Below, piece after piece: positions 1-64,000 of a stretch of DNA of 64,000 nt; within the stretch, counting starts at the first letter, position 1, and each line of letters begins with the position of its first letter. Position numbers and translations under genes: made by a program. The stretch covers positions 9,326,501 to 9,390,500 of the forward strand of contig NC_083522.1 of NCBI RefSeq assembly GCF_032362555.1. Reading direction: 5' to 3'. The notes under the pieces are model-generated. The model saw nothing but the letters and a program-made list of their open reading frames with translations. It did no database searches and was not told the origin of the DNA. The DNA comes from Amyelois transitella (taxonomy: Eukaryota > Arthropoda > Insecta > Lepidoptera > Pyralidae).

Positions 1-70
1 CAGTGGTTCCTGAGATACGCGCGTTCAAACAAAAAAACAAACTCTTCAGCTTTATAATGTTACTATAAAT
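1..70 (-). mobile_element. R3 Helitron-type fragment (Lep1-like), cut by window edge
   Basis: Reverse complement of the 5' part of the R3 family: the 'gctttataat' head and the conserved stretch about cells 'gcgttcaaac' are readable. The rest of the element lies outside the window. Confidence 0.75.
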
Positions 71-256
71 AAAAGTTATGACATTAAAACTTTTAACGTA
101 ATAATGGTTTATACGAGTAGTTTGAATTGATGGCATTTTATTTTGAAACTAAAAAAAACGACGCATCCTTTTGTAGTAAAGGTAGAGCGCACTAAATTTT
201 AACCCCCATCACAATAAGATGAGTGTTAATTTATATAAATTTCTCTTGCCCAACAG

Positions 257-385
257 GAACTTTTCATAGAAGTGGAAGCGTTCTGCATAGAGTTCAGCCG
301 TATTCGGGAGGCGGCCGCTTTGTTCAGGTTGCTCAAGCAATTGGACTCCGGCGAGGGCTCCCACAAGGACTCCAAGGAGAACTGA
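257..385 (+). CDS. Terminal exon of an unidentified gene (partial)
   Basis: An acceptor (caacag, ending at 256) opens a 129-nt reading frame that ends in TGA at 383-385. The 42 residues begin [20 protein letters not shown] and end SHKDSKEN. The first part looks like an amphipathic helix ([12 protein letters not shown]); the tail is charged. A poly(A) signal follows at 443-448. The upstream exons are outside the window and I do not recognise the family. Support comes from the acceptor, the in-frame stop, the nearby poly(A) signal, and a diverged copy of this exon end plus 3'UTR at 1255-1625. Reading phase 0 at the acceptor is the only frame that stays open and ends sensibly. Confidence 0.6.
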
Positions 386-442
386 CAGCTGGACGGTGAC
401 GGGGAGTACGCTGACTGACTCACTGATTTACTGATCGCGGTA

Positions 443-448
443 AATAAA
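443..448 (+). terminator. Poly(A) signal AATAAA of the upstream partial gene
   Basis: AATAAA lies 58 nt after the stop codon. The equivalent hexamer survives in the copy at 1617-1622. Confidence 0.6.
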
Positions 449-526
449 GGTGATACATACGAGGCCGTTTTGAGGGCGTTAAAGCCGTTTCCGGGCGTTA
501 AAGCCGTCCCGTTGTAACATACAATA

Positions 527-785
527 CATACATACATATGGTCACGTCTATATCCCTTGCGGGGTAGACAGAGCCAACAGTCTTGAAAAGACTGAATGGC
601 CACGTTCAGCTATTTGGCTTAATGATAGAATTGAGATTCAAATAGTGACAGGTTGCTAGCCCATCGCCTAAAAAGAATCCCAAGTTTGTAAGCCTATCCC
701 TTAGTCGCCTTTTACGACATCCATGGGAAAGAGATGGAGTGGTCCTATTCATTTTTGTATTGGTGCCGGGAACCACACGGCACAC
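527..785 (-). mobile_element. R1 SINE-like element, full length
   Basis: The element runs from the (CATA)n tail to the GTGCCG/CGGCAC hairpin head. It is flanked by a perfect 13-bp target-site duplication, GTAACATACAATA, at 514-526 and 786-798, which shows integration by retrotransposition. Confidence 0.85.
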
Positions 786-1231
786 GTAACATACAATAGA
801 TTTTTTAATTCGAGTTTATTTTTAAAAGTCAATTTTAGTTGATTCTTATTTTTATCACCATAAAAATTAACATACTGTGCCGTACACACGTAGAAAGTGG
901 GAAAAGGTAACGACGAATTTTTGTGGATTCTTTAAAAATATATAGGTTTTATCTATGGATTTGATTGCTACGTGCTGGCAACGTAGCTTTAGCGGTAAAT
1001 CCATGTATAATACTAAAGCATAAATGTAAGACTCCTGCACATAACATGACTCTGATGGGCTAGGCCTTTAATAATTCACGAATAAAAAGTAATCTTCACT
1101 CTATTTCTAACTTTGAGGTTAACTGGAACTGTAAAAAGTGAGAACGGGGCTGACATGTCAAGATAAATTTAAAAGCCCACAAATGAATAATAATAATAAA
1201 ATATAGAATTAAGAGAATATAAGACATTTTT

Positions 1232-1671
1232 CCTTTCAACGTTCGTGAATAAGAGAGCCGAAGCCGAAGACTCCGAAGAGGTTTCCCACAAAGACGCCAA
1301 GAAATAAAAAATATAATAATAATAATAAATATATACGGGACAAATTACACTGATTGAGTTAGCCCTGAAGTAAGTTCGAAACTTGTGTTACGAGATACTA
1401 ACTCAAAGATACTATATTTTATAACAAATACTTATATAGATAAACATCCAAGACCCAGGCCAATCAGAAAAAGTTCTTTTCTCATCATGCCCTGACCGGG
1501 ATTCGAACCCGGGACCTCCGGTGTCACAGACAAGCGTACTACCGCTGCGCCACAGAGGCCGTCAAGAAAGGCGTAGACGGGGAGGATTCTGACTGACTGA
1601 CCAATTTATCGCGTAGAATAAAGGAAAATCGCACACGCACATCAGCCTTCTTATTCACGAACGTTGAAAGG
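1232..1671. mobile_element. Inverted-repeat element carrying a copy of a host 3' exon
   Basis: Perfect 23-bp inverted repeats (1232-1254 and 1649-1671) flank a segment resembling the end and 3'UTR of the gene at 257-385: 1275-1305 reads DSEEVSHKDAKK-stop against [13 protein letters not shown]-stop, and 1573-1622 matches the downstream UTR including AATAAA. An R2 SINE in reverse orientation (1311-1563) splits the copied segment. No clear target-site duplication was found. This could be a non-autonomous TIR element that captured a gene fragment, or a foldback around an old tandem duplicate. Confidence 0.55.
1311..1563 (-). mobile_element. R2 tRNA-derived SINE
   Basis: On the reverse strand the A box (TGGCGCAGCGG) and B box (GGTTCGAATCC) of a tRNA-type Pol III promoter are intact, followed by the conserved body and a TATTTATT-type tail. 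It is inserted within the inverted-repeat element. Confidence 0.85.
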
Positions 1672-2095
1672 CAAGTTTTCAAGAATGTTGGCTCTGTCTA
1701 CCCCGCAAGGGTGCAAGACGTGACTATATGTATTGTATTTTTTTATATATTTTACTCAATAACGATGTTACTTATATGCATCTCATCTCGTGCGCACACT
1801 GCGCAGATCGTTAGTATTATTTTATAGATAAGGTGGTTCTAATTTTAAGTTCCTCAATGTACCTAAATAGTTTTAGTAAGTAGAATAATTATTTGGTTCC
1901 TATAACAGAACTAAGATAACCTTACAATATAAGGGTCTGTTCACACCACGACGCGACGCGATACTTCAAGCACAATTTTTAAATAACAATTTATTATTAT
2001 TTTATTTTGGAATCACAAACAGCTCAGCTACATAACAACATATTAACATATAAGTATTAAATATACACATTTTCGCATCCTTTATCTTTTTGTAC

Positions 2096-2215
2096 ATACA
2101 TACATAAAATCACGCCTGTTTCCCGGAGGGGTAGGCAGAGACTAACTCTTTCTACTTGCCTCTACATACTTCCATCGCTTCATCCGCATTCATAGATAAC
2201 TCTCTTCATGCAAGC
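2096..2215 (-). mobile_element. R5 RTE-like LINE 3' fragment
   Basis: 5'-truncated 3' end ending in (CATA)n on this strand. It contains the 'cccggaggggtaggcag' signature that encodes the AYPSGKEA-stop C-terminus in the longer copy at 31570-32330. Confidence 0.7.
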
Positions 2216-2261
2216 TCGGCATGTTTCGAGTATCTTTTTGTGTAGTAAATAAATTTTGAGT

Positions 2262-2515
2262 GGCCATTTCTGGCCCCACCGGGGAACCTAACCCTTAACC
2301 GGGTTGCAGGGGATCCTAACCCTAATTGGATCGATCATGGTTACACATCCAGTTGGTTGAATGTGCAGGTTACCTCACGATGTTTTCCCTCACCGTAAGA
2401 GCGTCGGCTGGTATTTAAACTAATGTACATAACTTCGAATATAGTCATTGGTGCATGGCCGAGTTGGGATTTGAACCTTTGCCCTTTATGCGCATCACGC
2501 ATTTTAAAGCGGGAT
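2262..2515 (-). mobile_element. R6 SINE-like element
   Basis: The reverse strand carries a B-box-like motif (GGTTCAAATCCCAAC), the 'aacatcgtgaggtaacctgcac' type body and the CAACTGGATGTG-type stretch common to the family. Confidence 0.6.
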
Positions 2516-2604
2516 AATAAGTCATACGACAATTAAATTCTCCAATGCACGGAGTATTGAATCTGACTGTGCCCTTCTGAATGTATTTTATGCGACCTTT
2601 GTAA

Positions 2605-2722
2605 GGCTCTATATATATATATATATTACTAGTTATATAGTTGTATATATATATATATGTAGTATTATATATATTTACAACTATAAAATAGTTATATATA
2701 TATATATACTATATATTATAAC
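2605..2722. repeat. AT-rich palindromic microsatellite
   Basis: Runs of (TA)n interrupted by complementary segments such as 'tagttgtatat' and 'atttacaactat', so the stretch can fold back on itself. No gene content. Confidence 0.7.
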
Positions 2723-3189
2723 ACTGTGATGTGTGAATAGTTTAGACGTACCTAATTGTAATTTTTAAGAACATTTTATAATACCTAAATAATGTTAAGT
2801 CCCTTTAATTTCTTTACATATGTCTAAATAGAGAAGAGTAGAAAATTATATGAAATATTAATGGTTCTTTTAGTAACATTCTATTATCATCTTTTTGCAT
2901 ATTCTTAAGTCTCATCTTACGATTCATAATTATATCTTGCCCTGTTATATAGTAGTTTAATTCCATTGATTGATTACCATTCTCATTGATTTCATACAAA
3001 AAACATAGAAAAAAAAATCCTTGCTATAGTGTGGTTAGCGAATAAATCTATGGATTATCACGAATGCTGACGAGGCATATTTGTTAAAATAACACACAAT
3101 TGTAATCTATATTTATACAATAAGTTACAATTAATGCAAAAGCGTCTATCGGAACACATTGGATTTAACAGAAGGCGGTACTGAGGGCT

Positions 3190-3710
3190 CAGAGGGGTTA
3201 ATGCCAGTTTTACTCAATCAAACGCGTCGAGCAAGTAAACGCGAATTTGTATATCATTTGCTCAACGCCATCTAGTGGTAACTCGATGGCACTAATGCAA
3301 TTCCATACAAATTCGCGATTACTTGCTCATGAGAGTCAAAATGACGGGTGTACCCCAGGAATTAAATTGTACCTATATAAAAAAAATGTACCTGAAGCAT
3401 ACTTTTATGTACCTTGTTTAAAAAAAATTGTTTTGTTTCTCAGGAACTATCCAAGTTATCAGGTGTCTGTTTTTTGTTTCTAAAGGTAATGTTTAGGTAC
3501 ATTTTTTTGGTGTAATCATATTTTATGTACTATTTATAGAATTTGAAATATTTGGGTACACCCGCCATTCGAATGTCAAAATGGCGGGTGTACATATTTT
3601 ATTGAATAAGTAACTCTTTTTTGAAAGAGGTACAATTTTTTTCAGGTCATTTTGACTCTCATACTTGCTCGACGGGTTGTATCGAGTAAAACTCGCACTC
3701 ACCCCTCAGG
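3190..3710. mobile_element. Outer MITE with long imperfect terminal inverted repeats
   Basis: 'agttttactc' at 3206-3215 pairs with 'gagtaaaact' at 3684-3693. Pairing continues inward (gtcgagcaagtaa...cgcgaatttgtat against its complement) and, more weakly, outward. Without the inner insertion it would be a hairpin of about 180 bp. Confidence 0.65.
3329..3662. mobile_element. Inner MITE, 16-bp TIRs and 8-bp TSD
   Basis: Termini ATGAGAGTCAAAATGA (3329-3344) and TCATTTTGACTCTCAT (3647-3662) are perfect inverted repeats. The 8-bp flank ACTTGCTC occurs on both sides (3321-3328, 3663-3670). An 8-bp duplication suggests a hAT- or P-type transposase source. The interior has repeated 'ggcgggtgtac' motifs and no transposase. 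Confidence 0.8.
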
Positions 3711-5195
3711 AGATAGCTGCGCCACTTCGGCTTGGTGTATGGCAAGTGGCCCAGGTATCTCCCGAGTCGTATTTACCAACTGAAATAGAGTTAAGTATAT
3801 TTAAATTAAAATATATTTTCTTACTAATGCTATAGTTAAGGTACATTCATAAAGGTATAAATTAAATATATGAAAAATAATAACTGTGTATACAGGGTAA
3901 CTAAAGTAGATCTAAATTAAAATCTTCGTCACTTTTCATGCCTTGTCAATCTTCGTGAAAAGCCAATAGTTATACAGACTATGATCTTTATTGTAAATAT
4001 TTCTTACAATTTGTAATAAATGATTTGCCTATTCAAGTTTTATTTTATACTTATTTAGCCACCTTCAAAAAAATAAGTCTTTCGCAAATCCCACGGGAAC
4101 CATAGTTTTTCCCGGGATGGGAAGTACCTACTCTACGTCTTTCTCCAGACTCATAATTTTATATAGTATGGAAAAACTAGAGGTGATTTATTTAGCCTAA
4201 TAAAGGTTCAAAAGTGTGAAGTAAAACAACTTACTTTCGCATTTAAGCTAAGCTAAACACTCATCTGTTCCTTTCTCTTTGGGATTTAGTTGAAGCTTAA
4301 TACCTATTTTATTTATATTGGCTACATAGTTGCTTTATTTTTTTAAATAAACTTTAGACAATGGACTAGCAACCTACAATGAAAAAAATCCTGTAGTGAA
4401 TTTTGTCACCTCTTCTGCACTAACGCTTTGGAAGCGGCAGTAAACTGAGTTATAAGTAATTTGAATTATTAAGTGATAGGAAGAATCCCATAATAATGAA
4501 TAAAATTTCAAATTTTAACTATCTGAACAGCCGCGTGCATTACGCCAGCAACAAGTGCTGAATATGAAATCGAGATGTTACTGGATAATTAGTTAATAAC
4601 AACTTGTGACGAAAGTTTGAAAAAAGTGCAGACCAGTTGTTGCCGATTTATGTATACCTACATATAGTCACGTCTATATCCCTTGTGGCGTAGACAGAGC
4701 CAACAGCCTTGAAAAGGCTAATAGGCCACGTTTAGCTATTTGGCTTAATGATAGAATTTTCGATTTATCTATACACATTTATCTTCTATCATTACTAATT
4801 GCTGGCGTAATGCTTCACATGACATCCTAGTAGAATCACATTAAAGTGAAAATCTCGGGAACTAGGTACTTACTGGATGCACTTTTGTTCAAATTTTCAT
4901 CACAGTTACAAGATTATATTCTGTAACTGTAACTTGTCTATGTAAGGTAGGTCCTACAAAAAAATATTAAATATTACTATAATTTAATATCAACCAAGTG
5001 GTTTTCTTGTGTCATAACATTTGCTTTATTTATACCCCCAGATGTTTCTAACTAGTATCCAAAATACTACATACTAATGATTCATTGGAAATGGCTTAGT
5101 TTTAAAATGCAACTGATAAAATGATTGATATTTACTTTCATATATGATATTGCATTGTAGGGTAGTTAAACAAATTAAAACACTATGATCTCTTT
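3711..5195. other. Intergenic stretch, no gene seen
   Basis: AT-rich sequence with no convincing reading frame. Weak similarity to R8 lies at about 4405-4480 and a partial reverse R1 element at 4650-4757. Confidence 0.5.
4650..4757 (-). mobile_element. R1 fragment
   Basis: Only the tail-proximal ~100 bp is present (tagtcacgtctatatccc to gatagaatt). Confidence 0.7.
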
Positions 5196-5200
5196 AAAAG

Positions 5201-5206
5201 TTTATT
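5201..5206 (-). terminator. Poly(A) signal downstream of ACBD6
   Basis: AATAAA on the minus strand (TTTATT on plus), 70 nt past the ACBD6 stop. No poly(A) signal fits in the 3-nt and 12-nt gaps upstream, so this could serve all three cistrons. Confidence 0.55.
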
Positions 5207-5275
5207 CAAATTATATAACTACCTTATTTCCTTTTTTATAACTAAAACTGGCGCCATGCTATATTCCATTAACAA

Positions 5276-6040
5276 CTACTTTACACCATCTAGAATTTTC
5301 TTTATTTCGGCATCAGCAGCTACATCTACAGGAGTGCAGTCTTCATCGTCTTTTAGCAGAGAAGCTCCTGCTCTTACCAGGATCCTGGTTGAGTCTACGT
5401 GACCACAAGACGCTGCATAATGAAGTGCAGTCTGACCGCATTCGTCAATGGCATCTATTTGGCATCCACCCTCAATGGCAGCCAATAAGGCTTCAGTCGC
5501 GTTTCGGTCTGCAGCCCAGTGCAACGCACTGAGACCTTCGTCATCTCTTTCATGTCTTAATTCCGGATTCTTCTTCAAAAGTTCTCTAACTCTATCAGCA
5601 CAGTTTTCTCTTGCCGCGTCTATGAGTGACAACTCGTGGGCAACAAGGTCGAGTTCAGGTGAACGTCTCATAGATGACACAGTGACCCAAGTTTCCTTCG
5701 TTCCAGGTGTGCCATCAGGTTTATGGGAAAATTCCGAATCTAACTGCTGAATTAATGCTATATATTTTTCTTTTGCTTCTCTGCTGGGCAAGTCTCCTAG
5801 TGACCTCCAAGCTTCCCATTTCCTCCTGGCGCGACCTTCTAACCACCCTGGCTTTGGTACATTGCACTTTCCCTCTGTTCCTTGCTTGAATAGGCCATAC
5901 AACTCTAGTAATTGATTGTTATCTAGTTTGTTAGTAATTTTCCGCAAATGATCAGCTGCCTTATTGAAAGTTACGTCTAAAGGTGATTGCTCATTATCTG
6001 AAAAGTCTGAATCTGGGTATTCTGGAAGCGCCTCTGCCAT
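5276..6040 (-). CDS. ACBD6: Acyl-CoA-binding domain-containing protein 6 (ACBD6) homologue
   Basis: An intronless 254-residue frame. Residues about 20-105 form an acyl-CoA-binding (ACBP) domain: FNKAADHLRKIT, the 'LYGLFKQGTEG' helix, and the KPGW...KWEAWRSLGDL...AKEKYIALI segment with the conserved Lys/Tyr ligand-contact region. Residues about 165-250 carry two ankyrin repeats (EGLSALHWAADRNA, CGQTALHYAASCGH) and a degenerate third. This order matches ACBD6, which binds long-chain acyl-CoA and supports protein N-myristoylation in animals. Human ACBD6 is about 282 aa. The start follows the SLIRP stop by 12 nt with no room for a promoter, so it is probably translated from a shared mRNA or from an internal start. 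Confidence 0.92.
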   Translation of the reverse strand: MAEALPEYPDSDFSDNEQSPLDVTFNKAADHLRKITNKLDNNQLLELYGLFKQGTEGKCNVPKPGWLEGRARRKWEAWRSLGDLPSREAKEKYIALIQQLDSEFSHKPDGTPGTKETWVTVSSMRRSPELDLVAHELSLIDAARENCADRVRELLKKNPELRHERDDEGLSALHWAADRNATEALLAAIEGGCQIDAIDECGQTALHYAASCGHVDSTRILVRAGASLLKDDEDCTPVDVAADAEIKKILDGVK

Positions 6041-6052
6041 TATAAATGCTAT

Positions 6053-6310
6053 CTAGCTATTCTGGATTTGAACAGTTAAGTTAAGACCCTCTAAAGTATG
6101 GACTTGTTTGTTGGTAGCATCAGCGGCAGCCGACGGGCTGACAAATTCAATAAACCCGTAGCCTTTGCTGAGACCTGTGGAACGATCAAAGACTACTCTA
6201 GAACTTTGTACTGGACCAAACTGGGCAAAATATTCTCTAAGTTGGCGGTGGCCCACAGTCCACGGCAGGTTGCCCACATAAAGGCGAGCAGCTCTGGCTG
6301 TACTGGCCAT
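6053..6310 (-). CDS. SLIRP: SLIRP-like mitochondrial RRM protein
   Basis: An 85-residue frame that is a single RNA-recognition motif: RNP2 LYVGNL at residues 10-15 and RNP1 KGYGFIEF at about 49-56, ending shortly after the last strand. SLIRP partners LRPPRC to stabilise mitochondrial mRNAs; the short basic N-terminus (MASTARAARLYV) would fit mitochondrial import. The ATG lies 3 nt after the METTL23 stop codon (TAG GTA ATG) and the stop lies 12 nt before the ACBD6 ATG. Drosophila SLIRP1 (CG33714) is, as I recall, also dicistronic with an ACBD6-like gene (CG33713). A different small RRM protein is possible, but length and RNP sequence favour SLIRP. Confidence 0.85.
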   Translation of the reverse strand: MASTARAARLYVGNLPWTVGHRQLREYFAQFGPVQSSRVVFDRSTGLSKGYGFIEFVSPSAAADATNKQVHTLEGLNLTVQIQNS

Positions 6311-6313
6311 TAC

Positions 6314-7009
6314 CTACACAGTTACAATTTCTAGCAAATGCAAAGACCTGTCGCCGATCAAGGCACTGTAGTCCACGCCCGAGCTCTCGGTCAGTGAATC
6401 CAAGTCAAGAAGAGCGCCCTTGAGTCCCCACTTCTTCAGCAAAGCTTCAATGGACCAGTCCGCACTGCGTTCCTGATAAGCACACAAAAATCGACCGTCA
6501 GTACCGTCCAACAGATACGCAACTGTCGAAAGCACTTCTTCAAACTGCGACGGTTCGTAAAAACAATCGGAAGCTAGCAAAAGATCTACAGGGCGGAGAG
6601 AATGGACGTCCGCCAAGAGTAGACCCCAGGCGAGCCCTAAGATTTGTACGTCACGGCCGGGAACTAGACCGTTTGCCTCACAGCAAGTAGATAAATGTTG
6701 AAGGGAGCGCGGTAGTGCAACACTGTCACTTAATGTGACACGGGCACCACACTTAGCTGCTAATATTCCTGGTAATCCAGTGCCGCAACCGAGCTCTAAT
6801 ACACGTAGACCGCGTAAATGTCGTCTTTGGGTCCACAGATACCAAGCTAAGAGCGACGCAGAAGGCCACGTGTAAAAGGAGTAGCCAGCGGTAAGAAGCT
6901 CGGGTATTATAATTTCTAGGTATTCGCTTCGATTGTCGCCGTTATTCGAACACTTGCCTCGGAAGACGAACTTTTTCAGGGTCCCGCTAACTGGACGACC
7001 ATCGGTCAT
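6314..7009 (-). CDS. METTL23: METTL23-like protein methyltransferase
   Basis: An intronless 231-residue class I SAM-dependent methyltransferase of the METTL21/23 group. Motif I is VLELGCGTGLPGILAAKCGA, followed by the acidic VTLSDS strand; ASDCFYEPSQFEEVL is the post-II region and YQERSADWSIEALLKKW matches the METTL23 signature YQxRSADWSxEALLxKW. METTL23 is reported to methylate histone H3 arginine. The sequence TYSFYTWPSASLLAWYLW-type upstream of motif I covers the family start, and the frame adds about 40 residues before it. It is the promoter-proximal gene of the three-gene unit; the ATG at 7007-7009 is the first after the upstream region. Confidence 0.88.
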   Translation of the reverse strand: MTDGRPVSGTLKKFVFRGKCSNNGDNRSEYLEIIIPELLTAGYSFYTWPSASLLAWYLWTQRRHLRGLRVLELGCGTGLPGILAAKCGARVTLSDSVALPRSLQHLSTCCEANGLVPGRDVQILGLAWGLLLADVHSLRPVDLLLASDCFYEPSQFEEVLSTVAYLLDGTDGRFLCAYQERSADWSIEALLKKWGLKGALLDLDSLTESSGVDYSALIGDRSLHLLEIVTV

Positions 7010-7200
7010 TGCTTAAACCTCGTTAATATTGGAAGAAAATCACCTTTTTTAGTGCAGAAATTCACGAACGATGAGCGGAATACCTACTGACTGGAAAAAA
7101 AAAACCTCGGGGAAAAAACTAACCAACCCACTACTTCAATTAAGTGACAATTGACACATGCCATTGACATTTTGTTGTTTTTTTTTTATTTTGTTCGTTC
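7010..7200 (-). promoter_or_regulatory. Probable single promoter region of METTL23-SLIRP-ACBD6
   Basis: This is the only non-coding sequence upstream of the three packed minus-strand genes. No TATA box is obvious. Assignment rests on gene arrangement alone. Confidence 0.35.
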
Positions 7201-7507
7201 TTGGTTCCTTCATCCCACGACTACCCCTCAACGTGGGACAGTCAGGATTTCAGGAAGCTCACAAGAATCATAAAAATCCCATGGACTAAAAAACATTGAT
7301 CGGTAAATCATCTCAATTTATATTAAGTTTACCTGAGTAAAAATTTCAAATTATTTTTTTAGCACTTTAAACAGGACACCGAGTAATTATGAGGAGAATT
7401 AAAGAAAATTTAATTTATTCACTTTATTAATCAACGAGCCGAAGTGTTGTCCGTACAGAAACTACATTTTTAAATTAATAACCCGAGTATCAAAAAACAA
7501 AGAATAG

Positions 7508-7660
7508 GATCACTTCATCTCTTTCCTATTGATGTCATATGAGGCGAATCTCAATTCTATCATTCAACCAAGCAGCAGAGCGTGTGTAGCCTTTGAGTTT
7601 TTTGATGACTGTTGCCTCTGTCTACCCCGCAGGGGATATAGACGTATTTATATGCAATGT
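7508..7660 (+). mobile_element. R1 fragment
   Basis: Degenerate sense copy with an internal deletion: 'ccatctctttcc'-like head fused to the tail half (tctaccccgcaggggatatagacg). Confidence 0.65.
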
Positions 7661-8073
7661 TACGTTTTAATTCTAAAAAAATCAGCGCCACACAAATACA
7701 CACACACACAGTCATACGTACAATCTCTAAAACACACGCATTTATTCTTTTACAATTGCGTATTATTACCTGCCAAAAATATTCTATTTTTTATCAAGCT
7801 TCAAAGCCTTTAGTAAAATTTTTTTGGTGAAAAGTAAATGTATCAGCCAAGGGTATCACCATTCCAACAAATATAAAAAAATAATATTTCTTCTCCATTC
7901 ATTCTTTTTTAGTTCATTCATGATATGCTTCATTCATTTCCAACTCATTCATTCCTCTCCTCACCTCACCTTACTTCAAAAACTTTGGTGTTGCTGAGGT
8001 GTCTACAGCCGGTTTTATTTATTTTATTTACTTTTCGATTTTATTTTTGAATAATTTTTATCTATTTTGAAAA

Positions 8074-11000
8074 ATGGCAGTAGCATCAAAAGGTTAGTAT
8101 AATAATTAATTTTAAGTCTACGACAAAAGTTATCGCCTGCTTCGAAGGTCGGGGTCAAATTCCACTTGTTATGTTTTGAAGAATTTCAATAGAAGCAAAT
8201 GAGAATTAACAGGTTTTAATTATAAATAAATTTTTAACAAAAACAACATCAGATTTAATTTCTTAAATAAAATGTAAGAGCCTGATTTAATTTCTTTCTA
8301 CAAAATTTTATTTTGAATATACAATTTTCTTGTATGAACGAAGTCCAAAAGTTCGGAAATACCTCTTTCAGTATTAAACCAAACTACTAATGAATACGTA
8401 ATGACTTATCTTAGACCGAAATTTCGTTTAAGGTATATTTATAAGTAAGTATATTTCGTTAACAAATATACTTTTTTTTTTTTAGAATTCTCACGTACCT
8501 ACCTAACTGAAAATAATTCTCATAACAAAAGTACATACATCAATTCCCAGTAATCAATACATGTATTGCATACTCTCAATAAGAGTTTGTAATTAAATCG
8601 CACGTTATAACCCATGTAGGTACCTACATCCTGATTTTTACTGTTAACTAAATGTGTGGTTCCCGGCACCTATAGAAAAAAGAATAGGACCACTCTTCCT
8701 GTTTCCCATGGATGTCGTAAAAGGGGACTAAGGACTAAGTGTACTGTCGCTCGTGTAATGTTGCCCGCGTCGTTCTGTAGAACGCCAGCCGACGCCGCTA
8801 GGAAGCCGGAAGATGTGCTTGATTATTTTCCATGTGAGAATTTATTGTCTTCATAATAGTATTAAGGCGACTTAGGAATAGGCTTATATACTTGGGATTC
8901 CTCTTGTAGGCGATGGGCTAGCAAACTGTCACTATTTGAATCTCAATTCTCTCATAAAGCCAAACAGCTGAACGTTCAGTCTTTTGATGACTGTTGGCTC
9001 TGTCTACCCTACCAGGGGATATAGACGTGATTATATATTAGGTTATCTTAATTGCCTACAGGAATATTTATTCTGGGAGCTAAGCGCACACCCTTTGGTA
9101 CATTCGGTGGTGTGTTCCGTAACACAACAGCCACGGAGCTGGCATCGCTGGCCATAACTGCCTCGCTGAAGGAAGCTGGAGTACCTCCAGAGAAAGTTGA
9201 CACCGTTATTGTGGGGCAGGTCATCGCTGTAAGTTGTTTTTAGCTACTTATGTATCTCGCTTTCTTTTCTATATTATGGCATCCACCGAACTTTCAATGA
9301 TTCTAACAATGTCATGGTTTGAAGAGACACGAAGTTATGAAATTGGTCGATGGATGGTTATACCATCTGAAAGGAGAAGGTTAACGAATATAAGAACACA
9401 AAAAGACAAATATAACAAGTAGTCATTGTAAGTAAAAAAGAGAACAAGTAGTAAGAGCTACTTATGTTTGTTTAACTATGTTATTTTATTATTAAAAAAA
9501 ATTGTACTTTTGTTGGAAATTAATAAAATATTGTACTGTTTTATTTTTAAAAGCAAAGTCACATAGGCTTTATTTCCTCTACATTCTCATGGGAGCTGAG
9601 AGATTGTAGGTCTTGGAAAACTACTTTGTTACAATATTTTTTTTATGTCCATATTGAATTAATTATAATATTTATAACAAGTGCCTTATGTAAGTTTTAA
9701 GAGTTATTAAAATCCTATAGGTACATTCGTCTGGCGTTTAGTTAGTTTTGTCTTTCCTGTGTAGGATTCAGGTCAGGGTTGGAGTCTACTTTCTGCGACC
9801 TCATGTTAATACATTGCACAACTCCCACACGGGAAATTTAAAGCAACTTGGTGCTTTTTCTATGATAGTCCTTGACAACTTGACATATTATTTTATTTTG
9901 ATTTTTTCAGTGAAAGAAGTTATTAACTTATTATCACTGTAGTTCATGCCTTGATAACACAGAAATGATAAAAGCATTAAATTATGTATCTGTAAATTTT
10001 TTATTTATACATAGGTACTTACTTAGGTATTTAACATTCTTACATTTCTATTTGAAATGGACTAGATTGTTTAGATCTATTGTTCACCCCAAGTGCCCCT
10101 AGAAGTGAAGGTACACTCCGTACCTTCAGATCATAAGGAAACCAACCAAATTTCAACTTTCAACGCTCAGTAGTTTCGGCTGTGCATCAGTCCTCTGTAA
10201 CAGAAGAGTTATTATTGATTATGTGAAGCAGAGTGTATCCATTTATATGCTACTGTATCGCGAAATTCCCATGAAAGTCTCGCGCAAACCCAAGGATAAG
10301 AAATAAAGTATTTATTAATTTTGTTTTAATTGTCTACCCCGCAGGGGATATAGACATGATTATATGTACGTATGAATTTTGTCCAGTCATCAGCCACGGA
10401 TGGAATCTACACACCTCGCCATGCAGCGCTGAAAGCTGGCATCCCTCAGGACAAGCCTGTTCTCGGCATCAACAGGCTGTGCGGCTCAGGATTCCAGTCT
10501 GTTGCCAACAGTGCACAGGTATGAAATGAACAGATTTGAACGAAAGTACACAGGTTTGAACGGGTATGAACAAATTTGAGCAAGTTTGAACACAGTACAC
10601 AGGTTTGAACATTAGGGCACGGGTATAAACAACATTAAGCAAGTTTGAACACAGTACACAGGTTTGAACATTAATGCACGGGTATAAACAACATTAAGCA
10701 AGTTTGAACACAGTACACAGGTTTGAACAATAGGGCATTATGAACAACGTTTGTTCAAACCAGTGCAATATATAACTGTTCTTGAACAAAGTGCACTGGT
10801 TTGAACAATACCTGGTGCAACTGATATGAACAACATTGAATATTATTCAGGAATTATTTAGGTACGCGTATACTATAATGATCAAATGCAATAAAATAAT
10901 TAAAACTGAAAATCTACAACTGAATATTAAAACTACAAAATTGGTCACAGGACATCATTACCGGGGCAGCTAAAATATCCGTGGCTGGAGGCACAGAGAA

Positions 11001-14000
11001 CATGACCCAGGCCCCGTTCGCAGTCCGCGGGGTCCGCTTTGGCACGATCCTAGGGTCCAACTACGCCTTCGAAGACACTCTGTGGTCGGGACTCACTGAT
11101 TCGTACTGTGGTCTGCCAATGGGCATGACCGCTGAGAAGTTGGGGGGCCAGTTCAGTATTACCAGGGAGGAGTGTGATAACTTCGCGTTGAGGTCACAGC
11201 AGAGGTGGAAGGCAGGTAAGATGAAGATCAATAAAAGATAAAATAGTAGAATGACAAATATAGTAATCTTAAGTGAAACTGGATAAAGTTTAACACGCAA
11301 TAATAGATGCCATCGACATCAGTAGAGGGACGTGTATAGATGGGATCATGATAAGCTGAAATGAATCTTAATTTTAAAGAAAAAAGCTTTCATAATTGCA
11401 TGTCAGTTGCAATGGAACAGGACAAAATATGCTGAAACAAAGGTCTTATCTATACTAATATTATAAAGCTGAAGAGTTTGTTTGTTTGTTTGAACGCGCT
11501 AATCTCAGTAACTACTTCCGGTCCGAATTGAAAATTTCTTTTTACGTCGAATAGACCATTTATCGAGGAAGGCTTTAGGCTATGTAACATCACGCTGCAA
11601 CTATAAGGAGCAAAGAAATAATGGAAAATGTGGAAAAAAACAGGGAAAATTATTCATCCTTGAGGGCTTCAATGATGCCCATCATAATTATTTTACGCGG
11701 ACGAAGTTAGGCACACGAAGGCACAGCTAGTTAATATAATATTCAGTAAAATAGGCTATATTTTGCCTTCAAATATACATATGTTATTTAGTTGGGACTG
11801 AATGATTCGTACTGTGGTCAGCCAATGGGTAGGAAGGTAAGAAATAAAACTTTTAATTAATCATCGTCTTTGCTTAAGTTGGAAGGTTCTAGAAACGCTT
11901 AAGTGGAAAAGAAGTAAGCTGATGATTGCACTTGGCAGCGTTGTTGGTTGCACTTTTGGAAATAACATTATGTTGTTAACCTAGATTATCTAAGTTTTAT
12001 GAGAGTAATCGTTTGCTGAACCAAATAAATAAAATAAACATACACACATACCTACATATCGTGATTATACACGTCTGTATCCCTTGCAGACAGAGCCAAC
12101 AGTCAAAGACTGAAAGGTCACGTTCAGCCTTAATGATAGAATTGAAATTCAAATAGTGACAGTTTGCTAGCCTCTGCCTAAAAGAAGAATCCCGAGCCTA
12201 TCCCTTAGCCGCCTTTTACGACACCAATGGAAACCACACGGCACTACAACAAAAATAAAATAAAAAGTAAAAGCAGCATAATATACTGTCGTGTGGTTCC
12301 CGGCACCAAAACAAAAAAGAATAGGACCACTCCATCTCTTTCCCATGGATGTCGTAAAAGGCGACTAAGGGATAGGCTTACAAACTTGGGATTCTTATTT
12401 TAGGCGATGGGCTAGCAACCTGTCACCATTTGAATCTCAATCCCATCTTAAAGCCAAACAGCTGAACGTGGCCTATCAGTCTTTACAAGGCTGTAGGCTC
12501 TGTCTACCCCGCAAGGGATATAGACGTGACCATATGTATGTATATACTGTCGATGTGCAAATTTTCTTTTAAATGAGAGTTTCCTCATTTGTCCCCCCAG
12601 CCAGCGACGCGGGGGTGTTCAAAGCGGAGACGGTGCCGGTGACGCTGACGGTGAAGCGCAAGGAGGTGCAGGTGGCGGCGGACGAGCACCCGCGCCCGCA
12701 GACCACCCTGGACTCGCTGAAGAAGCTGCCGCCCGTCTTCAAGAAGGAGGGGCTGGTCACCGCTGGCTCAGCTTCTGTAAGTGGCTCCATCTATCTTCTT
12801 GTTCTTTTTATGTCGATATAATTGAACATTTCGAGACGAAACTCTTATAAAACTTTTTAGGAAATTTATAAATTTGCGACACTTGTTATTAGAATAGAAT
12901 AGATTGGTTTTTAAAATCGGATACAAGGTATCACTTATTGACATGTAAAATCTAATAGGCATGATGACAATTTTTTTTTTGTTTTAGTGTTATTTTAGTT
13001 TCACAACAACTAACACATTGTTTGAATGGCATCAATAAACAATAAACTACCCGAGATATACGGGGTAACATAACACATTATTTGGACGAGTCCAAAACGC
13101 ACCTCACAAAACGTTACTCACGTGTGACGTCACAACTGAGTATCTTGTTCCCGTCATGAACTTTATTTGTATGGCAGCTACCTTAATTATTGCGATTATG
13201 GATATAATGTCTTAATAAAAGTGATTTCATATTATTGTTTATTCACTCCTGGCATAATTATATTTAAATAATTTTGATTTTTTTAAATGGACTTTCCCAT
13301 CATACTTTGAAAGAATATCCTACTACTATTATAAAGGCGAAAGTTTGTATGGATGTTTGTTACTCTTTCGCGCAAAAACTACTGAACCGATTACCATGAA
13401 ATTTGGTATGTAGGTAGCTGAAGACCCAGAATAACACATAGGCTACTTTTTATCCCAGAGTTCCCGCGGGATTGATAGGGTTTCCATGCGGACGAAGTCG
13501 CGGGCGGCCTCTAGTAAAACATATAGGGCGTCAACATTATAACCAAAAATTCACATAACGTATTAATTACGTGTATTCTATCATGTTATGCACTAATAAA
13601 TAATGTTTTAAGACCTAGTCATCATCCTTATTATAACTACTGCCTCTTCTAAAGCGCACGTGTAGAAGAACCGGCGGAACGAACTACACTGCAGCATTTT
13701 CACCGGACGTCAATTTACTACAAATATAGATCACTTAAATCTAAATCGTGGACGGAATATACTAAATTAGTGACTAAGGGAGAGGCTTATAAACTTGAGC
13801 TTATTTTTTAAAGCGATGGGCTAGCAACATGTCGCTATTTGGATCATTAAGCCAAACCAACTGTACGTGGCCTATCAGTCTTATCAAGACTCCTGCCGCC
13901 GTCTATCCTGCAAGGGATATAGACGTGATTATATGAATCATATACATATATTAAAATATATCAAATATCTTTATTATAATAATTTATCTTATCACACACA

Positions 14001-17000
14001 TTAAGCTTATCGGACGCTGTTTGTTGAACTTTGCTTTCACATTGTAAAAAAAAAACAATATTATTTGCATTTATTGTGAGTCTAAAGTGTACACATTATC
14101 TCTAATTCTACGGTCAAAGTACAAAAGTTCAAGGGCCCTTAGGTGACCGACGTACATACATACCTATAGTCACGTCTATATCCCTTGCTGGGCAGACAGA
14201 GCCAACAGTCTTAAAAAGACTGAGAGGCCACGTTCAGCTGCATGGCTTCAAGGTGGAATTGAGATTCAAATAGTGGCAGGTTGCTAGCCCGTCCCTTAGT
14301 CGCGTTTAACGACATCCATGAGATGGAGTGGTCCTATTCTTTTTTCTATTTGGGTCGAGAACCATATGGCACAAAATATGTGTACCTATATTCTTGCGGT
14401 ACAAACAGAGCCAACTCTTAAAGACTACTGTAAGTCCACATTCATTCATATGGATATTAGTTTAGAGAATTATAAAGCTAAAGAGTTTGTTTCTTTGAAC
14501 GCGCTAATCTCAGGAACTTGTGGTTCGAATTGAAAAATTCTTTGTGTTGAATAGACCATTTATCGAGGAAAGCTTTAGGCTATATAACATCACACTGCAA
14601 CTTTTAGGAGCAAATAAATAATGTAAATTTGAAAAAAGCGAGGATAATTATTCATCCTTGAGGGCTTCAATGATGCCCAAAATAACTATTCCACCCGGAC
14701 GAAATCGCGGGCACAGCTAGTAATAAATAATTGACGGCCTCTGTGGCGCAGCGGTAGTGCGCTTGTCTGTGACACCGGAGGTCCCGGGTTCGAATCCCGG
14801 CCAGGGCATGATGAGAAACGAACTTTTTCTTATTGGCCTGGGTCTTGGATGTTTATCTATATAAGTATTTATTATTATTATAAATATAGTATTGTTGAGT
14901 TAGTATCTCGTAAAACAAGTCTCGAACTTACTTCGAGGCTAACTCAATCTGTGTAATTTGTTCGGGTATCATTTAAGCTATCACCAATTTATTTAGTTTT
15001 GTGTTTCTTAAATTATAGAGTTTGTCCTCAACATAGTAGATCTGTCACCAAAATGTAGTCACCAAACAATGCAAAATCAGTTCCACAATAAATCACCTAA
15101 AATCCTGAGATATAAGGTCTAGTACCAAATAAATGTTTTTGTATGTATTATAATAGGTGTGTCCTAATAAGTATTTAAGCAAACTAATTTAAAGAGATCA
15201 CCAATAAATCATATTATGTTACTAGCAAATTGCATTAAGTTCAAATAAAAAATTAGGGTTGTCATCATCGTTTCAACTAAAAGATTCTGCTACTTAACTA
15301 GACTCCCAAGGTTCTAAATTTCCACTGGTAGTATAAATTATATTTAAATAAAATTTTTAGCAGAGTAGTAAATAAAACAATTAAAGTTAAAATAATCAAT
15401 ATTTATTGTTGAAAATAATTACCACTGAACAATCAGCGCTGGTTTAAAATAGCTGGCTTATGGCTAGCAGAATAGTAGATAAAACACTTAATTAAAGTTA
15501 AAATAATCAATATTTATTCTTAAAAATAATAACCACTGAACAATCAGCGCTGGTTTAAAATAGCTGGCTAGCAGAATAGTAGATAAAACACTTAATTATA
15601 GTTAAAATAATCAATAGTTAACTACTACCCATCGTTGAGGCCGGATTGGTCAATTTTTAAAGCGCGCCAATTTGTCTCCGCCCCTTTGATCATTTTTTCA
15701 TTAAAATTATAAATTGATGTATTAAATTGGTAACGAATACTATTAATTTAATATCTGAACGAAATAAAATGTTACTACTGTATTGGTGACAAAATATCAA
15801 ATAAAAAGGAGTCGCAGTCAGGGATCGATAATCGATTTATTTGGTGACAGATCTACCATTCTGAGCACAGAGCTATTATTTAAGTAACAAAATTATTATT
15901 ATAAGAACGAAGTTTATATTCATGTAATTCAATATAATTTTATTGGTTATCGATCTCTTATTTTACACATATATTAACATTAATTTGATAATTCATACCT
16001 GGGAACAATTTTTGTTTATCTGAGAACGAAAATATTTCGTGGCGATAGATCTATTTATTAGGTGATACAACTTGATGACAAATATAAATTTTGGTGATAG
16101 AAAATATAGTTCCCAATTTGTTCTGATTAAAAAAAAAATAAAAAAATAAAGTAAATAAATTCCGATACAGGGCATCTGCGACGGCGCCGGCGCAATAGTT
16201 CTGGCCAACGAGGAGGTGTCCAAGGCCTACAAGCCCCTCGCCAGGCTGGTCGGCTGGGCGTACGTGGGCGTCGACCCCAGCATCATGGGCATCGGCCCCG
16301 TCTCCGCCATACAGAACCTGCTCAAGGTCACCAACCTCACGCTCAACGACATTGACCTCATTGAGGTGAGTTTTGTCAATTACCAGAAGTTTGTTGATGA
16401 AAACTGTTATATTAATGTGGTTATTAGCTGATAATCTAGGGAGATAAAATAAAACACGGAGCAATGAACAATGACCAAGCAATTATATTGTAAAGTGACA
16501 CAGAGTAAAAAGGATAATAAAACAGTGGCGACATCTATGCCTTTTACCTTTGCAGGGGAACCTAACCCGTATTGAATCAATCATGGTCACACATCCAGTT
16601 GCCTGAATGTGTAGGTTTCCTCACGATGTTTACCTTACATATAATAAGTTCACATACTATACATAGATATGTACTCTAAATAAAATAAACTTTTTAAATT
16701 TTATGATTGTGAAGAGTTTAAGAAAATCTACTGGTCAAAAAAAGATTAGATTTGATTTTCTCTTCAAGAAAATTTATAGTACATTATACATGTGGCGCAG
16801 CGGTAGTACGCTTGTCTGTGACACCGGAGGTCTCAGGTTCTAAGCCCGGCTAGGGCATGATGAAAAAAGAACTTTTTTTAATTGGCCTGGATCTTGGATG
16901 TTTATCTATATAAGTATTTATTATAAAATATAGTATCGTTGAGTTAATATCTAGTAACACAAGTCTCGAACTTACTTCGAGGCTAACTCAATCTATGTAA

Positions 17001-17583
17001 TTTATCCCGTATACATATTTATTATGTTCACCAGATCAACGAAGCCTTCTGCGCTCAGACCCTGGCGTGCGCCAAGGCCCTGAAGTTGGATGTTGAGAAG
17101 CTGAACGTGAACGGAGGCGCCACCGCCCTCGGACACCCCCTGGGCGCCTCTGGATCCAGGATCACTGCCCACTTGGTCCATGAGCTCAAGTATGTCACAT
17201 CCAAACTCAAAATATTTTATCAATAGGTAGTTTTTTTTTAGTTTCTGCCTACCCCTCCGGGAAAGAGACGTGATTTTATGTATGTATGTATGTAGTTTTT
17301 AAGCCATGCGGGTGAACTTCTTTTGAAGACTTTTTCGAATATCCCTATCACTATTTTTGAATCTCAATTCCATCATAAAGCCATACAGCTGAACTTGGCC
17401 GTTCAGCCGTTTCAAGACTCTTAGCTCTGTCTACCCCGCAAGGGATATAGACGTGATTAAATGTATGTATATGAAACTAAAACTAATTTTCCTTGTTTCA
17501 GACGTCGTGGTCTAAAACGCGGTATTGGTTCCGCCTGCATCGGAGGAGGTCAGGGGATTGCAGTGCTTGTAGAATCTGTCTAA
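8074..17583 (+). CDS. ACAA2: 3-ketoacyl-CoA thiolase, mitochondrial type, copy A (8 exons)
   Basis: Exons: 8074-8092, 9062-9228, 10387-10518, 10951-11215, 12601-12776, 16171-16365, 17035-17189, 17502-17583; 396 aa, against 397 for human ACAA2. It catalyses the thiolytic cleavage of 3-ketoacyl-CoA in fatty-acid beta-oxidation. Catalytic elements are all present: Cys94 in [14 protein letters not shown] at 319-323, GHPLGASG with His352, and Cys382 in [16 protein letters not shown] and MGIGPV are also conserved. Exon 1 encodes only MAVASK plus one base. As in ACAA2, the N-terminus is probably an uncleaved mitochondrial signal. It is the first of three same-strand copies with identical intron phases (1,0,0,1,0,0,2). 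Introns are largely transposons; intron 1 holds a copy of FOCAD exon 11. Confidence 0.93.
8651..9036 (+). mobile_element. R1 element interrupted by a FOCAD exon 11 copy
   Basis: The R1 5' half (8651-8734) and 3' half (8873-9036) are separated by 138 bp of non-R1 sequence, described in the next entry. The 3' end stops 25 nt before the thiolase A exon 2 acceptor. Confidence 0.85.
8735..8872 (+). pseudogene. Copied FOCAD exon 11 with donor and flanking intron
   Basis: The stretch 8740-8833 matches FOCAD exon 11 (44705-44798) at about 90% by eye, including LPASFC(R/K)[10 protein letters not shown] at protein level, the exon-end donor GTGAG, and intron sequence 'ttgtcttcataatagta' found at 45038-45056 after the FOCAD exon. 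One extra base shifts the first codons relative to the original, and the acceptor is poor. It is unlikely to be spliced into the thiolase. Confidence 0.85.
10329..10372 (+). mobile_element. R1 tail fragment next to thiolase A exon 3
   Basis: Only the last ~44 bp (tgtctaccccgcaggggata to the TATG-like tail) remain, ending 14 nt before the acceptor AG at 10385-10386. Confidence 0.65.
10519..10870 (+). repeat. Degenerate minisatellite seeded by an exon end and donor
   Basis: Tandem units of roughly 57-60 bp with the core 'acacagtacacaggtttgaac'. The core resembles the end of exon 3 plus its splice donor (aacagtgcacag/gtatgaa), and the array begins at the donor itself. Confidence 0.65.
11449..11730 (+). 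mobile_element. R3 Helitron-type element (Lep1-like)
   Basis: Begins TCTATACTAATATTATAAAG and ends GCACAGCTAG, with a small hairpin-forming GC patch near the 3' end, as in non-autonomous Helitrons (5' TC, 3' CTRR). Confidence 0.85.
11791..11829 (+). pseudogene. Partial copy of thiolase A exon 4 in intron 4
   Basis: About 39 bp match 11086-11127 of exon 4 (gggactcactgattcgtactgtggt), followed by a donor-like 'aaggtaag'. Too short to act as an exon without an acceptor. Confidence 0.6.
12045..12250 (-). mobile_element. R1 element, decayed
   Basis: Reverse copy with several internal losses; the head hairpin is incomplete. Confidence 0.7.
12290..12545 (+). mobile_element. R1 element, full length
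   Basis: Sense copy from 'gtcgtgtggttcccggcacc' to TATG repeats, ending about 55 nt before the thiolase A exon 5 acceptor. Confidence 0.85.
13318..13514 (+). mobile_element. R4 Helitron-type element
   Basis: Begins TCCTACTACTATTATAAAGG and ends GGCGGCCTCTAG; about 200 bp with a GC-rich 3' end (cgcgggcggcc). Confidence 0.85.
13619..13755 (-). mobile_element. R8 unclassified repeat
   Basis: Reverse copy of the family seen at 28657-28830, recognised by 'ttcttctacacatgcgctt' and 'ttgacgtccggtgaaaatgc'. Confidence 0.55.
13765..13940 (+). mobile_element. R1 fragment, 5'-truncated
   Basis: Starts within 'tgactaagggagaggctta' and runs to the tail. Confidence 0.7.
14150..14375 (-). mobile_element. 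R1 element
   Basis: Reverse copy running from catacatacctatagtcacg to the 'gagaaccatatggcac' head. Confidence 0.75.
14462..14720 (+). mobile_element. R3 Helitron-type element
   Basis: The 5' end is diverged; the 3' end GCACAGCTAG is intact. The next element, an R2 SINE, starts 12 bp downstream. Confidence 0.8.
14733..14970 (+). mobile_element. R2 tRNA-derived SINE
   Basis: A box near 14743 and B box GGTTCGAATCC at 14787-14797. The tRNA-like head is followed by a non-tRNA body, so this is a SINE and not a tRNA gene. Confidence 0.9.
15361..15620. repeat. Tandem repeat, ~105-bp unit, about 2.4 copies
   Basis: Starts at 'cagagtagtaaataaaac', repeating near 15468 and 15572, each with 'aacaatcagcgctggtttaa'. 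It lies in thiolase A intron 5. Confidence 0.8.
16545..16640 (-). mobile_element. R6 fragment
   Basis: Reverse copy of the family core (cacacatccagttgcctgaa). Confidence 0.55.
16790..17028 (+). mobile_element. R2 SINE abutting thiolase A exon 7
   Basis: Slightly 5'-truncated. Its TATTTATT tail ends within about 10 nt of the exon 7 acceptor AG at 17033-17034, so the SINE supplies most of the region normally holding the branch point. Confidence 0.8.
17238..17295 (+). mobile_element. R5 LINE tail fragment
   Basis: Only the terminal 'ctgcctacccctccgggaaa' and (TATG)n remain. Confidence 0.65.
17330..17470 (+). mobile_element. R1 fragment before thiolase A exon 8
   Basis: 3' part of R1 in sense orientation; its tail ends about 30 nt before the acceptor at 17501. 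Confidence 0.75.
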
Positions 17584-17724
17584 ATGTAACATCGGATATT
17601 GTTGTCTAAGGGTTATCTGGGGTCAACATGGTAGGATATTACATGAGAGGTCAATTATTGCCAATTTAACTTTTTAAGTATATTAAAGTGTCATTGTTTC
17701 TCTAGCTGTGTATAGTCACCAGAA

Positions 17725-17845
17725 TTAGTTTATCTATGTAAGTGTTTATTGTACAGTATAGTTGAGTTAGTATCACGTAACACAAGTCTCGAACTCACTT
17801 CGAGGCTAACTCAATCTGTGTAATTTGTCCTGTATATATTTATTT
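17725..17845 (+). mobile_element. R2 SINE 3' fragment
   Basis: Only the tail half (gttgagttagtatcacgtaa to TATTTATT), lying in the thiolase A 3' region. Confidence 0.7.
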
Positions 17846-18279
17846 ATTGAAAGGTTTTCATATTATGTATGTTTGTTTTTAAAATAATTGTACTAACAAA
17901 TTTGAGGCACTGTTCTTAAGACTAAACTATCATGAAAAATTGAAAATTTGTTTCCCAATTTGCTGATTTTATGATATTCTGTCATAGCTATCAAATTTTA
18001 CAAAGCTTGGATCTTCAATAATGAAATGAGCCCCAGATGCCCTTGTAAAAACAGTGTAACTTTTCATATCAGTAAAAAGATATATATACCAATATATTTT
18101 TTGGCACAATAGAAAGATAATTCTTGTTATCATAAAGATAGACTGATCCGTACATAAACAACAAAATCGTAGAATTTATATTTTGTAAGTGAAAATATAT
18201 TTATAAGTGTAAATGTTGTATAAAACATGTTTATGTATGTACCTACATATATTATTTGGATGTATTTTGTGTTTTGTTG

Positions 18280-18285
18280 AATAAA
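18280..18285 (+). terminator. Possible thiolase A poly(A) signal
   Basis: AATAAATAAAT about 700 nt after the stop. Earlier weaker signals are possible. Confidence 0.3.
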
Positions 18286-18479
18286 TAAATGTTTTTTTTT
18301 TACAAATAACTGCATCTTTATTTATTACTTGATCCGCAACAAAAGAAAGCATTTGTCTATCTAAATATCTTAAATCATGTCAAATTAAATTAATAGCTTT
18401 TTAGCTGTTGCTTTATTGTTTAAGGTATTTTAAAAACTAGAGTAGACGGAGAAAAAGTTGGAAAGGAGACAGATATTTT

Positions 18480-18715
18480 AACGTACATACACATACTCAC
18501 GTCGATTTCCCTTGCGGGGTAGACAGAGCCAACAGTCTTGAAAAGACTGATAGGCTACGTTCAGCTCTGATAGAATTAAAATAGTGACAGGTTGCTAGAC
18601 CATTGCCTAAAAAAATAATCTCTTAATTTATAAGCCTATACCTAACTTTCCTTTTACGACATCTTTGGGAATGAAATGTGGCCCTATTCTTTTTCCTATT
18701 AGTACCAGGAACCAC
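18480..18715 (-). mobile_element. R1 element, decayed
   Basis: Reverse copy between thiolases A and B, from 'acatactcacgtcgatttcc' to 'ccaggaaccac'. Confidence 0.7.
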
Positions 18716-19131
18716 GACACTTGTGCGACTTTTGTGGATAAATCATTGTACAGTGAAACTGTCACTGGTCTGGTTTTGTACCAGCGGGGTAAGAAAATTC
18801 AAACTTGAAAATAATCATCGACTGCGCGGAATATCACAATCAAGTTTTAATTATGATTAGGGCATTGACCCATATAACCTATCGTGAATATTCAATTTTA
18901 CTTTGGACAATTCGAATGAATGCAACTAATATCATAAAAATAATTCTTTGTTACTAACTTGCATTTCATATAGATACCTACTTACCTACGGCGCTACGAA
19001 GACCGGTTATCAACCGCTTGTTATCAACAAATAATACAACAATATTATAATCATTTACTGTCATAAGCGGCCGCGAAGTGACGTGTTTGTTTTTTTTTTC
19101 TAGTGATTTACCGTTCCATCAATAAAAAAAC
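18716..19131. other. Upstream region of thiolase B, no feature recognised
   Basis: AT-rich non-repetitive sequence that probably holds the copy B promoter; no TATA box or initiator could be assigned. Confidence 0.3.
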
Positions 19132-23883
<4,752 letters not shown>

Positions 23884-24222
23884 TGATAGCAAATAGAAGA
23901 GTTTCTATAATTTAAGTGTTGATGAGCCTAATGAACAGAGCAGCGATAAAATCGAATTTATATAAATTATAAAAACTAACATTTTTTAAAAAATGTCCAT
24001 ATAAAATTTTATTTAAAAAAATAATTTAAAAATAGTAATGTATGTACTTAACTTAAGAATAATTACCACGCATAAAGAAATTGCATACATATAATGAAAG
24101 GAAGAGTTATTTTTATATTATTATTATTTGTTACTTAATTTATATTTTCTATACGTACCTAATTTTTTTAAATAATGTCGACTGATAGCACATACTTTTT
24201 TGTTATGAATAATTGTATTTTT

Positions 24223-24228
24223 AATAAA
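24223..24228 (+). terminator. Probable thiolase B poly(A) signal
   Basis: AATAAA 340 nt after the copy B stop. Confidence 0.45.
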
Positions 24229-24778
24229 TATGTATTACTGCATTTTTATTGTTTTATTGAAAGCTATAATTTTTGACTGATTTACTTTCGAGATCAAATT
24301 CCCCAGGCAACAGTTTTCATGCAAGCTCGTCGGTTTCGGGACCTGATCTTTTGCCAGAACGTCTCCAATTTGATCAAGGTACGTTCCTTTAATGGGACGA
24401 CTTTCTTTCAAACGAACTAGATATATAGATAATTCATTTATTTGATTTGCTACACACAATTTACAATTTCATATTGAATACAAATTAATTAGGGTGCGAG
24501 TTGCAGCAATAAAAAAAGGTCGCAACTCGACAAATTTATTGTTATAGAGCAATACGCTGATAGCTTAATTAGGCATACTTACTACATACCTATTATCTTC
24601 TACCTTATACCAAAATAAATATAAATAACATACATTGTATGTACCTATCTATCAACGAATAAACAATTGATAAGACAGATAGACTTACATACTAATTCAC
24701 ATAAAGATCCAGTGTGAGACACGACCACCTTGTCAGTGCGCGTTTTATCTTATTCATATCTATTGTTTTATCTTTATT

Positions 24779-27700
24779 ATGGTCGTGCCGAACAAAGGTC
24801 AGTATAGATTTTATTATTAAGTAATACACCAAGATTAGATATAAGTATTTATATTCTATGGTAGGTAAGTTTATCTGGCATCCTGCAGTTTTATATAAAT
24901 CCAGTTTAATCCTAGCAAAAATAAATAAGATAAATGCCAAATAATTCTGTCACTCAGCGGAGGTTCAAATGTTTTTCATAATATAAAAATAAGTCTAGTG
25001 TTTATTCATTAACAGTCATATAGATATCCCGTATATAATCGCCCAAAAAAAGAATCCCATGTAAGCCTTACCATTAGTCGCCGTTTATGACATCCAAGGG
25101 AAAAACGTGGACTATTCTAAAGTGCCGAAAACCAAACGGGAAATAATTCATTAAAAATAAAAATATCCATATATTTCCAGTGTACATGTACCACAATTTG
25201 GACGAATTTTTTTTAATTCACAAATCAAACGTATTCAAAGGACAAACATCATTAAAATCAAGCCAATATAAGAATATTAATTTATTGTTTCAGGAATATT
25301 TGTAGTCGGCGCGAAACGTACGCCATTTTGTAAATATGGCGGATCTCTGCGCGAACTGACTGCTTCGTACATATTCGCTACAGCTGCCAAAGGAGCGATA
25401 CAATCAGCTGAATTGGACCCTAGTATCATCGACCACACATTTGTAGGAAATGTTAACTATGTAAGTTGATGTTTGCTATTAGACTGATAGAGGTCGCCTA
25501 TTTCCCCTTATTTAAAACTTCACCTATCATTTTCGAATATGGGCGCTTATGCATTATTGCCCGCGGGTAGATACTAGATAGTTGCGTAGATACTTACCTA
25601 CAAAACCACAGTAATGGTAACTGGTAATCAATGTGGGTTATTATTAATGGTCATCTCCATTTATTTCTGTGGATATTGCAAAGGGATATCGTACGGAACG
25701 TGGCAAGCAAAATGTAGTGCAACAAAACAATGATGAATCTGGCGATATACCTACCTAATCCAACTAATATTATAAATGCGAAAGTTTGTGAGTACCTATG
25801 GATGTTTGTTACTCTTTCACGCAAAAACTACTGAACCGATTACGACGAAATTTGGTATGTAGGTAGCTGAAGACCCAGAATATCATATAGGCTACTTTTT
25901 ATCCCGGAGTTTATTATATTTAGTATAATTGCACGCGGACAAAGGCGGGCGGCCTCTACTTATCTATAAAGAGAGAAATAAAATTGTCCACAGACAATGA
26001 ACTAATCATAAAATCAATCAGAAACGTGGTCTGGGAATTGGTGGACGATTTGCGAAACATTCCATTTTGAAATAGATCATCATGGACATTGGACAATCTG
26101 GGAGTAGTCATAACGTGGCCTTTTTGGCATGTGCTCATTTTAGGAAATGGACAATAGGTACCTATAGTCGCAAACGGCCCTCAACACTACAGCTAAAAAT
26201 GTACTTATTCGTATTGTTCTTCTTTTCTCAGCTCAGCCAATGCGACGGCGGTAAGACCCCAAGGTACTGCGGCATCTACTCAGGAGTACCCATCGATAAG
26301 CCAGCCCTGGGCGTGAACAAGGCATGTGGAAGCGGCCTGCAGGCTGTCATTAACGGTGCTCTGGTTTGTATGAATTGGATTTTGTTTTTGTACCAGAATA
26401 AGCATACATACATATTGTCACGTCTTTATCCCTAGTGGGGTAGACAGGGCAAACTGTCTTGAAAAGAATGAAAGGCCACGTTCAGTTGTTTGGTTTAATG
26501 ATAGAATTGAGGTTCAAATAGTGACAGGTTGGCAGCCTATCGCCTAAAAGAAGAATCCCAAGCTTATAAACGCCTTTTACAACATCCGTGGGGAAGAGAT
26601 GGAGTAGTCCTATTCTTTTTTCTATTGGTGGTGCCGGGAACCACACGGCACTTTGGCATCTTTTGATTATATTAGTACTTATTTTTCATCTAGCCGAAAG
26701 TCCAAAGTGACCATGGGTAAACCAATGCATGTGACTAAATCGTGGTTCCGATAGACACATTATTAAAAAAAATTTGACGGCCTCTGTGGCGCAGCGGTAG
26801 TGGGCTTGTCTGTGACACCGGGGTCCCGGGTTCGAATCCCGTCCAGGGCATGATGAGAAAAGAACTTATTCTGATTGGTCTGGGTCTTGGATGTTTATCT
26901 ATATAAATATTTATTATAAAATATAGTATCGTTGAGTTAGTATCTTGTAACACAAGTCTCGAACTTACTTCGAGGCTGACTCAATCTGTGTAATTTGTCC
27001 CGTATATATTTATTTATTAATTAATGCCTACAACACAACACACCAACAATTTCAGACAAAACCGTTTTCCATTTCGAATAAGAACTTTCTAAAATGCTTA
27101 CTTCATTAACAGCATATTTCATCACATTTTCCAGGAGATCCTAACAGGCCTTGCCAGGGTGTCGCTCACCGGCGGGACAGAACAAATGACGTCACTACCA
27201 CACCTTGTCAGAAATGTTCGTTTCGGCGCCACCCTGGGTGGATCATACCAGTTCGAAGACCATATAACTACTCAGTTCGTAGATAGCCGAAGTGGGTTGA
27301 CCTTGCAGAAGGTGGCTGAGGAACTGGCAAAGAATTACAATGTGACGAGGGAAGACGCTGATAAATATGCATCTGAGAGTCGCTTAAAGTGGAAGGCAGG
27401 TGATTGGATTTCTATTTTAATCATAAATTTAACACGAAGTATTCGTGGTTTAATTATCGTTTATATATAGAATTCTCATGTCACAATGTTCGTTCCCGTA
27501 CTCCTCCGAAACGGCTTGACCGACTCTCATGAAATTTTAGGAGCATATTGAGTAGGTCTGAGAATTGGCCAATATCTATTTTTCATACCCCTTAGTGATA
27601 AGGGTTGTCCACCCTTAACATTTTTTTAATAGATGGTTCGGTCATGCGGAGAGGATGAATGAAAGCAGGTTGACTAAGCAGATATACAAGGAGAGTGTGG

Positions 27701-30700
27701 AGGGAAAGGTCGGAGTGGGAAGACCTAGACGAACGTATCTTGATCAAATTAAGGACGTCCTGATAAAGGGTCAGGTCAAAAGTACCCGAAACCGCCGAGC
27801 TTGCATGAAGAGAGTTATGAATGTGGATGAAGCGAAAGAAGTATGCAGAGATCGTGGCAAGTGGAAAGAGGTAGTCTCTGCCTACCCCTCCGGGAAAGAG
27901 GCGTGATTTTATGTATGTATGTATGTTAAATCCAATGGAGTATGACTGCATAGAATCGTGAACCTGACTATGACAGAAATTCCACCATATTTAACAAAGC
28001 GTAAAGTTCACATTTCAATGCCTCTCCAGCCCAAACATCTAATGTCTTCGTCGAAGAACTAGTGAGTGTAACAGCGACAATGAGAAAGAAGGAGATCACG
28101 GTGTCAGAAGATGAGGTGACAGATGATGACAGCAGCTTGCAAGGGTTGGAGGCGTTACAACCAACGCTGATAGATGGTTCGGTTGTTACTGCTGGGAATT
28201 CTGCTGTGAGTTTTACTTCTTTTTCTTGATATTTCTGTCCATAGTCCTTCTTTTGATCTTATCTATCTATACTTATAATATTAAGCTGAAGAGTTTGTTT
28301 GTTTGTTTTAACGCGCTAATCTCAGGAACTACTGGTTGGAATTTAAAAATTATTTTTGTGTTGAATAGACCAATTATCGAGGAAGGCTTTAGGCTATTTA
28401 ACATTACGCTACAACTATAAGGAGCGAAGAAATAATGGAAAATGTGAAAAAAACGGAGAAAATTTTTACCCTTGAGGTCTTCAATGATGCCCAAAATAAC
28501 TATTCCGAGCGGACGGAGTCGCGGGCACAGCTAGTTCCTTTATGCGAGGTTAGAACTGTATGTCGGTTTCCACCAAGTTGCATACCTACTACGCGTGTCT
28601 TTTACGCAGTCAATCCAACTCTTTTAGCAATATACATTCGTCCACGATTTAAGAGATCTACATATATTTGTAAATTGACGTCCGGAGAAAATGCTGCAGT
28701 GTAGTTTGTTCCGCCGCTTCTTCTACACATGCGCTTTGGAAGCGGTAGTAGTTATAATTAGATTTAAGTGATGTGACGTCAATAAGTGATACCTTGTATC
28801 CAATTTTAAAATAAATTTATTTCTAGATATTTGTCATTTTAATAGGCTTAAGCACAATTCAATACTGCTCAGCTGATTTATGAAAACATTGCAGGTCGAA
28901 CGGTTAAGTTATCCGAATAAAAAATCGTCACGCACAGGTTCCAATGTTATCGTGTACCATGTAATGACTTCTTTTTATGTTAAGCAGATTAGAATAAGTC
29001 TTCAAGTGCACATTTTTGATCCAATGTGCAGATCGGATATTTAATTCTTGCCTCCATGAAAAATAGACGTGACAGTGTGACGAACTCTGTGTATCCGACG
29101 TAATAGATTTCTCTTATAGATTTACTTGTCGTAAAAGATTCTGTTTTTATAGGCACCTGCGGACGGTGCAGCATCACTGCTCCTGACAGACGAGGAGACG
29201 GTGACCCGGCATCAGCTCAGGCCACTCGCGAGGGTTGCCGGGTGGGCCTGCGTGGGCGGAGACCCAGAGTCTGGCCTGGGTGCGGTCACAGCCGTGGAAA
29301 GACTGCTAGAAGTAACAAGGGTGAAAGAAGTAGATTTGTTTGAGGTTAGTATTTCCAAGTGCCGTGTGGTTCCCGGCACCAATACAAAAAAGAATAGGAC
29401 CACTCCATTTCTATCCCATGGATGTCGTAAAAGGCGACTAAGGGATAGGCTTACAAACTTGGGATTCTTTTTTAGGTGATGGGCTAGCAACCTGTCACTA
29501 TTTGAATCTCAATTCTATCATATAGCCTAATAGCTGAACGTGGTCATTCAGTCTTTTCAAGACTGTTGGCTCTGTCTACCCCGCAAGGGACATAGACGTG
29601 ACCATATGTATGTATGTATGTATGTAGTATTTCGACCGTTATTGCTATTCTACTAGTAAGGAAAGGTATAAAAAGACTTTTGATTAGACGATGGGCTGTT
29701 AAGCATTCAAAATCTGCATCTCGATTCCATCATGAGGCTATCCGGATGAACGTGGACATCGAATATTTTTAGCTCTGACCCCGCAAGGGATAAGGACGTG
29801 ATTGCATGAAATCCACCATATGTGCTCCACCTAAACCACCTTAGACCTCATAATTTTTATCAGGGAGATAAAGATCAGACACACTCAAAATTCAATTCAT
29901 CTTTTTTCATCAATTTAAACCATCTTAAAGTGGAATATTATCAAATTGTTCCACAGATACAGAGTGCCGTGTGACTCCCGGGACCAATAAAGCAAAGAAT
30001 AAGACCACTCCATCTCGTTCCCATGGATGTCGTAAAAGGCGACTAAGGGATAGGATTATAAACTTTGGTACCTATCTTCTTTTAGACGATGGGCTAGCAA
30101 CCTGTCACTTTTTTAATCTCAATTCTATCGTTAAGCCAAAAAGCTGAACGTGGCCTATCAGCCTTTTTAAGACTGTTGGCACTGTCAACCCCGCAAGGGA
30201 TATAGACGTGGTTATATATATATGTATGTATTCCATAGATAAGCGACATGTTCGCCTCTCAAGCTGTCGTCACTAGCAGACAGCTCAACATAGATCCTGA
30301 CCAGCTGAACGTATCAGGAGGAGCATTGACCCTGGGCCATCCGGTAGCTGCCTCGGGCGCTAGGATAGCAGTGCATATGGTACATGAACTGAGGTAAGAG
30401 GCTTAACTTAGACGAGGCGAACCTAGTACCTAGAGACTTATTTTCGGACATTGAAAGGCAATGTCTCATCCTATCTTTCTTTCAAGCTTCAAGGTAACTG
30501 GATTGGTAGAAAGAGAGAGAAGACCTATTTTCGTTGAAGGTTGGTAATTAAGGGAACATTTTTAGATTCTGAGAACATAACCACTGCACAAGTGCCTAAT
30601 GTAATGACTACTGTTATGGTTACATACATACATAAAATCACACCTCTTTCTCTGCATAGGAACTTCCTTCGCTTCATCCACATTCATAACTCTCTTCATG

Positions 30701-31521
30701 CAAGCTCAGCAGTTTCGGGTACTCTTGACCTGACCCTTTACCAGGACGTCCTTAATTAGATCAAGATACGTTCGTCTAGGTCTTCCCACTCCGACCTTTC
30801 CCTCAACACTCTCCTTGTATATCTGCTTAGTCAACCTGCGTTCATTCATCCTCTTCACATGACCAAACCATCTTAACATACTCTTTTCTATTCCTGTAAC
30901 TACATCGTCTTTCACATCACAACATTCCCTTATCACGCTGTTCCTTATCCGGTCACTCAATTTCACACCCATCATACTCCTTAACGCTCTATTATGGTTT
31001 TCGACGACTATTCATATTTATATAAGTATAATATATACTAGATTTCACTGGGGCTTGGCTCCCAATAATCAGTACAGTACCTACGGTAGTAGTACCCTAT
31101 GTTTCTCCTGAAGGTTGAGTCCATCTCTGTGCTATTTAATAAGTCTATTCAGAAATTTATTCCTAACAAACAACAAAACAAACCGTTTCTCTTTATTATA
31201 TAAACATTTACATACATATAATCGCGTCTATATCCCTTGCGGGGTAGACAGAGCCAACAGTCTTGAAACAACTGAAAGGCCATATTAATCTGTTGTGCAA
31301 AAGATGGAATTGAGAATCAAATAGTGACAGTTTGGTAGCCCATCGCCTACAAGAAGAATCCCAAATTGAAGAATTAACGTTTTATAGTAGTTGCATTTTA
31401 TATAATAACAAATTTACTGTTTTTTTTACTAAATTTCAGGCGTCGTAACTTAAAAACTGGAGTAGTCGCGTCGAGTTGCGGTGGAGGGCAAGGAATAGCC
31501 TTATTGCTAGAAAATATGTGA
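24779..31521 (+). CDS. Thiolase-family protein, copy C, altered active site (8 exons)
   Basis: Exons: 24779-24797, 25294-25460, 26232-26363, 27135-27399, 28030-28205, 29153-29344, 30239-30393, 31440-31521; 395 aa with no internal stop. It is an ACAA2 paralogue: same exon structure, acyl-acceptor Cys94 (NKACGSGLQ), His351 (LGHPVAASG) and Cys382 (SCGGGQG) retained. Several hallmarks are changed: NEAF is SDMF (319-322), MGIGPVPA is SGLGAVTA, DEHPRP is replaced by an acidic stretch (EDEVTDDDSS), and PFGxxGG is PFCKYGG. In thiolases the NEAF Asn helps form an oxyanion hole; SCP2-type thiolases carry HDCF there. It may have shifted substrate or reaction, or a non-catalytic role. The open frame across all eight exons argues for a functional gene. 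Confidence 0.88.
25048..25140 (-). mobile_element. R1 fragment, decayed
   Basis: Reverse head half in thiolase C intron 1. Confidence 0.55.
25759..25959 (+). mobile_element. R4 Helitron-type element, diverged
   Basis: TCCAACTAATATTATAAATG start and GGCGGCCTCTAC end. Confidence 0.75.
26400..26655 (-). mobile_element. R1 element
   Basis: Reverse copy in thiolase C intron 3 with a short internal loss around 26560. Confidence 0.8.
26776..27022 (+). mobile_element. R2 tRNA-derived SINE
   Basis: Near-consensus head, B box GGTTCGAATCC and full tail. Confidence 0.88.
27470..27627 (+). mobile_element. R7 unclassified short repeat
   Basis: Shares 'ttctcatgaaattttgtgag'-type sequence and a 'ccttaacatttttttaa' end with 58715-58870. 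Confidence 0.6.
27628..27927 (+). mobile_element. R5 RTE-like LINE 3' fragment
   Basis: Encodes the C-terminal [19 protein letters not shown]... stretch of the LINE ORF through AYPSGKEA and ends in (TATG)n. 5'-truncated. Confidence 0.8.
28266..28534 (+). mobile_element. R3 Helitron-type element
   Basis: TCTATACTTATAATATTAAG start and GCACAGCTAG end, in thiolase C intron 5. Confidence 0.85.
28657..28830 (+). mobile_element. R8 unclassified repeat
   Basis: Shares 'gaaaatgctgcagtgtagtt' and 'aagtgataccttgtatccaa' with 44375-44525 and 49385-49497; the A/T-rich 3' end looks like a retroelement tail. Confidence 0.6.
29356..29624 (+). mobile_element. R1 element, full length, with TSD
   Basis: 9-bp duplication TAGTATTTC at 29347-29355 and 29625-29633. 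It begins 12 nt after the thiolase C exon 6 donor. Confidence 0.85.
29664..29812 (+). mobile_element. R1 fragment, diverged
   Basis: Sense 3' half with many substitutions. Confidence 0.6.
29965..30232 (+). mobile_element. R1 element abutting thiolase C exon 7
   Basis: Sense full-length copy whose tail (gttatatatatatgtatgta) is separated from the exon by only 'ttccatag'; branch-point and acceptor context must be supplied by the element. Confidence 0.82.
30624..30985 (-). mobile_element. R5 RTE-like LINE 3' fragment
   Basis: Reverse copy in thiolase C intron 7, encoding MMGVKLSDRIRNSVIRECCD and downstream residues. Confidence 0.8.
31225..31365 (-). mobile_element. R1 fragment
   Basis: Tail-side half, reverse, in thiolase C intron 7. 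Confidence 0.7.
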
Positions 31522-31569
31522 AGAAAATGTGCCAAATTTAGATTTTAATATGTACTAGCAACTGATGCT

Positions 31570-32330
31570 AGAATATTGTTAAAAATCATACAAATCAATA
31601 CGAAAGAAATGACAGCATGTAATATTTTGATTGGAGGAGAAAAAGTGGAGCAAGTGAAAGAGTTTGTATATCTAGGATCAAAGTTTACATCAGATGGCAA
31701 GTATGATAGTGATATTGAAAGGAGAGTGAACGCGGGGAACATGGTGAATGGAGCTTTGCATGCCTTTATGAGCAGTCAGAAACTATCCAAAAAGGCTCGA
31801 CTGGCTGTGCACAGGGGCGTGTTGGTCCCGACATTAATGTATGGGAGTGAAAGTTGGGTATGGCAAAAGAAGCATGAAAGCAGAATAAATGCAGTGGAAA
31901 TGAGAGCGTTAAGGAGTATGATGGGTGTGAAATTGAGTGACAGGATAAGGAACAGCGTGATAAGGGAATGTTGTGATGTGAAAGAAGATGTAGTTACAGG
32001 AATAGAAAAGGGTATGTTAAGATGGTTCGGTCATGTGGAGAGGATGAATGAAAGCAGGTTGACTAAGCAGATATACAAGGAGAGTGTGGAGGGAAAGGTC
32101 GGAGTGGGAAGACCTAGACGAACGTATCTTGATCAAATTAAGGACGTCCTGGTAAAGGGTCAGGTCAAAAGTACCCGAAACCGCCGAGCTTGTATGAAGA
32201 GAGTTATGAATGTGGACGAAGCGAAAGAAGTATGCAGAGATCGTGGCAAGTGGAAAGAGGTAGTCTCTGCCTACCCCTCCGGGAAAGAGGCGTGATTTTA
32301 TGTATGTATGTATGTATGTATGTATGTATC
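31570..32330 (+). mobile_element. R5 RTE-like LINE, longest copy (3' ORF end)
   Basis: A 239-residue open frame (31576-32295) matches the region after the reverse transcriptase in RTE-type non-LTR retrotransposons: [41 protein letters not shown] and [13 protein letters not shown]. The end encodes AYPSGKEA-stop, followed by TGATTTTATG and (TATG)n. The 5' two-thirds, including endonuclease and polymerase motifs, is absent, so this copy cannot move by itself. It lies just downstream of the thiolase C stop. Confidence 0.85.
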
Positions 32331-33089
32331 ATACAAATCAGAATAAAAATTATATGGTTCCTTTTCTACATTTTAATGATTCCAAATAACGACTTAATTA
32401 CGTCATATCCATATGTCAGATATTTTATTCGGAGACATATTGTAATATAGTATACAATAAAGGTCCTGTTTTTACTATTTCACCATTTAAAAATCTTGAT
32501 AATTTTAAGTGTACTGTAAAGTACTGAAATATGTTTACTGTAACATAAGTACTAAAGTACTGAAAAAAGTCGCAAGGTGTACATTTACAGTGAATTATTA
32601 TTTTGTGGTACTATAAGGCAGGTTACGTAAGAATTGAAATCAATTTAAACAAGGTATATTCATTTTTAGGTATGTATATTATTATTGAATAAAACCTAAG
32701 TCCATTTAAATGCTACTCGTATGTACATACAGTGAACTGCAGATTAACTTGAACCCCAGTTCATACAAACCAAAATATTGAGAAGTCAAGTTTCTTTGCA
32801 GGTCTCTATACAATAGATACAAATAGTGTTATAAGAAATTATCTAACTTTTGGAAATTGAAGTTTTATACCTATGCTAAATTAAAATAATAATTACATGA
32901 CATACCAACATATGTACTTATTAATTATGTATATTTCAATATTTATCTAACATGGTATGACAATACTATGAAAGAATTTCATATACCTTATCACTAAGTT
33001 AATATAAAAAACCTAGTTTCCTTATAAATAGGAAGAAGTTAAATATATAATATATAAATATAAATAATAATAAAATGTTACTGTAATTA

Positions 33090-34307
33090 CTATGTGAGAG
33101 TTTCTCCCTTAGTTACCTGTAAAAAAGAATATATGTATTTACTATGTCAAGCTGTTACAAATCATGGAAAAATGTAAAATATGTATATACTAGAGGCCGC
33201 CCGCAACTTCGTCCGCATGGAAACCCTATCAATCCCGCGGGAACTCTGGGATAAAAAGTAGCCTATGTGTTATTCTGGGTCTTCAGCTACCTACATACCA
33301 AATTTCATGGTAATCGGTTCAGTAGTTTTTGCGTGAAAGAGTAACAAACATCCATACAAACTTTCGCCTTTATAATAGTAGTAGGATTTATTTTATTTTT
33401 AACCAGCTTAAAAAAAAAAGTTGGTTCTGAATTTTAAATATGTTTGTATATTTGTCTGCAATTATCTCGCTTTTCATTGAACCAATTTTGATGCAGTTTT
33501 CAGGAAAGTGTTTGTTACACTTAGGAGAATGCTTTACTGACATCAAAAAGCAGTATATCAATGGGAGGCAGATCCCTTATTTATATTGAATAAGTCTTTT
33601 TATTATTTAGACACCTGTCAAATTAAAGACTAATTTACCCATTGGTTCTTATTTTTAACTCCTATTTTTCCTATATAATTCTGTCACTGTACAATTCTAC
33701 ATTTAGGTCAGTTCACACTAAGAAAAGATGTGACATACCATTTTATAAGAGAGACTTTGTTGCCTCTCTCAGCACAAATTGACTTTAAGGTTCTCATGAC
33801 CTACTTTACAGGTTGCCTATTATTTTACCAGCCTCCTTCACATCTATTGATTACATAAAAAATGTTTCTACTGACTATCCTATCAAAACAAATTGTTCAG
33901 ACAACATTAAACTTACACAAGCCTCCAAATAGTCAATCTTCCTCTCCAAAGATGTCAATTTCTCATTCAAAGTGGCGAGTCGCGATCTGCATGACATGTC
34001 TACAACAAAACAAAATGATGGTTAAAAAACAAAACAAAACAAACATTGGTATCAGGTCTCTGAGAATATTGCATCTGGTTAAAGTTTCTTGGATACGGAT
34101 CTCGTTCGGCTTGGAAGAAAATATGTAGTACACAATTTAAATCAGAGAAGTTAACAACGAAAGCGTTTGATCAAGCTTTCACTTACCGAAAGAATTTAGA
34201 AAATCGGTGATCTTTTTTATGCTTCCCGTGATAACCTCTATGTATTCCCTATTAGCCCAATCCTGTTGGATTTGCTTTTGTATTGTTTCACGAGGAGGTG
34301 CAGCCAT
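33090..34307 (-). CDS. BRK1: BRICK1 / HSPC300, SCAR/WAVE complex subunit (3 exons)
   Basis: Exons on the minus strand: 34187-34307, 33917-33999, 33090-33116; 76 aa (human 75). Exon 1 gives [20 protein letters not shown], exon 2 [20 protein letters not shown] and ...DYLEAC, and exon 3 is a 27-nt exon VTKGETLT-stop preceded by cttttttacag. The protein is a short coiled coil in the pentameric SCAR/WAVE regulatory complex, which drives Arp2/3 actin branching at the cell cortex. Both introns have good GT-AG ends; the donor after exon 2 (gtaagt) would, if read through, give a different C-terminus and a stop, so the small exon decides the model. A reverse R4 element (33190-33386) sits in intron 2. 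Confidence 0.95.
33190..33386 (-). mobile_element. R4 Helitron-type element
   Basis: CTAG-end first (CTAGAGGCCGCCCGC), TC-end at GTAGGA; in BRK1 intron 2. Confidence 0.85.
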
Positions 34308-34727
34308 TTCGAGATTTGTATGTAGAATAGAATAGAAATATAGTTTTTATAAGAACTTAGGCAAATAAATTTGACAAATCTTAAGAATTTGGGGTTTTTA
34401 CAGTTTACACACAACAAAGCTAAGATATTTCTTGTATTGTTGAAAGTCACAAACTAAGGAGAGATACTATTGAAAGTCAAGTCAAGTCAAACTTGAACAG
34501 ACAAGGACAGGCAGATGCTGACAGTGACAGTCCGATGCGAAGAACAGGCTAAACAAAAGATCAAAGCAAAGGTACATCAATTATGAACAGCTGATTTATA
34601 TCAATTGTCAATGTCATTTATTTGAGTAACTGTCATTATCAAACACTGAATCGAAGTTGCCGGCGCCACGAATTTTGTTTTATTTTTGTATAATATATAA
34701 TATTTCTAAAAACAGACCAAAAAAATA
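34308..34727. promoter_or_regulatory. Shared BRK1/FOCAD intergenic region
   Basis: 420 bp separate the divergent start codons. No repeats and no TATA box were seen, as expected for a bidirectional housekeeping promoter. Confidence 0.45.
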
Positions 34728-37700
34728 ATGGATGAAATTGAGTATAAATTAAACACAAAAAATAGTGTCTTAATAGTTAACGCTGTTGATAAATTGATAT
34801 CAATAATTAAATCCAAATATAAACCTTGTGAAAGGCAGAAGTTTGTTTTGGAGAATGAGGAATTAAAGTTTTTGAGAGAGAAATGTTCTTCAAAGGATCC
34901 TATGGTGAGCCTGACGGCATGCCAGGGTTTGCTGGCCCTGGTGGAACTGGGGGTTGTGGAGATTGGTCAGACTATGTCGATAGTCGTGACTCTGTTACCA
35001 AGTGCACAGTAAGCAATTTATCTTGCCATATTTTCGTACATTTAAAGGTTAAGTTTTTATATTAACTTTATGAAATACTTATTGCCGTATCTTTTAGTAA
35101 TAATGAATCTTACCAGTGTAGAGTGGTTGTTCATGAACATGGACTAGGCTTGTTATAAAGTGAGAACCTCTATAACTTATGATGAGAAGGTAGGAAGATA
35201 GAGAGAGAAGATGTGACATATTCATTGCCAACATATCTGAATAGACACATAGAAAGAGGTACATGTTTTATAGTAAGAAACTCTAACTTATGATGAGAAG
35301 GTAGGAAGATAGAGAGAGAAGATGTGACATATTCATTGCCAACATATCTGAATAGACACATAGAAAGAGCTACCAAGCTGGAAAGGCTAGTAGTATTAAT
35401 TAGTATTTAAACCCACCAAAACATTTTCCATTAAACTCTTAATGGAATTGATATTCCTTTAATTTCTTTTACAGCAACCATGCCGCCATCATTTCAACTA
35501 TGGCAGGCCTTTTAATTTTGGACCTGAAGTCCCGTCTGGTGCCTGGTCAGCCATACAAATGTCAGTTTGGTTTGAAGTCTCCGCAGCATCCGTTCATAAC
35601 CGTTTTGGAGAAGAATAAGGCTGAAGATGAAGTATTGGTGCAGATGCATGCATTGTGCACTCATCCTGATTATATGTGAGTGAATTACTACAAATCAGCG
35701 CCACAAATTACAACATATATCATCGCTGTTATATGCGACCAGTAAGTTGCTGGCTAACCTCATCACCCAAGGCTCGGTATGTGACCATATGAGACCTTTA
35801 GACTGCCTTAAGACTTTATAGTCTGATTGTTATATTGTTTCCATCATGTTTCCAGAGTATCGTCTAACAGTTTAGAACTTCTTCGAGCAGTGTTCCTGTG
35901 GCTGACTTGCAACCCTCGCCGCAGCAGCAGCATCAGGCCGTGGCAGTTGCTGCTCAGCTTGCCGCACTCCGCGCAGCAGAGCGAACTGCTTCTCACCTGC
36001 TTGTCTTGTCAGCAGGTCTGTGTTACGGAAGCTTCTAGAGTATTAGTGGGGTTCAAGTGTTTTGTACGATGGGCATGGCACCAAATTGAACATTTTTCGC
36101 GAGGTTTTAGTTTGGAAACCGTAATTCTGTCAATGTTTAGTCAAATGTCGTATTGATGAGCTGAGCATGAGAGAACATGAGCTGAAGTGGTTTTAACTAA
36201 TTTATTTGACATCAAAGAATGTTGTGAAATCAAAAGATATGACAATAATTAAGTGATGTCGGTCTGTAATCTTTGCAAATTAATTTGCTGTTCTGTTTGA
36301 GTCTCATTGGTTTGCCTTTTTTTCAGATATGTAACCCAGAATTAATGGAGGGAGCTTTAGCGGCGTACTCCGCAGTGTTGGAGGCGTATGTTTACAAACA
36401 AAATGGCGACTACATAGCGGCTCTACTGCCCATGCTGGCCAGGATATCAGTGGAACTTGTTGCTCATGGGTAAGTTTATTATCTTAATCCTTCTCCTGAA
36501 GTTACTCCCGATTGCATCCTCACCAACTTGAAGAAGAGCCCGGGCCTTGCCTTTGACCAGAGACTCTGGATTAGGTCAGTCAGGTTTTTACATGAAGCCA
36601 CTCCCATCTGATAAATTGACAGTAGAATTGGTAAGGTGCCCGGGTAAAACTGGATATACTGGAGCAGACAACTGGATGTGAAACCATGATCAATTCCAAT
36701 ACAGGTCAGCTTCCCCTGTACAGGTTGTGGAGGTCAGACGGGAGTCGCTTCGTGTAAAAACCTGACTCATACCCCGGGCTCCTCTCCAGAGTGGTGAGGA
36801 AGAAGAATGGTTTTGACGATAGTTGGTATCATTGTTCGTTTTATTTGACAAATGTAGGCAACCTTCTTGTACGCCATAGCAACGGTTGCCATGGATGTTG
36901 TTGATTTAGGAATAATGTCAAATTAATTTTACATACATACATATGGTCACGTCTATATCCCTTGCGGTGTTGACAGAGCCAACAGTCTTGAAAATACTGA
37001 ATTGCCACGTTCAGCCATTTGGCTTAACGATGGAATTTTTATTGTCAAAAAGATAATCTCAATTTTATGTTGAATAATATAGTGATTTTTAACTGATTAT
37101 TTCTCTCCTCTTTTCTCCTTCTATCTTTTGTAGGAATAAATAACTTTATAACTATACTTACATACATAAAATCACGCCTCTTTCCCGGAGGGGTAGGCAG
37201 AGACTACCTCTTTCCACTTGTCACGATCTCTGCATTCTTCCTTCGCTTCATCCACATTCATAACTCTCTTCATTCAAGCTCGGCGGTTTCGGGTACTTTC
37301 GACCTGACCCTTTACCAGGACGTCCTTAATTTGATCAAGATACGTTCGACTAAGTCTTCCCACTCCGGCAAGGGATATAGACGGATTATATATATATATG
37401 TATGTATAGTTATACACATATCTATAGTTATACAAATGTAACGTTGTGCAGCAAAGACCCGCGCGCGTGCTACAGCCGCCTGGAGCGCTGCGGGGCGGAG
37501 CACCCGGCGCTGGGCGCGGCGCTGCTGGCGCTCGCCGTGCCCGCCAGCGCCGCGCTGCATCTGCACGAGCTGTTTTCTACTGGTATCTCATTTCGTTTAG
37601 ATAACATACAGTCATCTTGTACTCAAATCTCATTTAGTTACTTTAGACAATTTACATGTTTTCTCATAAATTAAAAATTGAAACAAAATAATAAGTACAT

Positions 37701-40700
37701 AAATTAAAAAGAAAACAAAAATATTGCCGTGTGGTTCCCGGACCTTTAGGAAAAAGAATAAGACCACTCCGTCTCTTTCCCATGGATGTCGTAAAAGCCG
37801 ACTAAGGGAAAGGCTAATATACTTCGGATTCTTCTTTTGGGCAGGCTAGCAACCTGTCAGTATTTGAATCTCAATTATATTATTGAGCCAAACAGCTGAA
37901 CGTGGCCTATCAGTCTTTTGAATACTGTTGGCTCTGTCTACCCCGCAAGGGATATAGACATGATCATTCGCACCTTCGGTGCAACAAAGTCACATATAGC
38001 CAAAATTGTAAAAACTAAGTATGCCAAATTGTTTTTGAAACATACCTTTACTTGGGGCAACAAAAACATCCGCGAAAATAAACAATCAATATTGCAAAGA
38101 TGTTAAGCCTACTATAAATAGTAATCCAGAAATGAACAAATACATGAGAAAAACAAATTAAAAGTCTTCTCCTGTAAAATCAAAAAAAGAGTTGTTGTGA
38201 CTTTGTTGCACTGAAGGTGCGATGTATGTATGTAGGTATGAAAACAAAAAATAAAGTAAGAAATATGGTAGACACTAATCAGCGCCTAATTATTATTGAC
38301 AGAATGAGAACCGTCAAACCAAGACTAGGTGGTAATTTTTTTTTTAAATAAGTAGGTTTTCAATCAAAAATGTCGAGCTCCGAGCAGACAGCGAAATAAA
38401 TAAAGAAAGAGTTTTTCCTATAGTCGGTCAAGCCCCATCCAGGGGAATACAATGGAGCTGTCTTATTCTAAAATGCTGGAAAGAACTACGGTGTCCTGTA
38501 TTATCCTAATCAACTAGCAGTACCCACTACCCGTCCGCGTGGAATATTTATTTTGGGCATCATTGAAGCCCCCAAGGATGAATAATTTTCTCCGTCTTTT
38601 TCACATTTTCCATTATTTATTTGCTCCTAAAAGTTGCAGCTTGATGTTATAAAGCCTAAAGCTAAAGCCTTCCTCGATTAATGGTCTATTCAACGCAAAA
38701 ATAACTTTTCAATTCGAACCAGTATTTCCTGAGATTAGCGCGTTCACACAAACAAACAAACTCTTCAGCTTTATAATATTAGTATAGATAAAAATACATT
38801 GTTCCAGTTCTCAACATAATAAGCAAGTACGAGTGCTCGAGCATGTCTCTGAACATGTTCGCGGCCGTATCGCTACAGTGGCTCCACCTACCCTCTTATC
38901 TAACATCATCTGCGTTGAAAGTCGCCTCAAAAATACTAGACATATACCAAACAAATAAAGGCGACAGTCGCTTGCACATGACAAATTTGAAAGCGAACAA
39001 AGTGTTCCAAACTCTGTTATATACGGACAGCAAATTGACCGTTATGTTCAAATTGTTGGAAACGTGGGAACGTTTGGAACATAACCCGGATAAGTTGAGG
39101 AGTTGGTTCGACGATTTAGAGACGGTTAATGACGAGTTGAAATTTGAATTGGTACCGTTTTTGCTTGGCGTAATAATGGATAAGAGGAATGACGATTGGT
39201 TTAAAGATATAATAGTTCGTGCTCTGAGAATGGTCGTGGGGTTGGTGGAAAAGAAAAAGGAGATATCTGTAACGCTATTGCCGGTGTTGGTGTATAAGTT
39301 AGCAAATGATATTTCGCCGAAAGTGAAGTTGGAGTGTTTGCGAGCTTTACCGTTAATGGCGAAGACTAAGGTGAGAAAACTGATCCTATATATATCTATA
39401 TCTCTGTTACTGTATTTTCAGCTGTTAGTTGTAAAATTCAGGTTTCGATTACCTACTTGTTTTTTTAATATTTAAGCTTATATCCTACTAATATTATAAA
39501 TGCGAAAGTTTGTGAGTATGTCAGGATGTCAGTATGGATGTTTGTTACTCTTTCACGCAAAAACTACTGAACCGATTACGATGAAATTTGTTATGTGGGT
39601 AGCTGAAGATCCAGAATAACATATAGGCTACTTTTTATCCCAGAGTTCCCGCGGGATTGATAGGGTTTCCATGCGGACGTAGTCGCGGGCGGCCTCTAGT
39701 TTTTAATATCCTACTACTATTATAAAGGCGAAAGTTTGTATGGATGTATGGATGTTTGTTACTCTTTCACGCAAAAACTACTGAACCGATTACCATGAAA
39801 TTTGGTATGTAGGTAGCTGAAGATCCAGAATAACATATAGGCTTTATCCCATAGTTCCCGCGGGATTGATTGGGTTTCCATGCGGACGAAGTCGCGGGCG
39901 GCGCTAGTTTTTAATATAAACTTATAAAAAAATCGGTATTCTTGTTTTAGCCGATGAGCTGGCAAGCAGTCACTATTTGAGTGTCAATTCTATCATTATG
40001 CCAAACAGCTGAACGTGGCCTTTCAGTCTTTTCAAGACTTGGCTATGTCTACCCCGCAAGGGATATAGACGTGATATAATCACGTTATGTCTGTATAATG
40101 GTGTATGTTACAGGAGAACGTTCCAACGATTGTAGCTATTCTGAATTCTCTAAAATCTGGAAAGGGAGCGCCGGTGTCGTTCCTTATCTCTCTTTACACC
40201 AGCTTGGCTGAAACACAGGTATGTAATGCTGACAGATTGTTTTTATCTATATGTATGCACCTCGCGATCTTAGACCTTGCGAACTTAGATCTCGAGAACT
40301 TAGATCTTGCGAACTTAGACCTTGCGAACTTAGATCTCGAGAACTTGGATCTCGCGATCTTAGACATCGCGATCTTAGACCTCGCGATCTTAGACATCGC
40401 GATCTTAGACCTTGCGAACTTAGATCTCGCGAACTTAGACCTCGCGATCTTAGACCTCGCGAACTAAGACCTCGCGATCTTAGACCTCGCGATCTTAGTC
40501 ATCGCAATTAGACCTCGCGATCTTAGCCATCGCGATCTTAGTCTTAGTCTTCACAACCGGTTGGAGCGAGACTAGTTTATTGTATATCAGATGGATGATA
40601 CATAAATTCAAATGTAGGATTATCCTCCAGTACACCAACTCCATCGCATCAGCATAGAAGCTTTGACTAAATGACTTCATATTTAATATATTTTCTTAGG

Positions 40701-43700
40701 TTCGTTGCTTCCCGTATCTACAAGAATTACTTGTCGACACCGGCGCCGGCGCCGGCAGGCCGGATGAGCTGAAATGGGAGGTCGAATTGGCTAGGGCATT
40801 AGCCGTGGATAGGATTTGCGAAATTAGGTGAGAAATATCAGAAGGATGTTCTTTTTTTTATCATTTTTGTGCGTATTACGGAAGAATTTGTTATACATTT
40901 GTCGTTAAAGGCGACTAAGGGATAGGCTTATAAATTTGAGGTTTTTCAGGGTGGGTACGCAATGGGCTAGCAATCTGTAAATACATATTGTAATAAAGTT
41001 TAGGTTTTTCTTTTGGGATTTGAATCTCAATTCCATCAAGCCAAACAGCTGAATGGTGGCCTTTCAGTCTTCTCAAGAGTGTTGGCTCTGACTACTCCAC
41101 ACGGGATAAAGACGTGATTATATGAATATGTGCCGTGTGGTTCCCGGCACCATTCCATCTCTTTTCTGTGGATGTTGTAAAAGGCGACTAAGGGATACAA
41201 ACTTGGGATTCTCTTTTTAGGCGATGGGCTAGCAACCTGTCACTATTTGAATCTCAATTCCATCAAGCCGAACGCGGCCTATCAGTCTTCTCAAGACTGT
41301 TGGTTCTGTTTACCCCGCAACGGGAAATAGACTTGATTATATGGTAATGAATTGTAAATAAAAACGTGACATATATGAAAACTAGCGACCCGTCCCGGCT
41401 TCGCACGGGTGCAAAATTATAAATGTTATTATACATAAAAACCTTCCTCTTGAACCACTCTACCTGTTACAAAAAACCGCATCAAAATCCGTTGCGTAAT
41501 TTTAAAGATTTAAGCATACAGACAAACAGACTAAAATAGCGACTTTGTTTTATACTATGTAGTGATGAATTCGTTGAAGTTGTGACCTTTTTGTATTGCT
41601 GCCACTCACACCCTATTAATTTGTATTACATATGAAATTGTAAATTGTGTGTAGCAAATCAAATCAATGAATTATCTATTGCCGTGTGGTTGCCGGCACC
41701 AATACAAAAAAGAATAGGACCATTCCATCTCTTTCTCATGGATGTCGTAAAAGGCTACTAAGGGATAGGCTTGCAAACTTGGGATTCTTTTTCAGGCGAT
41801 GGGCTAGCAACCTGTCACTATTTGAATCTCAATTCTATCATTAAGCCAAATAGCTGAACGTGGCCTATCAGTATTTTCAAGACTGTTGTCTCTGTCTACC
41901 CCGCAAGGGATATAGACGTGACCATATGTATATGAATTATCTATCTATCTATCTAATCGTATACGTTGGTCAGGCCATCCAGCCACGGCCTAGAACTGGT
42001 CCCGGTGATATCCTCGATCCTGAACCGCTGCACGGAGCGCGCCGGCGCGGCCGCCAGCGGCGCGGCGCTGCGTGCGCTGGCGCGGCTGTGGCGCGGCGGC
42101 TGCGTGCGCGCGCCGGGCGCGTGGCGGGCGCTGCGGCACAAGATGGCGGCCGACGCCCGCCCCGCACTGCAGATCAGGTGCGCTTGTATACGAACATTGT
42201 TGTCATTTAACTTCAACTTCGTGAACTTAGACCTCGTGAACTCGGACCGCGAGAATTTAGAACTCGCGAACTTAGACTTCGAGAATTTAGAGCTCGTGAA
42301 CTTAGAACTCGTGAAGTTAGACCTCGTGAACTCGGACCGCGAGAATTTAGAACTCGCGAACTTAGACCTCGAGCCTTGTATACGAACATTGTTGTCATTC
42401 TGGTTTAAAAAGAAAATGTAGAAGACCTTATATTTTCTCTTCTGTTATTGCCTCTGTCTACCCCGCAAGGGATATAGACGTGACTGTATGTATGTATCAA
42501 ACAGAGCGTCGGTGGTCGAATCGGTAAGGTGCCCGGTTAAAACGCGTGTTGCGCATAAAGACACCAGTTCGAATCCCACCGCGGTCATTTGCCAATGACT
42601 ATTTTCGAAGTTACGTTACATTAGTTTGAATACTAACCGATGTTCTTACTGTGTGGTGTGGGACTACATCGTGAGATAACTTAATACAATAATAAACCAA
42701 GCAACCTTGGTAGGGCTAACATTATTAATTTTAATACAAACTTACACCCCCCATTTTAGTATTCTAGAGATTGATTTTTTTTTTAAATAGTGTCCTATGT
42801 TAGAACGCGGTTTTAAAACTATTATGCCTGCGGTTTATCAGTGAAAGCGGATCAGACAGACTTACACATTTCTATGAAGTAAGCGATAGTAACTGAGCGA
42901 TTACTTGAAATGTCAAAATATCAATTAATTATGACCAACAGAAGCAAAAATTGTGATTTTTTTAATTTCTCTCTTGTCTGTATGTTTGTTATGTACCGTG
43001 TGGTTTCCGGGACTTTAGAATGAAACCACTCCATATATTTCCTATGGATGACTAAGGGATAGCGGCTTATGAACTTGGCAACTTTCCTTTTGTGGGTGAT
43101 GAGCTTGCAACATGTCACTATTTGAATCGCAATTCCATTATTTAGCCCTACAGCTAGCGTCAGAGTTTCAGTCCTTGCGAGACTGTTGCCTCTGTCTACC
43201 CCGCAAGGGATATAGACGTGATTATATGTATGTATGTACATGTTTCAGCCTATGTCGTCTGTTATCCGAAATCCCAGCACTACGGGTGTCTTCCCCGGAA
43301 TTCGATAATCTCATAAGTGACGTCACTGGCAAATTGTGGAACTTCATCGCAGAGTCCAACAACCCCGAAGTGGTGGAAGCGGCGTGCGATGCGCTTGCGC
43401 AGTATAAAATTACTGATTACCAATTGAAAGATATTCCCGAGGTAAATGTATATTTGTAAAGTTATGTGTAAGTATGAACGTGGCCTGTCAGTCTTTTTGA
43501 GACTGTTGGCTCTGTGTACCCCGCAAGGGATATAGACGTGATTGGATGTGTGTATGCATGTATATACGGAAAAAATTACACATATCGAGTTGGCTTCGAA
43601 ACTTGTGTTACGAAATACTAACTCAACGATATTATATTTTGTAATAAACATCCAAGACCCAGGTTAATTAGAAAAAGTTCGTTTGTCATCATGCCCTGGC

Positions 43701-44008
43701 CGGGATTCGAACCCGGGACTACCGGTGTCACAGCGCACTACCGGTACGTCACAGAGGCCTTTATTTAAGAAATTGAAATAAATAAGTGCATGTGTGGCCC
43801 GAGATTGACATAATGGCATGTGCATTTTTGACATGGCATTGACATAATTTGTACAGTATGTATATAATATATTATATATATCTTGTTTTATATATATATA
43901 TACATACATAAAATCACGCCTCTTTCCCGGAGGGGTAGGCAGAGACTACCACTTGCCACGATCCCCGCAAACTTCCTTCGCTTCATCCACATTCATAACT
44001 CTCTATAT

Positions 44009-44067
<59 letters not shown>

Positions 44068-44074
44068 ATATATA

Positions 44075-44157
<83 letters not shown>

Positions 44158-44164
44158 ATATATA

Positions 44165-44261
<97 letters not shown>

Positions 44262-44289
44262 ATATACACACATATATATATATACATAT

Positions 44290-44320
<31 letters not shown>

Positions 44321-44646
44321 TATTATTAGGTTTTTACTCATTCATATTTTTTGCAATGTGCATTGGATTTAATATTTTTAATTGACGTCCGGTAAAAATG
44401 CTGCAGCGTAGTTTGTTCCGCCGCTTCTTCTACATATGCGCTCTCGATGTGGTAGTAGTTATAATTAGATTTAAGTGTTGTGACGTCATTAAGTGACCTT
44501 GTATTCAATTATGAAAATAAATCTATTCTATGCATTATAATAAATATGTCAGTCTTAATGTCTATCATTAAGTCAAACAACCAAATACTAGCACCCTGTC
44601 AGTTCAGTCTTTTCAAGACTATTGGCTCTTGTCTACCCCGCAAGGG

Positions 44647-44680
<34 letters not shown>

Positions 44681-47600
44681 GTCTTAATATATGTTTTTTG
44701 TCAGGTGTACCGTCGCTCGGTAAAGTTGCCCGCGTCTTTCTGTAAAACGCCCGCCGACGCCGCTAGGAAGCCGGAAGATGTGCTTGATTATGTTCCGTGT
44801 GAGTTTTTTTTTACGGGACTAATTATACAGATTGAGTTAGCCTCGAAGTAAGTTCGAGACTTGTGTTACGAGATACTAACTCAACGATACTATATTTTAT
44901 ATATACACCAAGAATAAACATCCAAGACCCAGGCCAATCAGAGAAAGTTCGTTTCTCATCATGCCCTGGCCGGGATTCGAACCCGGGACCTCCGGTGACA
45001 CAGACAAGCGCACTACCGCTGCGCCACAGAGGCCGTATTGTCTTCATAATAGTACTAAGGCGATTAAGGAATAGGCTTGTTATAAACTTGGGATTCTTCT
45101 TTTAGACGACAGGCTAGCAACCTGTCACTATTTGAATTTCAATTCTATCATTAAGCCAAACAGCTGAACGTGGCCTGTCCAGTCTTTTCAAGACTGTTAG
45201 CTCTGTCTACCCCGCAAGGGATATAGACGTGATTATAATGTTTGTATGTATAATAGTGCTAGCTTTACCCGCAGCTTTACGCGCCTGAATTTAGCGCAAT
45301 TTTCATAAAGCGACGATTGTAACGCCATCTACAAAAAAGCGGAGAAAATAGCACCACCACCTATAAAAAGCAACGAATTAAACGCCACATACATACATAT
45401 AGGCACGTCTGTATCCTTTGCGGGGTAGACAATGCAACGGTTAACAGTGTTAAAGACTAAAAGGTCACGTGAACGTGCTAACCGATGCTCTTACGGTGAG
45501 GGAAAACATCGTGAGGAAACCTGCACATTCAGGCAACTGGATGTGTAACCATGATCGATCCAATACGGGTTAGGTTCCCCCGCAAAGGTTGCGGAGGTCA
45601 GACGGGAGTCGCTTCATGTATAAACCTGATTCAACCAATCCTAGATCCATGGTCAAAGGCACACCCCGGGCTCCTCTCCAGAGCGGTGAGGATGCAACCG
45701 GGACTAAAGCCAGGAGGAAGAAGATTCTATCATGTTTTTAACTAATTAATATTGATTTTAGATTTTGTTGTTGCCGTGTGGTTCCCGGCACTAATACAAA
45801 AGAGAATAGGACCACTCCATCTCTTTCCCATGGATGTCGTAAAAGGCGACTAAGGGATAGACTTACAAACTTGGGATTCTTCTTTAGGTGATGGGCTAGC
45901 AACCTGTCACTATTTGAATCTCATTTCTATCATTAAGCCGAACAGCTGAACGTGGCCGTTCAGTCTTTTCAAGATTGTTGGCTCTGTCTACCCCGCAAGG
46001 GATATAGACGTGACTATATGTATGTACTAGAGGCCGCCCGCGACTTCGTCCGCATGGAAACCCTATCAATCCCGCGGGAACTCTGGGATAAAAAGTAGCC
46101 TATGTGTTATTCTGGGTCTTCAGCTACCTACATACCAAATTTCATGGTAATCGGTTCAGTAGTTTTTGCGTGAAAGAGTAACAAACATCCATACATCCAT
46201 ACAAACTTTCGCCTTTATAATAGTAGTAGGATGTAGATTTTGTAATTATCCATATTCCAGGTGAAGTCTGGCCGGAAGTATACAAATATACAAATCAAGC
46301 CGCCTTAAGCGGCGTGGAGCGTCTTTGCACCAAATTGATAGACAGAGAAATCAAGGGGTACCGGAGTGGAGTGTACCACCACGACTCCAGACAAGAACCA
46401 CCTTCAGCGGGGTACTTGCCCGCTAGTAGTGTGGCCAGGGGACTGTTGGACTGCTTCAGGAAACAGGTAGATCTCATTAGTTTAGTACCACTAGGACTCT
46501 ATAAGAACCACCCTCAGTGGCGTGCTGCTAGTATTATGGCCAGGGGACTGTTGGAATGCTTCAGGAAACAAAAAGATTTCATTAGTTTAGTACTACCAGG
46601 ACTATATAAGAACCACTTTCACTGGCGTATACTGCTAGTAGTGAAGCCAGGGGAATGTTGGACTGCTTAAGGAAACAGGTAGATGTCACTAGTTTAGTAC
46701 CACCAAGACTCTAGAAAAGAACCACCTTCAGTGGCGTACTGCTAGTAGTGTGGCCAGGGGAATGCTGGACTGCTTCAGAAAACAGGTAAATGTCATTAAG
46801 TTAGTACCATCAGGACTCTAGACAAGAACCACCTTCAGTGGCGTGCTGACAGTATTATGGCCAGGGGACTGTTGGACTGCTTCAGGATACAGGTAGATGT
46901 CATTAGTTTAGTACCACCAGTACTCTATAAGAACCACCTTCAGTGGCGTGCTGCTAGTAGTGTGGCCAGGGGACTGTTGGACTGCTTCAGGAAACAGGTA
47001 GATGTTATGAGTTTAGTACCACCACGACTCTATAAGAACCACCTTCAGTGGCGTGCTGCTAGTAGTGTGGCCAGGGGACTGTTGGACTGCTTCAGGAAAC
47101 AGGTAGATGTTATGAGTTTAGTACCACCACGACTCTATAAGAACCACCTTCAGTGGCGTGCTGCTAGTAGTGTGGCCAGGGGACTGTTGGACTGCTTCAG
47201 GAAACAGGTAGATGTTATGAGTTTAGTACCACCACGACTATAAGAACCACCTTCAGTGGCGTGCTGCTAGTAGTGTGGCCAGGGGACTGTTGGACTACTT
47301 CAGGAAACAGGTAGATGTCATAAGGTTATTATCACCACGACTCTAGACAAGAACCACCTTCAGTAGGGTACTTGCCCGCTAGCAGTGTGGCCAGGGGACT
47401 GCTGGACTGCTTCAGGAAACAAAAAGATCTCATTAGATTAGTACCACCAGGACTCTATAGGTAAGAACCACCTTCAGTGGCGTGCTAGTAGTAGAGTGGC
47501 CAGGGGACTGTTGGACTGCTTTAGGAAACAGGTAGATCTCATTAGTTTAGTACCACTAGGACTCTATAAGAACCACTTATTATTTTGCCTGCAAAGTATA

Positions 47601-50600
47601 GTAAGATGGGATATCCCAGTTTTTCTAAGGGAATGGAAAATAAATGAATATATTTTTTCATTTTTTATTATACTAGGGACAGTTGCAGTTGTAATAGTAT
47701 ATATATTGATGATTTTTAACAGTGCCACGCGGGGATATAGACGTGATTATATGAATGAACGAATGATGAATTAATTCGTTATCATTTTGCCTAGGACACG
47801 AACCAAATACTACGGCCAGTCGACTATAACGTGCGAAGGTGCGCGCCTTTTTAACAAGATACCCTCTGATTTCAAAAACATTACCTCGTTCGATGTATTC
47901 AAGAGACAATAAGCCGAGCACATAATCTCAATTTACTGAACTTTTACTGTTATATTTCTTTTATTATTGTGACAACGAACTTTTTTTTTTCTTTTTATGT
48001 TCTTATGTAAGTGATGTAAAATATGTTTTTATAAGAATAAAAGTCTATAAACCTAAAACTAATTTCAGGCAACATCCCCCTCATACGAATTCCCCGATAC
48101 CGTTCTCCTGTCAGTCCTCCGCACGCTGACAGCGGAGTACCCGCGCCCCCTGCCGCCAGGGGACCTGTGCTTCCTGCACGAGGCGCTGCACAGAGGCGAG
48201 GCGTGGCGGGCGGGCTGCCTCGGGCTGGCGGCGAGGCAGGCGACTGTGTCTGCCTCGGCGAAGAGACTGCTGGAGAATTACCTGCAAGGGATCGATCCGG
48301 GAGTCTCTGATGTGAGTATTGTTGGTACATTTGCATATATATATAGGTACAATCACGCCTGTTTCCCATTATTGGGATAGGCAGATGCTATGGATTTCCG
48401 ATACGATCCTTATAGACCTCTCTCGCTTTGTTTGTTATACATAAAAAGGGGTAGGTAGTTTGTTAGTTGTTTTCAGAAATAATAAGTAGTTATATTGAGA
48501 AACCATTGGTTATAAATATGCTATTCTCAAAATATTACTTCCAATAGACATCTTATGTAGTGGGTATTAGTAATGTTTTTGTACCGAGGCGAGGCAAGGC
48601 AGGCTGCCTCGGGCTCGCGGCGAGGCAAGCGACTGTGTCTGCCTCGGCGAAGAGACTGCTGGAGAATTACCTGCAGGGGATCGATCCTGGAGTCTCGGAT
48701 GTGAGTATTGTTGGTACATTTGCATATATATAGGTACAATCACGCCTGTCTCCCATTGGGGTAGGCAGATGCTATGGATTTCCACTCACTACGATCCTTA
48801 CTCGGAATCGATCCAAGCGTCTCTGATGTAAGTTCTGTTTTATAGACGTGATTATACGACGGCCTCTGTGGCGCAGCGGTTGTACGCTTGTCTGTGACAC
48901 CGGAGGTCCCGGGTTCGAATCCCGGCCAGGGCATGATGAGAAAAGAACTTTTTCTGATTGACCTGGGTCTTGGATGTTTATGTATATAAGTATTTATTAT
49001 AAAATATGGTATCGTTGAGTTAGTATCTCGTAACACAAGTTTCGAACTTACTTCGAGGCTAACTCAATCTGTGTAATTTGTCCCGTATATATTTATTTAT
49101 TTATTTATTTATATGTGTATGTACAAAAAATATGAGTGATTTCATGTACGTATTTACATAAATACGTACATAAAATCACACATATTTTTCGTCTTTCGTG
49201 TTTTGTTGTACTGGCCACTTTTAAAACAGACTTGTTTATTTAATAGAACATACATATATACATATAATCACGTCTATATCCCTTGACAATAGACAGAGTC
49301 TTGAAAGACTGATAGGCCACATTTGGCTGATAAGCTTAATATTAGAATTTATTCTTTATTTTAATTTTTTTTTAATTTTATATATTCTTCTACACATGCG
49401 CTTTGGAAGCGGTAGTAGTTATAATTAGTTTTAAGTGATGTGACGTCAATAAGTGATACCTTGTATCCAATTTTGAAAATAAATCTATTCTATTCTAATT
49501 GAGATTCAAATAGAGACAGGTTGCTAATCCATCGCCCAAAAGAAGAATCCCAAGTTTATAAGCCAATCCCATAGTCGGCTTTTACGACAACCGTGGCAAA
49601 GAAATGGAGTGGTCCTATTCTATTTAAAATTGGTGCCGGGAACCACACGGCAATTAATAGAAAAACATGTTTATTTACAGCAATCTGACATAGTAATACT
49701 ATTCGAGCTACTTCCAGTCCTCTGCCGAGGAATGCCGCCCAACTCTTTACGCAGTCCCATAGAGAAATGTCTTGCCGAGTCTTACTCAGCCATATCGAGG
49801 TTGAAACGAGGTGAGTTCTCTCTCTTATAAAATAAATAAATAAAATATATACGGGACAAATTACACTGATTGTGTTAGCCTCGAAGTAAGTTCGAGACTT
49901 GTGTTACGAGATACTAACTCAACGATACTGTATTTTATAGTAAATACTTACATAGATAAACATCCAAGACCCAGGGCAATAAGAGAAAGCTCTTTTCTCA
50001 TCATGCCCTGGCCGGGATTCGAACCCGGGACCTCCGGTGTCACAGACAAGTGTACCACCGTTGCGCCACAGAGGCCGTCATTAACTCTTATTTTCTTACT
50101 AGTTTAAAGTTTTTTTTTCTGTTTGGTCAGCTGGTTGACTGGTTTTTGTTTTGTGCATTAAAGTTTTAAATAAATAAATAAATCTTCTTGTATTATATAT
50201 ATATAAATCTGTTGCAACTGATTTGTTTCTTTTATAACTATGTACTTACTATTATCCTATTACTGTGTAAATTTCTATGCAATAAAGATATTACAGCCAA
50301 ACAAACAGAAAATAAATAGTATATGAAATGTTTGTTTCAGGTCACAGTGTAGACGAGCCTTTATTCGTGAAACAGTTGAACATGATCCGACAGGCTTTAG
50401 AGAGTGATCGAATTCACGACGCGAACAGAACGTTACTATCACAGATTGTGGAGCATTACTTCTCAGTTATATCTGATGATAATGTGGTAAGTAACTTAAT
50501 GCATATATTTATTTTAAACATATATTATCATGTGTGTAGATGTAGGTATTCACGATCCCTGGGAACTTCTTATTTTTCTAGTACCTGGTTGACTGAGCGG

Positions 50601-53600
50601 TGCTCGGTGTACTACGGAAAATCAAAATAGGCTAACGCAGGCACGTCATTTTATATTTCAGTAAATGAAGTAAATTTGTATCATCTAATATGTTAGTATT
50701 TTTTTAAAAGCTACAAACTACCTAAGCACTTAACCCCCTTGAGGCTAATGCCCCTTTTAAACAAAAGAACGGGATGATCTTCAAAACAGACACAGAATCC
50801 ATTTAAAGAACAGAACGAAGAACTAACTAAACGATACTATATTTTATAGTAAATACTTAGATAGATAAACTTCCAAAACCCAGACCAATCATAGAACGTT
50901 CGTTTCTCATCATGCTCTGACCGGGATTCGAACCCGGGACCTCCGGTGTCACAGAAAAGCGTATTACCGCTGCGCCACAGAGGCCGTCGTAAATCGATCA
51001 CTGGTAAGAGAATATGCACCAACTGCAGAAACTCCTTCAGTATCAGTCACCAACTGTCCAGAAGAGCTTTATACTCTTCCAAAATCGATGTGTTCTTCTA
51101 CAGGCCTGGCCAGCCTTCGTGGAAGCCTGCTGTTGTTTATCCAGTGTGTACCTGGAGCGGATGACGTCCCCCAGCAGCTGGTGGGAGCCCTGCGGCGCGC
51201 TGCTGAGGAAGGCCACCGCCGTCAGGGCGGCCGTGGCTGCGGCCGGGGGGCTGGTGTGGCTGAACGAAGTCATAGACGCTCAGAGTACCATGATCAGGTC
51301 AGTTTTGTTTATAGACGCTCAGAGTACCATGATCAGGTGAGTTTCTTTTGGCGTATCAACTGCCTTAGGTTACTCAGTTGGGTCATTTATTTATGTACAC
51401 AAAATTAAATACAGGAGCATTGAACACAGACATTGTAGTACGAAGGTGCTATTTATTTCAATATGAGTCGTATTTGTAGTTTCCTTGTTACAATATCTAT
51501 TATCGACTCTTGATTGCAGCGAGCAAGAGCACTGCCTATCCCTAATGGTGCCCGCGCTGAAGGCGGCGGATCCCGACCAGCCTGACACAGTGGCGTGGTG
51601 TCTGCAGCTCATGGCGCGGGCGCAGGTTGCTTTCCATGAGTAAGTTACACACATACATATCAAATCAAATCAAATCTATTTATTGTGGAGCACAGGTAAA
51701 TACATACAGGTACATACATATTTGATTCTCGATTTTCATTTTTATTTTGTTTGGTTGACTGGAAGAAATTCCGATTGTGATAAGTCGGAAATTGTTCTTC
51801 TAAATCCAATGACTGTTTTATATTTTGTTATATTTATTTTTATGTGAAATTAAGAATTTACAAACAAACGTACATACATAAATATAATCATGTTTTTTCT
51901 CCAGAGGAGACTACATCTTGCCAATTGCCACGATCTCTGCATACTTCTTCCGTTTCATACACATACATAACACTCTTAATGCAAGCTCGGCGGTTTCGGA
52001 TCGGATTTGATCAAGATACGTTCGTCTAGGTCTTCCCACTCCAACCTTTCCCTCCATACTCTCCTTGTATATCTGCTTAGTCAACCTGCTTTCATTCATC
52101 CTCTCCACATGACCGAACCATCTCAACATACCCTTTTCTATTCCTGTAACTACATCTTCTTTCACATCACAACATTCACTTGTCACGTTGTGTATACATA
52201 CATATATATATAGCCACGTCTATATTCATTGCGCGGTAGACAAAGAAGACAGTCTCTTTTGAAGATTGTTGATTCTGTCTACCCCGCAAGGGATATAGAC
52301 TTGTTTATATGTATTATTTATTTATGTACATACATACATAAAATCATTGCTGCACTTGCCACGATCTCTGCATACTTCCTTTATTATTTATGTACATCAA
52401 AGAAAAAAATTAAACTAGAACTTATACTAAAGGGAAATTCAGTACAAGGGCTCTACTTATTTCTGGCGAAATTTTTTCCAGTAGACCCACGTATATATGT
52501 CTACATATGCATGTATGTATGTCACTTCTATTTAAACCTACATCACATACAGGTAATTATATGTCTACCGTATGTTTGTATATACATATATCAGTTTCAT
52601 TTCAACCTACATCACATACAAGTCATCACACATCTTAAAATTCCTTAACAGGGCAGAAGAACAATCGGCCAAGTTATACTTCTGTAGCGTAGTCATGGTG
52701 ACGCTGTGCGCCCTGAGTGGTCACTCCTCCCTGTCCGGGGCTCCGCCCCCCGCCACGTTGCCGCCCGCCGCCGCCGCCCTGGCCGCCAGGGGGGCCTGGC
52801 GGGGGCATACTCATCAGGTATACATCCTACTACTATTATAAAGGCGAAAGTTTGTATGGATGTATGGATGTTTGTTACTCTTTCACGCAAAAACTACTGA
52901 ACCGATTACCATGAAATTTGGTATGTAGGTAGCTGAAGACCCAGAATAACACATAGGCTACTTTTTATCCCAGAGTTCCCGCGGGATTGATAGGGTTTCC
53001 ATGCGGACGAAGTCGCGGGCGGCCTCTAGTATATAATATACTCATTGTTACATTAAACTGGTCGGTAATAAACTTCTAAATTGTTTACAGCGCCATCTAT
53101 TAGCAAATTAATGTATTATTCAAATTTTATTATTGTACTTCTAAATATAGTGCCGTGTGGTTACCGGCACCGATATATAAAAAGAATAGGGCCACTCCAT
53201 CTCATTTCCTATGGATGTCGTAAGAAGCGACTAAGGAATAGACTTACTCGTATAAACTTGGGATTCTTATTTTAGGCGATGGGCTAGCAACCTGTCACTA
53301 TTTGAATCTCAATTCTATCTTAATGCCAAACAGCTGAGTGTGGCCTATTGGCTCTGTCTACCCCGCCAGGGATATAGACGTGATCATATGTATGTATATA
53401 TATTTCTAAACGGGTAATCAATTGTTGTACAGATATTAGAATGGCTGATCTACACCAGAGACAACATCGGCGATACTGAGATCGCGTTGAGCTGTCAAAG
53501 AACTTTACTAGCGATGAGGCATACGTCCGCCTTCGTGGAACACAACGTGTGGACCAGGCTGTAAGTACTTACATGACACGTCTATGACCCTTGCGGGGTA

Positions 53601-55255
53601 GACAGAGCGAACAGTCTCGAAAAGACTGAAAGACCACGGTCAGTTGTATGGATTCATACATACATATAATCACGTCTATATCCCTTGCGGGGTAGACAGA
53701 GCGAACAGTTTCGAAAAGACTGAAAGACCACGGTCAGTTGTATAGATTCATACATACATATTATCACGTCTATATCCCTTGCGGGGTAGACAGAGCGAAC
53801 AGTCTCGAAAAGACTGAAAGACCACGGTCAGTTGTATAGATTCATACATACATATAATCACGTTTATATCCCTTGCGGGGTAGACAGAGCGAACAGTCTT
53901 GAAAAGACTGATAGGCCACGTTCAGCTGTATGGCTTCATGATGGAATTTAGATTTGCTAGCCCATCGACTAAATGAGGAATCCCAAGTTTATAAGCTACT
54001 CTACTCCGTCTCTTTCCCATGGATGTCGTAAAAGGCGACTAAGGGATATCCTATTAAAATATCCATGGGAAAGAGGTGGAGTAGAGTAGCTTATAAACTT
54101 GGGATTCCTCTTTAAGGGGCTATCCCTTAGTCGCCTTTTACGGCATCCATGGGAAAGAGATGGAGTAGAGTAGTTAATATACGAAGAGACAGGTTGCTAG
54201 CCTATCACCTACAAAAGGAATCCTCAAGTTTATGAATAATGTTTAGTGGTAATGATAGTTCTGGTCCAATCGCCACAAAGGGAATACCTTCCTGTAGGCT
54301 GATGTGATGCCTGTAGAACCGCGCGACAGACGATGTTATGTCGGTCGACTAAGGGATAGCCCTTAGTCGCCTATTACGACATCCATGGGAAAGAGATGGA
54401 GTAGAGTAGCTTATAAACTTGGGATTCCTCATTTAGGGCTATCCCTTAGTCGCCTTTTACGGCATCCATGGGAAAGAGATGGAGTAGAGTAGCTTATGAA
54501 CTTGGGATTCCTCTTTTAGGGCTATCCCTTAGTTGCCTTTTACGGCATCCATGGGAAAGAGATGGAGTAGAGTAGTTAAAATCATAAAGAGACAGATTGC
54601 TAGCCTATCACCTACAAAAGGAATCCTCAAGTTTATGAATTATGTTTAGTGGTAACGATAGTTCTGGTCCAATCGCCACAAAGGGAAGATCTTTCTGTAG
54701 GCTGGTGTGATGCCTGTAAAGCGACAGACGATGTTATGTCGGTCGACTAAGGGATAGCCCTTAGTCGCCTTTTACGACATCCATGGGAAAGAGATGGAGT
54801 AGGGTAGCTTATAAACTTGGGATTCCTCTTTTAGGGCTATCCCTTAGTCGCCTTTTACGGCATCCATGGGAAAGAGATGGAGTAGAGTAGCTTATGAACT
54901 TGGGATTCCTCTTTTAGGGCTATCCCTTAGTCGCCTTTTACGGCATCCATGGGAAAGAGATGGAGTAGAGTAGTTAAAATCATAAAGACCCATGTCCATT
55001 TACCCCAATCCGTGGAAATTTCACTTGCGCGATTCAGCATACGCGCTGTGATTTGCTAGTGGCGTGTGACGTATTGGAGGTATCGCCACTTATGTATTTT
55101 TTCTTGTACTAGGACTTGGCGGTAGCTCCATCTGTGTGTTATTTTCGTAACTATTTACTTATTATTGTAATAAAAACTTTTATTTCTACAGAGATAATTT
55201 CTTTCTTTACAGAGAATCTTACTTCGGAAAGCATGCTGTAGAAGTTGATATATAG
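34728..55255 (+). CDS. FOCAD: Focadhesin (FOCAD) homologue, 20 exons
   Basis: Exons: 34728-35008, 35475-35675, 35856-36015, 36327-36469, 37452-37582, 38808-39370, 40114-40218, 40700-40827, 41974-42177, 43249-43441, 44705-44798, 46261-46466, 48069-48311, 49681-49810, 50341-50486, 51104-51297, 51520-51639, 52652-52817, 53433-53560, 55192-55255. All phases join to 1199 aa. It is a helical HEAT-like repeat protein; recognition rests on the N-terminal [20 protein letters not shown] region, [23 protein letters not shown] (human MPRGIYHS) and the C-terminal helices. Human FOCAD localises at focal adhesions and supports the SKI RNA-surveillance complex. The model is about 600 aa shorter than human, with the gap between exons 12 and 13. 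Exons 12, 13 and 16 have duplicated 3' ends and donors. Confidence 0.85.
35172..35375. repeat. 111-bp direct duplication in FOCAD intron 1
   Basis: Two nearly identical copies of a ~91-bp core ('aacttatgatgagaaggtag' through 'gacacatagaaagag'), offset by 111 bp. Confidence 0.85.
36490..36805. mobile_element. Inverted pair of R6 elements in FOCAD intron 4
   Basis: A minus-strand copy (36490-36610) and a plus-strand copy (36620-36805) face each other. Confidence 0.6.
36932..37045 (-). mobile_element. R1 fragment
   Basis: Tail-side ~110 bp, reverse. Confidence 0.65.
37147..37372 (-). mobile_element. R5 LINE 3' fragment joined to an R1 tail
   Basis: The reverse LINE tail is followed directly at about 37369-37410 by 'gcaagggatatagacggatt', a sense R1 tail; this composite precedes FOCAD exon 5. 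Confidence 0.7.
37726..37975 (+). mobile_element. R1 element
   Basis: Sense copy in FOCAD intron 5 with the head hairpin slightly altered. Confidence 0.8.
38514..38788 (-). mobile_element. R3 Helitron-type element before FOCAD exon 6
   Basis: Its TC-end is 20 nt upstream of the exon 6 boundary. Confidence 0.85.
39483..39907 (+). mobile_element. Two R4 Helitron-type elements in tandem
   Basis: Head-to-tail copies at 39483-39699 and 39709-39907. Each is followed by 'ttttaata', so the spacer is repeated. The copies differ at several positions. Confidence 0.85.
39940..40080 (+). mobile_element. R1 fragment before FOCAD exon 7
   Basis: Sense 3' half ending about 33 nt before the acceptor. Confidence 0.75.
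40257..40550 (+). repeat. 15-bp minisatellite, about 19 units, FOCAD intron 7
   Basis: Units alternate between 'ctcgcgatcttagac' and 'cttgcgaacttagat' types. The array starts about 38 nt after the exon 7 donor. Translated, it gives NLDLA-like pentapeptides, but it lies in an intron. Confidence 0.9.
40905..41125 (+). mobile_element. R1 element, decayed
   Basis: Sense copy in FOCAD intron 8 with an internal insertion of about 50 bp near 40985-41025. Confidence 0.65.
41131..41345 (+). mobile_element. R1 element, second tandem copy
   Basis: Directly follows the previous R1 copy; the head hairpin is present and part of the body is deleted. Confidence 0.75.
41383..41565 (-). mobile_element. Helitron-type repeat of another family
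   Basis: Begins 'actagcgacccgtcccggct' (CTAG end on the reverse strand), then 'tcgcacgggtgc' and 'aaaaccttcctcttgaacca', a stretch common in insect genomes. Confidence 0.55.
41681..41935 (+). mobile_element. R1 element, full length, before FOCAD exon 9
   Basis: Near-consensus sense copy, 38 nt from the exon 9 acceptor. Confidence 0.85.
42222..42372 (+). repeat. 15-bp minisatellite, about 10 units, FOCAD intron 9
   Basis: Same unit type as 40257-40550 ('ctcgtgaacttagac', 'cgcgagaatttagaa'). It is flanked by a direct repeat 'cttgtatacgaacattgttg' at 42181 and 42374, the first copy starting just after the exon 9 donor. Confidence 0.9.
42503..42720 (+). mobile_element. R6 SINE-like element with head
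   Basis: Head carries 'gtcggtggtcgaatcggtaa' and a B-box-like 'agttcgaatccc', which suggests a tRNA-derived promoter. Confidence 0.65.
42990..43235 (+). mobile_element. R1 element before FOCAD exon 10
   Basis: Sense copy whose TATG tail ends about 12 nt before the acceptor tgtttcag. Confidence 0.8.
43470..43560 (+). mobile_element. R1 tail fragment
   Basis: Sense last ~90 bp, with TGTGTATG tail. Confidence 0.65.
43562..43762 (-). mobile_element. R2 tRNA-derived SINE
   Basis: Reverse copy with internal deletions; B box still GGTTCGAATCC-like. Confidence 0.75.
43902..44005 (-). mobile_element. R5 LINE tail fragment
   Basis: Reverse 3' end; runs into the microsatellite. Confidence 0.7.
44010..44325. 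repeat. Long (TA)n / (TG)(TA)n microsatellite
   Basis: About 300 bp after a short (TC)n run. The interior has a ~110-bp self-similar block with 'tatgtatatatgtatatata' and 'tgtgtgtatata'. Open frames across it (YIYIYI) are not genes. Confidence 0.95.
44375..44525 (+). mobile_element. R8 unclassified repeat
   Basis: Same core as 28657-28830; ends near 'aaataaatctattctatgc'. Confidence 0.6.
44815..45036 (-). mobile_element. R2 SINE inserted just after the FOCAD exon 11 donor
   Basis: Reverse copy beginning about 17 nt after the exon. It is absent from the exon 11 copy at 8735-8872, where 'gtgagaattta' joins straight to 'ttgtcttc'. Confidence 0.85.
45057..45245 (+). mobile_element. R1 3' portion downstream of FOCAD exon 11
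   Basis: Lacks the head; starts at 'aaggcgattaaggaatagg'. The variant 'aggaatagg' is shared with the 8873-9036 half-element. Confidence 0.75.
45400..45735 (+). mobile_element. R1 fragment joined to R6 element
   Basis: A short reverse R1 tail (45400-45465) is followed by the R6 body (45465-45735) with 'gaggaaacctgcacattcag'. Confidence 0.6.
45771..46022 (+). mobile_element. R1 element, full length
   Basis: Near-consensus sense copy; an R4 element begins 4 bp later. Confidence 0.87.
46027..46231 (-). mobile_element. R4 Helitron-type element before FOCAD exon 12
   Basis: TC-end is 29 nt upstream of the exon 12 boundary. Confidence 0.85.
46467..47577 (+). repeat. 105-bp tandem array copied from FOCAD exon 12 end plus donor
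   Basis: About ten intronic copies follow the exonic one. Each has the exon end 'gactgttggactgcttcagg'+aaacag, usually the donor gtagat, about 45 bp of intron, then exon-like 'aagaaccaccttcagtgg'. The three copies spanning 46950-47245 are almost identical; others vary, and two have lost the donor GT (46560s, 47420s). 105 is a multiple of three, so the array stays open for stretches. Confidence 0.92.
48338..48400 (-). mobile_element. R5-related LINE tail variant
   Basis: Reverse 'caatcacgcctgtttcccat' variant just after FOCAD exon 13; duplicated again at 48736-48790. Confidence 0.5.
48588..48830 (+). repeat. Second and third partial copies of FOCAD exon 13 end plus donor
   Basis: 48588-48790 repeats 48196-48400, 389 bp downstream, with an open exon end ([15 protein letters not shown]) and donor GTGAGT at 48701. 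A shorter third copy (ggaatcgatccaagcgtctc...) ends in a consensus donor GTAAGT at 48828. Confidence 0.88.
48858..49110 (+). mobile_element. R2 tRNA-derived SINE
   Basis: Near-consensus with TTTATTTATTTATTTAT tail. Confidence 0.9.
49250..49652 (-). mobile_element. R1 element interrupted by an R8 copy
   Basis: Reverse R1 (49250-49340 and 49497-49652) with R8 (about 49341-49496) inserted. The head is 28 nt from the FOCAD exon 14 boundary. Confidence 0.75.
49836..50078 (-). mobile_element. R2 tRNA-derived SINE
   Basis: Reverse copy in FOCAD intron 14; starts 25 nt after the exon. Confidence 0.88.
50825..50988 (-). mobile_element. R2 SINE, tail-truncated
   Basis: Reverse copy in FOCAD intron 15. 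Confidence 0.8.
51298..51336 (+). repeat. 39-bp duplication giving a second in-frame donor at FOCAD exon 16
   Basis: 'atagacgctcagagtaccat'+gatcag is repeated once, separated by 'gtcagttttgttt'. Donors are GTCAGT (51298) and GTGAGT (51337). Using the second adds 39 nt, 13 residues ([13 protein letters not shown]), with no frame change or stop. Confidence 0.92.
51869..52190 (-). mobile_element. R5 RTE-like LINE 3' fragment
   Basis: Reverse copy in FOCAD intron 17 with an internal deletion near 52000. Confidence 0.75.
52825..53029 (+). mobile_element. R4 Helitron-type element 7 nt after FOCAD exon 18
   Basis: TCCTACTACTATTATAAAGG to GGCGGCCTCTAG. Donor bases +1 to +7 (gtataca) are all that precede it. 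Confidence 0.87.
53150..53405 (+). mobile_element. R1 element before FOCAD exon 19
   Basis: Sense copy; tail ends about 30 nt before the acceptor. Confidence 0.8.
53568..53950 (-). repeat. 94-bp tandem array of R1 tail segments, about 4 units
   Basis: 'ttcatacatacatataatca' recurs at 53653, 53747 and 53841, each followed by the reverse R1 tail region with 'gagcgaacagt'. Confidence 0.88.
53951..54985. repeat. R1-derived satellite, 83-bp units, 398-bp higher-order period
   Basis: 'gctatcccttagtcgccttt' starts at 54438 and 54521, and again at 54836 and 54919 (83 bp within pairs, 398 bp between pairs). Each block also holds 'agttctggtccaatcgccac' and an inverted junction 'taagggatagcccttagtcg'. 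All within FOCAD intron 19. Confidence 0.88.
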
Positions 55256-55416
55256 GATAAAGATTCAGAACTGACAATAACCTCCCTTTTTAAGAATGTT
55301 GAATATTGTATTGATATATACTTACATATAATGTAAAACAAGTGTATGTTTTGTAATTTGCCAATAATTATAAATATTATAGTTACCCGAAATTGTACTA
55401 TAAAATTTGTTTTGTA

Positions 55417-55422
55417 AATAAA
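55417..55422 (+). terminator. FOCAD poly(A) signal
   Basis: AATAAA 162 nt after the stop codon. Confidence 0.6.
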
Positions 55423-55496
55423 TATAAATGTGCCAGATGTACAAATCATCCTTTGTTTTGTATTTTTATCTGAGATTTGAAAATGGCGTGCCTAAA

Positions 55497-55612
55497 CATA
55501 CATACTGTCATGCCTGTCTCCCTTTGGGATAGGCAGAGATTATGGATTTCCACTTGCCACGATCCTTACAGATCTCTCCCGCTTCCTCCACACTCCTTAC
55601 TCTTTTCATGAA
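55497..55612 (-). mobile_element. R5-related LINE tail variant
   Basis: Reverse 'tgtctccctttgggataggc' variant, the same subtype as 48338-48400. Confidence 0.55.
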
Positions 55613-55627
55613 TAAAAATTGTTCAAA

Positions 55628-55884
55628 TCTATACTAATATTATAAAGCTGAAGAATTTGTTTGTTTGAACGCGCTAATCTCAGGAACTACTGGTTCGAAT
55701 TGAAAAATTATTTTTGCGTTGAATAGACCCATAATCGAGGAAGGCTTTAGGCTTTATAAAATCACGCTACAACTATAAAGAAATAATGGAAAATGTGAAA
55801 AAAACAAGGAAAATTATTCATACTTGAGGGCTTCAATGATGCCCAAAAACTATTCCACGCGGACGAAGTCGCGGGCACAGCTAG
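55628..55884 (+). mobile_element. R3 Helitron-type element
   Basis: TCTATACTAATATTATAAAG start and GCACAGCTAG end, between the convergent genes. Confidence 0.87.
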
Positions 55885-56546
55885 TAAAAGTAATATAGTT
55901 AAGTTCATATGTTTTATTTGATTACATAGTTATTAATATATTACAACTCTCCTATTTGAGAGCCTTATCACATTTTCAACGGCGCAGTGCTGCCCTCATA
56001 AATAATTTTGACTTTTTAGACAAAATTATTTATTTCAAATAAAATGTGAAATAGCTCTTTAACACATTATTACATTTAAAATTAATAATTTTCATTAAAT
56101 AATAATGAATAACTGTTGAAGACGGTAAAGCACACTACAAGTAAAACTTAGATATGGAAATGAACTGGGGATGATCTTGGGATAAAGTATAAATGCACTT
56201 TGGTTTAACTTTAAACATGTACTGTAATAAACCGCTGAACTTATTGATACAATAGTTTTAAAACAACGTTATATCTAGTACTATAACATTTATTTACAAT
56301 ATGCAAAATAGCACTACTCTATTAGGGTTGGATATAAAATAAATGAGATCATCATTACTATCTTGCACTAGTTTTTGTCCGCAGATTCGCTCACGCGAAT
56401 TTAGCGCCACCAACTCTTACTTCTTCTGGCTTTATACATAGGACCCTCAATTGGTCCATTCAATTACAATTTCTAACACACTTTACCTAGTATGGCTTTT
56501 GGATAGAAATTATTTGTTTGATTTAAAAAAATGTGATTCCCGGCAG

Positions 56547-56808
56547 TGCCGTGTGATTCCCGGCACCAATACAAAAAAGAATAGGACCACTCCATCTCTT
56601 TCCCATGGATGTCGTAAAAGGCGACTAAGGGATAGGCTTACAAACTTGGGATTCTTCTTTAGGCGATGGGCTAGCAACCTGTCACTATTTGAATCTCAAT
56701 TCTATCATTAAGCCGAATAGCTGAACGTGGCCATTCAGTCTTTTCAAGATTGTCGGCTCTGTCTAACCCGCAAGGGATATAGACGTGACTATACATATGT
56801 ATGTATGT
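56547..56808 (+). mobile_element. R1 element, full length
   Basis: Near-consensus; preceded by a short duplicated head piece 'gtgattcccggc'. Confidence 0.85.
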
Positions 56809-56865
56809 GTGTAAAAAAATATAACCACGCCCGCTTCAGTAGAAGGTGGCGTGCGTGGTGTGACG

Positions 56866-59800
56866 TCACACGGCGGTCTCGTCCGCGGCTGCTGCGCTCT
56901 GTGCGACCGCCACGCGGATCACCTCCTCCTCCAGTTTGCTCTCCGCCGGCATGTTCTGTTTTTAAATAAAACGCATAATTTAAAAAAAAAAAAAACGTTC
57001 CACAGATTCGTAATTAGAGTATGTATGTACTAAATTTTTATAAGCAAAGTCAATTTATATACATACATACATAGATAAAATCACGCTTCTTTCCTGAAGG
57101 AGTAGGCAAAGACTACGTTTTTCCATTTGCCACGATTTATACATACTTCAATAGTTGATTAAGACAGGTCTTTGCTTTGCTTCAATAAAAAAATAAATAA
57201 GGAATGAAATTTGAACTATAAAAAATAATAATTAAGGTTTTTAAATAGAACTCCAGTGAAATCTAAAAGTTGATGCTTACATCCTCTTGGTATGTTATAC
57301 TCAATCTTCTTACATATGAATTAACACAAGGTTCCAGGTTTAATACCCGGTCAAAAATAAAAGTATTTTAAGGGGACGGGCTATCAACCTGTCACTTATA
57401 AAATCTCAAACCAGTCATTAACCCACACAGTTGAACGCGGCGTTTCAGTCATTTCGAAACTGATGTCTCTGTCTCACCCGCAAAGGATAAAGGCGTGATA
57501 TAACATATGAATGTGAACATACACATACAACATGTGCCGTGTGGTTCCCGGCACTATTACAAAAAAGAATAGGACCACTCCATCTCTTTCCCATGGATGT
57601 CGTAAAAGGCGACTAAGGGATAGGCTTATAAACTTAGGATTCCTCTTTTAGGCGATGGGCTAGCAACCTGTCACTATTTGAATCTCGGTTCTATCATTAA
57701 GCCAAATAGCTGAACGTGGCCATTCAGTCTTTTCAAGACTGTTGGCTCTGTCTACCCCGCAAGGGATATATACGTGACCATATGTATGTATGTATGTATG
57801 TATGTGAACATACCTCTAAAGCAGTATAATGCTTATGGAGCGCCGACGGCAGCTTGTTGTGGGCGGGCCGCAGCTTGCCCGCCTCGGGCGCGCGCGCCCC
57901 GGGCCCGGCCGCGCCCCGCCGGGCCCCGCCGCGCCCCGGGGAGCGGCTCGTACCCACGCTTTTTAGGAGGCGAGCCCTTTAACAATGAATAGAATAGTCT
58001 AACACCAGGATTTCTTAAAAAAAAACAAACAAACACAAACAGGTGCCGTGTGGTTCCCGGCACATACATACATACTTATTATGGTCACGTCTATATCCCT
58101 TGCGGGGTAGACAGAGCCAACAGTCTTGAAAAGACTGAATGGCCACACTCAGCTTTTTGGTTTTGTGATAAAATTTAGATTCAAATAGTGACAGGTTGCT
58201 AACCCTCGCCTAAAAAAGAATCCCAAGTTTGTAAGCCTATCCCTTAGTGGCCTTTTACGAAATCCATGGGAAAGAGATGGAGTGGTCCTATTCTTTTTTG
58301 TATTAGTGCCGGGAACCACACAGCACTAGTTCCCGGCACCAATAAAAAAAACCATAGGACGACTCCATGGACACTTCACCACATAGATTCTGTCATTCCT
58401 AAACAAGAACCGAGCAAAATAATGAAGATAACATCATCACTCACGCATCCAACAGCTTGAGCAGCAGCCTGCTGTACTCCCTGTACTCGTCCTCGCCAAA
58501 CTCCCCGGGGTGGTGTCTCGCGAACTCGTACGTGTCACAGAACTGATGCACCAGTTTCTGCCCGCAGCCGTCCAGCGGCGCCGCCAGCGACGACAGCAGG
58601 AACGCCCTGAGGGACTCCCGTGGGTGGCGACGGAGACCTGGCTCTTGGTTGGCTATCTCTTCCTCTGGAACAGGATGTGATATTTAAACAAAATATTCAA
58701 TAATAACAAACATTACCTTATATATAAAATTATCGTGTCATGTCCGAAACAGCTTGACCAATTCTCATGAAATTTTGTGAGCATATTGAGTAGGTCTGAG
58801 AATCGGCCAACATCTATTTTTCATACCCCTTAGTGATAAAGGTTGTTCATCCTTAACATTTTTTTAACTAGAAAAATTATTTATATGGCAAACATTGTTT
58901 TGCCATATAAATTTAGTCCAGATATCCTAAGACCGTTAATGTATTAGCTGCTATGCTGTGCTGTTTTTTTTTATATTGCAGTCGTCATTATAAACAATTT
59001 TGCATCTGTGTCTAATCTGTCCTGAATATAATTTTATTAAATTTTCCCTCCCGATACAAAAAGTCTAAGTAGCAAAATGTCAAACATCTAATGAGAAATC
59101 TGCCTAGGTAGCTGATCATCCATTTAGCAAAACATCCTACTATCAAGAGGTACAGATAACAAAATGTCTATAAAGGAAATTGAAGATTTAAAATAAAAGA
59201 AATTACCAAATGATCTCTTATATTTACCTAGTGTTTTGATATCATCTACAGCTCTAAACCTGTAATGGTACGGTTGCTGCGGCTCTAGGATGTAGTGTGA
59301 AGGCTCCGTGCTCAACAGACGAGGTTCATGCACGATGCGAGGCACCGCTTCAATGCGACGCTCTATTTCTTTCTTTAAACACTGAAATATAGAAAAAATT
59401 GTTACATACATACATATCATTACGTCTATATCCCTTGCGGGGTAGACAGAGCCAACAGTCTTGAAAAGACTGAAAGGCCATTTCAGCTGTTTGGCTTAAT
59501 GATAGAATTGAGATTCAAATAGTGACAGCTAGCCCATCGCCTAAAAGAAGGATCCCAAGTTTATAAGCCAATCCCTTAGTCGCCTTTTACGACATCCATG
59601 GGAAAGAGATGGAGTAGTCCTATTCTTTTTTCTATTTGTGCCGGAAACCACATGGCACAAACAAACTGTTGAAATGTATATGTTAAAATAAATAAAATTG
59701 TTTTATTCTATTAATAAATTGTATTTCATTTGGTGTATGTTAACAATTGACATACAGACAGAGTTGATGCAGTGGAATTAATTTCCACTGCACTGCATAA

Positions 59801-60502
59801 GTTATAAAAATTTAATTTGTTTGAATAAAGTATTATTTTTACTTGGACTAAGTCATTCCATCTCTTTTACATGAATGATGTAAAAGGCAACTAAAGGACT
59901 AATCATTTATCAACACGAAGATTTGTTTAGAACATGCATGCTTTTAAGTCTATCTACAAAAGAAAGTCTTATTAACTTTATTAAACCTCTCATTATCTAT
60001 GAATTCCAATTTTAATATCTTTGAACCATCCTGTTAAACAAGCTCTCTAAGTCTTGTGACTCTTGGCTGTCCTTGTAAGTGATAAAGATGTTGATGAAGC
60101 GAAAGAAGTGTGAAGGGAACATCGCAAACTCAAACTCAAAATATTTATAGCAAATGGAAATATGTTGTTTCTGCCAACCCCTTTTGGGAAAACGGTGTGA
60201 TATTATGTTTGTATGATAATGAACATACAACATATTCTCTCTAAGAAGAAGTCTATTTTATACTATGTTGAAACTTGCGTCTTTCCATGAAGTCCCCGCA
60301 GTCACCCAATCGATATCGGATATAAAACGACACGTACCTTTTTCGCATCAGCTCCAATAGGAACGTGAGGTCCTCGTCTGGACCGAAGGGCAAACCTAGT
60401 GATCTGCCTTTTGGCGAATATGAACAATATCACGAAAGTTAGTACCCCACCGCTTATTATGAATATAATGTTCAAACTCGTGAAGTCCTGTCCAATGCCC
60501 AT
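56866..60502 (-). CDS. C1orf43: C1orf43 homologue, membrane-anchored protein (5 exons)
   Basis: Exons on the minus strand: 60338-60502, 59228-59381, 58445-58664, 57814-57958, 56866-56955; 257 aa (human 253). Exon 1 encodes an N-terminal membrane segment (about residues 12-31, IIFIISGGVLTFVILFIFAK) followed by KRQITRFALRSRRGPHVPIG, the family signature. Later landmarks are VHEPRLLS, RHPRESLRAFLLSSL, FGEDEYREY and KHYTALE. Human C1orf43 is described as a regulator of phagocytosis; its biochemistry is unclear. The exon 3 end GATGC/GTGAGT could be misread as a stop (GCG TGA), but the splice restores the human-like tail. Exon 4 is extremely GC-rich and encodes Gly/Ala/Arg/Pro low complexity. It is convergent with FOCAD. 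Confidence 0.9.
57060..57155 (-). mobile_element. R5 LINE tail fragment
   Basis: Reverse copy in C1orf43 intron 4. Confidence 0.6.
57535..57805 (+). mobile_element. R1 element, full length
   Basis: Near-consensus with four TATG repeats; on the host gene strand it starts 8 nt after exon 4. Confidence 0.87.
58065..58330 (-). mobile_element. R1 element
   Basis: Reverse copy with separate short head pieces on both sides (58042-58064, 58329-58345). Confidence 0.82.
58715..58870 (+). mobile_element. R7 unclassified short repeat
   Basis: About 85% similar by eye to 27470-27627; ends 'cttaacatttttttaactag'. Confidence 0.6.
59402..59658 (-). mobile_element. R1 element
   Basis: Reverse copy in C1orf43 intron 1, from (CATA)n to 'tgtgccggaaaccacatggc'. 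Confidence 0.82.
60080..60215 (+). mobile_element. R5-like LINE tail, decayed
   Basis: 'gatgttgatgaagcgaaaga' and 'ttctgccaaccccttttggg' match the LINE end weakly. Confidence 0.5.
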
Positions 60503-62009
60503 GGTTTTTAGATTATCGCAATATAGTTATGAATTAAAAAAAGAAGCAAAAACTTCTCAACAAACACAGTAAATCACAAATTTTGATCAAAAACTAGATA
60601 GTAATACATTTACATATATTTTGATTATTGTTTTTGGCAGACGACTGACAAGAAATGCTATCACTGACACTGACTGACATCACTGTGTATGATGACAGTG
60701 ACGACTCTATTTTTACTACGCTTTTTTAATTTGCAAGTAATGCAATAGACGACGTGTTCATAATGATAACGCACACCTCATTAGTTTTAATAAGTTTATA
60801 ATATAAGAATCGAATAAAAAACGTAAAAACCACCTACTCAGACCAACGCCAAGGACTTACCTACTCTATCCAATTCAACACATGCCTCCTAACCACATCA
60901 TGTAAGATTTAATCTATGAAGTTAAATTGTTATCCTTCTTGAGTTTGTCCCAGTAATCAATATAGCAGGAGTGACTAGGTCAAGCAATGAACTGCACAAA
61001 TCGCTTACCTTTTGCGCCAACTAAAGATTTTCTTTCTTTCTTTCTTTCCATTTTCTGAGTACAAACACCTTGTTATTAAGTTAATTTTTTAACTGTTTGG
61101 ATCGCTAACATATTACAAAACACACAACTGTTTAAAATATAAAAAATTAAAGCGTAAGTAGGTACATTACATTGATTAAAAAACTTACAAGCTACTGTAA
61201 ATGGACCGCTTTTAGATTTCTATACAAGTAAATATTATTAATGGCAGTATTAGAAATAAAAATAACACCTGATCGCTGTGTGTAAAAAATACGATCGGAG
61301 GTAAGTAATATATACTTATATAGTATATAATATTATAATATTATAATATTATAATATTATGTGGTAAACTTATTTATTTTTATTTTATTCTTCGCTCTAA
61401 TTAAGTAAACGCATTCTACATCCACTTTTAATGTGTTCTCAGTTGCAGTCTTAACGGTGTTGCTTCGTTTTTCGGAAACTCAAAATATTTTTCCTAAGTC
61501 GCCTCTTACGACGTAGGTACCTACAATGGACATAAGAATTTCTTTAAACTCTATTAAAATACGGTCAAGTTTAGTTTACTTGTTCCACATAACTTGTAGG
61601 TCGATAGATAGGTACCTATTTACAAGATAATTTTTGGTAACTTGGTAAGACAAAGAATGTCGCACTAGGGTTAAACCTAGATTTAAAGCAACACCAAGGT
61701 ATAAATCGATTTAGTTAATATACATACTAGCTCACCGGCGGGAAATTTAATTAATTTTATCAACACGGATGTACGTAGCTCGGTCCTTATCTATACTCTT
61801 TGAGTTATCAACGCAATGCTAATTGTAAATGCTCACTTCTTTTATCGCTCCCATTCTTCGCTCCGATAAGATTATAGTCATATGGCTCGGCAGTACGCGC
61901 CTTTACACGACGAAGTAAATAGTTCAGATTTACCAATAAAGTTTAGGTATTTTTGTGATGTGAATATCGAAGTGATGGTGTGTTTTATTAGTGGCAGTTT
62001 TATTACAAC
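60503..62009. other. Divergent intergenic region
   Basis: Lies between the C1orf43 start (-) and the candidate exon at 62010 (+). AT-rich, with a (TAT/AATATT)n patch at about 61320-61360; nothing else recognised. Confidence 0.4.
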
Positions 62010-62153
62010 ATGATAGACCCTCGCACGTTTGCAGTGATGCATAGTGTGAGGCCACTGGAGGTCGACGGCCATAGGAATCGGTCGGCCTCTTTGTCAGTCA
62101 ACCTTTATCAACGGTCCTTAAGACCCGAGCCTAGATACTCTTTGCAGCATCAG
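62010..62153 (+). CDS. Candidate first coding exon of an unidentified gene (partial)
   Basis: An ATG opens 48 codons ending at a donor (CAG/gtaata). The peptide begins MIDPRTFAVMHSVRPLEVDG and is rich in Arg and Ser. The stretch is visibly more GC-rich than its surroundings and free of repeats. No downstream exon is recognised within the window, and I do not know the family. It could also be a chance open frame. Confidence 0.4.
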
Positions 62154-63800
62154 GTAATAATTTATAGTTCCCGTTTTATTTATTACAAATGTAGATACTT
62201 ATAAGAAAGAAATATTTAAGTATATAATGATTTTTCCAAATCGATGAGAATAAATAAGTCACAGATTTAAAACATTACTGTTTGTCTTATATATGTCTGT
62301 GAGTTATGGACGAAACAATGTCAAGTGTTTGTAACACAGGTTAATAATAGATGAATTCTTTGGTTTCTTTTCAAAAAGGAGTACCATGACGTCTATGGGC
62401 GAACAATCACGTTAAAGCGAGATTATAGGGTAGGGGATTTACCACAGAACACAGATGTGGGATAGATTACCCCTTAGGTGCTACGATATGTGCATGACTA
62501 GGGATTAAATACATGGCCGCATATATGAGCCCTTTAGTAACCTAGAGCCATCTTAAACTTATCAGATCTAACGAGTAGCGTCGCATTCAATCATGTTTTT
62601 CAAAGATGATTGCTGTAAGATTTTTTTTAATATTGCACATTTTTGACTGACTGACGTCAACAGTATTTACAAAAAATTTTTTTTTAGTTTGTAGTTAAGG
62701 ATTTTTCTTTAATTAGGTAAATTTATTATAACAATAGTTTAGAAATTGTTAAAGTCAAAATAATATATATGTAATGTTATAAATAGTCAGTGACAAAAAA
62801 TGCATAAAACGAAACGTAAACGTAAAATAAGTAGTGACAAATCAGCTGTCAATTGTGTCAATCAAACGAATTGACTCAAAACTGTCATCGAGATATTTCT
62901 TCATGATATTTTCGTTTTTTATTTGTGTATTTCATTAATTACCGTAGGAAATTATTAGATTCAGTGGTTAGATATTTTTAAGAATATCGATCAAACATCT
63001 TAAATGTATGATACTTGTGATGTGCGAGTGTAAAACATTAATGTCTTGAGAAACGTGTCACTATTTTTTTACAAACCGTTGTACAATAATCTAAGCTGGG
63101 TAAAGGAATGTGAAGTGTCCTTTACCTTCGGAAACAAGTGATATTTTCACATGGGTGATGGCTTGGCAGTCGGACACACGTGTAAGTAAAGATAACGGTT
63201 CTTGCTTGGCAGCATTGAATAATTAGTAATGACAATATGTAAACACATCCTTGTCATTGATTTACATTTAAATGAGGTTCACGTACATACCTGCGATCTA
63301 AACAATTCCTCTTGTCTGATATGTTGTGAGTTCTGACCATAATGTGCCCATTTTCATATGTTTCTTGATATTAAAAGGTTACTCTGCTAATAAGATTTGG
63401 ATCCAATTGAATAAGTTAATATTTGTCATTTGAAGTTTTTTTCCTGAAAAGTAGGCGTTTGTACTCTGTTTCAGACACTCTAGGCATAATTTAAATGAAT
63501 TCTTGGATGAGAATCTATAAAACTGTTGAACATAGTCTTATCTATGTATGGGTGTAATTACCCATATGTCTTCCTGATGCATCCCTTGGCCTATTTTCTC
63601 AATGTTCTCTCAATGCAGGGCCAACTTTCTTGTGTCCCCAATCTCGGCTTACAGATTTGATTCCCAAGCAGGCAAATGTAAGAAAATATCTTTTTTCGAT
63701 CCTTTCTCCTAGCATTAATCTTCGTTAAATCCTAACCTGTTTAAACCTGGGGTGTGCCTTACGCACAATAAGTGTGTTTCATCATAACATTGATATCAAG
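62154..63800. other. Intron or intergenic sequence, nothing recognised
   Basis: AT-rich, with no repeat of the local families and no supported exon. Confidence 0.4.
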
Positions 63801-63804
63801 TTGA

Positions 63805-64000
63805 TTAGTTTGAATACTAACCGATGCTCTTATGGTGAGGTAAAACATTGTGAGGAAACCTGCATATTCAGGCACCTGGATGTGTAACCATACGATCCAA
63901 TAGCAAAGGTTGTGGAGGTCAGAAGGGAATTGCTTCATCTAAAAACATGACTCACCCAATCCATGGTCAAGGGCTTACCTTAGGCTCTTCTCCAGAGTGG
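63805..64000 (+). mobile_element. R6 SINE-like element, cut by window edge
   Basis: 'gtttgaatactaaccgatgc', 'tgtgaggaaacctgcatatt' and 'ggctcttctccagagtgg' match the family. Confidence 0.6.

Follow-up and report, generated by a model that had tools for sequence, protein, structure and literature searches.

A decayed copy of focadhesin exon 11 between two R1 parts beside a thiolase-like exon in Amyelois transitella

The window, a stretch of 64,000 nucleotides of Amyelois transitella DNA, holds a focadhesin (FOCAD) gene, thiolase-like exons and copies of a repeat termed R1 here. FOCAD exon 11 was placed at 44705..44798 on the plus strand by protein comparison with Plodia interpunctella focadhesin. 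The exon begins in phase 0, with the acceptor ttttttgtcag before it and the donor GTGAGT after it. Exon 10 ends in KDIPE; the protein of exon 11 carries on from there and passes into that of exon 12, in agreement with the Plodia sequence. The nearest protein was the Plodia focadhesin, with 71% identity over 98% of the searched part; 52 proteins were found, with scoring confined to the 7990 candidates that had the most words in common. The name focadhesin is taken from this match. The FOCAD pieces searched alone matched no Pfam family, and one of them had no match in the PDB.

Two repeats lie in FOCAD intron 11. The first is a tRNA(His)-headed SINE on the minus strand at about 44812..45036, located by an ARAGORN match at 44962-45033 with its edges set by eye; no clear target-site duplication was seen by eye around it. 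Elsewhere in the window, ARAGORN reported five more tRNA-His-like sequences and one tRNA-Val-like sequence. The second repeat is a 5'-truncated R1 on the plus strand at 45057..45251, covering positions 73-262 in the consensus alignment. It is preceded by ATAATAGTACT at 45046..45056, which pairs with ATAATAGTGCT after the R1 tail as a target-site duplication. The pair agrees at 10 of 11 bases, with a p value of about 0.007 against 3000 random pairs.

A thiolase-like exon was found at 9062..9231 on the plus strand. Its best E value was 1.2e-12 against acetyl-CoA C-acyltransferase models, and TIGR01930 gave 6.7e-11; the scores are below whole-protein cut-offs, as is expected for a single exon. 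Several thiolase-like exons stand in tandem beside FOCAD between 9000 and 29300, and their spacing suggests that there are probably three gene copies. The copied sequence adjoins the exon at 9062 on its 5' side. The original prediction had placed the copy in a thiolase intron; the adjoining exon agrees with this, and an acceptor AG at 9060-9061 suggests the intron itself.

The composite is bounded by the candidate target-site duplications GTTAACTAAAT (8643..8653) and GTTATCTTAAT (9042..9052), which agree at 9 of 11 bases. Inside them, the R1 5' part (8654..8739, plus strand, consensus 6-91) differs from the R1 consensus at 10 of 86 bases. It is followed by a decayed copy of FOCAD exon 11 on the plus strand at 8739..8833, which shares base 8739 with R1. 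The copied exon-11 donor (GTGAGA) and an intron stub at 8834..8852, recognised on the plus strand by sequence comparison, come next. To the right of the exon copy and donor, the stub reads AATTTATTGTCTTC and passes into ATAATAGTATT (8853..8863, plus strand), the copied form of ATAATAGTACT, the left target-site duplication of FOCAD's R1. The R1 3' part then starts at position 73 and covers consensus 73-250, with a decayed tail, at 8864..9041 on the plus strand by consensus alignment. The exon copy had been predicted to sit between the two halves of an R1 element; it does lie between R1 parts, but the parts overlap by 19 nt (R1 73-91). Statistical support for the outer duplication is weak: among 5000 random window pairs, 162 scored as high as GTTAACTAAAT/GTTATCTTAAT (p about 0.03), the p value was 0.225 in a looser test, and such a duplication would equally hold for a resident R1.

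The predicted exon copy was borne out by direct comparison. Between 8739-8833 and FOCAD exon 11, 87 of 94 bases are equal, with seven substitutions and one inserted T, and BLAST inside the window gave 90% identity over 108 bases (E 5e-36). Moreover, TATTGTCTTCATAATAGTA and the R1 part after it in the copy were 85% identical to FOCAD 45036-45237 over 203 bases by BLAST. Of the seven changes, four fall at a first or second codon position, and the extra base disrupts the frame; for this reason the copy is regarded as the derived and unconstrained one. It is no longer an exon, with its broken frame and with R1 instead of a polypyrimidine tract in front of it. The exon copy looks dead, and no function is suggested for it. 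These comparisons support FOCAD, 36 kb away on the same chromosome (C18), as the source.

The exon copy could have belonged to an R1 subfamily, with the same 138-bp segment in hundreds of R1 copies; this was searched for in the 327-Mb genome and rejected. Only two matches were obtained, the copy and FOCAD, which is the sole other match, and both of the two candidates were scored; for very common words, absence in such a search does not prove rarity. A query joining the R1 5' part to the exon start had 1677 first-look candidates. Among the 40 that received a score, the 39 other than the copy itself all stopped by 8745. As far as these genome searches see, the composite arose once only and is not an R1 subfamily.

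At the left junction, R1 ..gataGG passes into FOCAD ..tcaG/GTGTACC with substitutions only against the R1 consensus and no indel. The junction sits inside an AGG common to R1 and FOCAD, exactly at the exon-11 acceptor, with 3 nt of microhomology. The right junction, from R1 73 onward, is seamless and lies in R1 homology. The end of the R1 5' part, AAGGACTAAG, directly before the exon, could be taken as filler. That view was rejected since AAGGACTAAG is also present in R1 elsewhere: allowing at most one mismatch, a pattern with this end matched 62 places in the genome, four of them exactly, namely the copy and three elsewhere.

The last 50 nt of R1 are 82% identical to the end of a LINE frame at 31549-32295, which we take to be RTE-like; Pfam gave one match on this frame, below the cut-off and not to a reverse transcriptase. 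Target-site duplications were clear in 9 of the 15 plain near-full-length R1 copies tested in the window (p_null at most 0.025), and three further aligned copies were left out of that test. No head from tRNA, 5S or 7SL RNA was found: one copy with its flanks had no Rfam match at the gathering level, and none of the seven ARAGORN matches in the window overlapped an R1 match. Hence, R1 is not a SINE in the strict sense of an element with such a head. Other forms of R1 were also observed. At 53970-55010, pieces of R1 39-93 stand head to head with reverse-complement R1 (about 91-117) at a spacing of about 83 bp. Around position 1500 of locus L035 (C11:8797993), an R1 5' part stops at about R1 91 and runs straight into a GTAT tail, and this R1 is perhaps an internally deleted form.

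The variant 'aggaatagg' had been regarded as a diagnostic mark shared by the copy and FOCAD. The variant is uncommon and is present in both, but the 5' R1 part of the copy has the same A. This A, at R1 86, was found in 5 of 97 other R1 copies in a sample not chosen by a pattern containing it. In a broader set, 23 of 237 copies had A, but 16 of these 23 had been fetched by an A-containing pattern; removal of these and of later loci left the 5 of 97. A better mark of origin from FOCAD is the left half of the duplication that belongs to FOCAD's own R1. The R1 of FOCAD looks like a normal truncated insertion flanked by its own duplication, and the copy carries the left half of that duplication. 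The prediction had also stated that the identity includes the donor and the following intron. The copied donor and stub match FOCAD, but in FOCAD the antisense tRNA(His)-headed SINE, which is absent from the copy, now stands between the exon and the stub. Since the copy has the left duplication of the FOCAD R1 and lacks the SINE, the sequence implies that the copy was made after R1 had entered FOCAD intron 11 and before the tRNA-headed SINE did.

The R1 3' parts of the copy and of FOCAD both have A at 86 and T at 245, the latter a common base (112 of 228 copies). The copy lacks the FOCAD variants at 80, 119, 123, 124, 151, 191 and 211 as well as the three FOCAD insertions; a FOCAD variant at R1 253 is beyond the aligned end of the copy. 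The FOCAD pair 123C-124A, if it were the linked mark of a subfamily, would mean that the R1 3' part had not been copied from FOCAD. In a pattern-biased set, 7 copies had CA, 15 C only, 23 A only and 186 neither (p 0.013); the linkage is weak, and this candidate mark decides nothing.

We tentatively favour a once-only local template-switch copy through synthesis-dependent repair, with R1 homology at one end and microhomology at the second, and put this at slightly below an even chance. An R1 would already have been resident upstream of the thiolase-like exon and would have broken near R1 position 91. The right arm may then have paired with the R1 of FOCAD intron 11, 36 kb off, and synthesis would have prolonged it to the left, beyond R1 and across the intron stub and exon 11. 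The extended end would have rejoined the left arm at the common AGG (R1 ..ataGG, FOCAD ..tcaG/G), which is the exon-11 acceptor. The two junctions have the form of ectopic repair, that is, homology at one and microhomology or filler at the other, a form that is not exclusive to repair. Such a pair of junctions is what one-sided, homology-started repair leaves. With R1 making up 14.7% of the window, homologous partners are everywhere. Moreover, past position 86 the R1 3' part and FOCAD have only the T at 245 in common, as expected if the inner part alone came from FOCAD.

The distance between source and copy was also considered. For a random insertion in trans, the sequence no more than 36 kb from the source amounts to about 72 kb of the 327 Mb (2e-4). 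One confirmed single-copy sandwich (R1, foreign piece, R1) in one 30-nt gap class, together with the 9 of 22 window R1 copies that were exact at both pattern ends, would give tens of sandwiches genome-wide as a rough figure. At 2e-4 each, about 0.01 would be expected this near by chance, again as a rough inference. The nearby source fits local DNA repair through R1 homology somewhat better than the retrotransposition of the original prediction. Several points stand against local repair. The locality is partly a matter of ascertainment, in that the prediction could notice only pairs inside one window, and the junction lies exactly on the splice acceptor, which an RNA would explain. The divergence of the parts does not decide the mechanism. 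Changed bases number 21 of 245 in the R1 flanks and 6 or 8 of 115 within the insert (p 0.29 or 0.68), counted by hand without indels and position 245, where the count of 6 assumes that some silent changes arose in FOCAD; the flanks are thus not clearly older than the insert, which is a further point against local repair.

Other R1 composites were explored as a comparison set. A scan of the window and 48 loci (49 sequences, 211 kb) for an R1 5' part, a gap and an R1 3' part gave six pairs including the FOCAD copy. In the pair at 49250-49652, R1 is split by a 147-bp repeat which by eye also lies beside the C3 source of locus L063, described below. In locus L033 (2273-2594), 77 bp are inserted between R1 44 and 58, and the remaining three pairs had gaps of 18-89 bases. 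A genome pattern for R1 halves 170-200 nt apart gave 30 matches. By eye, five of these were R1/foreign/R1 (L061, L062, L063, L076 and L080), L067 was unclear, and 24 were multiple or nested R1; a second gap-class pattern gave 24 matches, which were left unclassed. The inserts of L080 (14-nt R1 overlap) and L076 (5-nt R1 overlap) are repeats, with 1761 first-look candidates and 139 candidates genome-wide, respectively. By eye, L062 resembled an RTE fragment and L061 a rearranged R1.

L063 (C11:5680207), in contrast to these repeats, holds a single-copy insert. Its positions 1501-1703 (C11:5680146-5680348) consist of R1 1-130, a 104-bp insert and R1 102-262. The insert was 96% identical to C3:509746-509850 and had no other match, both of two candidates having been scored, and it runs antisense to a putative coding frame. 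The nearest R1 to the source on C3 is about 0.8 kb off, with none directly beside it. The two R1 parts overlap by 29 nt (R1 102-130) with four differences, three of them at sites where R1 copies often vary, which suggests two different R1 templates. Foreign pieces thus seem to enter R1 from other chromosomes as well, and a trans route seems to exist. Among the sandwiches resolved, no second one with a nearby source was found, the single-copy case L063 having its source on another chromosome; this also counts against local repair.

Such a trans route leads to the first alternative, which is unlikely but the most serious of the rivals. An RTE-type reverse transcriptase would have been primed on an R1 tail, either that of FOCAD or that of another R1 RNA switching into FOCAD RNA. 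It would have copied the stub and exon 11 and jumped to an R1 5' RNA, and the composite would have been inserted as one unit with a target-site duplication. The resemblance of the R1 end to the RTE-like LINE end and the clear duplications of plain R1 copies argue for this, as do the outer duplication at p about 0.03 and L063, a sandwich of the same shape with an unlinked source and apparently two R1 templates. Double template jumps have also been published (among the retrogenes described in PMC2104539). Against it, retrotransposition in trans is unlikely to place a copy only 36 kb from the source, the outer duplication fell to p 0.225 in the looser test, and the L063 insert, antisense to its putative frame, may itself derive from DNA. 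Priming on FOCAD's own tail would require that FOCAD's seven unshared substitutions and three insertions all postdate the copy, so that the copy would date from shortly after the arrival of R1 in FOCAD. The original prediction had proposed a version of this route, namely read-through of exon 11 into the R1 tail, copying from the tail and a switch to an R1 5' half. Its FOCAD source, single copy, colinear run from exon 11 over the R1 edge into R1 and switch to an R1 5' part all agree with the results; its RNA template is possible.

A second alternative, which we consider improbable, starts from splicing. A transcript with a sense R1 upstream of exon 11 would have used an R1 donor (TAG/GC or TAG/GT after position 90), spliced to the exon-11 acceptor, and then been retrotransposed from the R1 of intron 11. 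The junction exactly at the acceptor is explained in this way, and the expected product ..gataG/GTGTACC fits the observed letters with three substitutions and no indel. Furthermore, R1 has AG/GC in 58 and AG/GT in 5 of 93 copies in a sample not chosen by pattern. However, AG/GC followed by TTA is a poor splice donor, intron 11 is still unspliced in the copy, and the locality, with the source only 36 kb off, counts against this route also. Acceptors are often AG/G, and AGG occurs nine times in FOCAD 43446-44798, once as the acceptor. Microhomology alone would therefore land there with a chance of about 0.1-0.25, and the coincidence with the acceptor is weaker than it looks. In human LINE-1 chimeras, 6 of the 17 mRNA pieces stop exactly at a splice donor (as given in PMC13174262), which lends the splicing route some precedent. 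The general form of this idea, that R1 transcripts act as 5' exons, with a cryptic R1 donor joined to host acceptors and the R1-exon RNA retrotransposed with a second R1 tail, leaving exons cut at their exact 5' boundary, is quite doubtful. If true, a SINE-like element could shuffle exons in this way.

Finally, insertion of the FOCAD piece into a resident R1, with the 19-nt R1 overlap as its target-site duplication, is very improbable and was rejected: nested inserts with such overlaps exist in R1 (14 nt in L080, 5 nt in L076), but this insert has no tail at either end, and its limit would have to coincide precisely, by chance, with the edge of the R1 in FOCAD.

The value of the locus is that one window shows the source, the sequence of events and the two junctions together. 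An abundant moth repeat may hence serve as a model of how often repeats help to copy gene pieces, through RNA or DNA. Abundant repeats can help to carry gene pieces to new places. A literature search for exon capture by lepidopteran SINEs listed three papers, none of which concerned such an event by title or abstract, and no claim is made that it is unreported. The event belongs with known kinds, namely LINE/SINE chimeras and templated insertions.

R1 itself is comparable to HaSE1 of Helicoverpa armigera, an RTE-dependent moth SINE (PMC3272025), and to RTE elements with simple-repeat 3' ends (PMC2887409). As described there, these share with R1 a short length, a 3' tail that in R1 is putatively RTE-like, and target-site duplications. 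R1 differs from them in ending in (GTAT)n and in that the copies examined showed no tRNA or 5S head. Template jumps of LINEs make bi- and tripartite chimeric retrogenes (PMC2104539), and in the cases described, as here, pieces are fused with SINE or LINE parts; theirs have short flanking repeats in clear cases. In contrast to those retrogenes, the middle piece here comes from an ordinary gene and comprises one exon with an intron stub, the right R1 part adjoins this piece already at the source, the copy lies 36 kb away and an RNA template is only possible. The LINE-1/mRNA 5' chimeras reported in PMC13174262 likewise join a gene piece to a retroelement exactly at a splice site. Those described are mostly first exons upstream of a near full-length L1, whereas here an internal exon has R1 before it and an unspliced intron after it. 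The class 2 templated sequence insertions characterised in PMC5110952 resemble the composite in that a distant piece is patched into a site with microhomology at a junction, and differ from it in that one junction here lies in long R1 homology.
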